A stretch of DNA of 64,000 nt from Longitalea luteola. GTDB lineage: Bacteria; Bacteroidota; Bacteroidia; Chitinophagales; Chitinophagaceae. The stretch lies in assembly GCF_017356035.1 (NCBI RefSeq), contig NZ_JAFIQX010000006.1:124001-188000 (forward strand), read 5' to 3'. The notes beneath the pieces are model-generated. The model made no database searches. It was not told the origin of the DNA and saw only the letters and a program-made list of their open reading frames with translations. Positions 1 to 64,000 of this stretch are shown here, piece after piece (within the stretch, counting starts at the first letter, position 1; every line of letters starts with the position of its first letter). The translations under genes were made by a program, and so were the position numbers.

Positions 1-3000
1 TTATCGGTCATGCTGGCCGATGGCCGGCTCGCGGTCTTCCCATTATTACATCCGGGAGAAGAATTCTATCATCCGCAGGAAAACATACTGCTCCGCCGCA
101 AACAGAACGGTCATTTTTTACTGGAAGATTATAATGGATCGCTCTACTATCACTTCAACCTTGAAACCAAAGCCGGCACCTGGCGGCTGTCATTTATAGA
201 GAATTACAGCGGCAATCGCATTCAGTTGCATTATACCGGCGGGAATCTCAGCGCCATAACAGATTCCGCCGGGCGGCAACTGCTGATACAGTTAGATAAA
301 AAACACCGGATCACCCAGGTAATAGTTAAACATCGCGGGCTTGAACAGATCCTGGTCACCTATGGCTATAATGAAGCCGGCGACCTGGTAAGCATCGCCG
401 ATGCCCTGAATCAGGCAACCACTATTGAGTACCGTTATCACCTGATGATCAAAAAAACAGATCGCAATGGCCAAAGTTTCTATTGGGAATACGATAGCAA
501 AAAGCGTTGTATCCATACCTGGGGTGATGGCGGCGTGCTGGCCGGGTTTATCAAATACGGTAAAGGACATAATACCGTTACCAACTCGTTGGATGAAAAC
601 ACCACTTATTATTTCGATGAAAATAATTTGTGCATCCAGGAAACGGATCACTATGGCAATCACCGGTACACTGAATATACCGAAGACTTTAATATATACC
701 GGGAAATCGATGAAGCGGGAAATATAACAGGTTATGTGTATGACAATAGATCACGGCTGAAAGAAAAGATCTTTCCCGATGGAACCAGCATCCGGTACCA
801 CCACAACGAGCACAATCAGATAACACTGATCACCAATCCTGATGGCAGCACCCAGGTCTTTGGTTATGATCCATCCCGGCGGCTTCAGTTCATTAATTAT
901 CCGAACGGCCGCAATACTGCTTACGAATACAACGCAGAGGGACAACTGGCATCAGTAATTGAAACAGGCAACCGCAAAACCATGATGACGTATGATGAAG
1001 ATGAGAACCTGGCGGGTTTGCAATTGCCTGACGGGGCAACCGCTCACTGGAAATATGATGCGCTGGGCCGTTGCATACAAAGCACCAATACCACTGGCGA
1101 GGTCCGGTATTTCGAATATGATCCCTTGAATCGCATAAGCAATATGTATTTGCCCGATGGGAATACGATAAGGCTCGAGTATAATGCGTATACCCAGGTA
1201 ACGCAGGCGGCAGACCGGCACAATAGTGTACAGTTTGAGTACACAGCGCTCGGCAGCCTGAAAAAAAGAAAATTACATAACCGCGAAATGCAGTTTCTGT
1301 ATGATACGGAAGAGCGCCTGAACAGTGTTGTAAATGAAGCGGGCCGGCACTATTCGTTTGGTTACAATAAACGCGGAGAAATTATTAATGAAACGGGGTT
1401 CGACGGTTTGCAACGGCAATATGAACGCGATGCCACCGGCAAGACCACGAAAGTGATACGTGCCGGTGGCCGTTATACAAAATACGAATACGACACCAAT
1501 GGCCAGATAACCCGGGTAGAATACCATGATGGCAGCTGGGAATTGTATAATTATGACAGGAACGGGAACCTGCAGGAAGCCATCAATGAATTTGGTCATG
1601 TTCGGTTCACCCGTAATAAACTGGGTTATATAGAAACAGAAGAACAGGACGGATACCTTGTACGCAGCACCTATGATAAGGCAGGTGAGCGCATTAACAT
1701 TACCAGTAGTTTAGGCGCCGCTATACAACTGCAGCGCAATAAACTGGGCCTGGTAACCAATATGCAGGCAAAGGTGAACAACCTGTTGTGGGAAGCCCAA
1801 ATGAAATACAACCAGGCAGGACAGGAAATAGAAAGACTGTTACCGGGCGGATTAACCAGTGAATGGCGATATGATCAGGCTGCAAGGCCTGGTGAGCACA
1901 AAGTGAGTAGAAGAGGAGTTGTGCAAAGCTGGAAAAAATATACCTGGGATGCGAACGACCGGCTTACCAATGTGTTTGACGCCCTGTCGCAGGGAAATAA
2001 TCATTTCAGGTATGAAACCTTCAGCAGCCTGGTATTTGCACAGTATGCCGATAACAGTATTATCCATCGTGCTACGGATGCAACGGGCAATATTTACGAA
2101 AGCACCACAAAAACAGACCGTAAATACAATAACGCCGGCGCTTTACAGGAAAGTCAACAATATACTTATAAATACGACGAAGAAGGTAATCTGATCAGTA
2201 GAACAGACAAGTCGAACCGAAAAAGTACATCCTATGAGTGGTATGCCAATGGCATGTTGAAAAAAGTAGTAAGGCCCGATGGAAAAGAAATAACGTTCAC
2301 CTATGATGCCCTGGGACGGCGCATCTCTAAATGTTTTGCCGGCAAAATAACCCGCTGGGTCTGGGATAATGATGTGCCATTACATGAATGGACCTACGAC
2401 GAAAAAGAAAAACCATCCGTAGTGGTAAATGAATGGGGCGAAATGACCTTTGATAAACAGGAACCGAATCCGCATAATGCGCTCCATGCCGTTAGCGGCA
2501 TAACGTGGGTGTTTGAGGCAGGTAAATATATACCGGCAGCAAAAATTGAAAATGGTGAAACCTATAGTATTATATGCGACCATCTGGGCACACCGCAATG
2601 GATGTACGATAGCGAAGGAAAAATTGTTTGGGAAGGATTTTTGGATATTTACGGAAGAATCAGAACTTTACACGGCAAGAACAGTTCTTTGCCATTCAGG
2701 TTTCCGGGCCAGTACGAAGATGTGGAGACCGGCTTATATTACAACCGGTTTAGGTATTATGACCCGCAAATGGGAACCTACATCAGCCAGGACCCTATAG
2801 GGTTATTAGGAGGGAGTATGTTATATGCATACGTACCTGATGTAAATAGTGAAGTGGATATCCTGGGTCTGGCAGGAACCGGCAGAGGATGGTTGAACTG
2901 GGCCAAGAAATGGCACGACAAGCGGGCGGATGAAATATTCGGTGAGGGTAACAAAGGAAGGAATATACGTGGCAGGCAATATGACAAGTATTATGATAAA

Positions 3001-3240
3001 AAGGATATAGAATATAAATCCGATAATTTTTCAAAAGGCCCAAGAACCAAAGAGTCGCTCGAAAGAATGAACAGGCAGTTAGACAAAGATATTGCCAACA
3101 AGGCGGCGGGCAGAGCAAACCCGCACTGGCATTTTGAGCACGATCCAAGTGTGGCAGATGATATGAAGGACTTCCTGAAAAAAATGGATGACAATGGAAT
3201 TCCCCGTACGCATGGTAAAACGTATCCGGATTGTAATTAG
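1..3240 (+). CDS. RHS/YD-repeat polymorphic toxin, 5' end outside window
   Basis: The reading frame is open from base 1, so the N-terminus lies upstream; residues are numbered here from the ATG at 10. Residues about 100-900 are an array of YD repeats (G-x-x-x-x-Y-x-Y-D-x-x-G-R type) that in RHS proteins form a shell enclosing the toxin. The conserved end of the shell is visible as ETGLYYNRFRYYDP and QDPIGLLGG (D928), after which RHS proteins autocleave. The last 120 residues (about 957-1076) are unrelated to the shell: lysine/arginine-rich, with an HWHFEHDP segment (H1039, H1041, H1044) that could be a metal or catalytic site. I do not recognise the toxin family. A short gene 15 nt downstream is the expected immunity partner. 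RHS identity is firm; the toxic activity is inferred. Confidence 0.93.
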   Translation, partial: LSVMLADGRLAVFPLLHPGEEFYHPQENILLRRKQNGHFLLEDYNGSLYYHFNLETKAGTWRLSFIENYSGNRIQLHYTGGNLSAITDSAGRQLLIQLDKKHRITQVIVKHRGLEQILVTYGYNEAGDLVSIADALNQATTIEYRYHLMIKKTDRNGQSFYWEYDSKKRCIHTWGDGGVLAGFIKYGKGHNTVTNSLDENTTYYFDENNLCIQETDHYGNHRYTEYTEDFNIYREIDEAGNITGYVYDNRSRLKEKIFPDGTSIRYHHNEHNQITLITNPDGSTQVFGYDPSRRLQFINYPNGRNTAYEYNAEGQLASVIETGNRKTMMTYDEDENLAGLQLPDGATAHWKYDALGRCIQSTNTTGEVRYFEYDPLNRISNMYLPDGNTIRLEYNAYTQVTQAADRHNSVQFEYTALGSLKKRKLHNREMQFLYDTEERLNSVVNEAGRHYSFGYNKRGEIINETGFDGLQRQYERDATGKTTKVIRAGGRYTKYEYDTNGQITRVEYHDGSWELYNYDRNGNLQEAINEFGHVRFTRNKLGYIETEEQDGYLVRSTYDKAGERINITSSLGAAIQLQRNKLGLVTNMQAKVNNLLWEAQMKYNQAGQEIERLLPGGLTSEWRYDQAARPGEHKVSRRGVVQSWKKYTWDANDRLTNVFDALSQGNNHFRYETFSSLVFAQYADNSIIHRATDATGNIYESTTKTDRKYNNAGALQESQQYTYKYDEEGNLISRTDKSNRKSTSYEWYANGMLKKVVRPDGKEITFTYDALGRRISKCFAGKITRWVWDNDVPLHEWTYDEKEKPSVVVNEWGEMTFDKQEPNPHNALHAVSGITWVFEAGKYIPAAKIENGETYSIICDHLGTPQWMYDSEGKIVWEGFLDIYGRIRTLHGKNSSLPFRFPGQYEDVETGLYYNRFRYYDPQMGTYISQDPIGLLGGSMLYAYVPDVNSEVDILGLAGTGRGWLNWAKKWHDKRADEIFGEGNKGRNIRGRQYDKYYDKKDIEYKSDNFSKGPRTKESLERMNRQLDKDIANKAAGRANPHWHFEHDPSVADDMKDFLKKMDDNGIPRTHGKTYPDCN

Positions 3241-3255
3241 ATAAAACATAGCATA

Positions 3256-3867
3256 ATGTCGGAATTTTATAGTGTTGTTAATGAGTTCGATACCTTGATC
3301 AGCAAATATGATTTTAAGTCACCCAAAAAGCTGTGGTACGATAATATGATAGCATTAAGCAAGCACATAGACGATATCTTCTATTGTTATGTAATTGCGA
3401 GGGTGTACAAACAGGATGGTTCTTTGGAAACCAACTTATGGGTAGGACCGGTTGACAGACCTGATGACGGTTTGGAAAGTTTATCAGCGCATATTAAAGT
3501 TGAGATCGGGTACAATAAAACATTAGATGAAAATTTCTTCAAAGATTGTGAAAGCAGAATAATCGAAATGATAGAAGGCGGCGCCCTGGATTCGTTAATG
3601 CAAAAGTCAAAAAAGGAGTTGGCCAATCCTTCAGAAAAGAACAGGGCGTACGAAGTATACACGCAGTTCACTTTACCTTTTTATAAAATGGTGTTGACAG
3701 AAGCGAACAACGATAAGAAGATCCTGAACAACAAAAAGAAATGCCAGCCAATAATCGAGAAAGTGTTAGCTGCCATGGACGGTGAGCAAAAGGAATTTTT
3801 TAATAAGATCGGATTAAAAGAAACAGTTGATCTTATTTGGGAGCTGTGTTATATCTATTCACTGTAA
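3256..3867 (+). CDS. Candidate immunity protein for the RHS toxin
   Basis: A 203-residue soluble protein without signal peptide or membrane segment, starting 15 nt after the RHS stop codon and ending just before an intrinsic terminator, so the two genes form one unit. It is acidic and helix-rich in its second half and contains the segment WVGPVDRPDDGLESL in the first half. I recognise no family. Position, size and lack of export signal fit a cytoplasmic immunity protein that binds the toxin tip; this role is inferred only from context. The gene seems more AT-rich than the RHS shell, as is common for exchangeable toxin/immunity ends. Confidence 0.7.
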   Translation: MSEFYSVVNEFDTLISKYDFKSPKKLWYDNMIALSKHIDDIFYCYVIARVYKQDGSLETNLWVGPVDRPDDGLESLSAHIKVEIGYNKTLDENFFKDCESRIIEMIEGGALDSLMQKSKKELANPSEKNRAYEVYTQFTLPFYKMVLTEANNDKKILNNKKKCQPIIEKVLAAMDGEQKEFFNKIGLKETVDLIWELCYIYSL

Positions 3868-3891
3868 AAAGGCCACTACAAGCTATAGAGG

Positions 3892-3925
3892 ATCCAGGCC
3901 GTTCAATAACGGTCTGGATTTTTTT
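3892..3925 (+). terminator. Intrinsic terminator after the toxin/immunity pair
   Basis: A 12-bp stem (ATCCAGgCCGTT paired with AACGGtCTGGAT) with a CAAT loop is followed by seven T. It lies 25 nt after the immunity stop codon. Confidence 0.85.
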
Positions 3926-3945
3926 ATATGTCAGTTAAAAGTGGC

Positions 3946-4392
3946 TTAGGTGGCTTTACGGTCTTTTTCATCAAAATAACTATCCACCGACCAGGGTCCA
4001 TTCCCCGCGATGGCGAAATAAATAAGCCCGATCAAAACAATTACGGTAATAGCTATCTGTTGAAAAGGACGGAACATTTCTTCCTGGTTAATAAAGAACA
4101 GCGCACCGATCAGAATAGGGATCTGAATAATGCACGCAACCCTTGTAAGCAACCCCACCGCCAGGAACAGACCGCCCACTATATGGGCAAAAACTATATA
4201 GTGACCAAGCATACTTAAGGCAAAATAACTGTTGGGCAGGAAATCACCCATGCGGCCGATCATAAAGCTCATGTTTTCGAGAAACTCGATCCCTTTGTAA
4301 CATAAGAACAAACCCAGGGCTATACGGGGAATATCCGCCCATTTGGGATGGTGCCTGTCACCCCAATACTCAAGACGTTGAAGGAGGTTCAT
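3946..4392 (-). CDS. DoxX-family integral membrane protein
   Basis: A protein of 148 residues with four predicted membrane helices (about residues 22-40, 55-78, 84-100 and 108-127) and the family's N-terminal R-x-x-L-G-x-x-x-x-x-G-x-x-K/E-like pattern (RIALGLFLCYKGIEFL). DoxX-like proteins sit in the inner membrane; some pair with thioredoxin- or quinone-linked partners, but no such partner is adjacent, so the function is open. The ATG at 4392 is chosen because the upstream 26 codons of the frame lack similarity and begin at a non-ATG codon. The gene converges with the immunity gene. Confidence 0.75.
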   Translation of the reverse strand: MNLLQRLEYWGDRHHPKWADIPRIALGLFLCYKGIEFLENMSFMIGRMGDFLPNSYFALSMLGHYIVFAHIVGGLFLAVGLLTRVACIIQIPILIGALFFINQEEMFRPFQQIAITVIVLIGLIYFAIAGNGPWSVDSYFDEKDRKAT

Positions 4393-4479
4393 ATGGCAAT
4401 TTTTGGAGTTAATAAAGAAAGAGCGGTACAAAGGTAGGTATATTCCTGATAGCACTTTGAAACACACCATAATACATAT

Positions 4480-4517
4480 AAAAAGGCATCCTGGCCGGGG
4501 CCGGGACGCCTTTTTGC
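4480..4517 (-). terminator. Intrinsic terminator, possibly bidirectional
   Basis: A GC-rich stem (AAAAAGGCGTCC / GGATGCCTTTTT with CGG/CCG continuation) lies 24 nt after the stop of the minus-strand gene at 4541-5020, with a T run on that strand. Confidence 0.75.
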
Positions 4518-4540
4518 TGTAACTAACTTTTATTCAATAT

Positions 4541-5020
4541 TTAAACGGAGACGGAGGCGCTTTTGGCGGAAAACAACCAGTCAGATAACCTGCTGGCTAT
4601 TTTAAGCCTGCCAGGAAAAGAACCATTGATGTTGCCGGTATAATCAACAAACTTCACCATTACTTTGATCATGATCAGTTGTTCATTCCGGGCCTTTTCC
4701 TGCCGGGCGGCAGAAACTGCTATCCATTTTTCCATTTCAGCGGCATCCTCTGCAATAATTCCTTTGCCCTGCACTTTCAGGCGATAACCAATACCCTTTT
4801 TGAAAAACTCCAATCGAACCGGAAATTCCTTATCAAACGCCTCCAGATCCTGTACAGGTTTGGGAATAACAAAACTGATCTCACCATTGTCATTAAGCTC
4901 CATTTCGGTGATCAGGTGATTGGGTAGTTTAAATAAAGAGTCCCCTTCAGCAAAAAACAAAGCGCTATTCAGTTCAGACAACTTTCTCTTCAACAGTTTG
5001 CCGGGTAAATTAGTATTCAT
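4541..5020 (-). CDS. Pyridoxamine 5'-phosphate oxidase-like (FMN-binding split barrel) protein
   Basis: A soluble 159-residue protein. Residues about 15-85 look like the split-barrel fold of general stress protein 26-like proteins: an opening helix, a hydrophobic LNSALFFAEGDSLFKLP strand, then alternating beta strands ending in FFKKGIGYRLKVQGKG. The C-terminal half is helical and poorly characteristic. Proteins of this type bind flavin or act as small oxidoreductases, but no catalytic residue can be named here. The assignment is from overall pattern and is moderate at best. It is transcribed alone and ends at a strong hairpin terminator. Confidence 0.45.
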   Translation of the reverse strand: MNTNLPGKLLKRKLSELNSALFFAEGDSLFKLPNHLITEMELNDNGEISFVIPKPVQDLEAFDKEFPVRLEFFKKGIGYRLKVQGKGIIAEDAAEMEKWIAVSAARQEKARNEQLIMIKVMVKFVDYTGNINGSFPGRLKIASRLSDWLFSAKSASVSV

Positions 5021-5268
5021 AGATTCCGTTTTATATTATAGAATAAAAAACAACAGTATGGATTACACATTTTTCAGCCGCTCAGGCATATTATATATTA
5101 CCCAATTGCCATACCATGTTCCTAATGAATGATTCTTAACGAATTAATTCAGGCATATCAAAAAATCCGTCCCATTAATGGACAGGTTTTTCCAAAATTG
5201 ACATTCCTGACTCACTTACCGTTGGATTACCCGGTGAATTGTAAAAAAAGTAGAATAAACTGGATTTA

Positions 5269-5571
5269 TCAGACCTGTGAACCTTTTATAAGAACAACTG
5301 ATTGAACAGATTGTTCTTTAAGATGTAGATAGCTTTTTCTGGTTTCGTCCTGTTGATACCCCTCAAGACCCTGCTCATTTTCAAAAGCTACCAGGTGGAT
5401 TTCGAATGGCGGTTCTATTGAATTATCTACAAATGTACTACTTGTTGGCCGTAAACGAAAGAGAAGTTGTCCGTTATATTTCCACAATAAAGGCAGAACG
5501 ATATTTTCAAACTCAAAAAATGTTTCTTCCTGTCCATCCTTTATATAAATGAGTTGTGTAATATAGATCAT
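5269..5571 (-). CDS. DUF1330-like small protein
   Basis: A 100-residue soluble protein. It opens with MIYITQLIYIKDGQEETFFEFE and continues with a ferredoxin-like pattern of short strands and helices (VLPLLWKYNGQLLFRLRP, then IHLVAFENEQGLEGY), matching the dimeric alpha-beta barrel architecture of DUF1330/NIPSNAP-type proteins. No catalytic function is known for these. It stands alone between non-coding stretches of about 250 and 150 nt. Confidence 0.5.
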   Translation of the reverse strand: MIYITQLIYIKDGQEETFFEFENIVLPLLWKYNGQLLFRLRPTSSTFVDNSIEPPFEIHLVAFENEQGLEGYQQDETRKSYLHLKEQSVQSVVLIKGSQV

Positions 5572-5725
5572 GACCGCTTTTTTGCAATATAACCTGAATG
5601 CGGGGCTAAAACTGCGTATTTTTTACGTTAGTTCTGACTATTAATTTGTTAAAGCGTTCAAACATAGCTTAAAAAAAATATTTTACACAAGTAAACGTCG
5701 CCGGTAGGGGATAGTCTATGGGTGA

Positions 5726-6760
5726 ATGAACCCTTCGCGTACGCATCTTATCGTGCTGACTGCATTCGCAATTACAGCGTTACTATCCATTCCGCGTTTG
5801 TTATGGTTACACCATAAAGCGCAGATGAATGATCTTTTCCAACCGAATTACGCTGATCTATTATTGAGAGCGCTTTATATATTTTTCATTGCTGTTCTGT
5901 TCTTCATTATTCATTTACAGACCCGTATCATTAAAGCAGGATTCATAAAAATAGATCTCAATAGCTTTTGGCAACGTTTACCGCTAAGTGTAGGCGTATT
6001 CTTTATAACAGTGCCTTTGTTCCTGCAGTTTCACAAATGGTTATTTCCTGCACCTGCCAACGAACAAATCTTCCGGTTCCTGTTTAACCTCAACATGAGC
6101 ATGAGCGTTATCATGACCATTTTGTTTGCACAGATCTTCCGCCTCTTAATATATAATTACCAGATCCGATTGACCAACGCTTCCTTATTGAAAGCGAATG
6201 CAGAGACCAGGTTTGAAGTATTGAAGAACCAGGTAAATCCGCATTTCCTGTTCAACGCATTCAATACCATCAATTCGTTGATCATGACCGATCAGCAGGC
6301 AGCCGTGCACTACGTCAACAATATGTCAGAGGTGTACAGGTATGTGTTGAAAAGCCATGAGCAGAACGCCATATCATTACAGGAGGAATTGCATTTTGTG
6401 GAAGCGTATATTAATATGCTGAAAGGACGTTATGGCAATAAAGTACAGTTTGAAGTGAACGTGTTACCCGTTTACAACCGGCACAAACTGCCACCTATGG
6501 CATTACAAATTCTGCTAGAAAATGCCGTAAAGCATAATATAGCCTCCCGCAGCAAGCCGCTGTTCATCTGCATTGTTACCACGCGGGAAGGTGGTTTGGT
6601 AGTAGCCAATAACCTGCAGAAACGGCCTCAAACGGAAGCATCTACCGGACTGGGATTACAGAATTTAAACCAACGCTGTAAGTACCTATCCAACCACGAT
6701 CTTATTATCCAACAAACCGAATCCAGCTTTTCAGTAACCATTCCTTTATTGAATGAATAA
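5726..6760 (+). CDS. LytS/YehU-type sensor histidine kinase
   Basis: A 344-residue inner-membrane kinase with four predicted helices in residues 1-150 (about 7-27, 45-66, 85-105 and 120-145). These are followed by a His_kinase (PF06580) domain whose phospho-acceptor motif VNPHFLFNAFNTINSL contains H173. The ATPase part shows the N box (LLENAVKHNI) and a G box (STGLGLQNLNQR). There is no extracellular sensor domain of size, so the signal is probably sensed in the membrane. It is followed after 3 nt by its LytTR regulator, implying coupled translation. The start at 5726 gives a proper first membrane helix. Confidence 0.9.
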   Translation: MNPSRTHLIVLTAFAITALLSIPRLLWLHHKAQMNDLFQPNYADLLLRALYIFFIAVLFFIIHLQTRIIKAGFIKIDLNSFWQRLPLSVGVFFITVPLFLQFHKWLFPAPANEQIFRFLFNLNMSMSVIMTILFAQIFRLLIYNYQIRLTNASLLKANAETRFEVLKNQVNPHFLFNAFNTINSLIMTDQQAAVHYVNNMSEVYRYVLKSHEQNAISLQEELHFVEAYINMLKGRYGNKVQFEVNVLPVYNRHKLPPMALQILLENAVKHNIASRSKPLFICIVTTREGGLVVANNLQKRPQTEASTGLGLQNLNQRCKYLSNHDLIIQQTESSFSVTIPLLNE

Positions 6761-6763
6761 ATT

Positions 6764-7528
6764 ATGAAAATTGCCATCATAGAAGATGAAGAAAGTGCGG
6801 TTCAGCAGTTAAAGAACCTGTTAACCGAAGTAATAACGACTGCCGAGATAGTGGCTGTTATCGACACCGTAGAAGAAACAGTGGCCTGGCTGAAAAGCCG
6901 CCCCGCAGTAGATCTGATCTTCCTCGACATTCACCTGGCCGACGGTTGTTGCTTTGCTATTTTTCAGCAATGCGCTATAGACACACCGATAATATTTACC
7001 ACGGCCTATGATCAATATGCCATCAGGGCTTTTGAAGTAAACAGCATCGATTACCTGCTTAAACCAGTACGAAAAGAAAGACTGCAGCAGGCGCTGGAGA
7101 AATATCACCGGCTTAATAATACCCGCCAGGTGTTGAATAGCGAGCAGTTATTGCAACAGCTAACGCGCGACATTACCAAAGCCACGCAATACAAACGTCA
7201 TTTTCTAATTCCGTATAAAGACAGGTTGATTCCTGTGTCCGTAGATGATTTTGCCTGGTTCGAGATCAGGAGTGGGGTAGTGCGGGGTATTACCTACGAT
7301 AAGAAGCACTGGCTGTTGGAAGAAAGCCTCGATGAACTGGCGGAAACAATAAACCCCGAAACGTTTTACCGGGCCAACAGGCAATTTCTCATCAATCGCA
7401 GGGCAATTAAAGAAATTGAATACTATTTCAACGGACGGTTTTGCCTGCATTTATCGCCCAATGCCGAAGAACCGGTACTGGTGAGTAAAGCCAAAGCCGG
7501 ACAGTTCAGGCAATGGATGGCCGGGTAA
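6764..7528 (+). CDS. LytTR-family response regulator
   Basis: A 254-residue regulator. Residues 1-120 form a receiver domain with acidic residues E7-E9 (IIEDEES), phospho-acceptor D55 in FLDIHLADG, and the K-P pair in YLLKPVRKERL. Residues about 150-254 form a LytTR DNA-binding domain (HFLIPYKDRLIPVSVDDFAW and FYRANRQFLINRRAI). It is the cognate partner of the preceding kinase. In this phylum such pairs control envelope or secondary functions, and the target is not evident from the neighbours; the Spy-like gene 127 nt downstream is one candidate. Confidence 0.92.
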   Translation: MKIAIIEDEESAVQQLKNLLTEVITTAEIVAVIDTVEETVAWLKSRPAVDLIFLDIHLADGCCFAIFQQCAIDTPIIFTTAYDQYAIRAFEVNSIDYLLKPVRKERLQQALEKYHRLNNTRQVLNSEQLLQQLTRDITKATQYKRHFLIPYKDRLIPVSVDDFAWFEIRSGVVRGITYDKKHWLLEESLDELAETINPETFYRANRQFLINRRAIKEIEYYFNGRFCLHLSPNAEEPVLVSKAKAGQFRQWMAG

Positions 7529-7622
7529 TCAACTGAAGACGGTTTAACAACGAAACCAGCAGCTTAACCCTCAAATTGAGCAGCTTAAGCCAGATAACCC
7601 GAACGCTCAGCCCATGAACAAC

Positions 7623-7630
7623 GACCTTTG
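7623..7630 (+). promoter_or_regulatory. Bacteroidota -7 element before the Spy-like gene
   Basis: GACCTTTG matches seven of eight positions of TAnnTTTG and lies 25 nt before the ATG at 7656. It argues against the earlier ATG at 7614, which it would leave upstream of the transcript. No clear -33 TTTG was found. Confidence 0.5.
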
Positions 7631-7655
7631 TACGCAAACAGCACAAACATACATT

Positions 7656-8036
7656 ATGAAACAAATTATCAGGATCATCACAGCGCTTGTAGTAATTACA
7701 TTAGGAGCAATCAACGCCTCTGCACAATCTAAAATGACCGAAGCGCAAAAAACCGAAGCCAAAGCCAGGTACCAGGAGTATAAGGAAAAACTCAACCTTA
7801 CAGAGGAGCAATCTAAAAAAGTAGATGCTATTAATACCACCTGGTTTGAAGGGATCTCGGAATTAAAGAATTCAAATGGTTCAAAACTGGCCAAGTATAA
7901 AAAGTACAAATCGCTGAATGCAGAAAAGGACAGGAAGATGAAAGAAGTACTGACGAAAGAACAGTTCAAAATATACAAGCAACAGCAGGACGAAAGAAAA
8001 GAGGAGTTCAAACAAAGAAGAGCTAACCGCCAATAA
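7656..8036 (+). CDS. Secreted Spy/CpxP (LTxxQ)-like helical protein
   Basis: A 126-residue protein with a clear signal peptide (MKQIIRIITALVVITLG, cut after ASAQ). The mature part is highly charged, Lys/Glu/Gln-rich and helical. It has two LTxxQ-like motifs, LNLTEEQSKKVDAI and VLTKEQFKIYKQQ, typical of Spy/CpxP periplasmic chaperones that respond to envelope stress. The later ATG is preferred because it starts the signal peptide and has a -7 element just upstream. Its position after a LytS/LytTR pair suggests envelope-stress control, which is inference. Confidence 0.7.
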   Translation: MKQIIRIITALVVITLGAINASAQSKMTEAQKTEAKARYQEYKEKLNLTEEQSKKVDAINTTWFEGISELKNSNGSKLAKYKKYKSLNAEKDRKMKEVLTKEQFKIYKQQQDERKEEFKQRRANRQ

Positions 8037-8153
8037 CTCATCGTTATATCACATGAGGCGTGGAAGCGGCGCCCAGACTAACAAACGTTTATCAAACACT
8101 TAATCTTAACAAATTTTATACATTGGATTAATACAACGATAACATTAAAGAAG

Positions 8154-8222
8154 TACATTTGCACTTTCATATGGCAAGCAATCGTTTGAGCCTTTTGTTT
8201 CTACAAAGGGCTTCTTTTTTTT
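8154..8222 (+). ncRNA. Candidate very short transcript with terminator
   Basis: A TACATTTG -7 element at 8154-8161 is followed within 70 nt by an intrinsic terminator (GCCTTTTGT / ACAAAGGGC, TTCT loop, then eight T, 8190-8222). The predicted RNA would be only about 55 nt. It contains a 17-codon frame beginning at ATG 8172 that runs through the terminator, so coding is doubtful. The hairpin could instead simply end the Spy-like mRNA about 150 nt upstream. Confidence 0.35.
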
Positions 8223-8335
8223 AATAACTCCATGTACGGGATTGGTCCTAAGTTGTTACACTCACGTTTAGGCAGCATCGTAAAACCCGCAACCACCACC
8301 CGTGTTTTAACGAAATAAACAGCAACATGCAGAAA

Positions 8336-8416
8336 GCAAAACGCTTAACGCTGCACGCTGCAGAAAAATTTCTGTGCGTTCGGCGTTAAGCGTTCAGCTG
8401 TGAGCGTTCAGCGTTA
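8336..8416. repeat. Word-family B element (GCGTTAAGCG/GCGTTCAGCG)
   Basis: Repeated GCGTT(A/C)AGCG words stand in inverted arms (8337-8363 and 8381-8416) around a CAGAAAAATTTCTG palindrome. The right arm includes the panB stop codon (8414-8416). Related copies lie at 17905-17993 and 63703-63801. Confidence 0.75.
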
Positions 8417-9235
8417 ATATTGTTCCTTATCGTTGGGAAATTGTTTTGCCTTCACGTCGTTTACATAATTCTTTACGGCACCGGTGATCTGTTCATGCAG
8501 GTTCAGGTATTGCCGTAAAAAACGCGGTTTGAATTCGGTATTGATCCCTAACATATCGTGCATGACCAGTACCTGTCCATCGCAATACATGCCGGCGCCA
8601 ATACCGATCGTTGGTATTACCAGCGACTCAGATACTTCTTTGGCCAGCGCAGCAGGGATCTTTTCCAGCACAACCCCAAAACAACCTGCTTCCTGCAAAA
8701 GCTTTGCATCCTGGCGCAGTTTATTGGCTTCGGCCTCTTCCTTTGCACGAACGGTATAGGTTCCGAATTTGTAAATAGATTGAGGCGTTAATCCCAAATG
8801 CCCCATCACCGGAATGCCGGCAGCTACAATGCGCTTTACAGATTCCAGTACTTCTTCACCACCTTCCAGCTTTACGGCATGCGCACCGGTTTCTTTCATG
8901 ATGCGGATGGCAGAGGCCAGCGCTTCTTTTGAATTGGCCTGATAAGAACCAAACGGCAGATCAACCACTACAAAGCAACGGTTAATGCCCCGGATAACCG
9001 AAGAGGCGTGATAGATCATCTGGTCGAGGGTAATAGGCAGGGTGGTTTCGTGCCCGGCCATCACATTCGAGGCGGAATCACCTACCAGTATTACGTCAAT
9101 ACCGGCTTCATCGAATAAACGGGCAAAGGAAAAATCATAGGCCGTTATCATTGAAATTTTCTCGCCTACGGTCTTCATTCTTTGTAACGTATGGGTCGTT
9201 ACTTTTTTTACTTCTTTGTTAACGTGTACCGACAT
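8414..9235 (-). CDS. panB: 3-methyl-2-oxobutanoate hydroxymethyltransferase
   Basis: The first committed enzyme of pantothenate synthesis, transferring a hydroxymethyl group from methylene-tetrahydrofolate to alpha-ketoisovalerate to give ketopantoate. The product has 273 residues, the usual length. It shows the metal-binding [19 protein letters not shown] motif, [22 protein letters not shown] and the terminal PTIGIGAG loop, so it should be active. The ATG at 9235 ([11 protein letters not shown]) is chosen over an upstream start that adds 21 atypical residues. The stop codon lies inside a family-B repeat. No other pan gene is adjacent. Confidence 0.96.
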
Positions 9236-9354
9236 AACTGGGAGTTTAATGCGTGTAAGGCGGGAGGGAATATGGCTCTGCATTAGAATAAAACACATTC
9301 ATAATGCTCCTCGCAGTTGTTAGCGGCTGCTAAGGTAGGTGAATTTAAACAAAC

Positions 9355-9386
9355 AAGTTGCAGGTTACAGGCTACAAGTTTCAGGG
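9355..9386. repeat. Word-family D fragment (GGTTACAGG)
   Basis: Tandem imperfect words GTTGCAGGTTACAGGCTAC plus AAGTTTCAGGG. No inverted partner is seen nearby. Fuller copies occur at 31599-31683 and 63281-63396. Confidence 0.55.
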
Positions 9387-9451
9387 AAATATGAAAAAAG
9401 AAGAATAATAAATTAAAAATGAAGCAGTTGATGAATTATTGAGTTATTAAG

Positions 9452-9511
9452 TTACTTTAAACTGTAAACTATGAACTTAAACTGTGAACTATGAACTTAG
9501 AACTTCGCCTT
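9452..9511. repeat. Word-family G tandem repeat overlapping the ppx stop
   Basis: AACTGT(A/G)AACTATGAACTT is repeated about two and a half times. It supplies the ppx stop codon and the last codons (encoding LSS) of that gene. Confidence 0.7.
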
Positions 9512-10391
9512 TCGCCTTTAATTCATCATATAAATGCTGGATCAACCCATCGGCCAATCCGATCTTGGGCACATGTATTTCTTCAATGTTTGCCCAACGC
9601 ATTACATTAATATATATAAAAAGGGCCGGTACAATGACGTCGGCGCGGTCTTCCCGTAATTTATAAATGCGTATTCTGTCGGCAACCGAAAAACTGCTTA
9701 GTTCCTTGTAATAATCCTTCAGCAGTTCCAGCGGCAATGGCTTGCCTTCTTTTCGTTTTGAGAGGGAAAACACCTTATTTATATTACCACCCGAACCAAT
9801 AGCCACAATGTCCTGATAGGGTTTTGTTTCGCGCTTTACGAAATCTTTCATTTCACCCCATAGGAAATCGTCTACCTGGTTCTTGAGCAGCCGGATGGTG
9901 CCAATATTGAAAGAACGTTTGAAGATCAGGCGGCCAAAGGCAAAAAAGGTGACTTCGGTGCTGCCACCGCCAACGTCTATATATAAATAAGTGTGATTTT
10001 TATCGAGGTTTTCTGCAATGTGGTTCTCAAAAATGAGCGAAGCCTCTGCATCGCCGGTGATCACTTCAATGCCGATGCCTGTTTCTTTTTTTACCCGGGC
10101 AAGAATTTCGCCAGCGTTGGAAGCATCCCGCATGGCGGAAGTGGCGGCAGCCTTGCAATGTCGTACTCCATACGCATCCATCAGGAGCTTGTAAGCTTTG
10201 ATGGTGTTCAGGATCATGTCCTCTTTTTCCCGCGAGATCTTTTGCTGTTCAAAAACTTCAAAACCCAACCGCAAAGGCACCCGTACCAGGTTCACCTTTT
10301 GAAATTGTGGTCTTTTGTTATTGGAAAAGATAACATCCGAGATCAGCAATCGTGCTGCATTACTGCCTATATCAATAGCCGCCAGTTTCAT
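9489..10391 (-). CDS. ppx: Exopolyphosphatase / guanosine pentaphosphatase (Ppx/GppA)
   Basis: A cytoplasmic hydrolase of the ASKHA fold that removes terminal phosphate from polyphosphate or pppGpp. The 300-residue protein contains only the core two-lobe domain, as in short bacterial Ppx forms. Visible motifs are AIDIGSNAARLLISD (phosphate 1), YIDVGGGSTEVTFF (phosphate 2) and AIGSGGNINKVF (adenosine-type loop). Its start lies 6 nt after the ppk1 stop, so synthesis and breakdown of polyphosphate are co-transcribed. The last three residues and the stop codon come from a family-G repeat. Confidence 0.93.
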   Translation of the reverse strand: MKLAAIDIGSNAARLLISDVIFSNNKRPQFQKVNLVRVPLRLGFEVFEQQKISREKEDMILNTIKAYKLLMDAYGVRHCKAAATSAMRDASNAGEILARVKKETGIGIEVITGDAEASLIFENHIAENLDKNHTYLYIDVGGGSTEVTFFAFGRLIFKRSFNIGTIRLLKNQVDDFLWGEMKDFVKRETKPYQDIVAIGSGGNINKVFSLSKRKEGKPLPLELLKDYYKELSSFSVADRIRIYKLREDRADVIVPALFIYINVMRWANIEEIHVPKIGLADGLIQHLYDELKAKGEVLSS

Positions 10392-10397
10392 GAGTCA

Positions 10398-12533
10398 TTA
10401 TACCGCCGGTGCTTCGCCAATCACTACAGGTGCTGTTACCTCTTCAGATCTTGGCGCACCAGGTATTACGTTACTTTTTTGGTGTAAGTAATTATATATT
10501 TCTACCTGCGACCGTACTTTTTTAAGCTTGCGGTCACGCGCATACCGGTTACTCAGTTCATTGTCCAAAATTCTGGCTTTTACATTATCACTGAGTTGTA
10601 TTTCAAGAATATTTTTCAACACTTTTTTAATATTCTCGTCAAAAACCGGACAGGTAGCTTCTACACGATGGTCTAAATTGCGCACCATCCAGTCGGCCGA
10701 TGAAATATATACCCTTTCAGCACCATTATTATGAAAAATAAATACGCGGGCATGTTCAAGATACTCATCAATTATACTGATCGCCTTTACGGGTTTTACG
10801 AATTTTTTATTTTCAGAATACATACAGAAGATGCCCCTGATGATGAGTTTTAGTTCTACACCCGATCTGGCGGCTTCATACAGCTTCTCGATCAACGTTT
10901 CATCGCTCAGGGAATTCATCTTTAAGGTAATGCCTGCCGGCTTTTTCTCTTTTGCATGTTTTATTTCCCGGTTAATAAGCTTCAGCAATTCTTTCCGCAG
11001 ATCGGTAGGGCAGGGAATGATGGTTTTGCAGGCCTTTAAAAAATGCATACCCTCTTTAGGCTTCTCCAGGAAATTGAAGATCCGGTTAACATCGGCCATT
11101 ATATGCCGGTCGGAAGTGAGCAGGCAATGGTCGCCATATACGGTGGCCGTTTTTTCGTTCAGGTTGCCGGTGCTGATAAAGCCGTAATGGATCGTATGAT
11201 TATTCATCCGCTTTTTAATAAGACAGGCTTTGGCATGCACTTTCAGGTCGGGTATACTGATCAATACTTTAACGCCTTCCTCTTCCAGCCGCTCTTTCCA
11301 TTCCAGGTTGGCTTCTTCATCGAAACGGGCCCGCAGTTCCAGCATCACCGTTACCTGTTTACCGTTGCGCACGGCATTGATAAGGGCATTGATCACTTTT
11401 GAATTACTGGCCAGCCGGTAAGCAGTTATTTTAATGACGGTTACATCGGGGTCAATGGCAGCTTCCCGCAACAGGTCAATGATGGCATGAAAGGAGTGGT
11501 AAGGAAAATTCAGCATTATATCCGTTTGCAGCACCACATCTGTTACCCGCATGGCGCTTTTGAGCATGGGATGTACGAATGGCCGTTTGCGGTGGCCTCT
11601 CTTTTCAAAAACGTCCGGAAAATCCATAAAGTGCCGGAAGTTATGGATACGGCCGCCGGGGATGAGGCTGTCTTTCCGCGACAGATTCAACTTGCGGATC
11701 AGGTAATCGAGCAGGCCGGGGTCCATATTCTTATCGAATACAAAGCGCACGGGCTTGCCCTTACGCCGGTTCTTTACCCCTTTTTCGATCTTTTGAATAA
11801 GGGTGGTGGAAATGTCGCTATCCATATCGATCTCCGCGTCCTTGGTTACTTTAAATACCCAGGAGGCATAACGATCGTACCCGAAATAGGAGAATATACT
11901 TTTCAGGTTGAACCGCAAAACATCTTCCAGCAATATTATATGGTGTTCCCCGGGAGGTGAAGGCAATTGAATGAACCGGCCATTGGCTTTGGCTGGAATT
12001 TCAATAATGGCATATTTCCGTTTGAGGCTACCGTCTTTACGTGACAGCACCACACCTAGATAAATTGATTTTTCCCGCAGGTAAGGAAATTGCGGAATAC
12101 TTTCGATCATGAGCGGAATGGTATTGCTGCGCACTTCTTCCTCAAAAAAGGTTTGAACAAATTTCTGTTGCTCTTTATTCAATGATCTTTCAGTGATCAG
12201 GTAGATCCTGTCTTTTTCCAGTTCCCTATGTACGCCTTCCCAGATGCGGTTGAACTCAGCCTGTTGTTCCAGCACGATCTGTTGTATTTCATCGAGGATC
12301 TTACCCGGCGCCACTTCCATGTGCATGTTTTTCTTACCTACCTGGGTCATACGTTTAAGCGTAGCCACCCGTACGCGGAAGAACTCATCGAGGTTATTGG
12401 AGAATATTCCCAGAAACTTGATCCGTTCGCGCAAAGGCACACTTGGATCAGCGGCCTCTTGTAATACCCTTGCATTAAAAGATAACCAACTAATATCCCG
12501 GGCTATAGTTTTACGTTTCATCTGGTTGATCAT
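10398..12533 (-). CDS. ppk1: Polyphosphate kinase 1
   Basis: Makes inorganic polyphosphate from ATP by way of a phospho-histidine. The 711 residues match full-length PPK1: an N domain (ISWLSFNARVLQEAADPSVP and NNLDEFFRVRVATLKRM), a head domain, and two phospholipase-D-like C domains. The C domains carry the catalytic-His motif LKVHAKACLIKKR and FISTGNLNEKTATVYGDHCL, with DHRVEATCPVFD near the end. A Met four codons later (12521) is an alternative start. It is the first gene of a ppk1-ppx operon. Confidence 0.97.
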   Translation of the reverse strand: MINQMKRKTIARDISWLSFNARVLQEAADPSVPLRERIKFLGIFSNNLDEFFRVRVATLKRMTQVGKKNMHMEVAPGKILDEIQQIVLEQQAEFNRIWEGVHRELEKDRIYLITERSLNKEQQKFVQTFFEEEVRSNTIPLMIESIPQFPYLREKSIYLGVVLSRKDGSLKRKYAIIEIPAKANGRFIQLPSPPGEHHIILLEDVLRFNLKSIFSYFGYDRYASWVFKVTKDAEIDMDSDISTTLIQKIEKGVKNRRKGKPVRFVFDKNMDPGLLDYLIRKLNLSRKDSLIPGGRIHNFRHFMDFPDVFEKRGHRKRPFVHPMLKSAMRVTDVVLQTDIMLNFPYHSFHAIIDLLREAAIDPDVTVIKITAYRLASNSKVINALINAVRNGKQVTVMLELRARFDEEANLEWKERLEEEGVKVLISIPDLKVHAKACLIKKRMNNHTIHYGFISTGNLNEKTATVYGDHCLLTSDRHIMADVNRIFNFLEKPKEGMHFLKACKTIIPCPTDLRKELLKLINREIKHAKEKKPAGITLKMNSLSDETLIEKLYEAARSGVELKLIIRGIFCMYSENKKFVKPVKAISIIDEYLEHARVFIFHNNGAERVYISSADWMVRNLDHRVEATCPVFDENIKKVLKNILEIQLSDNVKARILDNELSNRYARDRKLKKVRSQVEIYNYLHQKSNVIPGAPRSEEVTAPVVIGEAPAV

Positions 12534-12798
12534 ATTTGTTTTGGCAGGAATCCCCCTGGTTTCCAGGTTTAAACGTTAAAATAATATATTTAATTTCTGT
12601 GCCTCGATCATTTCTTCATACAATTGGGTATGAAGATGTTCTGCCAAAGGTGAGGAGCTTGTAAATTAAAATTAAATTAAGGAATTATTAAATCGAATGG
12701 TGAGCAGGTATTACAAAAGGGATGTGAATTTTAGCAGGGGTAGTGACCTGTCCTGTAAAGTGATTGCCCAGGATGTGGGTATGATGGTTTTGTAGAAG

Positions 12799-13257
12799 CT
12801 ATATTAACTGACTAACTGAAAAAGGGTCTTTCCATTGCAGTACTTCCCAACTGCCTTCTGCTATTTCTTCGTCGAGCTCCCGGTAGTCCCAGCCGCAATA
12901 CCCCAAAAATATCTTCATGTCATTTTCATTAATTCTATGATTATCAATATGATTTACAGCTGATGTAAAATCGCCCCCCAGGTAAATGGTATCAGTTACG
13001 GGTTGTCCGCCTTTGATCAGATCAGGCCGTTGATGAATAAAGAACAGGTGCTCCTGGTCAACCGGTCCGCCAACGTACAACGGAAAAGGTTTTATGTGGT
13101 TGAATTCTACCAGTTCGTTAAGCTTTCTGGGATATTTTTGATTCACCACAAAACCCATGGCTCCTTTTTCGTTGTATTCTGTAATAAATAGTACAGTATG
13201 CCCGAAGAAAGTGTCATTCAGCAGGGAAGTGCTTTTTAAGAAAACTCCAGGTTTCAT
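12799..13257 (-). CDS. YqgE/AlgH (UPF0301) family protein
   Basis: A 152-residue cytoplasmic protein with the family hallmarks: the opening KPGVFLKSTSLLNDTFFGHTV, the central GFVVNQK and YVGGPVDQEHLFFIH segments, and GYCGWDYRELDEEIAEGSW near the C-terminus. It is shorter than the usual 180-190 residues, mainly from a trimmed N-terminus and linkers. The biochemical role of the family is unsettled. A TATCTTCG element ends 4 nt before the ATG, suggesting an almost leaderless mRNA. Confidence 0.9.
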   Translation of the reverse strand: MKPGVFLKSTSLLNDTFFGHTVLFITEYNEKGAMGFVVNQKYPRKLNELVEFNHIKPFPLYVGGPVDQEHLFFIHQRPDLIKGGQPVTDTIYLGGDFTSAVNHIDNHRINENDMKIFLGYCGWDYRELDEEIAEGSWEVLQWKDPFSVSQLI

Positions 13258-13687
13258 TCAGCGAAGATATTTAAGTTCCTACTGCCTGCGGGTACAAAAA
13301 TCAATTACCACGCATCACCCGGCGCTTACTGAGCCGGGATCTTATATAACCTGTCACAGCGGCCGCAATGGCCGTATGTTCATTCTTCTTACCAGCATAT
13401 CAGGTTTTTGGCCAAATCGGTGCCAGAGGCAGGTTAGTAATATTGCCGGTTTTAAGCAAACTTGCGGCAGAGGCATTTGAATGATATCCGCCGGCAATGG
13501 GTTTTACGGCCGGCCCGGAACTTTGGGAAGGCGCCAAAAATGTGAATAACCTGCCTAAAATGACTAAATTGCACATTTCCAAGCTTTACATATCCACAGG
13601 TGTTGAAAAAACAGTAAAAAAAGTTTGGTAAGAGTTTGTGAATTCCATAGATTTTGCGACCTTTGCCGTCCTAAATTTTTATGCGTC
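13258..13687. other. Intergenic stretch between divergent yqgE and rpmB
   Basis: No credible gene. It holds the yqgE -7 element (TATCTTCG, minus strand, 13262-13269), a CCCGGC/GCCGGG hairpin at 13318-13338 without a T run, several short GGCCGG palindromes, and the rpmB promoter near its right end. Confidence 0.6.
13635..13665 (+). promoter_or_regulatory. Promoter of the rpmB operon
   Basis: TTTG (13635-13638), a 19-nt spacer and GACCTTTG (13658-13665) match the Bacteroidota -33/-7 layout closely. The -7 ends 22 nt before the rpmB ATG. Confidence 0.75.
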
Positions 13688-13924
13688 ATGGCTAGAGTAT
13701 GTCAGGTGACAGGTAAAGTTCCAGTAACAGGACACAAAGTTTCGCATTCCAACATTAAAACCAAACGTAGGTTTTTACCGAATTTGCAAACAAAACGTTT
13801 TTACCTGGCCGAAGAAGATAAATGGATCACCCTGAAGTTATCAACTGAAGGTATTCGTACCATCAACAAAAGAGGTTTAATGCCCGTAGTGAAAGAACTG
13901 CGCGCAAAGGGTGAAAAAATCTAA
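13688..13924 (+). CDS. rpmB: 50S ribosomal protein L28 (bL28)
   Basis: A basic 78-residue protein of the large subunit. The typical start [20 protein letters not shown] is followed by [18 protein letters not shown] and a C-terminal ISTKGIRTI-like stretch. The ATG at 13688 is fixed by this N-terminus and by the promoter just upstream. It lacks the zinc-binding cysteine set of the C+ form. It opens the rpmB-rpmG-DUF4295 operon that in this phylum usually leads into ftsY. Confidence 0.97.
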
Positions 13925-13948
13925 TTAATTTTTTAAAGCGTAATAACA

Positions 13949-14131
13949 ATGGCAAAGAAAGGTAACCGAGTTCAGGTAATATTGGAATGTACTGAGCACA
14001 AAAACAGCGGACAGCCTGGTACCAGCCGGTATATTTCTACCAAGAACAAAAAGAACACTCCTGAACGTCTGGAGTTGAAAAAATACAACCCGATCCTGAA
14101 AAAGGTAACGGTTCATAAAGAAATTAAATAA
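13949..14131 (+). CDS. rpmG: 50S ribosomal protein L33 (bL33)
   Basis: A basic 60-residue protein 24 nt downstream of rpmB. It has the family pattern [39 protein letters not shown] and a final [14 protein letters not shown]. Only one of the four zinc cysteines remains, so this is the zinc-independent form. It is translated from the rpmB operon. Confidence 0.97.
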
Positions 14132-14159
14132 AAAGCCAATTTGCTGGTGTGCTGATGTA

Positions 14160-14216
14160 TAACAATACTGTTATTTCATTATCACATTATCGAATTATCA
14201 CATTATCAAATTAGCA
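14160..14216. repeat. Word-family C tandem (ATTATCACATT)
   Basis: ATTATCACATTATCGAATTATCACATTATCAAATT sits between rpmG and the DUF4295 gene, ending 4 nt before its ATG. Other copies lie at 15571-15612, 43718-43819 and 56973-57121. Confidence 0.7.
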
Positions 14217-14220
14217 AGTC

Positions 14221-14394
14221 ATGGCAAAAGCAGCTTCGAAAAACGCGAAAACCAAGGATGCTAAAGCAGCAGCCGAGGCAAAGAACTGGACTAAAGTAAT
14301 ACGTGCCGTACGTAGCGAGAAAACAGGTGCATATACCTTTAAAGAGGCTATTGTGCACAAAGACAAGGTTAAAGATTACATGTCTGGCAAATAA
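14221..14394 (+). CDS. DUF4295 protein, Bacteroidota ribosome-associated small protein
   Basis: A 57-residue, Lys/Ala-rich basic protein beginning MAKAASKNAKTKDAKAAAEA and containing NWTKVIRAVRSEKTGAYTFKE. DUF4295 proteins occur almost only in Bacteroidota and typically follow rpmG, as here (89 nt downstream, with a family-C repeat in the gap). I recall that a protein of this family has been placed in the large ribosomal subunit of a Flavobacterium, but I cannot check that here. The hairpin terminator follows at 14451. Confidence 0.88.
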   Translation: MAKAASKNAKTKDAKAAAEAKNWTKVIRAVRSEKTGAYTFKEAIVHKDKVKDYMSGK

Positions 14395-14450
14395 GCTTTT
14401 CGCTTAGAAAAGATATTATTTAGGTTAGTTATAAGTACCTGATTTTTTAA

Positions 14451-14477
14451 GAGCTTTCCGAACAGGAAGGCTTTTTT
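14451..14477 (+). terminator. Terminator of the rpmB-rpmG-DUF4295 operon
   Basis: AGCTTTCC pairs with GGAAGGCT (one G-T pair), GAACA loop, then six T. Confidence 0.75.
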
Positions 14478-14556
14478 GCTTTGCTGTATGTCAACCGCGT
14501 GCCATTGACCCCGCCTTCGCTATCGCTACGGGCGGGTAAGCATTCACCATAGACTG

Positions 14557-14591
14557 TTTGATGTTTCACGACCACAAATCATTTATCTTAG
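14557..14591 (+). promoter_or_regulatory. Possible ftsY promoter
   Basis: TTTG at 14557-14560 and TATCTTAG at 14584-14591 resemble -33 and -7 elements with a rather long 23-nt spacer. The ATG follows 16 nt later. Confidence 0.45.
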
Positions 14592-14607
14592 CCTTAAAAT
14601 CAGGAAA

Positions 14608-15567
14608 ATGAGTTTTTTCGGGAAGTTGTTTGGCAAAAAAGAAAAGGAATCGCTCGATCAGGGACTGCAGAAAACAAAGGAGGGATTTCTTTCGAAGATC
14701 ACCAAAGCCATTGCCGGCAAAAGTACTGTTGATGAAGAGGTACTCGATAACCTCGAAGATGCCCTGGTCAGTGCCGATGTAGGCATTGATACCACGGTGC
14801 AGATCATTGAACGGATCGAACAACGGGTAGCTAAAGACAAATACCTCAATACCAGCGAACTGAACCGGTTACTACAACAGGAAATAGAAGCCGTGCTGGT
14901 TGATGCGCCGGAAAATAACAGCTATAATTTCAATACCGCCCTGCCAGCCAAACCATTTGTGATGCTCGTGGTGGGCGTGAATGGTGTTGGCAAAACCACT
15001 ACCATAGGTAAACTGGCCTACAACTTCAAAAAAGCTGGTAAATCAGTTTTACTGGGCGCCGCCGATACGTTCCGGGCTGCCGCGGTTGACCAGTTAACCA
15101 TCTGGAGCGAGCGGGTAGGCGTTCCTATTGTGAAACAGGCCATGGGTTCCGATCCTGCTTCTGTAGCTTTCGACACCGTGCAAAGCGGCCTGGCCAGGGG
15201 CGTTGATGTGATCATCATTGACACGGCCGGCCGGTTACATAACAAAGCCCACCTCATGGATGAACTGGGCAAGATCCGCCGGGTTGTTCAAAAACTGATT
15301 CCCCAGGCGCCCCATGAAGTAATGCTGGTGCTGGACGGATCTACCGGTCAAAACGCCCTGGAACAGGCGAAACATTTTACCGCCACCACCGATGTATCAG
15401 CGCTCACTATTACCAAACTCGACGGAACAGCCAAAGGTGGAGTGGTGCTGGCCATCGCCAATCAGTTTAAAATACCGGTAAAGTTTATCGGAGTAGGTGA
15501 GAAGATGGAAGACCTGCTGGTATTCGACAAACACGAGTTTGTAGACAGCCTGTTTAAACTGGGGTAG
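14608..15567 (+). CDS. ftsY: Signal recognition particle receptor FtsY
   Basis: The membrane-associated SRP GTPase that delivers ribosome-nascent chains to SecYEG. At 319 residues it is the compact form without a long acidic A domain. The N helices (residues about 1-100) precede the G domain with GVNGVGKTTTIGKLA (G1), DTFRAAAVDQL, IIDTAGRLHNKAHLMDEL (G3) and TKLDGTAKGG (G4/G5). It follows the rpmB-rpmG-DUF4295 operon in the order common in this phylum but has its own promoter and a convergent terminator at 15636. Confidence 0.97.
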   Translation: MSFFGKLFGKKEKESLDQGLQKTKEGFLSKITKAIAGKSTVDEEVLDNLEDALVSADVGIDTTVQIIERIEQRVAKDKYLNTSELNRLLQQEIEAVLVDAPENNSYNFNTALPAKPFVMLVVGVNGVGKTTTIGKLAYNFKKAGKSVLLGAADTFRAAAVDQLTIWSERVGVPIVKQAMGSDPASVAFDTVQSGLARGVDVIIIDTAGRLHNKAHLMDELGKIRRVVQKLIPQAPHEVMLVLDGSTGQNALEQAKHFTATTDVSALTITKLDGTAKGGVVLAIANQFKIPVKFIGVGEKMEDLLVFDKHEFVDSLFKLG

Positions 15568-15570
15568 GCC

Positions 15571-15612
15571 AATTATCAGATGTGATCGTTCGATAATTTG
15601 ATAATTCGGATC
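15571..15612. repeat. Word-family C copy after ftsY
   Basis: AATTATCAGATGTGATCGTTCGATAATTTGATAATT forms a weak inverted pair and begins 3 nt after the ftsY stop. Confidence 0.55.
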
Positions 15613-15635
15613 TCTTAATAATCTACAATTGAAAT

Positions 15636-15666
15636 AAAAAGCGTTCCGGGATCCGGAACGCTTTTT
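15636..15666. terminator. Bidirectional terminator between ftsY and the OMP gene
   Basis: A perfect 14-bp stem AAAAAGCGTTCCGG / CCGGAACGCTTTTT with a 3-nt loop has T runs on both strands and serves two convergent genes. Confidence 0.92.
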
Positions 15667-15685
15667 TAATTCTTTTTCAGGTCCT

Positions 15686-16171
15686 TTAGAACGTAAACTT
15701 AAAGCCCAAACCACCCCAGGCGCCTACATACGCACCATTCAGGAATTCGATGTATGGGTTAACATCAAGGCTGATGGCAATTGGAGCACCGTTGAACTTG
15801 TAGTCAAGTCCCAATACGCCGTCAACACCAAACGAAGCATCACCATCATCATAATAATGATCGCCATGACGATGCCAGCGTTCGTTATACACGCCGAAGT
15901 GAGCACCGGGACCGGCATACCATTTCAGGCCGGGAGCGCTGTTGATATCGCCGTGAAACTCATATAAACCGGTAAACCGGAAACCGTGGTTCCAGAAGGA
16001 AAAAATGCCTTCCAAAGCCCGGTCATCGCGGATAAAATGCTTCACAGTCAAAGCACCCGGCCAGAATTTAACACCAATAGCGGTACGATAATCAGATCCC
16101 ATAGACTGAGCCTGGGTTCGGGTAACGGTCAAAACGGCCAGTAAAGCTAATAGAGCAACGATTCTTTTCAT
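15686..16171 (-). CDS. Small secreted outer-membrane beta-barrel protein
   Basis: 161 residues with a signal peptide (MKRIVALLALLAVLTVTRTQAQ). The mature part consists of alternating amphipathic strands (RTAIGVKFWPGALTVKHF, APGLKWYAGPGAHFGVY) and ends in GFKFTF, a C-terminal aromatic typical of outer-membrane barrels. One loop is rich in His and Asp (HRHGDHYYDDGD) and could bind a metal. Function is unknown. It is inserted on the opposite strand between ftsY and rimO. Confidence 0.75.
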   Translation of the reverse strand: MKRIVALLALLAVLTVTRTQAQSMGSDYRTAIGVKFWPGALTVKHFIRDDRALEGIFSFWNHGFRFTGLYEFHGDINSAPGLKWYAGPGAHFGVYNERWHRHGDHYYDDGDASFGVDGVLGLDYKFNGAPIAISLDVNPYIEFLNGAYVGAWGGLGFKFTF

Positions 16172-16473
16172 AATATCTGTGTTTGGTCGTAAACAATTTT
16201 AAAAACTATGCCAAAACACGCCTGGCCACACAAGAAGTCTAAATCCCTCAGTCTCAGCACCTTTTTTTTGAAAAACAACGCAATATTACAGCTAAACGGG
16301 TAAACTGCAATGACCTTAACAATTGTTGCCAAACGCGCAAACGATCACAAATTTCAAATAACAACTACCAGTCGCTGGGAATGTGTGAATTGAGCCGGCA
16401 TTGCTTTATTGACCCGGCGCCGTGCAGATTTCGTTTTTCCAATTTGCATATTGCCCATTGCCCATTGAAATAG

Positions 16474-16481
16474 TACCTTTG
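16474..16481 (+). promoter_or_regulatory. rimO -7 element, very close to the start
   Basis: TACCTTTG is a perfect match to TAnnTTTG. Nine bases separate it from the ATG at 16491, so the mRNA should have almost no leader, and an earlier in-frame ATG at 16422 is excluded. Confidence 0.7.
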
Positions 16482-16490
16482 CGCCCTTAT

Positions 16491-17801
16491 ATGAAAGTCA
16501 GATCCCATAAAAAAGACAAGGTCAATATCATTACGCTGGGCTGCAGCAAGAACATGGTTGATAGTGAAGTCCTGAGCGGACAGCTACAGGCCAATGATAT
16601 CGACGTGATACATGAGAATCAAAAATCAGATCACAATATTGTAATTGTAAATACCTGTGGCTTTATTGACAAGGCCAAGGAGGAATCGATCAATACCATT
16701 CTTGACCAGGTAGAACTGAAACGTCGCGGTAAACTCGATAAAGTGTATGTTACCGGCTGCTTAAGCGAGCGATACAAGAATAACCTTGAACAGGAAATTC
16801 CTGAAGTGGATGCCTATTTCGGCACGATGGAACTGCCGTTGATATTAAAACAGTTTGAAGCCGATTATAAAGCAGAATTGCTGGGCGAGCGCTTACTGGC
16901 CACGCCTACCCATTATGCCTATCTGAAAATTTCAGAAGGCTGTAACCGCACCTGTTCTTTTTGTGCCATTCCCCTTATGCGCGGCCAACACATCAGCAAA
17001 CCCATTGAACAGCTGGTGAAAGAAGCCGAGGGACTGGTGAAGAAAGGCGTAAAAGAAGTAATGCTCATTGCCCAGGAATTAACCTATTACGGGCTGGACA
17101 TCTATAAAAAACGCATGCTGGCTGATCTGATGAACCGTCTGGCCGATGTAAAAGGGCTGGAATGGATCAGGCTGCATTATGCATATCCGTCTAAATTTCC
17201 GTTGGAAATACTGGATGTAATGCGCGAACGGGAGAACATCTGTAATTACCTCGATATGCCGCTGCAGCACGCCAGCGATAACATGCTCAAGGCTATGAAA
17301 CGCCAGATCACCCAGGCAGAAATGAATGAATTGATCAGCGCCATCCGCGAAAAAGTGCCTGGTATTGGTTTACGAACCACATTGATCACCGGCTTCCCGG
17401 GTGAAACAAGAGACGATGTAGAGTCGTTGAAGTCGTTCCTGCAAATGCACCGCTTCGATCGCGCCGGCATCTTCACTTATTCGCACGAAGAGAACACTAC
17501 CGCATACGACCTGGAAGACAATATTCCACAGGAAGAAAAAGAAGCGCGGGCACAGGAGATCATGGAAGTGCAGCAGGAGATCAATTTTGAAAAGAACCAG
17601 GAAAAGATTGGCAAAACCTTCAAAACCCTGATCGATAAAAAAGAATCGGGCCGTTACCTGGGCCGCACTGAATTCGACAGTGTAGAAGTGGATAATGAAG
17701 TGATCATAAACAGCACCAAAAAATTACCTATAGGTGAATTTGTAAACGTTAAGATCACCAAAGCATACGATTTTGACCTGGAGGGTGAAGTGGTTGACTA
17801 A
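16491..17801 (+). CDS. rimO: Ribosomal protein S12 methylthiotransferase RimO
   Basis: A radical-SAM enzyme adding a methylthio group to an aspartate of ribosomal protein S12. The 436 residues contain an N-terminal UPF0004 domain with cysteines in ITLGCSKNMVDSE, NTCGFIDKAKEE and VTGCLSERY. A radical-SAM core with CSFCAIPLMRGQH follows, and a C-terminal TRAM domain ends in DFDLEGEVVD. All six cluster cysteines are present. The start at 16491 is set by the protein family and by the promoter position. Confidence 0.96.
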   Translation: MKVRSHKKDKVNIITLGCSKNMVDSEVLSGQLQANDIDVIHENQKSDHNIVIVNTCGFIDKAKEESINTILDQVELKRRGKLDKVYVTGCLSERYKNNLEQEIPEVDAYFGTMELPLILKQFEADYKAELLGERLLATPTHYAYLKISEGCNRTCSFCAIPLMRGQHISKPIEQLVKEAEGLVKKGVKEVMLIAQELTYYGLDIYKKRMLADLMNRLADVKGLEWIRLHYAYPSKFPLEILDVMRERENICNYLDMPLQHASDNMLKAMKRQITQAEMNELISAIREKVPGIGLRTTLITGFPGETRDDVESLKSFLQMHRFDRAGIFTYSHEENTTAYDLEDNIPQEEKEARAQEIMEVQQEINFEKNQEKIGKTFKTLIDKKESGRYLGRTEFDSVEVDNEVIINSTKKLPIGEFVNVKITKAYDFDLEGEVVD

Positions 17802-17868
17802 CACCCCCGGCCCGCTAAAGGGGAGTCGTAAATCCTCGATCTGACATCCAACAATTTCTTAAAACTTA

Positions 17869-17904
17869 AAAACGCCGTCTGCTACTTCGCGGATGGCGTT
17901 TTTT
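17869..17904 (+). terminator. rimO terminator
   Basis: AAAAACGCC...GGCGTTTTTT stem with an imperfect upper part, 67 nt after the stop codon. Confidence 0.75.
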
Positions 17905-17993
17905 GCGTTAGGCCTTAACCGTTCAGCCTTCAACCGGCTTTTGCGTTTAGGGTTCTGCGTTAAGCGTTTGGCGTTCAGCATTAAGCGGAATTA
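17905..17993. repeat. Word-family B element
   Basis: Repeated GCGTTAGG, CCGTTCAGCC, GCGTTAAGCG and GCGTTCAGCATTAAGCG words, partly inverted, directly after the rimO terminator. Confidence 0.65.
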
Positions 17994-18006
17994 CCACAAA
18001 GTTGTA

Positions 18007-18037
18007 TTGTCTCCGCATGGTATAAGCAATACCTTCG
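18007..18037 (+). promoter_or_regulatory. Promoter of candidate RNA 1
   Basis: TTG (18007-18009), 20-nt spacer, TACCTTCG (18030-18037). Confidence 0.5.
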
Positions 18038-18043
18038 CCTCAT

Positions 18044-18274
18044 TAAATGTACATTGAACAATCAATGGTACATACAGCCTTATCATTTCCGGATATACAT
18101 TAGCATTTATTTACTGACATTTATAAATGACTCAATTGGAGGCAATGGCAGATACCGGCAGGTGTGAGTGATCAGATCTGCATGGTATCATCGTGGATCA
18201 TGAAGTAGTGCGACGCTACTTAATGAATATTTTCCACACTGGCAGGCATACAACCTCTTGTGCCTGCCTTTTTA
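18044..18274 (+). ncRNA. Candidate small RNA 1
   Basis: A promoter-like pair ends at 18037 and a strong intrinsic terminator (GGCAGGCA / TGCCTGCC, then TTTTT) lies at 18241-18273, with no gene between them. A further hairpin AAGTAG-N8-CTACTT sits at about 18202-18221. Only tiny frames of 14-18 codons occur (ATG at 18047 and 18127). The transcript would be about 230 nt. The class is unknown to me. Confidence 0.45.
18241..18274 (+). terminator. Orphan intrinsic terminator
   Basis: GGCAGGCA-N12-TGCCTGCC followed by TTTTT, with no protein gene within 400 nt upstream; it implies a non-coding transcript. Confidence 0.8.
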
Positions 18275-18404
18275 ATTCTGTAAGTGTTTCATTAGTGCTA
18301 AATACCGTTTGCAGTCCTAATTAATTAAACAAATGTGACATACCATTAACAAAAAAATATAATAAATAGACATGCAAAATGTGTAAAATAGATCAATAAG
18401 CCGG

Positions 18405-18412
18405 TAAATTTG
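18405..18412 (+). promoter_or_regulatory. Promoter of candidate RNA 2
   Basis: TAAATTTG is a perfect TAnnTTTG match; a TGTG about 21 nt upstream is a weak -33 candidate. Confidence 0.45.
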
Positions 18413-18418
18413 AAATCA

Positions 18419-18560
18419 GGTTAATACGCTTTTTTAGTATTAGTAGCAGCTCTCGACCAAGAGGGTTTAGGTTCTGGTTAATTATGCTGCCAGCAGCATA
18501 TCCGGAGTTCATTAACAGGGAAAGAAAGATCTACTTTCTTTCCCGTTAAGCCCGGATTCT
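18419..18560 (+). ncRNA. Candidate structured RNA 2
   Basis: After the TAAATTTG element the sequence folds densely: TAATAC/GTATTA, CTCT/AGAG, ATGCTGC/GCAGCAT, and a long stem TTAACaGGGAAAGAAAG / CTTTCTTTCCCgTTAA (18513-18549) enclosed by TCCGG/CCGGA. No reading frame of note crosses it. The layout resembles a stable structured RNA of about 140 nt. I cannot assign an Rfam family. Confidence 0.5.
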
Positions 18561-18638
18561 GTCCCTTTCCCTATTAACAGTTTTTACCTTTTTAGCTTCA
18601 ATATTTCACGCAGGTATAATGGTTAAAGGAATGTATAA

Positions 18639-18646
18639 TACCTTTG
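18639..18646 (+). promoter_or_regulatory. Promoter of the KGSA dehydrogenase gene
   Basis: TACCTTTG, a perfect -7 match, 31 nt before the ATG at 18678. Confidence 0.65.
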
Positions 18647-18677
18647 TAGCCCGATACAACGGTAAAATACTTGACTT

Positions 18678-20159
18678 ATGTTTAAAGATGCAACCTCACA
18701 CGAGATAGACCAGGTATTGAACAATGCATGGCAGGCCTTTCGTCAATACCGGAAGTATTCGTTAAAAGACCGGGCCCGCTTCATGCGCACCATTGCTACA
18801 GAGCTGGAAAATGCAGGCGACGAACTGATCCAGACAGCAATGCGTGAAACCAATCTGCCTGAAGCGCGTTTACGCAACGAACGGGCCCGTACCATGTATC
18901 AGTTGACCAGTTATGCCGACGCCTGCGAAAGAGGCGAATGGCTGGAAGCCAGGATCGATACGGCAAATACGAATAAAACGCCACCCAAGCCAGATATCCG
19001 CAAAATGCTGATCCCCCTGGGGCCTGTAGTGGTATTCGGGGCCAGTAATTTTCCATTCGCTTATTCTACCGCAGGTGGCGATACAGCCTGTGCTTTTGCA
19101 GCCGGTTGCCCGGTTATTGTAAAAGCACACCCGGCGCATGCACAAACATCTGAACTGGTGGCCCGGGCCATCCTGAGGGCTGCAGAAAAATGCCAGCTTC
19201 CCAACGGTGTTTTTGCCCACGTACACGGCGCTTCTCAGGAAGTAGGAAAAGCGCTCGTTATGCATCCGTACACAAAAGCAGTAGGATTTACCGGTTCCTA
19301 TTCAGGCGGTACAGCTTTGTTCGACTGGGCGAACCAGCGCAAAGAACCCATACCGGTATTCGCTGAAATGGGCAGTGTGAATCCGGTGTTCTTATTGCCT
19401 GAAAAATTGAAACAATCTGCTACCGAGATCGCAAAACTATATGCTGGTTCTATCACGCTGGGTGTTGGCCAGTTCTGTACCAACCCGGGCCTGATATTCG
19501 GCATAGAAGGAGCGGAGCTGCAGGAATTTATAACTACGCTCGGCAATGAAATAAAAGCGGTTAGTCCGGGTACCATGTTGCATCCGGGTATTTCAAAAAA
19601 TTATGCTGAGAACAGATCACGCGCTCTTTCCCAACAACAGGTACAAACAGTGGCCATAAGCAATACGCAGCCTGCCGACAACCAGGGTGTGCCAACGATC
19701 GCCTCTGCCAGCGGCGAAGCGTTCCTGAATAATCCCATCTTACACCAGGAAGTGTTTGGGCCTTATTCTCTTGTTATCCGGTGTAAAGACCAGCAGGAAT
19801 TACTGCAAGTGGTTCGTCACCTGGAAGGACAATTGACCGCCACGCTGATGGCCACTGAAAATGATATTGTACAGCACGATGAACTGGTAGAAGCCGTAAA
19901 AGATATTTGTGGCCGCTTTGTCGTAAATGGCGTGCCTACCGGCGTGGAAGTATGTTTAAGCATGCACCATGGAGGTCCATTTCCCGCAACTACCGATTCG
20001 CGCTTCACTTCGGTTGGGGCCGACGGTATTAAACGTTTTGCCCGTCCGATCGCCTATCAGAACTGGCCAAACAATTTATTACCGGATGAGTTGAAGGACG
20101 GCAATCCGTTGGGCATATGGAGAACGGTAAATGATGAAATAACGAAAAATGGTTTGTAG
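18678..20159 (+). CDS. Alpha-ketoglutaric semialdehyde dehydrogenase (aldehyde dehydrogenase family)
   Basis: A 493-residue aldehyde dehydrogenase of the 2,5-dioxovalerate dehydrogenase type. The NADP-binding segment is VVVFGASNFPFAYSTAGGD, the catalytic general base is E230 (FAEMGSVNP) and the nucleophile C267 lies in GVGQFCTNPG. It would oxidise alpha-ketoglutarate semialdehyde to alpha-ketoglutarate, the last step of trans-4-hydroxyproline (or pentose acid) breakdown. The two downstream genes are a hydroxyproline epimerase and a D-amino-acid dehydrogenase, favouring the hydroxyproline route. Its last codons and TAG are part of a family-E repeat. Confidence 0.9.
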   Translation: MFKDATSHEIDQVLNNAWQAFRQYRKYSLKDRARFMRTIATELENAGDELIQTAMRETNLPEARLRNERARTMYQLTSYADACERGEWLEARIDTANTNKTPPKPDIRKMLIPLGPVVVFGASNFPFAYSTAGGDTACAFAAGCPVIVKAHPAHAQTSELVARAILRAAEKCQLPNGVFAHVHGASQEVGKALVMHPYTKAVGFTGSYSGGTALFDWANQRKEPIPVFAEMGSVNPVFLLPEKLKQSATEIAKLYAGSITLGVGQFCTNPGLIFGIEGAELQEFITTLGNEIKAVSPGTMLHPGISKNYAENRSRALSQQQVQTVAISNTQPADNQGVPTIASASGEAFLNNPILHQEVFGPYSLVIRCKDQQELLQVVRHLEGQLTATLMATENDIVQHDELVEAVKDICGRFVVNGVPTGVEVCLSMHHGGPFPATTDSRFTSVGADGIKRFARPIAYQNWPNNLLPDELKDGNPLGIWRTVNDEITKNGL

Positions 20160-20300
20160 TTTGTTGTTTGTGGTTTGTAGTTGCTGCCGAAATACTAAAT
20201 CGCCGAGAAAATGTATCAGCCATAGAATTCAGACTGCATGCGTTTGCGCTTGAGTTTGAAATAAAAGAACCACAAACAACAAACCACAAACAACAAATTT
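20153..20300. repeat. Word-family E element (TTTGTTGTTTGTGG)
   Basis: Inverted arms: GGTTTGTAGTTTGTTGTTTG at the left (including the stop codon of the preceding gene) and AACCACAAACAACAAACCAC at the right, around a core of about 85 nt without a gene. Confidence 0.8.
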
Positions 20301-20428
20301 GTTTTGCGTTTTTCTGCTGCCTATAAAAATATTCCCGTTTATAATTTTTTATTACTTTACCCGCGTATCCGGCGAGTGTACTTAACATTAAGTCGCTCAG
20401 GATGAACGCGAGATAAACTGTGGGGTTC

Positions 20429-21430
20429 ATGAAAAAAACTTTTTTCTGTATCGATGCGCATACCTGCGGCAACCCGGTTCGCCTGGTAGCCGGTGGTGGT
20501 CCTGTACTGGAAGGAAAGAACATGAGCGAAAAGCGCCAGCATTTCCTAAAAGAATACGACTGGATCCGCAAAGGACTGATGTTCGAACCCCGCGGGCACG
20601 ATATGATGAGTGGCAGTATCCTGTATCCGGCCCATGATCCGCAGAACGACATCGCTGTACTGTTCATTGAAACAAGTGGCTGTTTACCGATGTGCGGCCA
20701 TGGTACCATTGGCACGATCACTATCGCCGTTGAAGAAGGATTGATCACACCCAAAGTGCCGGGCACCGTTCGGCTGGAAACACCCGCCGGACTGGTAAAG
20801 ATCAGTTACAAGCAGGAAGGCAAAAAGGTAAAAACGGTTAAATTGACTAACGTTCCCGCTTACCTGGCAGCTGAAGGGTTGCAGGTGACCAGCCCTGACC
20901 TGGGCGAGTTGACCATAGATGTTGCCTACGGCGGAAATTTTTATGCGATCGTTGATGTTCAGCCCAATTTTAAAGGACTGGAGCATTATGGAGCAGATCA
21001 GCTGACCGGGTGGGCGAGGGAGTTACGCAAACGAATAAACGCGCAATACCAGTTTGTACATCCGGAGAACCCAACTATTAACGGTTGCTCTCATATTTTA
21101 TGGACAGGCGCTGCAATGGATAAAAATGCTACCGCGCGCAACGCGGTGTTTTATGGCGACAAGGCAATTGACCGGTCACCCTGCGGAACCGGCACCTCAG
21201 CCCGGATGGCGCAATGGTATGCCAAAGGAAAATTGAAGAAAGGCGATGCTTTTGTTCATGAAAGCATTATCGGGTCACAGTTCGTGGGGCGCATTGAGGA
21301 AGAAACAACGGTTGATGGAAAACCCGCTATTCGCCCCAGCATTGAAGGATGGGCAAAGATCTACGGCTACAATACTATTTCCATTGATCCGGATGACGAT
21401 CCGTATGCGTATGGTTTCCAGGTTATTTAA
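20429..21430 (+). CDS. 4-hydroxyproline 2-epimerase (proline racemase family)
   Basis: A 333-residue cytoplasmic enzyme converting trans-4-hydroxy-L-proline to cis-4-hydroxy-D-proline. Both catalytic bases are cysteines: C89 in MCGHGTIG and C252 in SPCGTGTSARMA. This marks an epimerase rather than the trans-3-hydroxyproline dehydratase, in which one base is Thr or Ser. The N-terminal FFCIDAHTCGNPVRLV motif is also typical. The ATG at 20429 is preferred over a GTG three codons earlier. The neighbours supply the next and last steps of the pathway. Confidence 0.93.
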   Translation: MKKTFFCIDAHTCGNPVRLVAGGGPVLEGKNMSEKRQHFLKEYDWIRKGLMFEPRGHDMMSGSILYPAHDPQNDIAVLFIETSGCLPMCGHGTIGTITIAVEEGLITPKVPGTVRLETPAGLVKISYKQEGKKVKTVKLTNVPAYLAAEGLQVTSPDLGELTIDVAYGGNFYAIVDVQPNFKGLEHYGADQLTGWARELRKRINAQYQFVHPENPTINGCSHILWTGAAMDKNATARNAVFYGDKAIDRSPCGTGTSARMAQWYAKGKLKKGDAFVHESIIGSQFVGRIEEETTVDGKPAIRPSIEGWAKIYGYNTISIDPDDDPYAYGFQVI

Positions 21431-21473
21431 GAATGGGTGATTTACTAATGGGAAGCATACGATATATAACAGC

Positions 21474-21592
21474 GCGGTAACAGTTACCGGTTCCCGGTTA
21501 CCCGGGCGCTCAAATTAAAAGCAGCTTGATTACAGGCGGGCCTTGTGCCTTAAGGGCCTGGCAACCGGAAACTGGCAACCGGTAACCCGTTA
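21474..21592. repeat. Word-family A element (GTTACCGG)
   Basis: Left arm GCGGTAACAGTTACCGGTTC and onwards (21474-21505), right arm inverted, GGCAACCGGAAACTGGCAAC and onwards (21558-21590), core about 50 nt. It begins 43 nt after the epimerase stop. Confidence 0.8.
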
Positions 21593-21632
21593 TATTACCA
21601 TTCACTCTATACTTGACCACTAAATACTTCAC

Positions 21633-22880
21633 ATGAGCAAACAGGTTACTATTATTGGCGGCGGTGTTATCGGCCTTTGCTGTGCGTATTATCTCCAAAA
21701 AGAAGGTTATGAAATAACGATCATTGAAAGAGGTGACATTACCGATGGCACTTCATTTGGAAACGCAGGTTATGTATCGCCCAGCCACTTTATTCCCCTC
21801 GCATCACCCGGTATTGTAGCACAGGGCTTGCGGTGGATGCTCAGTTCAACCAGTCCATTTTACATTAAACCCCGCCTTAATCTCGATCTTATCAGGTGGT
21901 TGATGACCTTCTGGAAACAGGCCAATGCCCGAACGGTAGAAAAAAATATTCCTCCGCTGAACGATATCTTACAATTAAGCCGTGAACTGACCAGCGATAT
22001 CAAAAATGAACTCGGCAATCATTTCCGCATGCAGGAAGTGGGTTGTTTCATGCTCTATAAATCGGCCGCTATTGAAAAACATGAAATAGAATTGGCCACA
22101 GCAGCAGCGAAGCTGCACATCGATACCAAAATATTAAATGCACAGGAAGTGCAGGCCATGGAGCCGGATGTACAGGTAGATGTGCGGGGCGGTGTTTTGT
22201 ATCCGATCGACTGCCACCTGCATCCCGGCGACCTGATGCGCACCCTCAAAGAACACCTGGTAAAGTCGGGCGTAAAACTGCAGCTGAACACTACCGTTAC
22301 CGGCTTTGAGAAAAAAGGGAATACCGTTACAGCCGTTATTACCAGCAAGGGCAAATTCGATTGCTCTCAACTGGTGCTGGCCAGCGGATCTTGGCTGCCG
22401 GTGGTAAGTGAAAAGCTGGGCATTTCCATTTTGTTACAGGCTGGCAAAGGATACAGCATGACGTATGAGAAAGTACAAAGGAACCTGCGCTATCCGGCTA
22501 TCCTGGTAGATAAAAGAGTAGCCATGACACCTATGGGTGCCGACCTGCGGATGGGCGGCACTATGGAGATCAGCGGACTCAATTCTCCCTTACTGATAAA
22601 ACGTGCACATGCTATTTATAACGGCGCCAAAGCCTATTATCCCGATCTGCCCGTGGAAATGATGCCGAAAGAAAAGATCTGGTACGGATTACGCCCGCTC
22701 ACCCCCGATGGATTACCGTATATCGGTCATCATAGTAAATATGCGAATTTGGTGATCGCCGGCGGACATGCCATGCTTGGTCTCTCCCTGGCTGCGGCCA
22801 CCGGTAAACTGGTAGAAGAACTCATCAATAAAAAGAAAACTACGATCGATGTGGCCGCTTTCAGCCCGGAAAGATTCTAA
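21633..22880 (+). CDS. FAD-dependent D-amino-acid (D-hydroxyproline) dehydrogenase, DadA-like
   Basis: A 415-residue DAO-family flavoprotein. The Rossmann motif at the N-terminus is VTIIGGGVIGLCCAYYL followed by the acidic ribose-binding EITIIERGD. The C-terminal part has GLRPLTPDGLPYIG and NLVIAGGHAMLGLSLAAATG. In this context it should oxidise cis-4-hydroxy-D-proline to pyrroline-4-hydroxy-2-carboxylate, passing electrons to the membrane chain. The deaminase for the following step is not in the window. Substrate is inferred from the neighbouring epimerase and semialdehyde dehydrogenase. Confidence 0.88.
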   Translation: MSKQVTIIGGGVIGLCCAYYLQKEGYEITIIERGDITDGTSFGNAGYVSPSHFIPLASPGIVAQGLRWMLSSTSPFYIKPRLNLDLIRWLMTFWKQANARTVEKNIPPLNDILQLSRELTSDIKNELGNHFRMQEVGCFMLYKSAAIEKHEIELATAAAKLHIDTKILNAQEVQAMEPDVQVDVRGGVLYPIDCHLHPGDLMRTLKEHLVKSGVKLQLNTTVTGFEKKGNTVTAVITSKGKFDCSQLVLASGSWLPVVSEKLGISILLQAGKGYSMTYEKVQRNLRYPAILVDKRVAMTPMGADLRMGGTMEISGLNSPLLIKRAHAIYNGAKAYYPDLPVEMMPKEKIWYGLRPLTPDGLPYIGHHSKYANLVIAGGHAMLGLSLAAATGKLVEELINKKKTTIDVAAFSPERF

Positions 22881-23001
22881 GGCAACAAGGCATAAAGGCA
22901 AAGAGGCATACGTTTCAGCCGCCAGCCAACCGCGTTAGCTGGTCAACCAGTCAACTTGTTAACTTTTCGACTATCTTTACTCCCCTCAAAACAAGCATCA
23001 T

Positions 23002-23829
23002 ATGAAAAGTTACTCTATTGCAGCCGCATTCATGCTGACAGCCTCGATCGCCAATGCCCAGGAACACCAGCTGGTTAAAAAATGGGAGACTGATACCCTG
23101 CTGAAAGTACCAGAGGCAGTACTGTACGATGAAGCCAATAAAGTATTGTACGTTACCAATATTGACGGCCAGCCGTGGGACAGGGACAATAAAGGGTCCG
23201 TTGGTAAAGTAGGGCTTGATGGTAAGATCATTACCGTAGACTGGGTAAGCGGCTTTTCGGCACCCAAGGGTATGGGATTATATAAAAACAACCTGTATGT
23301 AGCCGATGTAGACAAAGTAGCCGTGATCGATATTAAAAAGGGGGCAGTTGTTAAAACCATTCCGGTTGAAGGCGCACAGGGCCTGAATGACATTTCTGTT
23401 GATAAAAAAGGCGTGATCTACGTATCTGATTCTAAAAATAAAAAAGTACATCGCATCGAGAACGGTCAGGTGACCACCTGGCTCGAAAACCTGAAGGGCC
23501 CCAACGGACTGCTGATTAATGGCAATGACCTGTTTGTGCTCGATGCAGGCGGATTGTACAAAGTGGAAAAAGATAAATCACTTACCAAACTGGCCGAAGG
23601 CATGGAAGGCGGTACCGATGGCGTGGAACATGTAAAAGGAAAAGATTATATCGTCAGCTGCTGGGCCGGCTCCATCTGGTATGTGAACGGCGATGGAACC
23701 AAACAAAATCTGCTGGATACCCGCGAACAAAAGATCAACACGGCCGATATTGGCTATGACGCGAAGAACAGGATCGTGTATGTTCCCACCTTCTTTAAAA
23801 ATAACATCATAGCGTATGAACTAAAGTAG
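23002..23829 (+). CDS. Secreted SMP-30/NHL-type beta-propeller protein
   Basis: 275 residues with a signal peptide (MKSYSIAAAFMLTASIANAQ). The mature part is a run of propeller blades with repeated L-Y-V-x-D or V-Y-V-x-D motifs (LYVTNIDGQPWDRDN, LYVADVDKVAVID, IYVSDSKNKKVHRI, LFVLDAGGLYKVE). This resembles SMP-30/gluconolactonase-like lactonases or NHL proteins. Metal-site residues cannot be assigned with confidence, so an enzymatic role is not claimed. It lies in the same direction 121 nt after the hydroxyproline cluster. Confidence 0.75.
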   Translation: MKSYSIAAAFMLTASIANAQEHQLVKKWETDTLLKVPEAVLYDEANKVLYVTNIDGQPWDRDNKGSVGKVGLDGKIITVDWVSGFSAPKGMGLYKNNLYVADVDKVAVIDIKKGAVVKTIPVEGAQGLNDISVDKKGVIYVSDSKNKKVHRIENGQVTTWLENLKGPNGLLINGNDLFVLDAGGLYKVEKDKSLTKLAEGMEGGTDGVEHVKGKDYIVSCWAGSIWYVNGDGTKQNLLDTREQKINTADIGYDAKNRIVYVPTFFKNNIIAYELK

Positions 23830-23907
23830 CAATGGAACGTTAAAATTGACGATCAGTTATGCCAATCGTGCGGTTGATAGTATTTTTATGTTCGCATTCC
23901 CTTATTT

Positions 23908-25503
23908 ATGGATTGTAATTCTACTAATTTATCATTTGAGCAGACGGGGTATTTTTCAAAGATCATCACAGATTATCTTAACCAGTCCTCAACTATACAG
24001 CCTTTTTACAAGTATCCGGCTTCAGTGGAAGGAATTGCTATGGCCATACAGGCCCGGCAATCAGTACAACCCGACCGCAATCTGCTGGTAACGGAATTAC
24101 AAAAGCAATATACAGGGATCAACACTTCAGCCCTCGTTCAGCAAAATATTCAACAGCTCTTACAGCCCAACACGTTTACGATTACTACGGCGCATCAGCC
24201 GGCCATCTTCACCGGTAACCTGTATTTTATTTATAAGATAGTACATGTTATCAGGCTGGCCGACAGACTTAAGAAGGAATTTCCGTCGAACCATTTTGTG
24301 CCGGTATTCTGGATGGGCAGCGAAGATGCGGATCTTGATGAATTGGGCCATGTGTATTTAGGTGGAGAAAAGCTGGTTTGGGAAACAAAACAAACAGGCG
24401 CTGTAGGTCGTATGAATACCAAAGGGCTCGATAAACTGATCCACCGCATCGAGGGAGAATTATCCGTACAGCCTTATGGTAAAGAATTAATAGAGCTGCT
24501 GCGCAGCTGTTACCTCGAAAGTCCCGATATACAAACAGCCACTTTCAAACTGATAGATGCTTTATTTGCAGAATACGGTTTGATCGTTGTGTTGCCCGAT
24601 AATGCGAACCTGAAAAGAGTGATGGAGAACGTGTTCCGGGAAGACCTGCTACAACAAAATGCGGCCGGGATAGTAGGGAAGACCATTGACAAATTATCCG
24701 AACAATATAAAGTCCAGGCGCACCCACGCGAGATCAACTTATTTTACTTAAAGGATAATGTTCGCGAGCTGATAGAGCTGAGGCAGGATAAATACGAAGT
24801 AAGAAAAACAGATATCAGCTTTACCAAAGATGAAATAATGGCCGAGCTGGTCAATCATCCCGAGAGGTTTAGTCCGAACGTGATCTTGCGTGGCCTTTAC
24901 CAGGAAACTGTGTTGCCCAATATTGCGTTTGTTGGTGGCGGCGGTGAAACAGCCTACTGGCTTGAATTAAAAGACCTTTTCGAGCACTATCATACGCCCT
25001 TCCCGGTATTGCTGGTGCGCAATTCGTTTTTGATCGTAGAAAAGAAGTGGCAGGATAAGATCCAGAAACTGCAACTGCAGCCGAAAGATTTCTTTCAGAG
25101 TGAACAACAGTTGCTCACTATTCTGGTGAGCCGGCATAAGAACGGAGAACTGAAATTAAAACAGGAAGTAGAAGCTGCCAAACATGTGTATGAGCAGTTA
25201 AAAAATAAAGCGGCCGCGATCGACCGGTCATTAACGCAGCATGTAGAAGCATTACAGGCCAGAACTTTGAGGCCTTTACAGGAACTGGAAAAGAAATTAT
25301 TGCGCGCTGAAAAGAAAAAATACGAAGCCGAGCAACGGCAGATCCAGGCGGTGCGCTCCGCCTTGTTTCCCCGCAATGGATTACAGGAACGTATTGACAA
25401 TTTTATGCCCTGGTACGCGCTCTGGGGCCGCGATTTCATTAAAATAATACACGATCACTCTCTCACTTTAGAACAACAATTCACTATTCTTGAAGAAAGC
25501 TAA
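23908..25503 (+). CDS. bshC: Bacillithiol synthase, cysteine-adding enzyme BshC
   Basis: A 531-residue cytoplasmic protein that adds cysteine to glucosaminyl-malate, completing bacillithiol, the low-molecular-weight thiol of Bacillota and many Bacteroidota. Typical features are TAHQPAIFTGNLYFIYKI near the N-terminus, VPVFWMGSEDADLDELGHV, SPNVILRGLYQETVLPNIAF with GGGGETAYW, and a C-terminal coiled coil (about residues 410-480) before the last WALWGRDF-like segment. Length and order match the family. BshA and BshB are not in the window. Confidence 0.95.
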   Translation: MDCNSTNLSFEQTGYFSKIITDYLNQSSTIQPFYKYPASVEGIAMAIQARQSVQPDRNLLVTELQKQYTGINTSALVQQNIQQLLQPNTFTITTAHQPAIFTGNLYFIYKIVHVIRLADRLKKEFPSNHFVPVFWMGSEDADLDELGHVYLGGEKLVWETKQTGAVGRMNTKGLDKLIHRIEGELSVQPYGKELIELLRSCYLESPDIQTATFKLIDALFAEYGLIVVLPDNANLKRVMENVFREDLLQQNAAGIVGKTIDKLSEQYKVQAHPREINLFYLKDNVRELIELRQDKYEVRKTDISFTKDEIMAELVNHPERFSPNVILRGLYQETVLPNIAFVGGGGETAYWLELKDLFEHYHTPFPVLLVRNSFLIVEKKWQDKIQKLQLQPKDFFQSEQQLLTILVSRHKNGELKLKQEVEAAKHVYEQLKNKAAAIDRSLTQHVEALQARTLRPLQELEKKLLRAEKKKYEAEQRQIQAVRSALFPRNGLQERIDNFMPWYALWGRDFIKIIHDHSLTLEQQFTILEES

Positions 25504-25508
25504 AATGT

Positions 25509-25650
25509 CGCCGGTTAGCAGTTACCAGTCGCGGGGATCTCATTAATTGACTTTCCACCGGACTGTATTTCCCTGTAACCACTCTTTGGCACCTTAAACC
25601 TTCCGGTTTATTCTTAGCATGTTCCCTGGCAACCGGAAACCGGTAATTCC
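25509..25650. repeat. Word-family A element
   Basis: Left arm CCGGTTAGCAGTTACCAGTC (from 25511) and inverted right arm CTGGCAACCGGAAACCGGTA (from 25626), core about 90 nt; it starts 7 nt after the bshC stop. Confidence 0.75.
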
Positions 25651-25748
25651 TAAGAATTTTTTCTCATCGCGTAAACGGTTTTCCCGATTCTGCAAAGCAA
25701 ACCATACAGGCGCCATTAATTTCGCGCCACAAAAGCGTGTACTCTAAT

Positions 25749-28172
25749 ATGAAGCAGTTTTTTTTATTGGTATTTGGTATTTTAGTAGCAATCACGAACG
25801 GTTTTGCGCAAAAAAGCACCGGTTCCATTAAAGGAACGGTAACAACTTCCGATGGCAAGCCGGCAGAATCGGTTTCCGTACAAATAGCAGGTAAACGCCG
25901 TGGCGATATTACCAACGAAAAAGGTGTATTTGAGATCCTTAAGCTGCAACCAGGCAGTTACACCCTCACCATCTCATTTACCGGTTATGAAGCGCTGGAA
26001 CAGCAGGTTGAAGTAGTAGCCAATCAAACCGCCACCGTTTCTTTCCAGTTAAAAGCCTCGAATAAAGAATTACAGGAAGTAGTAGTTACTTCCGGACAAA
26101 ACAAATTCGCTAAAAGATCAAGCGGATACGTGGCCCGTTTACCCCTGGGCAACCTCGAGAACCCTCAGGTGTACAATGTAGTGCCCAAAGAATTATTGCA
26201 GGAACAAATGATCGTTAGCTTTGATGATGCGCTGAAGAATGCGCCGGGTGTTGACAGGTTATGGACCTCTACCGGACGCGCAGGCGATGGCGCCGGTTAT
26301 TTCACGATGCGTGGTTTCAGCGTACAACCAACCATGATCAATGGCATTGCCGGTTTAACCAATGGCGGCCTGGATCCTGCTAATATCGAACGCATAGAAA
26401 CCATCAAAGGCCCATCCGGTACTTTGTTCGGCAGCAGCCTTATATCTTTTGGCGGATTGATGAATATTGTAACGAAAAAGCCATACGATTCAACCGGTGG
26501 CGAAGTATCATATACCGGCGGCAGCTATGGTTTAAGCCGTTTTACGGTTGACGTTAACACACCGCTCAATAAAAGCAATACCGCGCAGTTCCGGTTAAAC
26601 GGCGCTTACCATTATGAAGGCAGCTTCCAGGATGCCGGCTTTAAAAGATCGATATTTGTAGCACCCTCTTTAGCTTACCAGGTGAATGACCGCCTGTCTT
26701 TCCTGTTCAATACAGAATTCTTTACATCGGAAGGCACCAACCCGCTGATGGTATTCCTGAACCGCACGCGTCAGCTGGAATACAGAACGCCCAAAGAGCT
26801 GGGCATGGACTATAAGCGCAGCTTTACCAGCAACGATATCACCATCAAAAATCCTACACTGAACCTGTATGGTCAAATGAATTACAAGTTGAGTGATCAA
26901 TGGGTTTCGCAAACCAGTGTATCGCGCAGCGTTCGTCAGTCAGACGGATACTACCAGTATGTAATGTTCAACACGCCTAACGGTGGCGACACCCTGCTGA
27001 ACCGCTTTGTCAGCAATCAGAATGGCGTTGGTACCTCAACAGATATTCAGCAGAACTTTATCGGTGATTTCAAGATCGGTAAATTACGCAACAGGGTGGT
27101 AGCTGGTATCGACTTCTTCAGCGTGCAAACCCAAAACAACAGCTCGGCTTATATTACCTTCGACCAGGTGAGCTCCACCCGCCTGAATGATACGCGCTAT
27201 GGTCAGTTAAGCCAGGCGGCAGTAGATGCCAAACTGGGACAAAACACCGCACCTACCAAATCATGGACCAATGCACAAACCTACAGCGCCTACATTTCTG
27301 ATGTATTGAATATTACCGAACAGTTGGCAGCCATGGCCAGTGTGCGCATCGATTATTTCGACAGCAAGGGTTCTTTTAATGCTACCAGCGGCAGCACGCC
27401 TTTGCCCAATTCAAAATATAACCAAACATCGGTATCGCCGAAATTCGGTTTAAGCTATCAGATCGTTCCAGACAGGGTATCGGTATTTGGTAACTACATG
27501 AACGGATTTCGCAATGTAGCGCCGGTTAATCAACCAACTGATAAAGTTTCAGGCGTTTTTGATCCTCAACACGCCAATCAGCTGGAAGGTGGGGTAAAAC
27601 TGGATCTTTTCAGCCATAAACTGAGCATAAGCGCAAGCTACTATGATATCACTGTAGATAATATGACGCGTAGCGAAACAGTTGAAATAGACGGTGAGCA
27701 GCTGAATATTACCGTACAGGACGGATCACAGGAAAGCAAAGGGATTGAAATGGATGCCGTTGCCAACCCATTACCAGGCCTGAACATTGTGGCTGGTTAC
27801 TCTTATAACGACAGCAGGAACAAAAAAACCGATATCAATATTATCGACAGGCGTCCGAACAGTGCCGGTCCGCGCAACCTGGCCAATGCCTGGATCAGCT
27901 ATACCTTGCTGAAAGGCAGTGCCAAAGGATTGGGCGTGGGTTTTGGCGGTAACTATGCCAGTGAGAATATCATTACCAACAGCCTTCCAACAGGAGAATT
28001 TGTGATTCCTGAATACACCGTATTAAATGCCACGCTCTTCTACAATGCGAAAGCATTCAGGGTAGGCGTAAAGGTTGATAATCTTACCAATGAGCAATAT
28101 TACAAAGGCTGGTCAACCGTTGAGCCGCAAATGCCCCGGAGAGTATCGGCCAGTGTTGCGTTCAAATTCTAG
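25749..28172 (+). CDS. TonB-dependent siderophore receptor
   Basis: An 807-residue outer-membrane receptor. A signal peptide (MKQFFLLVFGILVAITNGFAQ) precedes a carboxypeptidase-regulatory-like domain (about residues 22-105) and a TonB-box-like LQEVVVTSG. The plug domain has NAPGVDRLWTSTGRAGDG and GPSGTLFGSSL, and a barrel of the ferric-siderophore (FhuA/FecA) type ends in SASVAFKF. It imports a ferric chelate using TonB energy. A paralogue with nearly the same plug motifs lies at 47210-49693. The Met at 25749 is chosen because it begins the signal peptide. Confidence 0.93.
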   Translation: MKQFFLLVFGILVAITNGFAQKSTGSIKGTVTTSDGKPAESVSVQIAGKRRGDITNEKGVFEILKLQPGSYTLTISFTGYEALEQQVEVVANQTATVSFQLKASNKELQEVVVTSGQNKFAKRSSGYVARLPLGNLENPQVYNVVPKELLQEQMIVSFDDALKNAPGVDRLWTSTGRAGDGAGYFTMRGFSVQPTMINGIAGLTNGGLDPANIERIETIKGPSGTLFGSSLISFGGLMNIVTKKPYDSTGGEVSYTGGSYGLSRFTVDVNTPLNKSNTAQFRLNGAYHYEGSFQDAGFKRSIFVAPSLAYQVNDRLSFLFNTEFFTSEGTNPLMVFLNRTRQLEYRTPKELGMDYKRSFTSNDITIKNPTLNLYGQMNYKLSDQWVSQTSVSRSVRQSDGYYQYVMFNTPNGGDTLLNRFVSNQNGVGTSTDIQQNFIGDFKIGKLRNRVVAGIDFFSVQTQNNSSAYITFDQVSSTRLNDTRYGQLSQAAVDAKLGQNTAPTKSWTNAQTYSAYISDVLNITEQLAAMASVRIDYFDSKGSFNATSGSTPLPNSKYNQTSVSPKFGLSYQIVPDRVSVFGNYMNGFRNVAPVNQPTDKVSGVFDPQHANQLEGGVKLDLFSHKLSISASYYDITVDNMTRSETVEIDGEQLNITVQDGSQESKGIEMDAVANPLPGLNIVAGYSYNDSRNKKTDINIIDRRPNSAGPRNLANAWISYTLLKGSAKGLGVGFGGNYASENIITNSLPTGEFVIPEYTVLNATLFYNAKAFRVGVKVDNLTNEQYYKGWSTVEPQMPRRVSASVAFKF

Positions 28173-28200
28173 TTTTAGTTCTTACGTATAAAAAAGCAGC

Positions 28201-28234
28201 ATCCCGTCACGAGTTTTCGCGACGGGATTTTTTT
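28201..28234 (+). terminator. Terminator of the siderophore receptor gene
   Basis: ATCCCGTC / GACGGGAT stem followed by eight or more T. Confidence 0.9.
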
Positions 28235-28239
28235 TACAC

Positions 28240-28271
28240 AAAAAAGCCGCCTGGTTAAACCCGGGCGGCAT
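28240..28271 (-). terminator. Terminator of the minus-strand gene at 28293
   Basis: GCCGCC / GGGCGGC stem with a T run on the minus strand (AAAAAA on the plus strand at 28240). Confidence 0.8.
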
Positions 28272-28292
28272 ACTATGTAAAGTACAGTTTTA

Positions 28293-29156
28293 TTATTCTT
28301 TTATCCGCACGACAAAGATGCCATTTTCACCTTCTTTGTTAGCCAACAGGTATAATTTCACCCGCCTGCTTTTTTCTGAACGGATACAAACCGACTGCAT
28401 ATTGTAACCGACAAAACCATCGTTTGTTTCATTCAAATGAAAGAGGGAGTTAACCTTCATTTTTTTACGCACCACTTTACGTGAAGCGTTCTCTATAACG
28501 GCCAGGTAGCTGTCGCCGGTTGTTTGATGTTCTTTATCGGTACTTTCAGAGAGCAGTGTTACTACCAGCCAGTCATTTTTGTAGGAATAGGAGAGACCCG
28601 ATAAGCCCACTACCTGGTTAGGCGTTTGTGGCAGATCGAAGCTAATGGTTGTAATTTCTGCTTTTTCCTGGTTCTTCCAGAACTCAGCATCCGTAACAAT
28701 GATATGATTTTCGGGCGAAGCTTTGTGGTCGCGGTTACACAGCACCAGTTTACCCAACACAATAGCGGCAGATTCGATATTGATTATACCTACCGTTTCT
28801 TTCAACCGGCTATAAAAAAGAGAGATATCGTATTCTTCCTTCGTGAAATCATCGAGGTTAACCAGGATGGCTTTGTGATGATTGTCCTTAATATCGAAAC
28901 CCAATACCAGCAGCCGGGGAATGCTATTCACCTCAACGATGGTAGTTGCTTCGAAATCGGATTTGCTGCCAGGAAGGATCTTGGGATCGTCGTACGTCAG
29001 CAGTTGATGCTTGGCCAGGGTTTGCCACTTTTTATTCATGGCAACCATTTCACTGGCATCATCATCAACCAGGTACAGGTTATCATTAAAGTATTCTACA
29101 TTTGAGCCATTGGGCAAATCCTGAATTTCTCTATAATCGAGCAATTTGAGTTTCAT
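28293..29156 (-). CDS. Conserved Bacteroidota hypothetical protein (DUF6929-like)
   Basis: 287 residues with no signal peptide or membrane helix. Repeated beta-strand stretches such as NLYLVDDDASEMVAM, RLLVLGFDIKDNHHKAILVN, KLVLCNRDHK and SYLAVIENASRKVV suggest a small propeller. I associate this pattern with the DUF6929 family of this phylum but cannot confirm that. Function is unknown. It reads towards the siderophore receptor and has its own terminator. Confidence 0.6.
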   Translation of the reverse strand: MKLKLLDYREIQDLPNGSNVEYFNDNLYLVDDDASEMVAMNKKWQTLAKHQLLTYDDPKILPGSKSDFEATTIVEVNSIPRLLVLGFDIKDNHHKAILVNLDDFTKEEYDISLFYSRLKETVGIINIESAAIVLGKLVLCNRDHKASPENHIIVTDAEFWKNQEKAEITTISFDLPQTPNQVVGLSGLSYSYKNDWLVVTLLSESTDKEHQTTGDSYLAVIENASRKVVRKKMKVNSLFHLNETNDGFVGYNMQSVCIRSEKSRRVKLYLLANKEGENGIFVVRIKE

Positions 29157-29191
29157 ACCGTGCGCAAATTACAAGGATGAATCATAAATCC

Positions 29192-29737
29192 CTAATCAAA
29201 TTTATTTTCCCACCCTTGTTTTTTCAGATTATCGATCTTGATCAATACTTCTTCTTCCAGTTTCTTTTTATAGGCTGCTACCTGATTTCCAATAGCTTCA
29301 TCAAATGATCCGATGATGGAAGCCGCCAGGATACCAGCATTTTTAGCAGCGTTCAATGCTACTGTAGCAACTGGTATGCCATTCGGCATTTGAAGTATAG
29401 ATAGTACTGAGTCCCAGCCATCTATTGAATTGGATGATTTAATAGGCACACCGATCACGGGCAATGGGGTCAATGAGGCTACCATACCGGGTAAATGAGC
29501 TGCGCCACCGGCGCCGGCAATGATCACTTTCAATCCTCTTTCGCGGGCCTTTGTAGCATATTCCACCATTCGCATGGGTGTACGATGCGCTGATACTACG
29601 GTTAATTCAAAAGAAATTCCCAAACTCTTCAGCACATCTGCTGCCGCCTGCATTACCGGCAGATCGCTATCGCTGCCCATGATAATTCCAACCACAATGG
29701 TTTGTGGTTTATTGTTTATTGTTTCTGGTTCTTTCAC
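29192..29737 (-). CDS. purE: N5-carboxyaminoimidazole ribonucleotide mutase PurE
   Basis: The class I PurE of de novo purine synthesis, moving the carboxyl group of N5-CAIR to C4. The 181 residues have VGIIMGSDSDLPVMQ, the catalytic SAHRTP and GAGGAAHLPGMVASLT. The N-terminus is about 12 residues longer than usual, and these residues (around PETINNKPQT) are encoded by a family-E repeat. The ATG overlaps the TGA of the preceding four-helix-bundle gene (ATGA), suggesting coupled translation. The partner purK lies 6.4 kb upstream on the same strand. Confidence 0.95.
   Translation of the reverse strand: MKEPETINNKPQTIVVGIIMGSDSDLPVMQAAADVLKSLGISFELTVVSAHRTPMRMVEYATKARERGLKVIIAGAGGAAHLPGMVASLTPLPVIGVPIKSSNSIDGWDSVLSILQMPNGIPVATVALNAAKNAGILAASIIGSFDEAIGNQVAAYKKKLEEEVLIKIDNLKKQGWENKFD
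29696..29731. repeat. Family-E arm inside the 5' end of purE
   Basis: ATGGTTTGTGGTTTATTGTT plus TATTGTTTCTGG. It is inverted relative to the arm at 30205-30237 and encloses the four-helix-bundle gene with it. Confidence 0.65.
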
Positions 29738-30135
29738 TTCTGTCTGTCTTTAAATTTTAAACCTTTTGTTTCACAAGAGTTTAGATACATAATAAAGGCC
29801 GCTATCTTTTTTGTAAGGATGTCAGTCTCTTTATAGAGATCAGTAAATTCCGTTTCGCTGATATACTTGTCATCAAAACATCGGTATATCTGTGACTTTA
29901 ATTCGCCGCATTCTCCTTTGGAAATACTTTGAGCATTTATAAATTCTAACCGGCTGCTTCTTTCAAACCCTTCGGCTATATTATCCATTATGGAACCAGC
30001 TGCAGCCTTCATTTGTTCTGCAAATCTGAACTCTCGTTTCAGCCGCAATCTTTCTGCTATCAGCGAAATCTTTGAATATAACTTTCTCGCTAATTGCCAA
30101 ATTTCGAGATCTTCAAAGCGGTTAACAGTAGCCAT
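29734..30135 (-). CDS. S23-type four-helix-bundle protein (IVP family)
   Basis: 133 residues, all-helical, with the family pattern FEDLEIWQLARKLYSKI, FAEQMKAAAGSIMDNIAEGF and SKGECGELKSQIYR. Members were first found in intervening sequences of 23S rRNA genes and are now seen in many copies in Bacteroidota; they form pentamers and have no proven biochemical role. Here the gene stands between tolC and purE, is bracketed by inverted family-E arms and overlaps the purE start. This suggests it arrived as a small cassette. Confidence 0.9.
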   Translation of the reverse strand: MATVNRFEDLEIWQLARKLYSKISLIAERLRLKREFRFAEQMKAAAGSIMDNIAEGFERSSRLEFINAQSISKGECGELKSQIYRCFDDKYISETEFTDLYKETDILTKKIAAFIMYLNSCETKGLKFKDRQK

Positions 30136-30204
30136 GGAATCAATGATTTGGGTATACTAATACCAAGCCTAAACCATTTTCAGTCCCGAAAATAGCGCAG
30201 TGAG

Positions 30205-30237
30205 AACAATAAACCAAAAACCATAAACTATAAACTA
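30205..30237. repeat. Family-E arm at the end of tolC
   Basis: AACAATAAACCAAAAACCAT plus AAACTATAAACTAG; the last bases provide the TAG of the tolC-like gene on the minus strand. Confidence 0.65.
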
Positions 30238-31563
30238 GCGAAGCAGATCGCCCCTTAACCGCAATAACTCTGTTTCTGCCAGCTTCGTATTATACTGCGC
30301 GGCATAGAGGCGGTTGCGGGCATCCTGCAGACTGAATTGCGCTTCACGCAATTCCAGGTAGGTAGATACTCCCTGTTTAAAGCGCTCAAGAGCAATGGCC
30401 ACATTTTCTTCGGCCAGTACTATGTTGTCATCTTCAAGATCGAGCAGCTTCTTCTGCAATTCATAATCTTTATAGGCATTGCCCAGCCCCACATCAACCA
30501 GTGACCGTTGCTTTTCATAATTGATCTTTTGGTATTGCACGTCGAGCTGCGCCTGTTTAATAAGCCGGCGGGTATTGAAACCATTCAGAATGGGAACAGT
30601 TAATCCGAACCCGTAATTAAGCCCTTTATTCTGGTTGAACTTGGGTTGGTTCTGGTTCACCACCACGCTGTTATTGGTAGAGTTGAAATTATAGGCTGAA
30701 TTGAAAGCAAGCGTAGGCCATAAGCCGGCTTTTTGTTCTTTTACCGTGATGTTTGCGATATCAATACTTTTTTTCGCGGCCAGTAATGAGGGGTTCGTTT
30801 GTTCGAACTGCGCGGCAAACTCGCCATACTGTAACGACATATTGATGGGTATACTGTCGGCTACTTCGTATATGGAACCGGTTTTGAAACCTATCAACTG
30901 GCTCAGATTATCGCGCAACTGGGCAATCAGCGTGAGCTGTGTTAACTGCGCCGCTTTTTGCGCGTTATAGTCAACTTTGGCTTGCAGCAACTCAGGTTTG
31001 CTGCCTAAACCAACCGACAATTTCCTGTCGGCCAGTTTAACCCGTTCTTCATTGAGCGACATCTGTTCTTCTACCGCTTTCAGCTGTAATTTCTGACGAA
31101 CGATATTGAAGTAGTTATTGATCACTGCCGCTATGCTGTTCACGATCTGCGCTTTTACATTCAGTGAGCCCCATTTTTCCAGTTCCATCAAACGTTCGCG
31201 GGTAGCAAACATCCGCATGCCGTCGAACAAGGTCCAGCTCAGGTTAATGGAATAGTTCATATTGGTAGTGCGAACGCCGTTGCGCGTAACCAAACTGTCT
31301 TTTCCGGTACTGCGGCTGGCAAATTTCAATTGCTGGTCGTTTGTATTCCAGATAGCGTTGGCCTGTCCGTTCAATTGCGGCAGAAACGCAGCAAATGAAT
31401 AATAACGGTCCAGCGCATAGGCAGTAGAATCGTTACGGGTCAATAAAATATCATAGTTATTTTTCAGCGCAGCAGTGATTGCATCCTGTAAGGTAAGTTG
31501 CTGTTGTGCTTTTGCCAGTACGGAACCAATCAAACAAATGATCAGCATTGAAATATATCTCAT
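30235..31563 (-). CDS. TolC-family outer-membrane efflux channel
   Basis: 442 residues with a signal peptide (MRYISMLIICLIGSVLAKAQ). Two OEP repeats of long coiled-coil helices follow, with LTLQDAITAALKNNYDILL at the start and RFKQGVSTYLELREAQFSL near the end, as in TolC-like trimers. It would form the outer-membrane exit duct for the RND pump encoded just upstream. The ATG at 31563 is preferred to a TTG three codons earlier. Its stop codon belongs to a family-E repeat arm. Confidence 0.93.
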   Translation of the reverse strand: MRYISMLIICLIGSVLAKAQQQLTLQDAITAALKNNYDILLTRNDSTAYALDRYYSFAAFLPQLNGQANAIWNTNDQQLKFASRSTGKDSLVTRNGVRTTNMNYSINLSWTLFDGMRMFATRERLMELEKWGSLNVKAQIVNSIAAVINNYFNIVRQKLQLKAVEEQMSLNEERVKLADRKLSVGLGSKPELLQAKVDYNAQKAAQLTQLTLIAQLRDNLSQLIGFKTGSIYEVADSIPINMSLQYGEFAAQFEQTNPSLLAAKKSIDIANITVKEQKAGLWPTLAFNSAYNFNSTNNSVVVNQNQPKFNQNKGLNYGFGLTVPILNGFNTRRLIKQAQLDVQYQKINYEKQRSLVDVGLGNAYKDYELQKKLLDLEDDNIVLAEENVAIALERFKQGVSTYLELREAQFSLQDARNRLYAAQYNTKLAETELLRLRGDLLR

Positions 31564-31598
31564 ATTTATCAAAACTGTTTGAGTTTTTTAAACCATTA

Positions 31599-31683
31599 CA
31601 GGTTACAGGTTGCAAGCCTGCCGGCCGGCAGGCAGGTTACAGGGAAAACCATGTAACCGGAACCATGTAACCTGTAACCAGTA
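31599..31683. repeat. Word-family D element with an 18-bp palindrome
   Basis: Arms TTACAGGTTACAGGTTGCAA and CCATGTAACCTGTAACC flank the perfect palindrome GCCTGCCGGCCGGCAGGC (31616-31633). It begins 3 nt after the RND permease stop. Confidence 0.75.
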
Positions 31684-31685
31684 TT

Positions 31686-34600
31686 TTAAGCCCTGTATTC
31701 CTTATCATCCATGATCTCCATTTCGCTCTTCGTTTTTTTACGCGAGAGGTACGAATAAATAGCCGGGATCACATACAGGGTTAAGATCAGTGAGAACATG
31801 ATACCACCAACTATCACAATACCCAGCGGAATACGGCTGGTGGCTGCAGCACCCAACGACATGGCGATGGGCAAAGCGCCCAGGGCCATGGCCAGGCTTG
31901 TCATCAGGATCGGCCGTAAACGGGCGCTTGCAGCTTCGATCACGGCATCGCGTTTCGATAAACCTGCGAGCTGTTTCTGATTGGCAAACTCCACGATCAG
32001 GATACCGTTCTTGGTTACCAGCCCTATCAGCATGATCATCCCGATCTGGGAGAAGATGTTGAGGGTTTGTCCGAAAACCCACAGTGATAATACGGCACCG
32101 GCAATCGCCAGTGGTACAGTTACCATGATCACCAGCGGATCTATAAAGCTTTCAAACTGGGCGGCCAGCACCAGGAAGATAAGGGCCAGGGCCAGCACGA
32201 ATGCAAACATGGTATTTCCGGAACTTTCAGCAAAGTCGCGGCTGTTACCGGCCAGTGAAGTGGCGAATGATTCATCGAGTTGCCGGCTGGCTATATCCTG
32301 CATAGCTTTAATGCCTTCACCCAGTGTGCGCCCCGGAGCCAAACCCGCCGAAACGGTGGCCGACTTATACCGGTTATAGTGGTACAGGGTAGGCGGGGTG
32401 GTTTGCTCACGCATGCTAACCAGGTTATCGAGCGAAATGATCTCGCCCCGGTTATTGCGCACATAAATATTCTTGAGGTCGGTAGGGTCGTCGCGCTCAT
32501 TACGGGCCACCTGGCCAATTACTGTGTACTGTTTCCCTGCGCGGTAAAAATACCCCAATTGCAGGTTACTCAGCGCCAGCTGCAGGGTTTGCGAAACATC
32601 GGCCACACTTACACCCAGCTGACTGGCTTTAATACGGTCGATCTCGATGCTCACCTCCGGTTTGTTGAATTTGAGGTCAACATCCACACCCTGGAAGATG
32701 GGGTTCTTATTAGCTTCTTCCAGGAACTTGGGCAGCACCTGGGCTATTTTGTCGAAATCATTATTCTGGATAACGAATTGCACCGGTAAGCCCGACCGGC
32801 GGTTCACTGAAATGGTCTGCTCCTGGATGGCAAAAGCCTTACCATCTGAGAACCTGCCCATGTTGCGGTTGATCATATCGACGATCTCCTGCTGCGAACG
32901 TTCGCGCTCATTAGGTTCGGTAAGGGTAGCCCTTACAAAACCGGTATTGGTGGCGCCTGATCCGCTAAAACCGGGTGCAGTTACGGTGAGCACCGTTTTG
33001 GCCTCTGGCACTGAATCCATAACGAACTGCGCGAGCCGGTCGACATAAGAATCCATATAATCGAACGAAGTTCCTTCCGGTGCTGTAAGCTGTAAACGGA
33101 ACTGGCTGCGGTCTTCCATTGGCGCCAGTTCAGATTTTAGTCCGCCCCCGATAAATACGATGATTCCACCGCAAATCGCCACAATCAACCAGGCGATCCA
33201 GCGAACCCGCATAAATCTTTTCAGGGAATTGAAGTAGCCGCTCTCCATCCGGCGAAAGAATGGTTCGGTTTTATGGTAGAACCAGCTGTGTTTGTGAACG
33301 TTGCGGGTCAGCTTCACGTTCAGTACCGGCGTTAAGGTTAGCGAAACCACCGCGGAGATCAATACCGCGCCGGCCACCACGATACCGAATTCACGGAACA
33401 ACCGGCCTACAAAGCCCTGCAGGAAGATGATGGGTAAGAAGATAATGGCCAGCGTAATTGAGGTAGCAATTACCGCGAAATAAATTTCCTTGGAACCTTC
33501 CCTGGCTGCCTGGTATTTGTTCATCCCTTCTTCCATCTTCTTGAAGATGTTCTCAGTAACCACAATACCATCGTCTACCACGAGACCGGTTGCCAGTACA
33601 ATACCCAGGAGCGACAATACATTTATCGTAAATCCGCTCAGGTACATGATAAAGAAGGCGCCGATCAATGAAACGGGGATATCGATCAACGGGCGGAAGG
33701 CGATCAGCCAGCTACGGAAGAACAAATAAATGATCAATACCACCAGGATGAGGGAGATGATCAAAGTTTCTTCCACCTCCGAGATCGACTTCTTGATAAA
33801 CTTGGTTTGGTCGAGCGCAATACCCAGTTTAATATCAGCGGGCACTTCTTTCTTCAGCTGTTCCAACCGGCGGTAAAATTCATTTGAAATGGCTACGTAG
33901 TTGGAGCCAGGTTGAGGGATGAGCGCCAGCGCGATCATGGGAATACGGCTTTCTTTCAACACCGTTTCTTCATTCTCGGGGCCCAACACGGCTTCAGCCA
34001 CATCCTTCAACCGGATGTCGCTGCCGTTTACGTTCTTTATGATAACGTTATTGAAATCTTCTTCTGTAAATAAGCGGCCGAAAGTACGGATAGTGAGCTC
34101 CGTTTTATTACCGGTGATCTTACCAGAGGGTAGTTCAACATTTTCTTTGTTCAATGCCGTCTGCACATCGCCCGGCGTTAAGCCATAAGCGCTTAATTTG
34201 GCAGGGTTGAACCAGATACGCATGGCGTATTTCTTTTCACCCCATATTTGAATACCACTAACACCGGGAATGGTTTGCAGCCGTTCAACCAGCACGTTGG
34301 TGCCATACTCTGTAATCTCCAACTGATTGCGGGTATTACTTTGCACCGTCATGGAGATGATGGCATCTGAGCTGGCATCGGCTTTGGCTACAACAGGGGG
34401 GCCGGGTAAGTCGTCGGGTAAAGAGCGCTGTGCCTGCGATACTTTGTCACGCACGTCATTGGCAGCAGCTTCCAGGTCGACGCTCAGGTCAAACTCAACG
34501 TTAATGCTGCTTACGCCCTGGCTGTTGGTTGAAGTGATATTTCTAACACCCGCAATACCGTTGATGGCTTTTTCAAGTGGTTCTGTAATTTGTGATTCTA

Positions 34601-34775
34601 CAATTTCTGCATTCGCGCCGGGATATTGCGTACGTACGCTTACGTTAGGCGGATCGATGGCCGGGTAATCGCGAACGCCCAGGAAGGTAAAGCCGATGAC
34701 CCCAAACAGCACGATCATGATGTTCAGCACCGTTGCCAACACTGGTCGCCGTAAACTCAGTTCTGAAATATTCAT
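31686..34775 (-). CDS. RND efflux permease (HAE-1/AcrB type)
   Basis: A 1029-residue proton-driven inner-membrane transporter. The opening SELSLRRPVLATVLNIMIVL, the large periplasmic loops after TM1 and TM7, and 12 membrane helices match the HAE-1 family. The TM4 proton-relay motif GLVVDDGIVVTENIF carries the paired Asp. Likely substrates are hydrophobic drugs, detergents or dyes. The adaptor gene is upstream and the tolC-like gene downstream, making a complete tripartite system. Confidence 0.96.
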   Translation of the reverse strand: MNISELSLRRPVLATVLNIMIVLFGVIGFTFLGVRDYPAIDPPNVSVRTQYPGANAEIVESQITEPLEKAINGIAGVRNITSTNSQGVSSINVEFDLSVDLEAAANDVRDKVSQAQRSLPDDLPGPPVVAKADASSDAIISMTVQSNTRNQLEITEYGTNVLVERLQTIPGVSGIQIWGEKKYAMRIWFNPAKLSAYGLTPGDVQTALNKENVELPSGKITGNKTELTIRTFGRLFTEEDFNNVIIKNVNGSDIRLKDVAEAVLGPENEETVLKESRIPMIALALIPQPGSNYVAISNEFYRRLEQLKKEVPADIKLGIALDQTKFIKKSISEVEETLIISLILVVLIIYLFFRSWLIAFRPLIDIPVSLIGAFFIMYLSGFTINVLSLLGIVLATGLVVDDGIVVTENIFKKMEEGMNKYQAAREGSKEIYFAVIATSITLAIIFLPIIFLQGFVGRLFREFGIVVAGAVLISAVVSLTLTPVLNVKLTRNVHKHSWFYHKTEPFFRRMESGYFNSLKRFMRVRWIAWLIVAICGGIIVFIGGGLKSELAPMEDRSQFRLQLTAPEGTSFDYMDSYVDRLAQFVMDSVPEAKTVLTVTAPGFSGSGATNTGFVRATLTEPNERERSQQEIVDMINRNMGRFSDGKAFAIQEQTISVNRRSGLPVQFVIQNNDFDKIAQVLPKFLEEANKNPIFQGVDVDLKFNKPEVSIEIDRIKASQLGVSVADVSQTLQLALSNLQLGYFYRAGKQYTVIGQVARNERDDPTDLKNIYVRNNRGEIISLDNLVSMREQTTPPTLYHYNRYKSATVSAGLAPGRTLGEGIKAMQDIASRQLDESFATSLAGNSRDFAESSGNTMFAFVLALALIFLVLAAQFESFIDPLVIMVTVPLAIAGAVLSLWVFGQTLNIFSQIGMIMLIGLVTKNGILIVEFANQKQLAGLSKRDAVIEAASARLRPILMTSLAMALGALPIAMSLGAAATSRIPLGIVIVGGIMFSLILTLYVIPAIYSYLSRKKTKSEMEIMDDKEYRA

Positions 34776-34905
34776 CTGAAATTTCTATTTTATTTTGGCC
34801 AGATGCCCGCCCGCATGACTGGCCGGACGGGGAATTCACCATAAAACTTTCATCGCGCACAGCATGTCAGCCCGAAAATTTTACGGCTCATCTCATGAAA
34901 CCGGC

Positions 34906-35961
34906 TTATTGTACTTTGGTTAATTTAATTTTACTTTCAGGGCGTATTGCCAACAAAGCCGTGGTTATTACAGTATCTCCTTCCTTCACGCCATCTAATA
35001 CCTGTACATACGAAGAGTCACGAATACCTGTGGTAATTACTGCGAAATCGGGCTTACCACCTTTATAAACGATCACCCGTTTGTTACGCGCCTGCGGTAT
35101 TACGGCCTGCGAAGGAACAATGAGAGAATGATCATTCTTACCTAACTGCAAAGATACTTTAGCAAAAGCGCCGGGCACCAGCAGATCGTGTTTACCCTGT
35201 ACTACCGACCGCACCTTTAAGGTACGGGTATTGGCCTCGATATTCGATTCAGTAGCCAGAATAGCGGCTGTGAATTTATTATCACTGCCTGCAACGGTAA
35301 AGTTCACCTTTCTGCCTTTGCGCATGGCTTCGCTGTATTTCTCTGGTACAGAAAATTCCATTTTCAACTGGCTTACCTGGCTGATCGTGGTAAGCAGGGT
35401 GGTGGGAGTGATATAAGCGCCATTACTGATATTCTTTAACCCGATGCGGCCGGCAAACGGGGCCCGCACTTCCGTTTTATTGATGTTTACCTGGGTTAGT
35501 TCTATATCCGCTTTCAGGTTGCTTACTTCCAGTTCGCTGAGGTCATATTCCTGTTGGCTAATACCTTTGATATCTAATAATCCTTTCTGGCGTTCGGCTG
35601 TTTTTTGTGCGATCTGCAATTGCACCTGCAGCTTTTTGAGCTGTGCCTGCAGGTCGCCATCGAACAACTTTACCAGCAAAGTTCCTTTTTGTACATAACT
35701 TCCTTCCGGAATGTTTAACCATACCACCCGGCCAGATATTTCAGGACGGATCTCAGTTACTTCAAAGGGGAGCAGGGTACCGGGGATCTCGAGGTTTTCA
35801 CTAAGGGTTTTGGTCCTGACGATAAATGCCTCAGCCTGTACGGGACGGTCGCCGCCTCCGGGGCGGCCTGCGGCAGGAGCATTATTCTTTTTCTCACTTT
35901 TGCAGGAAATAAAAATGAAGGACAGAATAATTCCAATTACAATCCGGCTTTTACGGTTCAT
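34906..35961 (-). CDS. RND periplasmic adaptor lipoprotein (membrane fusion protein)
   Basis: 351 residues. A lipoprotein signal ends at the cysteine of FISCKS, so the protein is tethered to a membrane by lipid. It then shows barrel-sandwich halves (EISGRVVWLNIPEGSYVQKG and EVRAPFAGRIGLKNISNG) around a coiled coil (about residues 95-160), and a beta-barrel/membrane-proximal part. The ATG at 35961 is used since the upstream 25 codons do not form a signal. It is the first gene of the adaptor-permease-channel operon. Confidence 0.93.
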   Translation of the reverse strand: MNRKSRIVIGIILSFIFISCKSEKKNNAPAAGRPGGGDRPVQAEAFIVRTKTLSENLEIPGTLLPFEVTEIRPEISGRVVWLNIPEGSYVQKGTLLVKLFDGDLQAQLKKLQVQLQIAQKTAERQKGLLDIKGISQQEYDLSELEVSNLKADIELTQVNINKTEVRAPFAGRIGLKNISNGAYITPTTLLTTISQVSQLKMEFSVPEKYSEAMRKGRKVNFTVAGSDNKFTAAILATESNIEANTRTLKVRSVVQGKHDLLVPGAFAKVSLQLGKNDHSLIVPSQAVIPQARNKRVIVYKGGKPDFAVITTGIRDSSYVQVLDGVKEGDTVITTALLAIRPESKIKLTKVQ

Positions 35962-36159
35962 CTGATAGTTATAAAAGTTTAGTTGGTGTAAAACAATAAA
36001 AAACGGCAAACGTGAAAAAACATCCCTATCAATCATTTTGCGTTAACAGGAAAGCATTCTTTCACTATTGCCGTCATTACTTATGCTTCACGCCCGCAAA
36101 ATTAATATTTTAACTAAGGTTCGATATTAAAAAGAGATGAACGGCAGGCAGAACGGATG

Positions 36160-37281
36160 TCAACTTATTACTTTTAATATATTTTTAATCCTGTTCGCTT
36201 TATACGTCAAATCCTGTTTGTCCTTACTGACGATAGTTACATGCCCCATCTTGCGGCCAGGTTTCGTTTGTTTTTTTCCATAGAGATGAACAAATACATT
36301 CTCCATTTGCAGCACCTCTTCCAACCCCTGGTATTTCGCCTCGCCTTCAAACCCATCGGCGCCCACCAGGTTAACGATGGCAGCGGGCAGAATATGACCG
36401 GTGTTGCCTAAGGGATACTGTAACATAACGCGCCACAACATATCAAATTGCGAACTGTAATTGGCTTCTATAGTATGATGACCACTGTTATGAACCCGGG
36501 GCGCGGTCTCATTTACAAATACATCACCCTGTTTGTCGACAAATAACTCAACGGCAAAGATGCCCGGGCTTTTAAGGCCTTTTACCACAGCCAGGGAAAT
36601 AGCCTCCACCTTCCATAAGGTTTTTTCGGTGAGCTCGGCCGGACTAAGCTGGTAATCGAGCAGGTTCAGGCGGGGATCAACGACCATATCAACAGGCGGG
36701 TATAAAGCGGTTTCGCCCTTATCGTTCACGGCAATGATCTGGGATATTTCCCGCTGTATGGTAACCATTTTCTCGAGCACGGCCGGAGCATCGAACCCTT
36801 TGCCAAGGTCATCGGCTGTTTTCAGCAATTGAACACCCCGGCCGTCGTAACCGCCGATACCCACCTTATGTACAGCAGGCAGGAAGCCGGCATTGGCCTT
36901 TAATTCGGCCAGGTTCTGTGTAATAACAAAAGACGAAGTAGGGATCTGGGCCTCTTTATAGAACTCTTTTTGCAGGATCTTGTTTTTTATGGTGCGAAGG
37001 GCGGCAGCGCGGGGGTACACCCGTACGCCTTCCTGTTCCAGTTTTTCGAGGGCGTCGTCATTCACAGATTCAATTTCAATGGTAATGGCATCCAGTCCTT
37101 TCCCGAAATTGTACACATCATCAAAATTGCGAATATCACCTTTAACAAAATGATGGCATAAATGGGCTGCCGGACAAAATTCGTCGTTTTCCAGCACGAA
37201 TGTTTCAACGGGATAGTTGGCTGCGGCCTGTAACAGCATTCGGCCTAATTGTCCGCCGCCTAGAATACCAATTTTTTGCAT
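36160..37281 (-). CDS. purK: N5-carboxyaminoimidazole ribonucleotide synthase PurK
   Basis: An ATP-grasp enzyme that carboxylates AIR with bicarbonate and ATP, giving the substrate of PurE. The 373 residues have GILGGGQLGRMLLQAA at the N-terminus, VGIGGYDGRGVQL (the ATP-grasp loop), and NETAPRVHNSGHHTIEA near the metal site. A TATCTTTG element lies 21 nt before the ATG. It is separated from purE by the RND operon. Confidence 0.96.
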   Translation of the reverse strand: MQKIGILGGGQLGRMLLQAAANYPVETFVLENDEFCPAAHLCHHFVKGDIRNFDDVYNFGKGLDAITIEIESVNDDALEKLEQEGVRVYPRAAALRTIKNKILQKEFYKEAQIPTSSFVITQNLAELKANAGFLPAVHKVGIGGYDGRGVQLLKTADDLGKGFDAPAVLEKMVTIQREISQIIAVNDKGETALYPPVDMVVDPRLNLLDYQLSPAELTEKTLWKVEAISLAVVKGLKSPGIFAVELFVDKQGDVFVNETAPRVHNSGHHTIEANYSSQFDMLWRVMLQYPLGNTGHILPAAIVNLVGADGFEGEAKYQGLEEVLQMENVFVHLYGKKQTKPGRKMGHVTIVSKDKQDLTYKANRIKNILKVIS

Positions 37282-37302
37282 GGTTAGTATTTAGTTAAGC
37301 GG

Positions 37303-37310
37303 CAAAGATA
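37303..37310 (-). promoter_or_regulatory. purK -7 element
   Basis: TATCTTTG on the minus strand, a perfect TAnnTTTG match, 21 nt before the purK ATG. It is divergent from the plus-strand element at 37347. Confidence 0.65.
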
Positions 37311-37346
37311 AGGAAGTCAGGGGGGAGGGGAAATCAGCAATTTTTC

Positions 37347-37354
37347 TATCTTTG
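37347..37354 (+). promoter_or_regulatory. -7 element leading to the small frame and hppD
   Basis: TATCTTTG, a perfect match, 28 nt before the ATG of the 36-codon frame and about 215 nt before hppD. Confidence 0.6.
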
Positions 37355-37382
37355 CTTCCTAAGTACTGAGCCATATTATATT

Positions 37383-37493
37383 ATGCAACCCGATTACCCG
37401 CATAAGATTTTTAATGATAAACGCATGGGCTATTGCCTGCTGATGGAAGCATTGGCTATGGACAGTCATTTACAGGATTTACCCCGCTTTTAA
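37383..37493 (+). CDS. Possible 36-residue leader or small protein before hppD
   Basis: A frame of 36 codons starts 28 nt after a perfect -7 element and ends 75 nt before hppD. The product begins MQPDYPHKIFNDKRMGYCLL and ends QDLPRF. It is not unusually rich in Tyr or Phe, so a classical attenuator is not evident. It may be a real small protein, a leader peptide, the remnant of a longer gene, or chance. No homologue comes to mind. Confidence 0.3.
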   Translation: MQPDYPHKIFNDKRMGYCLLMEALAMDSHLQDLPRF

Positions 37494-37568
37494 CGCTATT
37501 CTTTGCTGCAATTATGGGTTAATTGTACGCCTGGCTTTATTCTTTAATACCATTTAAACTAAAATACC

Positions 37569-38696
37569 ATGTCAAACACATTGACGGCGGCTGCACCGAC
37601 CACGCAAACCGATTTTTTACCGCTTGAAGGAACCGATTATGTAGAGTTTTACGTAGGCAATGCCAAACAGGCTGCCCATTTCTATAAAACCGCTTTTGGT
37701 TTTCAATCCCTGGCCTATGCCGGTCCGGAAACCGGCGTGAAAGACCGCGCCAGTTATGCCATCAGGCAAAACAAACTCACCTTTGTGTTGACCACCCCCC
37801 TGCGTGCAGGCAACCCTATAGCCGACCATATTTACAAACATGGCGATGGCGTAAAAGTGCTGGCGCTGCGCGTTCAGGATGCTACCAAAGCCTGGCAGGA
37901 AACCACCAGCCGGGGCGGCAAAAGCTATATGGAACCTACGCGCCTCACCGATGAATCTGGCGAAGTGGTATTAAGCGGTATTCATACCTACGGCGATACC
38001 GTGCATGTATTTGTGGAAAGGAAAAACTATACGGGCGCCTTCATGCCCGGTTTCAAGGAATGGAAAACAGTATACAACCCAACGGATACCGGCCTGCAGT
38101 ATGTTGACCATTGCGTTGGCAATGTTGGCTGGAACCAGATGAACAAATGGGTTGGTTTTTATGAAGAAGTACTGGGTTTCCGCAATATTTTGAGTTTTGA
38201 CGATAATGATATTTCAACCGAATATTCGGCATTGATGAGTAAAGTGATGAGCAATGGCAATGGGTTTGTTAAATTCCCCATTAATGAGCCGGCAGAAGGC
38301 CGCAAAAAATCGCAGGTAGAAGAATACCTGGAATTTTATGACGGGGAAGGCTGCCAGCACGTAGCCCTGGCAACGAATAATATTGTTGAAACCGTGACTA
38401 CCTTACGCGACCGCGGTGTAGAGTTCCTCAAAGTGCCCACTACCTACTATGACGATCTGCTCGACCGGGTAGGGCATATCGATGAAGACCTGGAACCATT
38501 GAAAGAACTGGGCATTTTGGTCGATCGCGACGATGAGGGATACCTGTTGCAGATCTTTACCCGCCCCGTTGAAGACCGCCCCACGTTATTTTTTGAGATC
38601 ATTCAACGTAAAGGCGCCAAAAGTTTCGGAAAAGGGAACTTTAAAGCCCTGTTCGAAGCCATTGAGCGGGAACAGGAACTGAGAGGAAACTTGTAA
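37569..38696 (+). CDS. hppD: 4-hydroxyphenylpyruvate dioxygenase
   Basis: A Fe(II) dioxygenase of tyrosine catabolism that converts 4-hydroxyphenylpyruvate to homogentisate. The 375 residues form two vicinal-oxygen-chelate modules. The iron ligands are visible as H181 (VDHCVGNVGWNQM), H264 (GCQHVALATNN) and E343 (FFEIIQRKG), and the C-terminal GAKSFGKGNFKALFEAIE is typical. It should be active. The next pathway gene (homogentisate dioxygenase) is not adjacent. Confidence 0.96.
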   Translation: MSNTLTAAAPTTQTDFLPLEGTDYVEFYVGNAKQAAHFYKTAFGFQSLAYAGPETGVKDRASYAIRQNKLTFVLTTPLRAGNPIADHIYKHGDGVKVLALRVQDATKAWQETTSRGGKSYMEPTRLTDESGEVVLSGIHTYGDTVHVFVERKNYTGAFMPGFKEWKTVYNPTDTGLQYVDHCVGNVGWNQMNKWVGFYEEVLGFRNILSFDDNDISTEYSALMSKVMSNGNGFVKFPINEPAEGRKKSQVEEYLEFYDGEGCQHVALATNNIVETVTTLRDRGVEFLKVPTTYYDDLLDRVGHIDEDLEPLKELGILVDRDDEGYLLQIFTRPVEDRPTLFFEIIQRKGAKSFGKGNFKALFEAIEREQELRGNL

Positions 38697-38722
38697 TTAA
38701 TATTGAGAAGAACTGCCAATCG

Positions 38723-38767
38723 GAAAGTCCGGATGAGATGAAGCAAACATCTTTGTTCCGGGCTTTC
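38723..38767 (+). terminator. hppD terminator-like hairpin
   Basis: GAAAGTCCGG / CCGGGCTTTC stem with an inner GATG/CATC hairpin, followed by TCATTTTG. Confidence 0.6.
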
Positions 38768-38779
38768 TCATTTTGAAAT

Positions 38780-38967
38780 GCTGTTACCGGTTACCAGATA
38801 CCAGCTGCGGGGGCTCAAATCAATGACAGCCTCACCGGTGCCGGGTATGCCGGCTTTAAGGTCCTGATAACTGAAGGCCCGGTGTGGCAAGCTTTGAAAC
38901 CTGTAATACGATTCATCAGAAAGTCCTGTCTTTCCCTGGTAACCGGAAACCGGTAACTGGTAACCTT
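38780..38967. repeat. Word-family A element, longest copy
   Basis: Left arm CTGTTACCGGTTACCAGATA (38780-38812 overall), inverted right arm CTGGTAACCGGAAACCGGTA and onwards (38936-38967), core about 120 nt. The left core edge GGGGGCTCAAAT resembles that of the copy at 21474. Confidence 0.82.
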
Positions 38968-39223
38968 AATTCGCATGAACCTTATTCATTATTTCTTGTT
39001 GAATTGGCTGAATATGAAATGGTGACCGGTGCTGAACTGGAATAAATAAACAGGCTGACATCATTTATGGCTTCACAAGTGAAGTACAAAGACTTGTGTA
39101 TTTTCCACAATGTGAATAAGCTAAAATGCTTTTTGGTGCTTTGTTTGTATTAATTTTAACACCGATTCACAGAATGCAGTAAATAATCATAACCTATTTT
39201 CGTTTTAATTCCAGTTACCTTAC

Positions 39224-40408
39224 ATGAGATACTCGTATATACTTTTACTGGCGGCCTTAGGCCTTGTAAGAACTGCATCAGCGCAAACCGTTGCTGCCAG
39301 TATTAATTTTATCGAATACCAGCGATCCTTTCCCCGCATGAACGATGCGCTCAGGCATAAGCAGGACACCCTGATGAAGCAATTCGAGGAAAAAAGATTA
39401 ACCTGGCCTGCCAAATACATTTACTTACGGTCTTTCAAATACGACAGCCAGCTGGAAGTTTGGGTAAAACAGGACCTGAACGAGAACTTCAAATTGTTTA
39501 AGACCTACCGGGTATGCGCCATGGCCGGATCGTTGGGCCCTAAACGCATGCAGGGCGATTACCAGGTTCCTGAAGGCTTTTACTATATCAATGAATTCAA
39601 TCCCAAAAGCCAGTACCATTTGTCGCTGGGTTTGAATTATCCCAATGCATCAGACAAGATCCTCAGCGATTCCCTGATGCCCGGCGGCGATATTTACATC
39701 CACGGCAGCTGCGTTACCACAGGCTGTATTCCGGTGAACAATGAACAGATTGAAGAATTATACATTCTGGCGGCCCATGCCCGCAGTGAAGGCCAGGATT
39801 TCATTCCAGTGCATATATTCCCCATTCGCTTCGACAATCCGCGCAGCAGCGAATATCTGAGAAAATATATTAAGGATTTCCCCGAGTATAAAATGATGGC
39901 CGACGAATTGAAACATGCATATACCTACTTCGAAAAAACGCGCAAATTGCCCGTGATCATGGTATCGAAGAAAGGTGATTATGTGGTAGACGGCATCATT
40001 CCCAAGGAAAAAGAAGTGGTGGTGGTCAAAAAGGAACGCCGCCCGCTTAAGACCTATAACCAGGCAGAAATTGCTACGGTGGTGGAACGTTTACCGGTAT
40101 TTCCCGGCGGCAATGAAAAGTTCCAGGCGTTTATCGATAACCTGGGAAAAGAAATGGCGGCTTACCTGGGGGAGAACCAGGCAAAGACCTTTGCCATGGT
40201 TGAGTTTGTGATCGATAAGCAAGGGAAAGTGATCTATGCCAATGTCATCAAAGGTGGTAACGACGACCTGAACGATAAACTTATTGAAGCGTTTGAGAAC
40301 ATGCCGCAATGGACACCTGCCGTAAAACATGAACAGACGGTTTCGGTGAAATTGAAACAGACCATCTTTATTGAAAAGCCCGAGACGCAGGTTATTTCAA
40401 GGCAATAA
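39224..40408 (+). CDS. L,D-transpeptidase (YafK-like) fused to a TonB C-terminal domain
   Basis: A 394-residue exported protein. A signal peptide (MRYSYILLLAALGLVRTASA) is followed by a YkuD/YafK-like catalytic domain (about residues 60-220) with IHGSCVTTGCIPV: H160 and C168 are the expected catalytic pair of peptidoglycan L,D-transpeptidases. Residues about 290-390 match a TonB_C domain (LPVFPGGNEKFQAFIDNLGK, FVIDKQGKVIYANVIKGG). No N-terminal membrane anchor of TonB is present. The protein may crosslink or trim cell wall while its C domain contacts a periplasmic or outer-membrane partner; this is inference. Confidence 0.85.
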   Translation: MRYSYILLLAALGLVRTASAQTVAASINFIEYQRSFPRMNDALRHKQDTLMKQFEEKRLTWPAKYIYLRSFKYDSQLEVWVKQDLNENFKLFKTYRVCAMAGSLGPKRMQGDYQVPEGFYYINEFNPKSQYHLSLGLNYPNASDKILSDSLMPGGDIYIHGSCVTTGCIPVNNEQIEELYILAAHARSEGQDFIPVHIFPIRFDNPRSSEYLRKYIKDFPEYKMMADELKHAYTYFEKTRKLPVIMVSKKGDYVVDGIIPKEKEVVVVKKERRPLKTYNQAEIATVVERLPVFPGGNEKFQAFIDNLGKEMAAYLGENQAKTFAMVEFVIDKQGKVIYANVIKGGNDDLNDKLIEAFENMPQWTPAVKHEQTVSVKLKQTIFIEKPETQVISRQ

Positions 40409-40410
40409 TA

Positions 40411-40616
40411 CCGTGAAACGGCAGACGGCATACGGCAAAAGGTTTCCTCAACATTTGCCACCTGCTATAGCCAAACGACTCATAAATTAAAAGCAATGTA
40501 TTAAATAAGAAATGCCCCTGGTTAATCCAGGGGCATTTCTTATTATAATGTCGATATAAGTTAAGTCTAATGAATAGTTTACGGCTGTTTTACGTTTGCC
40601 GTCTGCCGTTTCACGA
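40411..40616. repeat. Word-family F inverted-repeat element
   Basis: A perfect 19-nt arm CGTGAAACGGCAGACGGCA at 40411-40429 has its reverse complement at 40598-40616. The 206-bp element starts 2 nt after a stop codon, ends exactly at the stop of the minus-strand small gene and contains the terminator hairpin at 40504. Confidence 0.85.
40504..40545. terminator. Strong bidirectional terminator
   Basis: AAATAAGAAATGCCCCTGG / CCAGGGGCATTTCTTATT, a stem of about 18 bp with a TTAAT loop. It serves the convergent L,D-transpeptidase and small membrane protein genes. Confidence 0.85.
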
Positions 40617-40769
40617 TTAAATGATGTCCATAGCCTTTACAAAAAAAGTACATACAAAAGGCAGGATCAGGGTCAGATATTCCCAATGTGTAGCAATAGC
40701 AAAAAGAAACGCAGCTGTAGATGCTAAAAACAGGATCCAGTACATAAATTTAGAGGTGCCATTAGCCAT
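40617..40769 (-). CDS. 50-residue membrane protein
   Basis: A short gene. The product begins MANGTSKFMYWILFLAST and has two hydrophobic helices (about residues 9-27 and 30-46) separated by THWEY, ending KAMDII. A perfect -7 element (TATTTTTG) lies 17 nt before the ATG and a terminator lies downstream, both supporting expression. I do not recognise the family. Two closely spaced helices suggest a hairpin in the inner membrane. Confidence 0.65.
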   Translation of the reverse strand: MANGTSKFMYWILFLASTAAFLFAIATHWEYLTLILPFVCTFFVKAMDII

Positions 40770-40786
40770 ATCGTAAAAATTTTGGG

Positions 40787-40794
40787 CAAAAATA
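40787..40794 (-). promoter_or_regulatory. -7 element of the 50-residue protein gene
   Basis: TATTTTTG on the minus strand, 17 nt before the ATG at 40769. Confidence 0.6.
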
Positions 40795-41027
40795 GGGCGA
40801 AACTTCGGAACCTAAAAGAATGGGTATGTATTTTTTACTATCTTTCAAACCTCAATTCCCTTCTGGTTTTGGCCTGCTGTGAATGTCCATGGAATATCCC
40901 GAGCCTTTAAGGCACATTTAGCATTAATTAACGTGCTTGCAATAATTTCGTTCTGAACATGAATGCTTTATCTGGCTTTTCCTTTGCATAAGCCGGGAAA
41001 GTGCACTATAAAAACACTATTACTGTT

Positions 41028-43721
41028 ATGACGATCCATTTTTACATAAGGTTTTACACCCGGCCGGGCGAGGCCCTTTTTGTTACCGGGAATACCGATG
41101 AGCTGGGAAATAACAATATTGAGCAGGCAGTTCCTTTAACCTGGCTGAACAATGACCTATGGACGGGCACAGTCACTATTAATAACCCTCAGACAGATAC
41201 GATCGAATACGCCTACATTTACCAGGGTTTGGATGGACAACGGGTGCAGGAGTGGGACGATAAGAAATCGATCGACATTACCAAAAATCCCATGCAGGAG
41301 ACCAGGGTGTTGGATACCTGGAACCATCCCGGTGAATACGAAAACGCCTTTTATACCGCTCCATTCCAGGAGATCCTGCTGAAAGAAAATGAAACCCGTA
41401 CGAAAGCAAAAGCGGTTAAACATGCCACCCATTACTTTAAGGTAAAAGCACCCCTGCTTCAAAAAAACGAAGTGGTGTGTTTACTGGGCAGCACCAAAGC
41501 GATGGCCGACTGGAATGAAGCGGAACCGGTATTACTGCACCGGGAAAACAACTGGTGGACGGTAAAACTGCAACTGCCTAAGGAGTCATTTCCCATTCAA
41601 TACAAATACGGCGTCTATAATATTAAAAGCAAAACCTTTGTTCGTTATGAAGACGGGGAGAACCGGTGGTTGCACGGCGACGCACTGGTGAATACGCTCA
41701 CCATCTTACACGACGGGTTCGTTCATTTGCCCAATACAACCTGGAAAGGCGCCGGCGTGGTAATTCCGGTGTTCAGCCTGCGCAGTAAGAACTCATTCGG
41801 CGCCGGCGAGTTCACCGACCTCAAACTGCTGGTTGACTGGGCGGTGAAGACCGGCATGAAAATGATCCAGATACTGCCGGTGAACGATACCATTGCGACG
41901 CACACCTGGGCAGACTCATACCCGTATGCGGCGATCTCGGCATTTGCTTTACATCCACTGTACCTCAACATTAATAAAGTAGCCGGAAAGAAATACGCCA
42001 ACCTCCTGAAGCCGCTGAAGAAGAAGCAAGCGCAGCTGAATGAACTGCCCGATGTGGATTATGAAGCTGTAATGCATGTAAAGCTGGCAGCTATTAAAGA
42101 GTTATACATGGTGCAAAAGGAGGAACTGGCAAACGATCCCGATTACCAGGAGTTTTTTGAGAACAATCAACACTGGCTGGTTCCGTATGCAGTTTTCTGC
42201 AGCCTGCGCGACCGCTATGGAACGGCAGATTTCAATCAATGGAAAACGAATACTACATATAATAGTGAAGCCATTCAAAAACTGGCTTCGCCCAAAAGCA
42301 AACAATACGATCAGATTGCCATACACTATTTCACCCAATATCATTTGCATATCCAGTTACGGGAGGCAACCGACTATGCGCATAAAAATGGCATAATCTT
42401 AAAAGGTGATATTCCCATTGGCGTGTATCGGTATGGCAGCGATGCCTGGGTAGAACCGGAATTGTATCATATGGAAATGCAGGCCGGGGCGCCACCGGAT
42501 GATTTTGCCGTACGAGGACAGAACTGGGGCTTTCCGACATACAACTGGGACCGGATGGCGGCTGACGGTTATGAATGGTGGCACCAGCGGTTCATTCAAA
42601 TGAGCAATTACTTCGATGCATTCCGCATAGACCATATTCTGGGTTTCTTTCGCATCTGGAGCATTCCATCGCATGCAGTAGAAGGCATTATGGGCCGTTT
42701 TGTTCACGCATTGCCGGTGTACGTCGAAGAATTTGAACAGCGTGGCATCTGGTTTAATGCAGTCAGGTATTGCCAGCCGTACATTAATGACAGCGTATTG
42801 TGGGAATTATTCGGTCCGAACAATGAAAAGTTCAAGCCCTTCCTCGATGCAACCGGCAACCAGTATACGTTAAAGCCGGAATTTGCAACCCAGCGACAGG
42901 TGGAAGCTTATTTTGATGCCCTGGAACGCAGTGAAGAAAATCAGCACTTACGGCAGGGTTTGTATGATCTTATTTCGAACGTTATATTATTTGAGGAACC
43001 AGGCTCCGGAGGCAGGCAATACCATTTCAGGATTGGTGTTGAAAGCACCACTTCCTTCAGGCACCTGGAATGGCACGAACAGGAAAAACTGAAAGATCTG
43101 TATATAAATTATTTTTATCACCGCCAGGAACATTTCTGGATGCAGGAAGCTATGCGTAAATTGCCGGCGCTTAAGCGTTCAACCAATATGCTTATTTGTG
43201 GAGAAGACCTGGGCATGGTGCCGCATTGCGTACCGGAGGTGATGAAACAATTAGGTGTGTTGAGCCTGGAAATACAACGGATGCCAAAAAACATCCATAC
43301 TGAGTTCTTTCATCCGGCACAGGCGCCCTATTTATCGGTGGTAACACCCTCCACGCACGATATGAGCACCGTGCGCGGCTGGTGGGAAGAGGACCGCACA
43401 AAAACACAGCGGTTCTATAACCATGTGCTGGGGCAATGGGGCGATGCGCCACCGACCTGTGAAGCCTGGATCAATAAAGCCATTGTGATACAGCATTTGG
43501 ATTCGCCTGCTATGTGGGCCACTTTTCAACTGCAGGATCTGCTGGGCATGAATGAAACGTTACGACGGGCCAACCCGCACGAGGAACGCATAAATGTGCC
43601 GGCCATACCCAAACATTACTGGCGTTACCGGATGCATATTACGCTGGAACAGTTGCTGAAGGAGAAAGAGTTTAATACAGAGCTGGAAGAGTACATCCGG
43701 GATGCAGGGAGAAGTAATTAG
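41028..43721 (+). CDS. malQ: 4-alpha-glucanotransferase (amylomaltase) with two starch-binding modules
   Basis: A GH77 enzyme that transfers alpha-1,4-glucan chains between maltodextrins. The 897 residues begin with two CBM20 modules (about 1-100 and 125-225; YIRFYTRPGEALFVTGNTDE and FKVKAPLLQKNEVVCLLG). The GH77 barrel follows with AFRIDHILGFFRIW (nucleophile Asp) and ICGEDLGMVPHCVP (acid/base Glu). This is the plant DPE2-like long type common in Bacteroidota. The ATG at 41028 is preferred over a GTG nine codons earlier. It ends in a family-C repeat that supplies the TAG. Confidence 0.95.
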   Translation: MTIHFYIRFYTRPGEALFVTGNTDELGNNNIEQAVPLTWLNNDLWTGTVTINNPQTDTIEYAYIYQGLDGQRVQEWDDKKSIDITKNPMQETRVLDTWNHPGEYENAFYTAPFQEILLKENETRTKAKAVKHATHYFKVKAPLLQKNEVVCLLGSTKAMADWNEAEPVLLHRENNWWTVKLQLPKESFPIQYKYGVYNIKSKTFVRYEDGENRWLHGDALVNTLTILHDGFVHLPNTTWKGAGVVIPVFSLRSKNSFGAGEFTDLKLLVDWAVKTGMKMIQILPVNDTIATHTWADSYPYAAISAFALHPLYLNINKVAGKKYANLLKPLKKKQAQLNELPDVDYEAVMHVKLAAIKELYMVQKEELANDPDYQEFFENNQHWLVPYAVFCSLRDRYGTADFNQWKTNTTYNSEAIQKLASPKSKQYDQIAIHYFTQYHLHIQLREATDYAHKNGIILKGDIPIGVYRYGSDAWVEPELYHMEMQAGAPPDDFAVRGQNWGFPTYNWDRMAADGYEWWHQRFIQMSNYFDAFRIDHILGFFRIWSIPSHAVEGIMGRFVHALPVYVEEFEQRGIWFNAVRYCQPYINDSVLWELFGPNNEKFKPFLDATGNQYTLKPEFATQRQVEAYFDALERSEENQHLRQGLYDLISNVILFEEPGSGGRQYHFRIGVESTTSFRHLEWHEQEKLKDLYINYFYHRQEHFWMQEAMRKLPALKRSTNMLICGEDLGMVPHCVPEVMKQLGVLSLEIQRMPKNIHTEFFHPAQAPYLSVVTPSTHDMSTVRGWWEEDRTKTQRFYNHVLGQWGDAPPTCEAWINKAIVIQHLDSPAMWATFQLQDLLGMNETLRRANPHEERINVPAIPKHYWRYRMHITLEQLLKEKEFNTELEEYIRDAGRSN

Positions 43722-43819
43722 CTAATGTGATAATTCGATAATTGGATAATGTGATAATGGAACAGCCAGGCATTCCATTATCACATCATCACATCATCAC
43801 ATCATCAAATTATCACATT
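43718..43819. repeat. Word-family C element, best inverted copy
   Basis: Left arm TTAGCTAATGTGATAATTCG and onwards, right arm ATTATCACATCATCACATCA and onwards to ATTATCACATT. The malQ stop codon lies in the left arm. Confidence 0.8.
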
Positions 43820-43856
43820 GGTTTTTGTCACCATTCAACATAGACCACCAACCTTA

Positions 43857-44885
43857 ATGAAAGTCGCATACAAGACCTTTAATTTCCCGTTCAGGTACCC
43901 TTTTACCATTTCAAAAGGAACCAAGACCCACCAGCCCTCATTGATCGTTCAACTTGAACATCGTGGGGTAGTAGGATATGGTGAAGCGCCAGCCATCACC
44001 TATTACAATATTCCGGTTGAAAAGATGGTGGCCGACCTGCAACAAAAAAAAATGTTCGTTGAGAAGTTCGCCTTCACCGATCCCGAACGCTACTGGCATT
44101 ACCTGCATCATTTATACCCACAGAACAATTTCCTCGTTTGCGCGCTCGATATTGCAGCCTGGGACCTGTATGGTAAGATCAGGCAGCTACCGCTTTACAA
44201 GCTCTGGGGACTTGATATGCAAAAGGCGCCCGCCACTGACTACACGATCGGGATAGATACCATTGAGAAAATGGTTGAGAAGATGAAGGAAAAACCCTGG
44301 CCCATTTACAAGATCAAACTGGGCACCGACCAGGATATTGAAATAATGACCGCCTTACGTAAACATACGAACGCCATCCTGCGCGTTGACGCCAATGCCG
44401 CCTGGACCGTTGATGAAGCGCTGGAAAAATTACCGGTGTTGAAAGACCTGGGTGTTGAATTTGTAGAACAACCCCTGGCCAAAGACGACTGGGAAGGCAT
44501 GAAACAACTTTACAAGCGGTCACCTTTACCACTCATTGCCGATGAAAGCTGCGTAACTGAAGCGGATGTACAAAAATGCCATGGTCATTTCCATGGAATC
44601 AATATCAAGCTCACCAAATGCAGCGGTATTACACCTGCCCGCCGCATGATAACCCAGGCCCGTTCCCTCGATATGAAGGTGATGGTTGGCAGTATGAATG
44701 AAAGTACTGTTGGCACTGCGGCTATTGCCCACCTGAATCCCTTACTCGATTATGTTGATATGGATGGCCCATTGTTACTGGCCGAAGACATTGCTACCGG
44801 TTTACAATTCGATTTTGGAAAAGTGACCTGCAGCGATGCGCCAGGCTTGGGAGTAGCTATAACAGATACCTCTATACTTCATTAA
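43857..44885 (+). CDS. Dipeptide (L-Ala-D/L-Glu) epimerase, enolase superfamily
   Basis: A 342-residue enzyme of the muconate-lactonizing subgroup. The catalytic KxK appears in YKIKLGTD, metal ligands in RVDANAAW, VEQPL and IADESC, and the second lysine in NIKLTKCSGI. Substrate loops such as YTIGIDTIEKM fit the dipeptide epimerases that recycle murein peptides. No peptidase is adjacent. The ATG at 43857 (MKVAYKTFNF) is chosen; a frame extension upstream starts with TTG inside a repeat. Confidence 0.88.
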   Translation: MKVAYKTFNFPFRYPFTISKGTKTHQPSLIVQLEHRGVVGYGEAPAITYYNIPVEKMVADLQQKKMFVEKFAFTDPERYWHYLHHLYPQNNFLVCALDIAAWDLYGKIRQLPLYKLWGLDMQKAPATDYTIGIDTIEKMVEKMKEKPWPIYKIKLGTDQDIEIMTALRKHTNAILRVDANAAWTVDEALEKLPVLKDLGVEFVEQPLAKDDWEGMKQLYKRSPLPLIADESCVTEADVQKCHGHFHGINIKLTKCSGITPARRMITQARSLDMKVMVGSMNESTVGTAAIAHLNPLLDYVDMDGPLLLAEDIATGLQFDFGKVTCSDAPGLGVAITDTSILH

Positions 44886-44960
44886 ATACGCTGAATACCC
44901 ATCTATAGGCTGCTATTAAGTGCAAGGGATCAGAAAAGACATTGCCAGGTCCTTTACGAA

Positions 44961-44991
44961 AATAAAACCTCCCGCCTTACTGGGCGGGAGG
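44961..44991 (-). terminator. Terminator of unit A
   Basis: CCTCCCGCC / GGCGGGAGG stem with a TTTTATTTT run on the minus strand; the conserved block of unit A directly abuts it. Confidence 0.8.
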
Positions 44992-45138
44992 CAATCTCTT
45001 TGGATGGTTTCCAAAAGGATCATTGATTCTGGTCTTTCATAAAATTGGATAACGAAACGATCGGCTATTACCGGGTACGGAATACGGATTATGGATTGCG
45101 TGCATCAAAGGGTACAAATGAGGCCCCACGGCCAGTTC
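44992..45138 (-). repeat. Conserved 3' block of unit A
   Basis: About 146 nt, roughly 90 percent identical to 46113-46259 with a single-base indel, so conservation is at nucleotide rather than protein level. It includes the recurring word CAAAGGGTACAAATG (plus-strand reading). Confidence 0.85.
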
Positions 45139-45327
45139 AGGTTTTCTTCGGATTATCGGATTCAGGTTCGTTTCATAAGGGCCGGCTTGGTTTCAAAGGA
45201 TACGATCAGTTTTCTTTTGGTCCGGATCAGGGTTTTCGGTTCAGGATTTGGATAACGGTGCATGCAAGGGTCAGATTCACTGGATGTTAGCGCTTCAAAT
45301 CAGTTCAAGGGTAGGGATCGGTTCGGA

Positions 45328-45549
45328 TTATTTAGGGTCATGTTTCTTATAGGGTTCAGGATTAGGTTTCGGTTTCATTTGCATTGGATTGTTATAACGA
45401 TGTAAAAATACACTCCCGAACCACCCCTTTGCAAATTTTGGCCACAATGCTTCTGCATATTGATGATTAGTAGCCGAATCGGGTAAAAACAAATATGTAG
45501 TCCTAAAGGTTATGTAACAGTAACAGCCTTTTGCTGTTGGAATATGCAT
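45328..45549 (-). CDS. Small protein of unit A, KFAKGWFG / KPKPNPEP type
   Basis: A frame of 73 codons from the ATG at 45549. Its second half, NHQYAEALWPKFAKGWFGSV followed by FLHRYNNPMQMKPKPNPEP, is closely matched by the frame at 46943-47086, while the N-terminal 25 residues differ. No signal peptide or membrane helix is clear. The Pro/Lys tail runs into the repeat body. No family is recognised; coding status is uncertain because the nucleotide sequence is also highly conserved. Confidence 0.4.
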   Translation of the reverse strand: MHIPTAKGCYCYITFRTTYLFLPDSATNHQYAEALWPKFAKGWFGSVFLHRYNNPMQMKPKPNPEPYKKHDPK

Positions 45550-46085
45550 ATGGGAATACCTGAGGGAAAACTAAACGGAACATATTACAGCACCTGCCGA
45601 AGCACATTTATCGGGAACAGAATGGCAAACGCAAGCAACAAGAAAGGAGAGAACCGTATTTTAGAAGTTCTTGACATAACTGTCGGCTGATGCTCAGATG
45701 CATTTTCGGTGATGTAAGGATATAAACGATCACGCCCTGCGCAAAAACAGGGCGTGTTGACAGAAGCATAATGATTATTTCAGCCTGTACTCACACTCAT
45801 ATACAGCTTATTTATGCTTCCCCGTGCGTGCCGACTTATTGATTTATCCTATATAACAATAACCGATTGTTGTTTTAGTTTCACGGTTAACTCCTTAACA
45901 AAAAGCTAAGGCATTGAACATGTTGTTCAAACGCATCTAATCAAAATCAATTTTTTGTAAACGTTGTATTCCTACAATCAGAAGCTTTACCGTAATTGCT
46001 GGCTGGAGAGGTTGATGACCAGTCTATCACCTACCATGAACCGAAGATAAGAATTACATTACGAATATAACAAAAAAATAATTTT

Positions 46086-46112
46086 AAAAAAAATCCCGAC
46101 TTTAAGTCGGGA
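46086..46112 (-). terminator. Terminator of unit B
   Basis: TCCCGACTT / AAGTCGGGA stem followed on the minus strand by eight T; it directly abuts the conserved block of unit B. Confidence 0.88.
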
Positions 46113-46259
46113 CAATCTCTTTGGATGGTTTCCAAGAGGATCATTGAATCTGGTCTTTCATAAAATTGGATCTCGCTGCGATCAGCTGTTACCGGGTACG
46201 GAATACGGATTATGGATTGCGTGCATCAAAGGGTACAAATGGGCCCCATGGCCAGTTGA
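46113..46259 (-). repeat. Conserved 3' block of unit B
   Basis: Second copy of the block at 44992-45138. The most divergent part is a 17-nt stretch in the middle (CTCGCTGCGATCAGCTG against AACGAAACGATCGGCTA). Confidence 0.85.
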
Positions 46260-46411
46260 CGGTCCTGCCTGCCTCTCAGCAGGTTTTCTACGGATGATTG
46301 GATGACATTCGTTTGATAAGATCAGGTTACGTTTCATCGGGTTTGGTCAATCATTTTCAAAGGTCAGGTTTTCTTTGGGCTTCATTGGATACGGCTACTT
46401 GATAAGGATCT

Positions 46412-46770
46412 GGTTCAGGGTTTAGGGATAACTACAAATCAGGCCTTAAAGGGTACGGTTTAATTCGAATAATTTAAAGGTTACCAGTGTCGGTCAGGGT
46501 CGTTTTCAAGGGCCAGGTTCAGGGTTCAGGGATAGCTACAAATCAGGCCTCAAAGGGTACGGTTTAATTCGAATAATTTAAAGGTTACCAGTGTCGGTCA
46601 GGGTCGTTTTCAAGGGTCAGGTTCAGGGTTTAGGGATAGCTGCAAATCAGCCTTCAAAGGGTACGGTTTAATTCGAATAATTTAAAGGTTACCAGTGTCG
46701 GTCAGGGTCATTTTCAAGGGCCAGGTTCAGGATTTAGGGATTGCTACAAATCAGCCCTCAAAGGGTACGG
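46412..46770. repeat. 104-bp tandem repeat, 3.4 copies
   Basis: Units begin with GGTTCAGG at 46412, 46516, 46620 and 46724, exactly 104 bp apart. The three full units differ at only a few positions; the fourth matches for about 45 bp. The period is not a multiple of three. Each unit contains CAAATCAG, AAAGGGTACGG and TTCGAATAATTTAAAGG. Confidence 0.95.
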
Positions 46771-46942
46771 ATCGTTCGGGTTATATTCAGGGTGCTATTG
46801 CTACATTTCAGGTCCGGATCTCAGTTTCAAAGGATATCAGCTGCTGGTTTTTTCTTCGGATCATTGGATATCGCTACTCGATCAGGCCTGCCGGCAGGTT
46901 CAGGGTACGGTTGGGTTCGGATTATTAAGGGTCATGTTTCTT

Positions 46943-47086
46943 CTAGGGTTCAGGATTAGGTTTCGGTTTCATTTGCATTGGATTGTTATAACGATGTAAA
47001 AATACAGTCCCAAACCACCCCTTTGCAAATTTTGACCACGCTGCTTCAACAGTTTGATGATTAAACCCAAAATCAAATAAAGACAT
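46943..47086 (-). CDS. Small protein of unit B, KFAKGWFG / KPKPNPEP type
   Basis: From the ATG at 47086 a 47-residue product runs through NHQTVEAAWSKFAKGWFGTV and FLHRYNNPMQMKPKPNPEP to a stop. An upstream extension to a GTG at 47152 would start inside the terminator of the receptor gene, so it is not used. It is homologous to the frame at 45328-45549 over about 47 residues. No promoter of the usual type was found, so it may depend on read-through from the receptor gene. Confidence 0.4.
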   Translation of the reverse strand: MSLFDFGFNHQTVEAAWSKFAKGWFGTVFLHRYNNPMQMKPKPNPEP

Positions 47087-47137
47087 ATACTTAGCCTTAG
47101 TGGTTAGGAGAGTGCGCGCATAAGTGAAATAGGGAGT

Positions 47138-47185
47138 AAAAAAGCGTGGCACGGTTTCCGTTCAAACGACGTTTAACCGTGCCAC
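47138..47185 (-). terminator. Terminator of the second siderophore receptor gene
   Basis: GTGGCACGGTT / AACCGTGCCAC stem with a TTTTTT run on the minus strand, 24 nt after the stop. Confidence 0.9.
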
Positions 47186-47209
47186 GTTAATTATATGTTA
47201 GCCTTACTT

Positions 47210-49693
47210 CTAGAATTTGAACGCTACACTGGCGCCAAAATTCCTGAGCTTTTGCGGGTTGATGGTCGTATAGCCCACCCAGTATTTCCTATTGGCAAGA
47301 TTATCCATTTTTACAGCGATCCTGAACTTCGGCTGATCATAGAATACAGATGCATTCAGTACTGTATATTCCGGTAAAATGAAGGTGCCGAGATCCCTGC
47401 TATTGATAACTTTATTCTCACTGGCATAGTTACCGCCAAAACCAGCGCCTAAACCTTTCAATTGAGGACATTGCAGGCGATAGCTGATCCACCAGTTGGC
47501 TACCCAGGGCGAACCGGCTGTTCCGGGGCGCATTCCTTCCACATTTTTATCGTCGGCTTTTTCAAACTTTGAATCGTTGTACGACATACCCGCTACCAGG
47601 CTCAAACCTGCTATTGGACTTGCCACCAATTCCGCATCAAATCCCTTGCTAATTTGTGTACCATCCTGGATAGATACATTGGCATTATTGGGATCGGGGC
47701 GGATCACGTCGGTCACTTTGATCTGATAAACACTAACCGATGCGCTTACTTTACCATCCAGTACATCCAGTTTTATCCCGCCTTCCAACTGATTCGCCTG
47801 CTCGGGCTTGAAATCATTTGTTTTTATATCAGGATCTCTGTTAGGATCCCTGGCACCGTATTTATTAGTAAACGAATTCTGATAATTGGCAAAGAGCGAT
47901 ACCTGGTCTTTCACTGGCTGGTATACGATACCAAATTTCGGCGACAGAAATGTTTGACTAAATGGTATACGGTTAACAGCTGTTCCGGTAATATTATCAG
48001 CCGGCCCACGGTTATTGAAATGATCTAACCGCAACGCCGCCAGCACCATCAAATTATCTGTAATGTTAAACATGTCGCTAACATAGGCGCTATACGAATT
48101 GGCAATAAAATTCATTGGATATGTGAATGCATCGCCTTTCTCCTGGTACAGCTTATCCATATTTGTCCGGTTGAAGCTGCGGTATAAACTTTGATATTCC
48201 ACTTCATCCAGATTTTCGTGGTTCAGGGCAGAAATGGTATCATACGTATTGCCGCCAAAGAACTGATCAGTAAAGTGGTGGGTAAAATCAAGTCCGCCAA
48301 CAAAGCGGTTCCTGAAACGGCCTATAGAAAAGTCACCAATGAAATTCTGCTGCAGTTCAATCAGCTGGTCTTTACTGTTATCGGTATACTGGTCGTTACG
48401 GGAAATATAACCGTTGCCTGCTTCTCCCGTACCTGTAACAGCGCCGGTCGACAACAGGTAAAAATAGGGAGATGGGCCATCTGAATAACCGTTGGTGACA
48501 GATAAGGATGTTTGTGATTTCCAATTGTCTGAAATGGCATAGTTCATCTGACCAAAGAAGTTCATGTTCCTGGAAGTCTGATACAGGTCTTCGCTTGCAT
48601 AAGAACGTTTATAATCGATATTCAGTTGATCGGCCCTGTTGACCCCCAATGCAGAAACGGTTTGTTTATAAGGGAAAAAGAATACGTTCAAACCGGTGTT
48701 TTGTCCGCTATAAAACTCAGCCTCCAGTAAAAAATTCAATTTGTCATTCACTTTATAGGATAGGCTGGGGGCCAGTACAAATCCTCTGTTAAAACCGTTG
48801 TCCATAAAGCTGCCTTCAGTTCTGTAGGCCGCATTTACACGTAATAATACATTTTTAGCGGAATCGAGCGGGGTATTTATATCTACGCTCAGCCGGTTAT
48901 ACTGAAAACTGCCGGTAGAATAATTTACTTCGCCACCGAAATGATCATACGGCTTTTTAGTAACCCGGTTCATGATACCGCCATAAGAAGTAACTACATT
49001 CCCGAATAAAGTGGCTGATGGTCCCTTGATGACTTCCAGTTTTTCGAGGTTGGCAGCATCGGTGAGCCCGGAAACATTGCCGGCGATGCCATTCCGTACG
49101 GTGCTTTGTACAATAAAACCACGCATATTGTAAAAGCCGCCGCCATCACCGCTGCGGCCGGTAGCATCCCACATTTTCTGTACGCCAGGGGCGTTTCGTA
49201 AGGCATCGTCCACTGAAAACACGAGCTGCTCATTAAGCAGGTTTTTCGAAATGCTGGTATACACCTGTGGATTCTCGATGTTCTTTAACGGCATCTTTGA
49301 CACATAATCGCTGCTGGTGGCACCAAAGCGGTTACGACCACCGGTTACTACAACTTCACGTAATTCTTTAGAAGATATTTTCAATTGAATAGCAACTGCG
49401 GTTACTGCATTGCCATCTACCTGTATTGCATGCACGATGGTCTCATAACCTACCTGTGTGATCTCGAGCTCATAATTTCCTGCTTTTACATGATGCAGGG
49501 AGAAATTACCGTTCTCTTCTGTAACAGCTGCTTTTTTCGTGCCCTTAAGCACCACTGTAACAGCCGGAGCCGGTTTGCCATCGGCCGTTGTAATACGTCC
49601 TTTAATAGTGCCAAACCCATCTTCGGGATCATTGGCCAACGCCGGGTTAACGGCAAATAATAATAAAGCCAGAACAAAAGATAACCTATTCAT
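47210..49693 (-). CDS. TonB-dependent siderophore receptor (paralogue)
   Basis: An 827-residue outer-membrane receptor with a signal peptide (MNRLSFVLALLLFAVNPALA). It has a carboxypeptidase-regulatory-like domain (GTIKGRITTADGKPAPAVTV), a TonB-box-like LREVVVTGG, a plug with NAPGVQKMWDATGRSGDGGG and GPSATLFGNVV, and a barrel ending SVAFKF. The domain layout and plug motifs mirror the receptor at 25749-28172, so both probably take ferric siderophores of related type. A DUF6686-like gene lies 49 nt upstream on the same strand. Confidence 0.93.
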   Translation of the reverse strand: MNRLSFVLALLLFAVNPALANDPEDGFGTIKGRITTADGKPAPAVTVVLKGTKKAAVTEENGNFSLHHVKAGNYELEITQVGYETIVHAIQVDGNAVTAVAIQLKISSKELREVVVTGGRNRFGATSSDYVSKMPLKNIENPQVYTSISKNLLNEQLVFSVDDALRNAPGVQKMWDATGRSGDGGGFYNMRGFIVQSTVRNGIAGNVSGLTDAANLEKLEVIKGPSATLFGNVVTSYGGIMNRVTKKPYDHFGGEVNYSTGSFQYNRLSVDINTPLDSAKNVLLRVNAAYRTEGSFMDNGFNRGFVLAPSLSYKVNDKLNFLLEAEFYSGQNTGLNVFFFPYKQTVSALGVNRADQLNIDYKRSYASEDLYQTSRNMNFFGQMNYAISDNWKSQTSLSVTNGYSDGPSPYFYLLSTGAVTGTGEAGNGYISRNDQYTDNSKDQLIELQQNFIGDFSIGRFRNRFVGGLDFTHHFTDQFFGGNTYDTISALNHENLDEVEYQSLYRSFNRTNMDKLYQEKGDAFTYPMNFIANSYSAYVSDMFNITDNLMVLAALRLDHFNNRGPADNITGTAVNRIPFSQTFLSPKFGIVYQPVKDQVSLFANYQNSFTNKYGARDPNRDPDIKTNDFKPEQANQLEGGIKLDVLDGKVSASVSVYQIKVTDVIRPDPNNANVSIQDGTQISKGFDAELVASPIAGLSLVAGMSYNDSKFEKADDKNVEGMRPGTAGSPWVANWWISYRLQCPQLKGLGAGFGGNYASENKVINSRDLGTFILPEYTVLNASVFYDQPKFRIAVKMDNLANRKYWVGYTTINPQKLRNFGASVAFKF

Positions 49694-49742
49694 TGGGATC
49701 TTAATTTTTCAAAATTGAATCGTGAAACCGCTTTGTAATGCA

Positions 49743-50078
49743 CTATTCTCCGCTCAAAAGACTCATTAACTGCTGTGACTGTAATTCTGATTCGGCCAGG
49801 TCGAGCATGTGATGCAGCTGTTGCAATTCGCGGGTACTCAGCAGCATTCGAACGCCGTCACACGGAACAGGGATCGCCAGTGTTTTTCTATTAATGCCTG
49901 TTACATCTATGGGCGTTTCAAGGAAAATCCGCTTTATGAACCGGAAAAAATCGTAGAAATCGGCACGGCTCCAGGTGAGCAGCAAATTGCCAAAAGCCAC
50001 CTGAATAGAATCGCATCCCCGGCAAAGGATCACATAGCCACTTTCGTCGTCGTGAAACAAGGTCTGGTAAGAACACAT
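49743..50078 (-). CDS. DUF6686-like small protein
   Basis: A 111-residue soluble protein with a cysteine pair typical of a small metal site (ILCRGCDSIQVAFGNLLLTW) and a helical C-terminus (STRELQQLHHMLDLAESELQ). I associate this pattern with DUF6686, found in Bacteroidota near iron-uptake receptors, but this is memory, not a search. Its position 49 nt before a siderophore receptor gene suggests joint expression and perhaps an iron-related role. Confidence 0.6.
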   Translation of the reverse strand: MCSYQTLFHDDESGYVILCRGCDSIQVAFGNLLLTWSRADFYDFFRFIKRIFLETPIDVTGINRKTLAIPVPCDGVRMLLSTRELQQLHHMLDLAESELQSQQLMSLLSGE

Positions 50079-50307
50079 AAGGTATTAATGATTTTAATTA
50101 ACATTCTAATACTTAGGTATCGGTTTCGGGAAAGCAAAACTAGCCCCACTGTGTGCGCGGCAGTTTCAAATAAGGGAAATCCATTTACGCGATCAGAAAA
50201 AGTTCTATGTTTTAACTGTATAGTTCTTAGATGTTTTATTTCGGGGGCAGGCTGCGCAAAGCCGGATCTCTACTGACAGTCAACGAGTGAAGTATTATTA
50301 TAAAAAA

Positions 50308-50347
50308 AATAAAGGTTTAAAGCGGGGAATCACTTTAAACCTTTATT
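50308..50347 (-). terminator. Terminator of the AhpD-like gene
   Basis: AATAAAGGTTTAAAG / CTTTAAACCTTTATT stem, 10-nt loop, followed on the minus strand by eight T. Confidence 0.9.
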
Positions 50348-50398
50348 AAATATAACTATTATCGATAAGCTATAAACCGTAAACTATTAGCAATACAC

Positions 50399-50857
50399 TT
50401 ACACAGTAGCAGCAGGCACTTTATACTGTCCGGGTTTTGGTCCGAATGAACGAACCAGCCGGTTCCAGGAATTGATCTGAATGACAGCCAAAGTAAGGTT
50501 GGCGATCTCCTCCTTACTGAAGTGCTTCTCCAGATCTTCATGTATGGCATCACTGTTTACTTCTGCGGGCATATGCGTGAGTAATTCTGCAAAAGCCAGC
50601 GCTGCCTGTTCCTGGGGTGAATAGTAATCTGTTTCACGCCAGGCAGAGATCGAGATCAGGCGAAGTGGTGATTCGCCGGCATGAATGGCTTTTTTATAGT
50701 GCATGTCGAGGCAATACGCACAACTGTTGATCTGGGATACCCGCAGGTAGATCAACTCAATCAGTTTATGATCCAGTCCGCAACTCTCTACATAATTTTG
50801 TCCCTGCTTTAATGCATTGTAAACGCCGGAAGCCTCCTTAAAGGTGATTCTTTCCAT
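50399..50857 (-). CDS. Carboxymuconolactone decarboxylase / AhpD-like protein, ECF41 partner
   Basis: A 152-residue protein starting MERITFKEASGVYNALK. The AhpD core motif INSCAYCLDMHYKKAIHAGE holds a CxxC pair and the proton-relay His, suggesting peroxidase-like or thiol redox activity. The gene follows an ECF41 sigma factor, and genes of this kind are the usual targets of ECF41. A matching promoter (TGTCACG, 16 nt, TGTC) lies at 50909-50883, inside the end of the sigma gene's downstream region. An upstream frame extension is excluded by that promoter. Confidence 0.92.
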   Translation of the reverse strand: MERITFKEASGVYNALKQGQNYVESCGLDHKLIELIYLRVSQINSCAYCLDMHYKKAIHAGESPLRLISISAWRETDYYSPQEQAALAFAELLTHMPAEVNSDAIHEDLEKHFSKEEIANLTLAVIQINSWNRLVRSFGPKPGQYKVPAATV

Positions 50858-50882
50858 GATAGATAAAATTTTGTGGCGTAAT

Positions 50883-50909
50883 GACAAAGAAGGGGACTTC
50901 CGCGTGACA
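50883..50909 (-). promoter_or_regulatory. Predicted ECF41 promoter of the AhpD-like gene
   Basis: On the minus strand TGTCACG (50909-50903), a 16-nt spacer, and TGTC (50886-50883) closely follow the known ECF41 promoter TGTCACA-N16-CGTC. The ATG lies 25 nt downstream. Confidence 0.65.
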
Positions 50910-50927
50910 GTATCTAGGTTTTTCTTT

Positions 50928-51767
50928 TTACTTCTTTGTTCCTGCAAGCGTCGCCAGTTTATCCGGATTTCTCATAAAATAAACCCGGCGGATCAATCCA
51001 TTCCGGAACTCAAAGATCTGGCAGTTCACCAGCTCTTCATTTTCATAGTAGAAGATAGCAGGGTGGTGGTTCACTTCTCCATATTCAAAATGCCTGTCAT
51101 GGTAAAATTTGTTGAAAATACCGGCTAAGAACAATGAGGCATTTTCCACCCCGATCAGCGGGTTCAGGGCTGCTGCTGCCTTGCCACCACCATCAGAAAC
51201 CAGTACGATATCCTTGCTCAGTAGTTGTTCCAGCTTCTTAATATCACCACTGCGGATAACATCCAGGTACTTATCGAGGTATTCGGTGGGCGTTTTAACG
51301 TTTTCGTTAACAGTCACGTTTTGAAGCTCTTTTCGGGCGCGACTGAGTATTTTTCTTGAATTTTCTATGCTGATGTCCAAGACTTCCGCGATCTCTTCAT
51401 GTTCATAAGAGAATGCTTCTTTCAGAATAAAAACTGCCCGTTGTTTGGCATCCAGCTTTTCAAGCAATACCATGAGGGAATAGGAGAGAATGTCTTTTTG
51501 ATTCAATTCAGCATCAGCCGTTTCAGTGGCTACGGGTTCGGGCAACCAGTTACCGGGATAACCGGCTTGCATCTTCTGCAACCTGTTGCGGGCATTGATG
51601 GCGCGGTTGATCACCGACCGCGTAAGGTAGGCCTTTTCATTTTGAATGTCGGAACCGGTGCGGTTGATCATTTCCAGCATAACGTCCTGCACTACGTCTT
51701 TGGCCTCCTCGTAAGACCCGAGGATGTTATAGGCGTAGGAAGTAAGCATCGGTCGAAGGGAATCCAT
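50928..51767 (-). CDS. ECF41-type RNA polymerase sigma factor with SnoaL-like C-terminal domain
   Basis: 279 residues. Sigma region 2 (MDSLRPMLTSYAYNILGSYE, EAKDVVQDVMLEM) and region 4 (LDAKQRAVFILKEAFSYEHE, EIAEVLDISIENSRKILSRA) are followed by a NTF2/SnoaL-like extension. The extension carries the ECF41 signatures DGGGK and NPDKL; in ECF41 factors it tunes activity in place of an anti-sigma factor. The ATG at 51767 follows a TACCTTTG element by 4 nt. The AhpD-like gene 70 nt downstream is its probable target. Confidence 0.93.
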   Translation of the reverse strand: MDSLRPMLTSYAYNILGSYEEAKDVVQDVMLEMINRTGSDIQNEKAYLTRSVINRAINARNRLQKMQAGYPGNWLPEPVATETADAELNQKDILSYSLMVLLEKLDAKQRAVFILKEAFSYEHEEIAEVLDISIENSRKILSRARKELQNVTVNENVKTPTEYLDKYLDVIRSGDIKKLEQLLSKDIVLVSDGGGKAAAALNPLIGVENASLFLAGIFNKFYHDRHFEYGEVNHHPAIFYYENEELVNCQIFEFRNGLIRRVYFMRNPDKLATLAGTKK

Positions 51768-51771
51768 GGTG

Positions 51772-51779
51772 CAAAGGTA
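51772..51779 (-). promoter_or_regulatory. -7 element of the ECF41 gene, nearly leaderless
   Basis: TACCTTTG on the minus strand, perfect match, only 4 nt before the ATG at 51767. Confidence 0.6.
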
Positions 51780-51846
51780 GGGAAGAGGATTTTTCCAACC
51801 CCTAAAAACACATTCACTTTCTCTCTGTAATGCCGCCAAAATCAGT

Positions 51847-51854
51847 TACTTTTG
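51847..51854 (+). promoter_or_regulatory. lepA -7 element
   Basis: TACTTTTG, a perfect TAnnTTTG match, 26 nt before the lepA ATG and divergent from the ECF41 promoter. Confidence 0.6.
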
Positions 51855-51880
51855 CCGGTATTTAAAGGACAATCGACTTA

Positions 51881-53674
51881 ATGAAGAATATCCGCAATTT
51901 TTGCATCATAGCGCATATCGACCATGGTAAAAGTACCCTGGCAGACAGACTGTTACAATCCACCAATACCATCAGTGAACGGGAAATGATGGACCAGGTC
52001 CTGGACGATATGGACCTGGAGCGGGAAAAAGGTATTACCATCAAGAGCCACGCCATTCAAATCAATTATAAACATACTGACGGACAGGAATATATACTGA
52101 ACCTGATCGACACCCCGGGCCACGTGGATTTCAGCTACGAAGTGAGCCGTGCACTGGCTGCCTGTGAGGGCGCCCTGTTGCTGGTAGACGCTACCCAGGG
52201 TATTCAGGCCCAAACTATCAGTAACCTGTACCTCGCCATTGATAATGACCTGGAGATCATCCCGGTTATCAATAAAATTGATATGGACGGCGCCATGATC
52301 GAAGAAGTTAAGGACCAGATCATTGAGCTCATTGGCTGTAAACCGGAGGATATCCTGCTGGCCAGTGGCCGTACGGGTATTGGCGTAGACGGCATTCTGC
52401 AAGCGATCGTGGAACGCATTCCGGCTCCCAAAGGAAACCCCGAAGAGCCGCTGCAAGCCCTGATCTTCGATAGCGTGTTTAACAGCTTCCGCGGTATCAT
52501 CGTATACTTCCGCGTACTCAACGGCACCATCCGCAAGGGCGATATCGTAAAATTTGTGTCTACCGACATGGATTATGAAGCCGCTGAAGTAGGTATCCTC
52601 AAACTGAAGATGACGGAAAAGAAGGAAGTAAGTGCAGGCGATGTAGGTTATCTTATTACCGGTATCAAGAACGCAAAAGAAGTAAAAGTGGGTGATACCA
52701 TCACCCTCAGGAATAATCCAACGCAGGAAATGATCAAAGGTTTCCAGGAAGTGAAACCGATGGTATTTGCAGGCATCTTTCCTGTAAATACTGATGAGTT
52801 TGAAGAACTGCGTGACTGTATGGACAAACTCCAGCTGAATGACGCTTCACTTACGTATGAACTGGAAACCTCACAGGCCCTTGGCTTTGGTTTCCGATGC
52901 GGCTTCCTGGGTATGCTGCACATGGAGATCATCCAGGAAAGGCTTGAGCGGGAGTTTAACCAAACAGTGATCACCACCGTTCCCAACGTAAGTTTTATCG
53001 CCTATACCACCAAGGGCGAAAAGATCATCGTGAACAACCCTACAGAATTCCCTGATCCTGTAAAGACAGACAGGATAGAAGAACCATATATTAAAGCCCA
53101 GATCATTACAAAGCCTGAATATATTGGTAATATCATGACGCTTTGCCTCGGCAAACGCGGCATCCTGTTGAACCAAAGCTACCTGACCACAACGCGCGTG
53201 GAACTGCAGTTTGAGATGCCGCTGACAGAGATCGTGTTCGACTTCTACGATAAACTAAAAAGCCAGACCCGTGGCTATGCGTCCTTCGACTACCATCCTA
53301 TCGGCTATCGCGAAAGCGATATCGTTAAGATGGATATCCTGCTGAATGGCGATAAAGTGGATGCCCTCAGCGCGCTTATTCACCGGAGTAGATCCCAGGA
53401 TTTTGGCCGCAAGCTTTGCGAAAAACTGAAGGAGCTGCTGCCCCGCCAACAATTCCAGATAGCCATACAGGCTGCCGTTGGCGCCAAAGTACTGGCCCGC
53501 GAAAATATCAGCGCCATGCGTAAAGACGTTACTGCCAAATGTTATGGTGGTGACATCAGCCGTAAACGTAAACTGTTGGAGAAACAAAAAGAGGGTAAAA
53601 AACGTATGCGCCAGATAGGTAATGTGGAAGTTCCGCAGGAAGCATTCCTGGCCGTTTTGAAACTTGATGATTAA
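51881..53674 (+). CDS. lepA: Elongation factor 4 (back-translocase)
   Basis: A ribosome-dependent GTPase of 597 residues, full length. The GTP-binding motifs are [29 protein letters not shown] and [11 protein letters not shown]. Domain II and a domain IV-like part follow, then the LepA-specific C-terminal domain ([40 protein letters not shown]). It acts on stalled or mistranslocated ribosomes. Confidence 0.98.
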
Positions 53675-53728
53675 GCATTATCAAGCGATCCTGCGTATAC
53701 AAAACGAAGCCTCGATATGCATGGGGGA

Positions 53729-53754
53729 TTCCAATAATTGAATAATTATTGGAA
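53729..53754. terminator. Hairpin after lepA
   Basis: TTCCAATAATT / AATTATTGGAA perfect stem, 55 nt after the lepA stop, without a long T run; possibly an mRNA-end stabiliser. Confidence 0.5.
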
Positions 53755-53886
53755 CTATGTTAACCAAAAATATTAGTAAAGATCAACGGACATTGATCTT
53801 TCAGCAACCCCTGCATCAACAGTTTCTCCTTCATTATTCCCAGGCCATTTCTTGAAAGGCAGCCGTCGTCTTTTATAAACTGACCC

Positions 53887-54927
53887 TTATTGTTTCTTCC
53901 TGGGCGATGCGCTTTTTTTAGGAGGAGCAGTTGTTGCCGGTTGTACTCCTTTTTCCCGTTCCATAGTCTTCCGGGAAGCTTCTTCCAGCCGCTGCTCATT
54001 GGCGTTACCGGCATCATCTAAAATGGTTGATTCCTGGGGGAACTGGCCATCTTTCAGTTTCATGTCAAATTCGAGCCGCGGTACATGTACCCACTGGCCA
54101 TTTTGCCATTTGAATGCTTCAAAATCGCCATCAGGTATATAGGTTGACTTTCTTTCCGGCTCATTGGTTTCAGAGATCAGGTGATCAAATACGATCAGAT
54201 CTTTTTCAGGATCATAATTGAAAAAGGTCTTGGCTTCTTTTTTATATTCAATATTAAAGCGCGCCTGTACCGGCCTCTTTACAGAATCTTCTTTGAAGGA
54301 TACCATAGCGCCGCCGAATACCGGTTCTCCGCGCTCATTGAAATGTAATACTTCCATCCATTTCCGGTTACTGCTCACACTGAAATCATCGAACCCCAAA
54401 AGGGTGTAGTACTTTTTACCATTATATTCCTTGGCTATTATGCGGTAATAAATAGCGCCGATCCAGTTGTTACGACTGCGCACCGAATCAAGCGGTTTGG
54501 GGGTGAACATGGAATAGTCGAACAGGGGAAACAGTTTCAGCGATCCGTCGGGTGTATTCATTTGTATCGCCCCTTTCTGCAAATAAACATATTCATCCTT
54601 TTTCAATTGCCAGGTAAAGATGCGGAAGGTACTGTCAGGTGCATACAGTTTTGAAATATTCAGCGAATCGAACGGATAATAAAAAGCGTTCTTTATTTTC
54701 AGGGCTCGCACAAAAGTGCGGGTGAACAGACTGTCTGACCGAAAACGGTCAGCGGCACTTTCACTGAAAACCATTTTGCCCGATAGCTTCGTTAAAGTAT
54801 CCTCTTTACGTTCCAATTCCTTACTATCTGCCTGGCTTATGCGTTGCGCCGATGCCGACGTTGCGATCAATAAACCGACGATCAATAACCAACTGGTAAA
54901 ACAGTATTTTATATAGTGGTAATTCAT
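53887..54927 (-). CDS. Secreted hypothetical protein
   Basis: 346 residues with a signal peptide (about 1-28, ending SASA-Q). The mature part mixes helices and beta strands (FRIFTWQLKKDEYVYLQKGA, NWIGAIYYRIIAKEYNGKKY, KYYTLLGFDDFSVSSNRKW). The C-terminal 40 residues are rich in Pro, Lys and Ser (APPKKSASPRKKQ) and probably disordered. No known domain is recognised. It lies alone between lepA and the heptose genes. Confidence 0.7.
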   Translation of the reverse strand: MNYHYIKYCFTSWLLIVGLLIATSASAQRISQADSKELERKEDTLTKLSGKMVFSESAADRFRSDSLFTRTFVRALKIKNAFYYPFDSLNISKLYAPDSTFRIFTWQLKKDEYVYLQKGAIQMNTPDGSLKLFPLFDYSMFTPKPLDSVRSRNNWIGAIYYRIIAKEYNGKKYYTLLGFDDFSVSSNRKWMEVLHFNERGEPVFGGAMVSFKEDSVKRPVQARFNIEYKKEAKTFFNYDPEKDLIVFDHLISETNEPERKSTYIPDGDFEAFKWQNGQWVHVPRLEFDMKLKDGQFPQESTILDDAGNANEQRLEEASRKTMEREKGVQPATTAPPKKSASPRKKQ

Positions 54928-55026
54928 AGTTTATATGCTAAATGCTTACAACCTGACAGGCCGCGACAAAGTTACGATGCCGTTTTGCGCCATCCCCAAC
55001 AGGAACGTGAAAGGGTTGATAAAATT

Positions 55027-55584
55027 TTATGCTTTTTGCAAAGCTTTTGCAAAATCGGCTAATGAATTAAACGCCAGGTCAATAGCAGGGTGGGGAAGCT
55101 CCTGTTCCGGGTTGGTTGTCTTTACAAAAACGGTGTGAATGCCGGCATTCCGGCCAAATTCCATATCACTCATATTGTTACCCACGATCAACGATTTTTG
55201 CAGGTCGATCTCCGGGAAATCCTTTTTCGCGTCGAAGATCATGCCGGGATTAGGCTTTCGGTTGGGGTGGCTGGCGTCATTCGCTACACAATAATATATG
55301 CGGTCGATGCGGCCGCCGTTTTTTATGATGTCAGCAGTCATGCAGGTATGGATATGCAATAGATCTGCTTCTGTCATTAAACCACGTCCCACACCACGCT
55401 GATTGGTCGTAATTATTACCAGACCAAAAATTTCGGTCAATGATCTTAATGCATCCAGCACACCATCATAAAAAATAAACTCATCGTAATTATACACGTA
55501 ATCCTGGTATTTCTCTTCATTGAGAACACCGTCCCGGTCGAGAAATAAAGTCCAGGTTTTATCGATCTGTTTAAGGTCTAACAT
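55027..55584 (-). CDS. gmhB: D-glycero-D-manno-heptose 1,7-bisphosphate phosphatase (HAD-IIIA)
   Basis: A 185-residue HAD phosphatase with nucleophile motif FLDRDGVLNEE, ITTNQRGVGRG (motif II), K in RKPNPGM and the acidic LIVGNNMSDMEFG (motif IV). It should remove the 7-phosphate of heptose 1,7-bisphosphate. The zinc-binding loop of E. coli GmhB (three Cys and one His) is shortened here and keeps a single Cys (YYCVANDASHP). The three other GDP-heptose genes lie just upstream on the same strand, fixing the role. Confidence 0.88.
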   Translation of the reverse strand: MLDLKQIDKTWTLFLDRDGVLNEEKYQDYVYNYDEFIFYDGVLDALRSLTEIFGLVIITTNQRGVGRGLMTEADLLHIHTCMTADIIKNGGRIDRIYYCVANDASHPNRKPNPGMIFDAKKDFPEIDLQKSLIVGNNMSDMEFGRNAGIHTVFVKTTNPEQELPHPAIDLAFNSLADFAKALQKA

Positions 55585-55626
55585 TTCTTAAATTATTACT
55601 TACCTAATCGCAAGGCTGCTTCAGCA

Positions 55627-56352
55627 TCAAACGCCGTCAGTTTGAACGTCGTTCGAGCGGGCATGCAATTCCTTATTCGCCCTTTCAAAATCTTCCGGAA
55701 TACCAATGTCAATAAAATAGGCGTCCTGAACAATGCCATACATGGGCCGGGCCGTATATAACTTTTCCAGGTAATCTTTTTCAAAAGAGAATTTTTCCGG
55801 CAAAGCTTCATGGAGGAACGTGTTTACCTGCAATGCATAAATGCCGCCATTGATAAGGCCGTTCTCGTAGAACTGCTTTTCCCTGAAACTGGTAATAGCG
55901 CCATTATCTGCTATTTCAACCACGCCGTACCGGTCGAATCGCTGCATGGGTTTTAAGGCCAGTGTACAATGTGCCTGGTGTTGCAAATGAAATGCAGCCA
56001 GGGCAGATACCTGAATCGAGAACATGGTATCACCGTTCAGGATCAGCACATGCCGTTCCGTAGCCTGTCTACAGGCGAGTTGAATGGCTCCACCGGTTCC
56101 CAGCGGTTCTTTTTCTATAACATATTGTTTGCTGAGGCCGGCATACGACGCATCCAGGAACTGCTGAATCACTTTAGATTTATAGCCCAATGAGAATATG
56201 AACTTTTCAATGCCCTGTTCCCTGAAATAGTTGATAACATGGGCAAGAAATGGCTTTCCTGCCACCGGCGCCATACATTTCGGCAGATCGGGTACTGCAC
56301 TGCGTAACCGGGTGCCTAATCCACCGGCGAGAATGATGCACTCTTTAATCAT
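55627..56352 (-). CDS. hddC: D-glycero-D-manno-heptose 1-phosphate guanylyltransferase-type nucleotidyltransferase
   Basis: A 241-residue nucleotidyltransferase. The signature ILAGGLGTRLRSAVPDLPKC begins at residue 6, followed by EKEPLGTGGAI, ILNGDTMF (metal Asp) and YFIDIGIPEDFERA. It would couple heptose 1-phosphate to GTP, giving GDP-heptose. The ATG at 56352 is fixed by the family N-terminus. Neighbours gmhA and gmhB support the GDP-heptose assignment over a hexose one. Confidence 0.88.
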   Translation of the reverse strand: MIKECIILAGGLGTRLRSAVPDLPKCMAPVAGKPFLAHVINYFREQGIEKFIFSLGYKSKVIQQFLDASYAGLSKQYVIEKEPLGTGGAIQLACRQATERHVLILNGDTMFSIQVSALAAFHLQHQAHCTLALKPMQRFDRYGVVEIADNGAITSFREKQFYENGLINGGIYALQVNTFLHEALPEKFSFEKDYLEKLYTARPMYGIVQDAYFIDIGIPEDFERANKELHARSNDVQTDGV

Positions 56353-56387
56353 ATAGTAAACAGTTCCGCTGGTGAGGGAACCCACTT

Positions 56388-56966
56388 TTATTTTCCGAAA
56401 TACTGTTCTTCTACCAGTTGACAAATAATATGCCCCAGCATGATATGGCTTTCCTGAATACGGGGAGTATCTTTTGATGGTACATTCACCAGGTGATCGC
56501 TCAATAATTTCATTTTGCCACCATTGTCGCCGGTAAATCCTACGGTTATAATGCCTTTTTCGCGGGCGACTTCAAATGCCTTTACAATATTGGCTGAATC
56601 ACCGGAAGTAGATAAGCCAATAAGCACGTCTCCTTGTAAACCGATGCCTTTAATTAACCGGGCATATACTACATCATAGCTGTAATCGTTGGCCACAGCG
56701 GTTAAATACGAGGTATTGCAATGTAAAGCTTCTGCAGGCAGCGCATCGCGGTCGGTATAAAAACGGCCGGAGAATTCAGCGGCCAGGTGCTGCGCATCAG
56801 CTGCACTGCCGCCATTACCGCAGAAATACACGCGGTTGCCGTTGCGTAATGCTGCCGTAATAATAGTAGCCAGTTGGTCGATTGTACCGAGCAACACGGG
56901 GTCTTTCAAAATGCTTTCTTTGGTACTGATCGATGCCTTAATAATGTCTGTTATCTTATTTGTCAT
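56388..56966 (-). CDS. gmhA: Sedoheptulose 7-phosphate isomerase
   Basis: A SIS-domain isomerase of 192 residues that makes D-glycero-D-manno-heptose 7-phosphate. Visible are the phosphate-binding YFCGNGGSAADAQHLAAEFS, LIGLSTSGDSANIVKAFEVA and the C-terminal IQESHIMLGHIICQLVEEQ helix with the catalytic His. It lies 35 nt before hddC. The gap to the upstream hddA is filled by a family-C repeat. Confidence 0.95.
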   Translation of the reverse strand: MTNKITDIIKASISTKESILKDPVLLGTIDQLATIITAALRNGNRVYFCGNGGSAADAQHLAAEFSGRFYTDRDALPAEALHCNTSYLTAVANDYSYDVVYARLIKGIGLQGDVLIGLSTSGDSANIVKAFEVAREKGIITVGFTGDNGGKMKLLSDHLVNVPSKDTPRIQESHIMLGHIICQLVEEQYFGK

Positions 56967-56972
56967 AGATTT

Positions 56973-57121
56973 TAATTAAAAAATGTGATAATGTGAAAAT
57001 TCGATGATGTGATAATTAAATACAAACCACAAGATCTGCTTTTGGCGCGAGCTTCGCTTTTATCGGAACTGTCCGGCCTTAAAGCATTATCACATTAGCT
57101 AATTATCTCATTAGCTAATTG
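56973..57121. repeat. Word-family C element between hddA and gmhA
   Basis: Left arm AATGTGATAATGTGAAAATT and onwards, right arm GCATTATCACATTAGCTAAT and onwards; core about 60 nt. It abuts the hddA stop codon. Confidence 0.78.
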
Positions 57122-57122
57122 A

Positions 57123-58142
57123 CTATATTGTCCAGGAGGTCATTCCATGATCAACAAACTGGTAGTTCTTTACAAAGCCACCAAATTTCGAAAGGCAATC
57201 TATCACCTGGTACTTGGCGTTTCCCGGACAATAGAATGTCATAAACCCACCGCCGCCTGCGCCGGAGATCTTTCCTCCTGTAGCGCCTGCTTTCTTAGCG
57301 GCTTCATAGATCTCATCCATGAGGGTGTTGGAGATGCCTTCGGCCATTTGCTTTTTTTGTTGAAAACCAAAATCAAGTATCTCGCCAATTTCATGCAATC
57401 TCCCTTTTAACAGGGCTTCTTTCATTAATTGGGCCTGGCGTTTCAACTGATGCATGGCATCGATCGGTTTCTCTTTTTTCGAAACCACATTCTCGCTTTG
57501 CTTTTCAATGATCTTCGCCGACTCGCGGCTGGTGGCTGTATAATACAACACCAGGTTGTTCTCCAGTTCGAACAGGTATTGTTGTTTTATGCGTAACGGG
57601 TTTACCACCACATTTTCGCCATAAAACTCCATATAGTTAACGCCGCCAAATGTAGCCGCATACTGATCCTGTCTGCCACCGGCCCATTTCAGGTCGTTGC
57701 GCTCAATATCATAGGCCAGCTGGGCAACATCATATTCGCCCAGGGGTAATCGCAGCATTTCGGCAAAAGCGCCTACAATGGCAACCACCAGCGTAGAAGA
57801 AGTTCCCAAACCGGAGCCTGCGGGGGCGTCAACAAATGTCGACAATCTGAACCCCGCTTCAGGTATGCCGTATTGCTTTTGAATACGGTTATAAACGCCT
57901 TTTAACAGGTCGAGGTGGCCATCTATGGGCAATTGGGCCGACCAGCTGAATTGCTGTGTTTCCTGCCTGTCCATAGCCTGCAGTTGAATGGTCTTTTCGG
58001 CAAGCGGTTCAATATTGGCATAGGCATACAACGACACCGTAGCATTAAGAATTGCCCCGCCATACAAGTCACTATACGGACTTACATCCGTACCACCGCC
58101 GGCCAAACCAATACGTAAGGGTGCTTTGCTTCTGTAGATCAT
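57123..58142 (-). CDS. hddA: D-glycero-D-manno-heptose 7-phosphate kinase (GHMP family)
   Basis: A 339-residue GHMP kinase with PLRIGLAGGGTDVSPYSDLY at the N-terminus, the ATP-binding DAPAGSGLGTSSTLVVAIVG, and the C-terminal GATGGKISGAGGGGFMTFYC. The Thr-Asp in GGGTDV matches the heptose-kinase subgroup. It phosphorylates C1 to give the 1,7-bisphosphate. It is 50 nt downstream of the group 1 glycosyltransferase gene. Confidence 0.93.
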   Translation of the reverse strand: MIYRSKAPLRIGLAGGGTDVSPYSDLYGGAILNATVSLYAYANIEPLAEKTIQLQAMDRQETQQFSWSAQLPIDGHLDLLKGVYNRIQKQYGIPEAGFRLSTFVDAPAGSGLGTSSTLVVAIVGAFAEMLRLPLGEYDVAQLAYDIERNDLKWAGGRQDQYAATFGGVNYMEFYGENVVVNPLRIKQQYLFELENNLVLYYTATSRESAKIIEKQSENVVSKKEKPIDAMHQLKRQAQLMKEALLKGRLHEIGEILDFGFQQKKQMAEGISNTLMDEIYEAAKKAGATGGKISGAGGGGFMTFYCPGNAKYQVIDCLSKFGGFVKNYQFVDHGMTSWTI

Positions 58143-58192
58143 CTATTTTATTATAAAAGGTCTTGAAATTAACTAAATAAACCTGCCTCATT

Positions 58193-59326
58193 TTAACTCA
58201 TTGCCAGGATCGTATTGACCAGGTTATGCCAGGAATATTTTTCTTTTTCGACGCGAAGATGTGGTATAAAATGCTGTTCTCCAAGTTCAAAATAACGGTT
58301 AATAGCGGCGGCCAGTGAGGCTGGTTCAGGTTCGCAAACCAAGCCAACTTTTTCGTGGGGCACCAGGGTAGGCAAACTTCCAACATTGGTTACCACCATC
58401 GGTTTTTCGAAATGATAGGCCAGGGGCGTAACCCCGCTTTGGGTAGCACTGCGGTAGGGCTGTATGACCATATCCGCGGCACACAGATAATATTTCACTT
58501 CACTGTCGGGAATAAAATCTGTTCTCAAGATCAGGCTATCCCCGATCCCCAATCGCTTTATCTGGTCCTGGAACGGTTTCTCATCTTCATAAAATTCACC
58601 AGCCACCAATAACTTTGGCGTTGACGTTTGGGCTGGTTGTTTCAACAATGCCATGGCTTCATACAGGATATCAAGCCCTTTATATTTCCGGATAAAGCCA
58701 AAGAACAGTATGATCTTTTCACCGGCCGGAAGTCCCAGTTTTTTGCGGGCCTCTTCCTTTGTTACCGGTTCGCCAAAATTGTCGTACAGGGGATGTAATA
58801 CCTGTTGCGCGGGTTTGTTCTTTTCAAACTGACGCAGGTCGGTCATTACCTTTTCACTCATAGTGATAAAAGCATCACAACTATTCAGGAAGTAGCGGGT
58901 GAACGCTACATCGCCGGGTCTTTTTTCGTGGGGAATAATATTATCAGTGATCGCAATAATGCGGGTATGACGGTTTTTTCGCGCCCTGCGCAAAATAGTG
59001 CCCAGGGCAGGCCCCATAAACGGCAACCAGTAGCGCACCACAATGATATCGGGTTTGATACGCTTCAATTCATTTCCTACCTGCAGCCAGTTTATCGGAT
59101 GTACCGAATTGATCACAGAATAAATCTCCAGATCAGCAGGCGCAGGTTCTGTTGAATATTGCGTTGTACCGGGAAATAAGAAAGAAGGGTATTGCAGGGA
59201 GAAAGAGTAGATGCTGCAGGTATGGCCTTCATCAATAAACTGCTTGCACAGCCGCTGGTTGAAGGTGGCCAGGCCACCCCGCAACGGATGCCCGGGGCCT
59301 ATGATGACGATTTTTTTTACAGCCAT
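58193..59326 (-). CDS. Group 1 (GT4) glycosyltransferase
   Basis: 377 residues with the GT-B fold: N-terminal GPGHPLRGGLATFNQRLCKQ, then the C-terminal nucleotide-sugar lobe with ILFFGFIRKYKGLDILYEA and the acidic/donor loop PYRSATQSGVTPLAYHFEKP. It probably adds a sugar (perhaps heptose, given the neighbours) to a cell-surface glycan. Its ATG shares one base with the stop of the upstream GT2 gene (TAATG), so translation is coupled. Confidence 0.9.
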   Translation of the reverse strand: MAVKKIVIIGPGHPLRGGLATFNQRLCKQFIDEGHTCSIYSFSLQYPSFLFPGTTQYSTEPAPADLEIYSVINSVHPINWLQVGNELKRIKPDIIVVRYWLPFMGPALGTILRRARKNRHTRIIAITDNIIPHEKRPGDVAFTRYFLNSCDAFITMSEKVMTDLRQFEKNKPAQQVLHPLYDNFGEPVTKEEARKKLGLPAGEKIILFFGFIRKYKGLDILYEAMALLKQPAQTSTPKLLVAGEFYEDEKPFQDQIKRLGIGDSLILRTDFIPDSEVKYYLCAADMVIQPYRSATQSGVTPLAYHFEKPMVVTNVGSLPTLVPHEKVGLVCEPEPASLAAAINRYFELGEQHFIPHLRVEKEKYSWHNLVNTILAMS

Positions 59327-60270
59327 TATTCGATACCTGTTTTCTGCTCAATTAAATAATGGTTGCGGCCGGCTGCATTACGCGTAATCAGTTCGCCGAG
59401 GAACCCGGCAATGAACATCAACGTACCCATGACCATAAGCGTTAAGGAAATATAAAAAACCGGCCGGTTGGTAATGGCATATTCCGGTTCAATAATCTTT
59501 GAAATGATCAGGTACAACACCATCAGAACACTCAACACCAGCACGGCAGAACCCCACAATCCAAAAAAGTGCATGGGCCGTTTGCCATATTTACCTACAA
59601 ATGTAATAGATGCCAGGTCGAGAAAGCCATTAACGAAACGCTCCCAGCCAAATTTGGTAATACCGTATTTGCGCTTGCGGTGCTCCACCACTTTTTCGCC
59701 GATCTTTTTAAAACCGGCCCATTTTGCCAGCACCGGTATATAACGATGCATTTCGCCATACACTTCAATGCTTTTAACTACTTTATACTTGTAAGCTTTG
59801 AGACCGCAATTAAAATCGTGTAAATAGATCTTCGACATACGCCGGGTAGCCCAGTTAAAGAACTTGCTCGGAATATTTTTAGTGAGGGTATTATCAAAAC
59901 GTTTCTTTTTCCAGCCGCTTACCAGGTCATAGCCATCTTCAATGATCATTCTTCGCAATTCGGGAATTTCATCCGGACTGTCCTGCATATCGGCATCCAT
60001 TGTGATCACCACTTTACCCATAGCGGCTTTGAAACCCTCGTTCAGTGCAGCAGATTTACCATAATTACGCTGGAACTTGATCCCTTTAATATTAGGGTTC
60101 TTTGCACGCAACTGTTCAATCACCAGCCACGAATTATCGGTGCTGCCGTCATCGATCATAATGATCTCATAGGAAAGATCATTGGCAGTAACTACCCGCT
60201 CAATCCATGCACACAATTCGGGCAGGGATTCTTCTTCATTCAACAAAGGCACTACAATGGAAATATCCAT
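59326..60270 (-). CDS. GT2 polyprenyl-phosphate glycosyltransferase with two C-terminal membrane helices
   Basis: 314 residues. The GT-A domain has VVPLLNEEESLPELC, IIMIDDGSTDNSW and the donor-site MDADMQDSPDEI, followed by the DPM1/ArnC-type FNCGLKAYK. Helices at about 230-252 and 266-292 anchor the enzyme to the inner membrane. It should transfer a sugar to undecaprenyl phosphate or a lipid-linked glycan. It is coupled to the GT4 gene downstream and lies 2 nt after the DUF4199 gene. Confidence 0.92.
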   Translation of the reverse strand: MDISIVVPLLNEEESLPELCAWIERVVTANDLSYEIIMIDDGSTDNSWLVIEQLRAKNPNIKGIKFQRNYGKSAALNEGFKAAMGKVVITMDADMQDSPDEIPELRRMIIEDGYDLVSGWKKKRFDNTLTKNIPSKFFNWATRRMSKIYLHDFNCGLKAYKYKVVKSIEVYGEMHRYIPVLAKWAGFKKIGEKVVEHRKRKYGITKFGWERFVNGFLDLASITFVGKYGKRPMHFFGLWGSAVLVLSVLMVLYLIISKIIEPEYAITNRPVFYISLTLMVMGTLMFIAGFLGELITRNAAGRNHYLIEQKTGIE

Positions 60271-60272
60271 AG

Positions 60273-60827
60273 TTATTGGTTAAAAGTATTTTCGAACGGA
60301 GGCCGTTTTCTTTTGATGATCGCCGATATGATCAGGGCGACTATGAACCACCAGATGCAGCCAAAAACAAAACCCATGAGCAATCTCCCGATGGTGTAGT
60401 TGTTTTGGCTTAAGGTCTGTTCTACAGCTTCGTCGATCTTGTCTTCCGGCGCGCCAAACCTGCGCATCAGTTTTTCCGCCTGGTCGGCTGTTACCTGGGC
60501 CAGCGCCTGCCTGAAGGACACATCAATGTAATTAAACAAAATATATTGAAAAACGGTTGCGATCAGTGATCCTAATACCAGTATCAGAAAGGTTGCCTTC
60601 AAAGCTTCAGAAAACTCTAAGTAACCACCCTGTTGCTTTCTGATCTGCACTCCGCCGATTATACAAACTGCGATGGGTAAAACCATACCTACATAGGCAA
60701 CCGGGCTTACAAAGGTTTCTGCGCCGCCAAGATATAATATTACTGTAAATACAATTGCTACACCGGCGTTAATAAGTCCATAAAGAACCCCCAGGTTTTT
60801 GGGAGAGGAGGATGATGCGACAGTCAT
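60273..60827 (-). CDS. DUF4199 integral membrane protein
   Basis: 184 residues with four predicted helices (about 12-35, 40-60, 75-100 and 145-168) and the DUF4199 pattern GYLEFSEALKATFLILVLGS and LFNYIDVSFRQ. Function is unknown; the gene is often next to a GT2 glycosyltransferase in Bacteroidota, as here (2 nt apart), suggesting a role with it at the membrane. Confidence 0.88.
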   Translation of the reverse strand: MTVASSSSPKNLGVLYGLINAGVAIVFTVILYLGGAETFVSPVAYVGMVLPIAVCIIGGVQIRKQQGGYLEFSEALKATFLILVLGSLIATVFQYILFNYIDVSFRQALAQVTADQAEKLMRRFGAPEDKIDEAVEQTLSQNNYTIGRLLMGFVFGCIWWFIVALIISAIIKRKRPPFENTFNQ

Positions 60828-60838
60828 ACAATACGATA

Positions 60839-62101
60839 TTAATTTAGAAATAAGGTCTCCTTGTTGATGATGCCTTTCACAGCACCGTTCAGGGTTTTAC
60901 CGGTAAAGGCCGAGTTCTTTGATTTCGACCGGAAAGAAGCCGTTGTAAATGTTACCGGCACACCGGGCTCAAAAAGGGTAAAGCAGGCCTGCGCCTCCTT
61001 TTTGATCACCGGACAGTCCAATCCAAATATTTTCCGGGGATTGATGCTCACCAGCTCCACCCAGCGGCTTTCGGTAAGTGCGGGGAGTATGGTCTTTATT
61101 GCACTATAAGAAGTCTCCAGTCCCGTCATGCCGTATTTGGCGTATTCGAACTCCAGCACCTTGCTATCGTATTCATGCGGCAGATGATGTGATGCTATAC
61201 AATCGATGGTTCCATCGAGTACAGCCTGCCTTAATATTTCCACGTCGCTTTTGGTGCGCAGGGGAGGATATACCTTCAGGTTGGTATCGTAATCGATCAG
61301 GTCTTCATCGGTGAAGAAAAGATGATAGGGAGTAACCGAGCAGGTCACCGCCAGGCCGGCATCTTTCGCACGGCGGATATATTCCAGCGATTTGGGGGCG
61401 CTTACGCCGGTGAAATGCAGTTTTGAATCGGAATACCGCACCAGTTTGATGTCGCGGGCCACCTGCAGCTCCTCTGCCATCATGGGTTTGCCGGGCAAAC
61501 CAAGTCTGGTACTCACAATACCTTCATGCATGAGGCCGTTGGCGCCAACACTTTTATCGTCGGGTATTTGTATAATGGTTCCTTCGAAAGCTTTTACATA
61601 TTGGAGCGCTTTCAGCAACAGACCGGCAGATTGAATCGGGTTCAAACCATCGCTGAAAGCTACGGCGCCACTGGTACGCATGTCGTACATTTCGGCCAGG
61701 TCTTTTCCTTCGGTGCCTTTCGAAATTGCGCCGATGGGATGCACATTCACCGGTAGGGACCGGGATTTCTGGCTGATGTATTCCGCCTGGGTTTTGCTAT
61801 CCACTACCGGTTTGGTGTTGGGGATCACGAACACATCGGTATAACCGCCGGCTGCTGCGGCACGGGCGCCTGTTTCGAGGGTTTCCTTGAATTCGTAACC
61901 GGGATCGGCAAAATGCGCAAATACATCCACCCATCCGGGCGACAGGTGCAGCTGGTTGCCTGTAATAACTTTATCTGCTTCTACTGAAATAGCAGGTTGA
62001 ATATCCTTGATAATACCTGATTCTATAAGGACATCCTGCTTTGTTCCGTTAAATGGGGATGATGGGTCAGTTATTGTAACCTGTTGAATTAGAATCTTCA
62101 T
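60839..62101 (-). CDS. Dihydroorotase-like protein lacking key catalytic residues
   Basis: 420 residues of the amidohydrolase family, most similar to type I dihydroorotases. The usual D-x-H-x-H-x-R-x-P-G metal and substrate motif reads DVFAHFADPG (residues 59-68), leaving only H63. The usual D-H-A-P-H near residue 300 reads SHHLPHE, without the catalytic Asp. The middle GAISKGTEGKDLAEM is conserved. This is the PyrC'-like non-catalytic form that can serve as partner of aspartate transcarbamoylase. It starts an operon leading into DUF4199 and the glycosyltransferases (11 nt spacing). Confidence 0.85.
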   Translation of the reverse strand: MKILIQQVTITDPSSPFNGTKQDVLIESGIIKDIQPAISVEADKVITGNQLHLSPGWVDVFAHFADPGYEFKETLETGARAAAAGGYTDVFVIPNTKPVVDSKTQAEYISQKSRSLPVNVHPIGAISKGTEGKDLAEMYDMRTSGAVAFSDGLNPIQSAGLLLKALQYVKAFEGTIIQIPDDKSVGANGLMHEGIVSTRLGLPGKPMMAEELQVARDIKLVRYSDSKLHFTGVSAPKSLEYIRRAKDAGLAVTCSVTPYHLFFTDEDLIDYDTNLKVYPPLRTKSDVEILRQAVLDGTIDCIASHHLPHEYDSKVLEFEYAKYGMTGLETSYSAIKTILPALTESRWVELVSINPRKIFGLDCPVIKKEAQACFTLFEPGVPVTFTTASFRSKSKNSAFTGKTLNGAVKGIINKETLFLN

Positions 62102-62177
62102 TCTCAAAAAGTTGAGCGAAGATACGGTTTTCTGTTTTAAGTTTTCGTTCTCGTTATTAATGAGTTGCAAGGTCCTT

Positions 62178-62284
62178 CACTGTTACCGGCTCCCGGTTTC
62201 CGTATTCCGGGGGGCAAAAAATTAGCGAACCGGCTACTTGTTGGGAAGCTTGACACCAAAGTCCTGTAACCGGAAACAGACAAC
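62178..62284. repeat. Word-family A element
   Basis: Left arm CACTGTTACCGGCTCCCGGT and onwards, right arm GTCCTGTAACCGGAAACAGA, core about 60 nt; it lies 8 nt after the stop of the 2-hydroxyacid dehydrogenase gene on the minus strand. Confidence 0.72.
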
Positions 62285-62291
62285 TCTTCCG

Positions 62292-63248
62292 CTAAATCAC
62301 TTTATTAACAGGTACGCCATTTAAAAATGCAGCAATATTATTAATGGTAATATCCATTACTCTTTGCCTTGCTTCTTTGCTTACCCAGGCATTATGCGGC
62401 GTAATTATACAGTTTTTGGCGCTGAGCAGCGGATTTTGCGCTGAAGGCGGTTCGGCTGATAACACATCCAGCCCGGCGCCGGCAATCCGGCCTGTGTTCA
62501 GGGCATCGGCCAGGTCCTGCTCGTTGATCAGTGGGCCGCGGGCTGTATTGATAATATAAGCCGATGGTTTCATCCTCGCGATGAGTTCGGCATTTACAAA
62601 ACCGGTATTGTCGGGCGTCAGCGGGCAATGCAGCGAAACCACATCGGATTTTGCAAACAATTCCGGTAGCGGCAGCCAGGGTGCAAATGCATTTTCTTTC
62701 TTCCTGGGATTATGGTAACAAAGCTCCATACCGAGCGCCTGGGCGATACGGGCGGTCTGTTGCCCGATGTTTCCCCAGCCAACAATACCCATGGTTTTGC
62801 CGGCCAGTTCGGTAAGAGGCGCCTTCTGATAACTGAAATCGGGAGACTTCGTCCACTCACCGGCGGCAACCGAAGCCGCATGTTTGCCCACCTGGTTGGT
62901 CAATTCGAGCAATAAAGCAATGGTATGCTGGGCAACCGATGCAACTCCATAGGCCGGCACATTGCACACTATTATGTTCTTTTTTGTTGCCGCCTGCACA
63001 TCTATTATATTGTAACCGGTTGCCGTAACAGCGATCATTTTCAGCTGAGGCAGCTCTGCGAGTGTAGCTTCATTAAATGGCACTTTATTGGTAAGTACGA
63101 TCTGAGCATCCCTGCATCTGTCAATGATCTCCTGCGGTTGGGTTCTGTCATACACTGTTACCTCACCAAATTGTTCAACCGGTTTCCAGCTCAGATCACC
63201 GGGATTCAGGGTATAGCCATCGGTTACTACAATCTTAGTCATTGCCAT
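62292..63248 (-). CDS. D-2-hydroxyacid dehydrogenase (glycerate dehydrogenase-like)
   Basis: A 318-residue NAD-dependent enzyme. The catalytic lobe is followed by the Rossmann motif GIVGWGNIGQQTARIAQALG. The catalytic Arg, Glu and His are visible in NTARGPLINEQDLADAL, LDVLSAEPP and ITPHNAWVS. It reduces a 2-keto acid such as hydroxypyruvate or glyoxylate; the exact substrate is not decided by the sequence. A second Met two codons later is an alternative start. Confidence 0.92.
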   Translation of the reverse strand: MAMTKIVVTDGYTLNPGDLSWKPVEQFGEVTVYDRTQPQEIIDRCRDAQIVLTNKVPFNEATLAELPQLKMIAVTATGYNIIDVQAATKKNIIVCNVPAYGVASVAQHTIALLLELTNQVGKHAASVAAGEWTKSPDFSYQKAPLTELAGKTMGIVGWGNIGQQTARIAQALGMELCYHNPRKKENAFAPWLPLPELFAKSDVVSLHCPLTPDNTGFVNAELIARMKPSAYIINTARGPLINEQDLADALNTGRIAGAGLDVLSAEPPSAQNPLLSAKNCIITPHNAWVSKEARQRVMDITINNIAAFLNGVPVNKVI

Positions 63249-63280
63249 GTTTTATACTACTTTGGGAACGGCAAAAATAA

Positions 63281-63396
63281 GGCAGTTACAGGTTACAAGT
63301 TTCACGTTACAGGGCTGGCCTTGCAGACTGCTGAACAATTGGTCGAGATCAGAATTATAGGGTCCTGAAACCTGGAACATGTAACCTGGAACGGTT
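63281..63396. repeat. Word-family D element
   Basis: Left arm CAGTTACAGGTTACAAGTTT and onwards, inverted right arm CCTGAAACCTGGAACATGTA and onwards, core about 50 nt. It lies between divergent genes. Confidence 0.72.
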
Positions 63397-63424
63397 TCAT
63401 AATTCACCACTAATCGCCCATCTA

Positions 63425-63454
63425 TTGACCATTGCCGCCATTATTCTACCTTCG
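63425..63454 (+). promoter_or_regulatory. Promoter of the 77-residue protein gene
   Basis: TTG (63425-63427), 19-nt spacer, TACCTTCG (63447-63454); the ATG follows 14 nt later. Confidence 0.65.
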
Positions 63455-63468
63455 CTTCAAACATTTGT

Positions 63469-63702
63469 ATGGCAGAGTATACGATATATGTCAATCAGAT
63501 AGAGGAGTACCAGATGCTGAACGACCGCCAATCGCTGGATGCGATCTTTCGGCGGGCCCAAAGCGCAGTTGTTGGGGGAGAAGTAGTGGCGCTGGTGCGC
63601 AAGACGTCGAATGGTGAGTCGTACCGGTTCGAAGAGATCTCTACCCTGGAAGACCTGAACGAATACAAAAAGAATGTATATAAATACGTAAAAGAAGACT
63701 AA
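63469..63702 (+). CDS. Conserved small hypothetical protein
   Basis: A 77-residue soluble protein, MAEYTIYVNQIEEYQMLNDR at the start, then VVGGEVVALVRKTSNGESYR and a charged C-terminus. The pattern of two helices around a beta hairpin is seen, but I know no function for it. A good promoter lies just upstream and a family-B repeat follows its stop codon directly. Confidence 0.7.
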   Translation: MAEYTIYVNQIEEYQMLNDRQSLDAIFRRAQSAVVGGEVVALVRKTSNGESYRFEEISTLEDLNEYKKNVYKYVKED

Positions 63703-63801
63703 CACGCTAAATGCGAAACGCTAAACGCCTGAACAGGATACAGACATGCTTCCATTGTCTTACAAGCTTTCAGCTTTCAGCGTTCTGCGTTAAGCGTAAA
63801 A
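63703..63801. repeat. Word-family B element
   Basis: Left arm ACACGCTAAATGCGAAACGC and onwards, inverted right arm CAGCGTTCTGCGTTAAGCG; it begins immediately after the stop codon of the 77-residue protein gene. Confidence 0.75.
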
Positions 63802-63850
63802 ACTCGCCTAAAAATCTAAAAGCCTAATTTTAGCTATTACCTTATTTAAA

Positions 63851-64000
63851 ATGGGAAATATGAAAGTACTGGTTACTGGCACTGCCGGACATTTGGGAGA
63901 AGCCCTGGTGCGAACATTAAGAAAAGATCATGAGGTGGTAGCATTGGACATAAAACCATCGCTTTTTAATACACATACCGGCTCCATAACTGATCGGGAT
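63851..64000 (+). CDS. NAD-dependent epimerase/dehydratase, 3' end outside window
   Basis: Only the first 50 codons are present. The N-terminus KVLVTGTAGHLGEALVRTL is the TGxxGxxG Rossmann motif of extended short-chain dehydrogenases (GalE type), followed by EVVALDIKPS, where the Asp would bind the NAD ribose. Substrate cannot be inferred. A Met at 63860 is an equally good start. Confidence 0.85.
   Translation, partial: MGNMKVLVTGTAGHLGEALVRTLRKDHEVVALDIKPSLFNTHTGSITDRD

Follow-up and report, generated by a model that had tools for sequence, protein, structure and literature searches.

Two units in the same orientation, A (about 47110-46086) and unit B (about 45516-44961), lie on the minus strand of the window, a 64,000-nucleotide stretch of the Longitalea luteola genome. 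They are most likely copies of one noncoding RNA gene that had not been described before and that is kept at a constant chromosomal position throughout the genus Niastella/Longitalea. Judged by sequence comparison, it is very probable that A and B are noncoding RNA genes. They combine the features by which an intergenic noncoding RNA gene is recognized, namely a conserved locus, a promoter-like element, an intrinsic terminator and mostly no coding signal, the exception being a short part that begins MQMKPKP and may encode a tiny peptide. The layout of the units is beyond chance: the 5' block, the 3' module and the terminator recur in 10/10 genus genomes.

Layout of units A and B

A sequence-only reading of this DNA had described two minus-strand copies in one orientation, and two paired direct repeats bear this out. 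The 5' parts of the units match over 212 nt at 84% identity (45301-45512 / 46895-47106) and the 3' parts match over 135 nt at 92% identity (44992-45126 / 46113-46247). The body of unit A, between the matching 5' and 3' parts, holds a tandem array. The features, in the direction of the predicted transcripts, are the following.

47030..47110, minus strand: unit A conserved upstream region with the elements AAGTATATG..TTTA and TTAATCATCAA (column conservation, 12 units)
46993..47029, minus strand (G000:C40:170993-171029): unit A promoter-like element TTTG-N21-TATTTTTACATC (pattern and 12-unit alignment)
46086..46992, minus strand: unit A predicted noncoding transcript, about 905 nt, G-poor (fold z +1.79 and +0.95)
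46412..46770, minus strand: unit A tandem repeat array, 104-nt period, 3.5 copies (repeat search)
46113..46171, minus strand: unit A 59-nt 3' module ATCCAAT..GAAAGAC..CCTCTTGGAAACCATCCAAAGAGATTG (conserved across the genus)
46086..46112, minus strand: unit A predicted intrinsic terminator, TCCCGACTTAAAGTCGGGA plus T run (hairpin prediction)
46042..46074, minus strand: RNA-C promoter-like element TTTG-N21-TATCTTCG (sequence, 10-genome alignment)
45731..46042, minus strand: RNA-C, a separate conserved RNA-like element between the units (invariant AATAAGTCGGCACGCAC)
45436..45516, minus strand: unit B conserved upstream region (column conservation)
45399..45435, minus strand (G000:C40:169399-169435): unit B promoter-like element TTTG-N21-TATTTTTACATC (pattern and alignment)
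44961..45398, minus strand: unit B predicted noncoding transcript, about 436 nt (fold z +0.96)
44992..45050, minus strand: unit B 59-nt 3' module (conserved across the genus)
44964..44991, minus strand: unit B predicted intrinsic terminator, CCTCCCGCCCAGTAAGGCGGGAGG plus T run (hairpin prediction)

By eye, repeats known from elsewhere in the window are inserted into some unit bodies.

The locus is conserved in Niastella and Longitalea

Unit B was used as the query in a DNA search, and matches were found in 10/10 Niastella/Longitalea genomes, which supplied the copies in related genomes that the sequence-only reading had called for. The window's genome (G000) and G001 carry two units and each of the eight other genus genomes carries one. 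The 12 units of this place, termed locus I, come from the 10 genus genomes, G000 and G001 each contributing an A and a B copy. No match was found in the 29 genomes outside the genus within the 39-genome set, or in the 145 others of a 147-genome family set, where at most four candidates per genome were scored among the matches listed. An exact scan of genome contigs for the core TGTAYTTTTACATCGTTATAACA returned eight stretches, all from Niastella species, a Niastella MAG or Longitalea arenae; these correspond to genus genomes G001-G004 and G006-G009. A model of the 3' module applied to 294 family genomes gave E <= 0.01 in six genus members and weak matches in 5 of the 288 non-genus genomes, and by eye none of these five has a GC-rich hairpin and T run alongside. 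Among 198 order genomes, the window's own genome was the sole match at E <= 0.001. The locus is confined to Niastella/Longitalea among the genomes searched; distant relatives may escape detection, the wide searches having scored few candidates per genome (at most 4, 18 and 27 among the matches listed).

The neighborhood is shared as well. Each of the nine relatives' stretches has one or more homologs of the neighbor genes in the window. A TonB-dependent receptor gene is shared by 6/9 stretches, a sigma-factor gene in 5/9 and an enolase-fold gene, which we take to be dipeptide-epimerase-like, in 5/9; in the remaining relatives the gene is beyond the fetched stretch or absent. A 111-residue gene that resembles the window's DUF6686 gene, judged by its opening residues, is found in seven of the nine. 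Searches of plasmid and phage records with unit B, and of viral contigs with the exact core, returned no match, and on these absences and the conserved neighbor genes a mobile-element origin was rejected. A tree of the A and B copies left 7/9 inner branches open and does not date the duplications.

A conserved 3' module abuts a terminator of changing sequence

The 59-nt module ATCCAAT..GAAAGAC..CCTTTTGGAAACCATCCAAAGAGATTG directly precedes the terminator. It ends with AGAGATTG at 46113 in unit A and at 44992 in unit B, and the hairpin begins at the next base with a different sequence in each unit, as had been read from the DNA at the outset. The same junction is found at a second, paralogous locus in each genome (locus II, below): no base separates the module from the predicted hairpin, and T's follow the hairpin, in 22/22 cases (12 at locus I and 10 at locus II), and the hairpin sequences differ between most of the 22. 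This constancy of position with mostly differing sequence supports the earlier suggestion of selection for a defined transcript end, and the view of the block as a noncoding signal is likewise supported. The conserved block had been given as about 146 nt. It is conserved, but across the genus and both loci it shrinks to the 59-nt module plus less conserved upstream sequence.

A covariation test had also been proposed for the block. It was run and came back empty: none of 10 proposed pairs in the module changed on both sides (14 distinct rows), and none of five pairs in the RNAalifold structure did so. The 3' module is therefore regarded as conserved in primary sequence. A stem can form, with 90.7% of cells paired versus 23-64% when it is slid; a conserved hairpin within the module is not claimed, given the 0/10 compensatory pairs.

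A globin-linked paralog in every genome

The module covariance model recovered the 12 locus-I modules and, in every one of the 10 genomes, an additional module; these additional modules define locus II. Locus-II modules have E-values of 2.8e-11 to 0.011, and three of the ten were in the alignment used to build the model. The module of the window's genome is the weakest (E 0.011) and ranks below a chance-looking match in G008 (E 0.007); it was accepted because its terminator, promoter and neighbors fit. The remaining matches have E >= 0.3. Locus II adjoins a gene of 131 residues in 10/10 genomes, and Pfam matches the copy in the window's genome to bacterial globins. The locus-II stretch in 6/10 genomes contains genes that we take from their sequences to be nitrous-oxide-reductase accessory genes. 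The locus-II core GCAGTTCCCAACCTAAGCCCGTTT, allowing up to three mismatches, occurs once in each of six of the ten genomes and always at locus II.

The promoter-like block and the small reading frame

The promoter-like block is marked by TTG, exactly 21 nt and TAYTTTTACATC, and the KFAKGWFG part of the small frame described by the sequence-only reading overlies this block. TTG, exactly 21 nt and then TAYTTTTACATCG are invariant in 12/12 locus-I units, and the KFAKGWFG...KPKP block is ungapped at the DNA level across all of them. TTG-N21-TAnTTTTACATC is present in the 12 locus-I units and in 8/9 locus-II units that have the promoter on the contig; the ninth readable promoter has TGTG in place of the TTG motif. 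The promoter consensus given for Bacteroidota is TTTG at -33 and TAnnTTTG at -7, and the same study adds that the -33 motif was not observed in Flavobacterium johnsoniae (PMC7366714). The -7 box of the units is TAnTTTTA, with final bases TTTA versus TTTG in the published consensus. The block resembles a Bacteroidota (sigma-ABfr type) promoter except for the last -7 base, and promoter activity is presumed from this likeness. The promoter pattern matched 19 times in the 10 genus genomes, 15 of them at loci I and II, and the reversed pattern matched once. In the 294 family genomes there were nine matches at loci I and II and two elsewhere (G041 and G075), with four for the reversed control. A generic sigma-70 promoter scan found 4 promoters compared with 5.2 in shuffles.

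About 80 bp of DNA upstream of the promoter-like element is also conserved, with a mean column conservation upstream of the TTG of 0.75-0.84 per 10-column bin in the 12 units. This stretch is probably regulator-binding DNA. An inverted repeat that could serve as an operator upstream of the promoters was seen by eye in some sequences of each locus and is inconsistent at locus II.

The shared frame KFAKGWFG..KPKPNPEP had been taken for a gene, and this did not hold. The frame mostly overlies promoter-like DNA, and its 27 codons upstream of the core have a pN/pS of 6.57 (8 units), with codon positions 1, 2 and 3 differing about equally (0.328, 0.329 and 0.277). The value for the whole 43-codon frame is 2.97 (8 units). 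The 8-unit sets omit G009, G001A, G001B and G006, the four of 12 units with stops in the 43-codon block (behind the core in G009); the frame is open in the other eight. The whole frame was rejected as a protein gene on its overall and upstream ratios and these stops.

What coding signal there is lies downstream of the core, where 16 codons (MQMKPKP..) have a pN/pS of 0.37 (8 units) or 0.56 (11 units) and third positions that vary more than the other two (0.133 versus 0.055 and 0.065; 11 units). Together with the eight open frames, these values are the case for a gene that encodes a small peptide. It could be the frame as a whole; a tiny peptide MQMKPKP.. at the transcript start, with a repeat-rich 3' untranslated region behind it, is the more plausible form. 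Such a gene is most improbable: the low downstream ratio comes from 13 variable columns, the MQMKPKP.. part is absent in G009, neither small frame of the window has a Pfam match, locus II has a quite different intervening sequence within the same promoter pattern, and the upstream ratio and the stops count against the frame as a whole.

The repeat body and the predicted transcripts

The predicted RNAs measure 322-936 nt from core to terminator in the 12 units, and the distance from the core to the 3' hairpin is 243-874 nt. They are A-rich, and G is the scarcest base in 12/12 (0.149-0.189). Folding was compared with dinucleotide shuffles. In 10/12 units it is no better than in the shuffles (z -0.47 to +2.79; G009 -0.47, G008 +0.39, G000B +0.96, and +0.06, +0.99, +1.04, +0.97, +0.95, +1.25 and +2.79 in the remaining seven), and G004 and G001B fold somewhat better (z -2.05 and -2.1). 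Rfam gave no match at the gathering threshold in the window, in four locus-I stretches or in ten locus-II stretches; below threshold there were nine matches at the locus with E up to 5, the best scoring 26.6 bits versus a gathering score of 47. OLE, ROOL and GOLLD are described as large, ornate, structured noncoding RNAs. The predicted RNAs of the units are likewise long, but most fold like shuffles, their length varies more than twofold and they have no Rfam match. Membership in this structured group was rejected on the shuffle-like folding of 10/12 units and the lack of a compensatory pair in the module.

The middle of the body is a fast-changing array of short words: CGUACCC, CCUUUGAAA, UGAUUUGUAGC and AACCCUGA. 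In DNA letters, CGTACCC occurs 32 times and ATCCGTA 27 times, each in all 12 units, and TTGTAGC occurs 16 times in seven units versus 0.08 expected. A set of 42 seven-letter words common to the locus-I bodies has 93 occurrences in the locus-II bodies, compared with a mean of 21.0 (sd 5.5, maximum 37) in 200 shuffles, and their reverse complements occur once; these counts are not independent, reflecting in part one segment conserved between orthologs. The sharing of body words comes partly from descent and tandem duplication, so the words may, but need not, mark binding sites. The locus-I and locus-II RNAs are probably paralogs under common regulation whose partners overlap. A search for a third locus with CGTAYCCTTTGAA returned 16 matches in the 10 genomes, six at loci I and II and ten elsewhere, and three for the reversed control. 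The ten were rejected as a third locus, having 3-12 words per 413 nt versus 17, 36 and 38 at known sites.

Bodies tolerate inserted repeats and large changes in size, and in the light of this the body middle may be only spacer. The main rival to a functional body starts from that point. The functional product would be a 3' RNA of about 80-100 nt, made of the module and terminator and released by processing or an internal start, and the body a tolerated transcribed spacer. The free variation of body length and content and the acceptance of insertions agree with a short 3' RNA. So does the 3' module, the portion of the transcribed sequence over which loci I and II align. However, the promoter-like element is located at the opposite end of the unit from the module in the 12 locus-I units and the nine readable locus-II units, and the body words are common to both loci on one strand only. 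We consider a short 3' product unlikely, if still a serious contender.

A DNA-level element or decayed repeat that is not transcribed, such as an array of binding sites or a locally duplicated sequence, is very unlikely. The window repeats seen by eye in some bodies would suit it, but the promoter-like element at one end and the terminator at the other are both retained, the latter with changing sequence, and the word bias is strand-specific.

A possible multi-site binding RNA

The reading we prefer, held tentatively and at somewhat short of even confidence, is a stand-alone noncoding RNA gene whose repeat body is a working multi-site binder. Transcription would start near CATCGTTATAACA from a promoter whose upstream 80 bp or so is probably bound by a regulator; the anatomy of this region is seen in the alignments and its activity is presumed. 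The product, as read from its sequence, would be an A-rich, G-poor RNA, in most units folding no better than shuffles, with a word array in the middle, a fixed 3' module and an immediate terminator. This RNA would act in trans, its repeated single-stranded motifs binding an RNA-binding protein or mRNAs, and the 3' module and terminator would give it a stable, well-defined end or a place for a protein to dock. The design occurs twice per genome, at locus I and at the globin-linked locus.

CsrB and CsrC are sponge RNAs that titrate a protein through arrays of repeated short motifs, which are GGA hairpin loops. The units likewise carry arrays of short motifs in a single predicted RNA, but these motifs are words rich in A and C, not GGA hairpin loops. 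It is possible, though doubtful, that the units represent a new class, a long, regulated, mostly unstructured RNA with the repeat array as a multivalent scaffold or sponge, present as a paralogous pair in one genus.

Small RNA biology in the Bacteroidota is known mainly from Bacteroides, and no such RNAs are described for Niastella or Chitinophagaceae in the open-licence literature searched. One of the nearest comparisons is the paralogous, multicopy FopS/GibS family of Bacteroides thetaiotaomicron, whose members use single-stranded seeds; FopS is described as combining a 5' seed stretch, which is single-stranded, with a terminator (PMC11697453). An antisense-like RNA of this kind, its repeated words acting as seeds that pair with several mRNAs, overlaps the mRNA branch of the proposed mechanism. 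The body of repeated short words with little predicted structure is what such an RNA would have, and a paralogous sRNA family acting so is described from the same phylum (PMC11697453). The units differ from FopS, as described there, in their length (322-936 nt), expandable repeat body and conserved 3' module, and with this difference in length and layout an antisense-like RNA is quite unlikely, less so than a peptide gene or a DNA-level element.

If transcribed, the units would represent genes for long noncoding RNAs in the Bacteroidota. Fixed ends, a freely evolving repeat middle and two paralogous loci with one promoter geometry form a compact natural experiment. The distance from core to 3' hairpin ranges over 243-874 nt in the ten species, so that whether repeat number sets function can be asked directly, and the promoter common to both loci is a handle on the regulator.

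A third element lies downstream of unit A

RNA-C is found directly downstream of unit A in 10/10 genomes with its own promoter-like element. The region spans 202-326 nt, includes the invariant AATAAGTCGGCACGCAC and is unlike units A and B in sequence. Rfam has no match at RNA-C in the window. Pairing of the ends of RNA-A with RNA-C is no better than in shuffles (z -0.59 to +2.35). A scan of 244 family genomes for the RNA-C motif, allowing one mismatch, found it in four genus members and three others, compared with one match for the reversed control; by eye, the three non-genus matches resemble gene sequence and lack the element around the motif. The T run of the window's RNA-C terminator is poorer than those of its relatives. 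RNAalifold proposed 25 pairs for RNA-C, and two of them changed on both sides. One of these two lies in the terminator stem, where the pair is C-G in six sequences, A-U in three and G-U in one.

A third conserved element between units A and B

RNA-C is an RNA-like element that lies between the two predicted noncoding RNA genes of the window, units A and B.

45731-46074, minus strand: RNA-C
45715-45735, minus strand: RNA-C terminator, with a poor T run (ATCGTTTATA)

RNA-C is kept in all ten genomes of the genus set, carries its own promoter-like element and contains a sequence, AATAAGTCGGCACGCAC, that is invariant across these genomes. A compensatory change is seen in the stem of its terminator, and the T runs at this site are longer in most relatives than in the window genome. 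RNA-C has no match in Rfam.

The 5′ side of unit A

47140-47186, minus strand: perfect 12-bp inverted repeat with a T run after it
46900-46990, minus strand: candidate tiny peptide MQMKPKP..

The inverted repeat and T run lie behind the TonB-dependent receptor gene and immediately upstream of unit A. They are a likely terminator, which would separate the receptor gene from unit A. The MQMKPKP.. frame is located at the start of the predicted unit A transcript, behind the promoter-like core, and possibly encodes a tiny peptide. Its pN/pS is low across 11 units, though with few variable columns, and G009, one of the relatives, lacks the peptide part.

The locus-II paralog and repeats in the bodies

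G000:C33:613186-613656: locus-II paralog in the window genome (L084)
8376-8417 and 17943-17987: GCGTTCAGCGTTAA-type repeats in the window

The locus-II copy is adjoined by a globin-like gene and by another, conserved gene of 153 aa that has no match in Pfam. By eye, GCGTTCAGCGTTAA-type repeats also occur in several locus-II bodies and in the G006 locus-I body, and palindromes such as CTCCCGACTAAAGTCGGGAC are present in some bodies. The presence of both inside the repeat-filled bodies indicates that the bodies of the predicted RNAs accept intergenic repeats.
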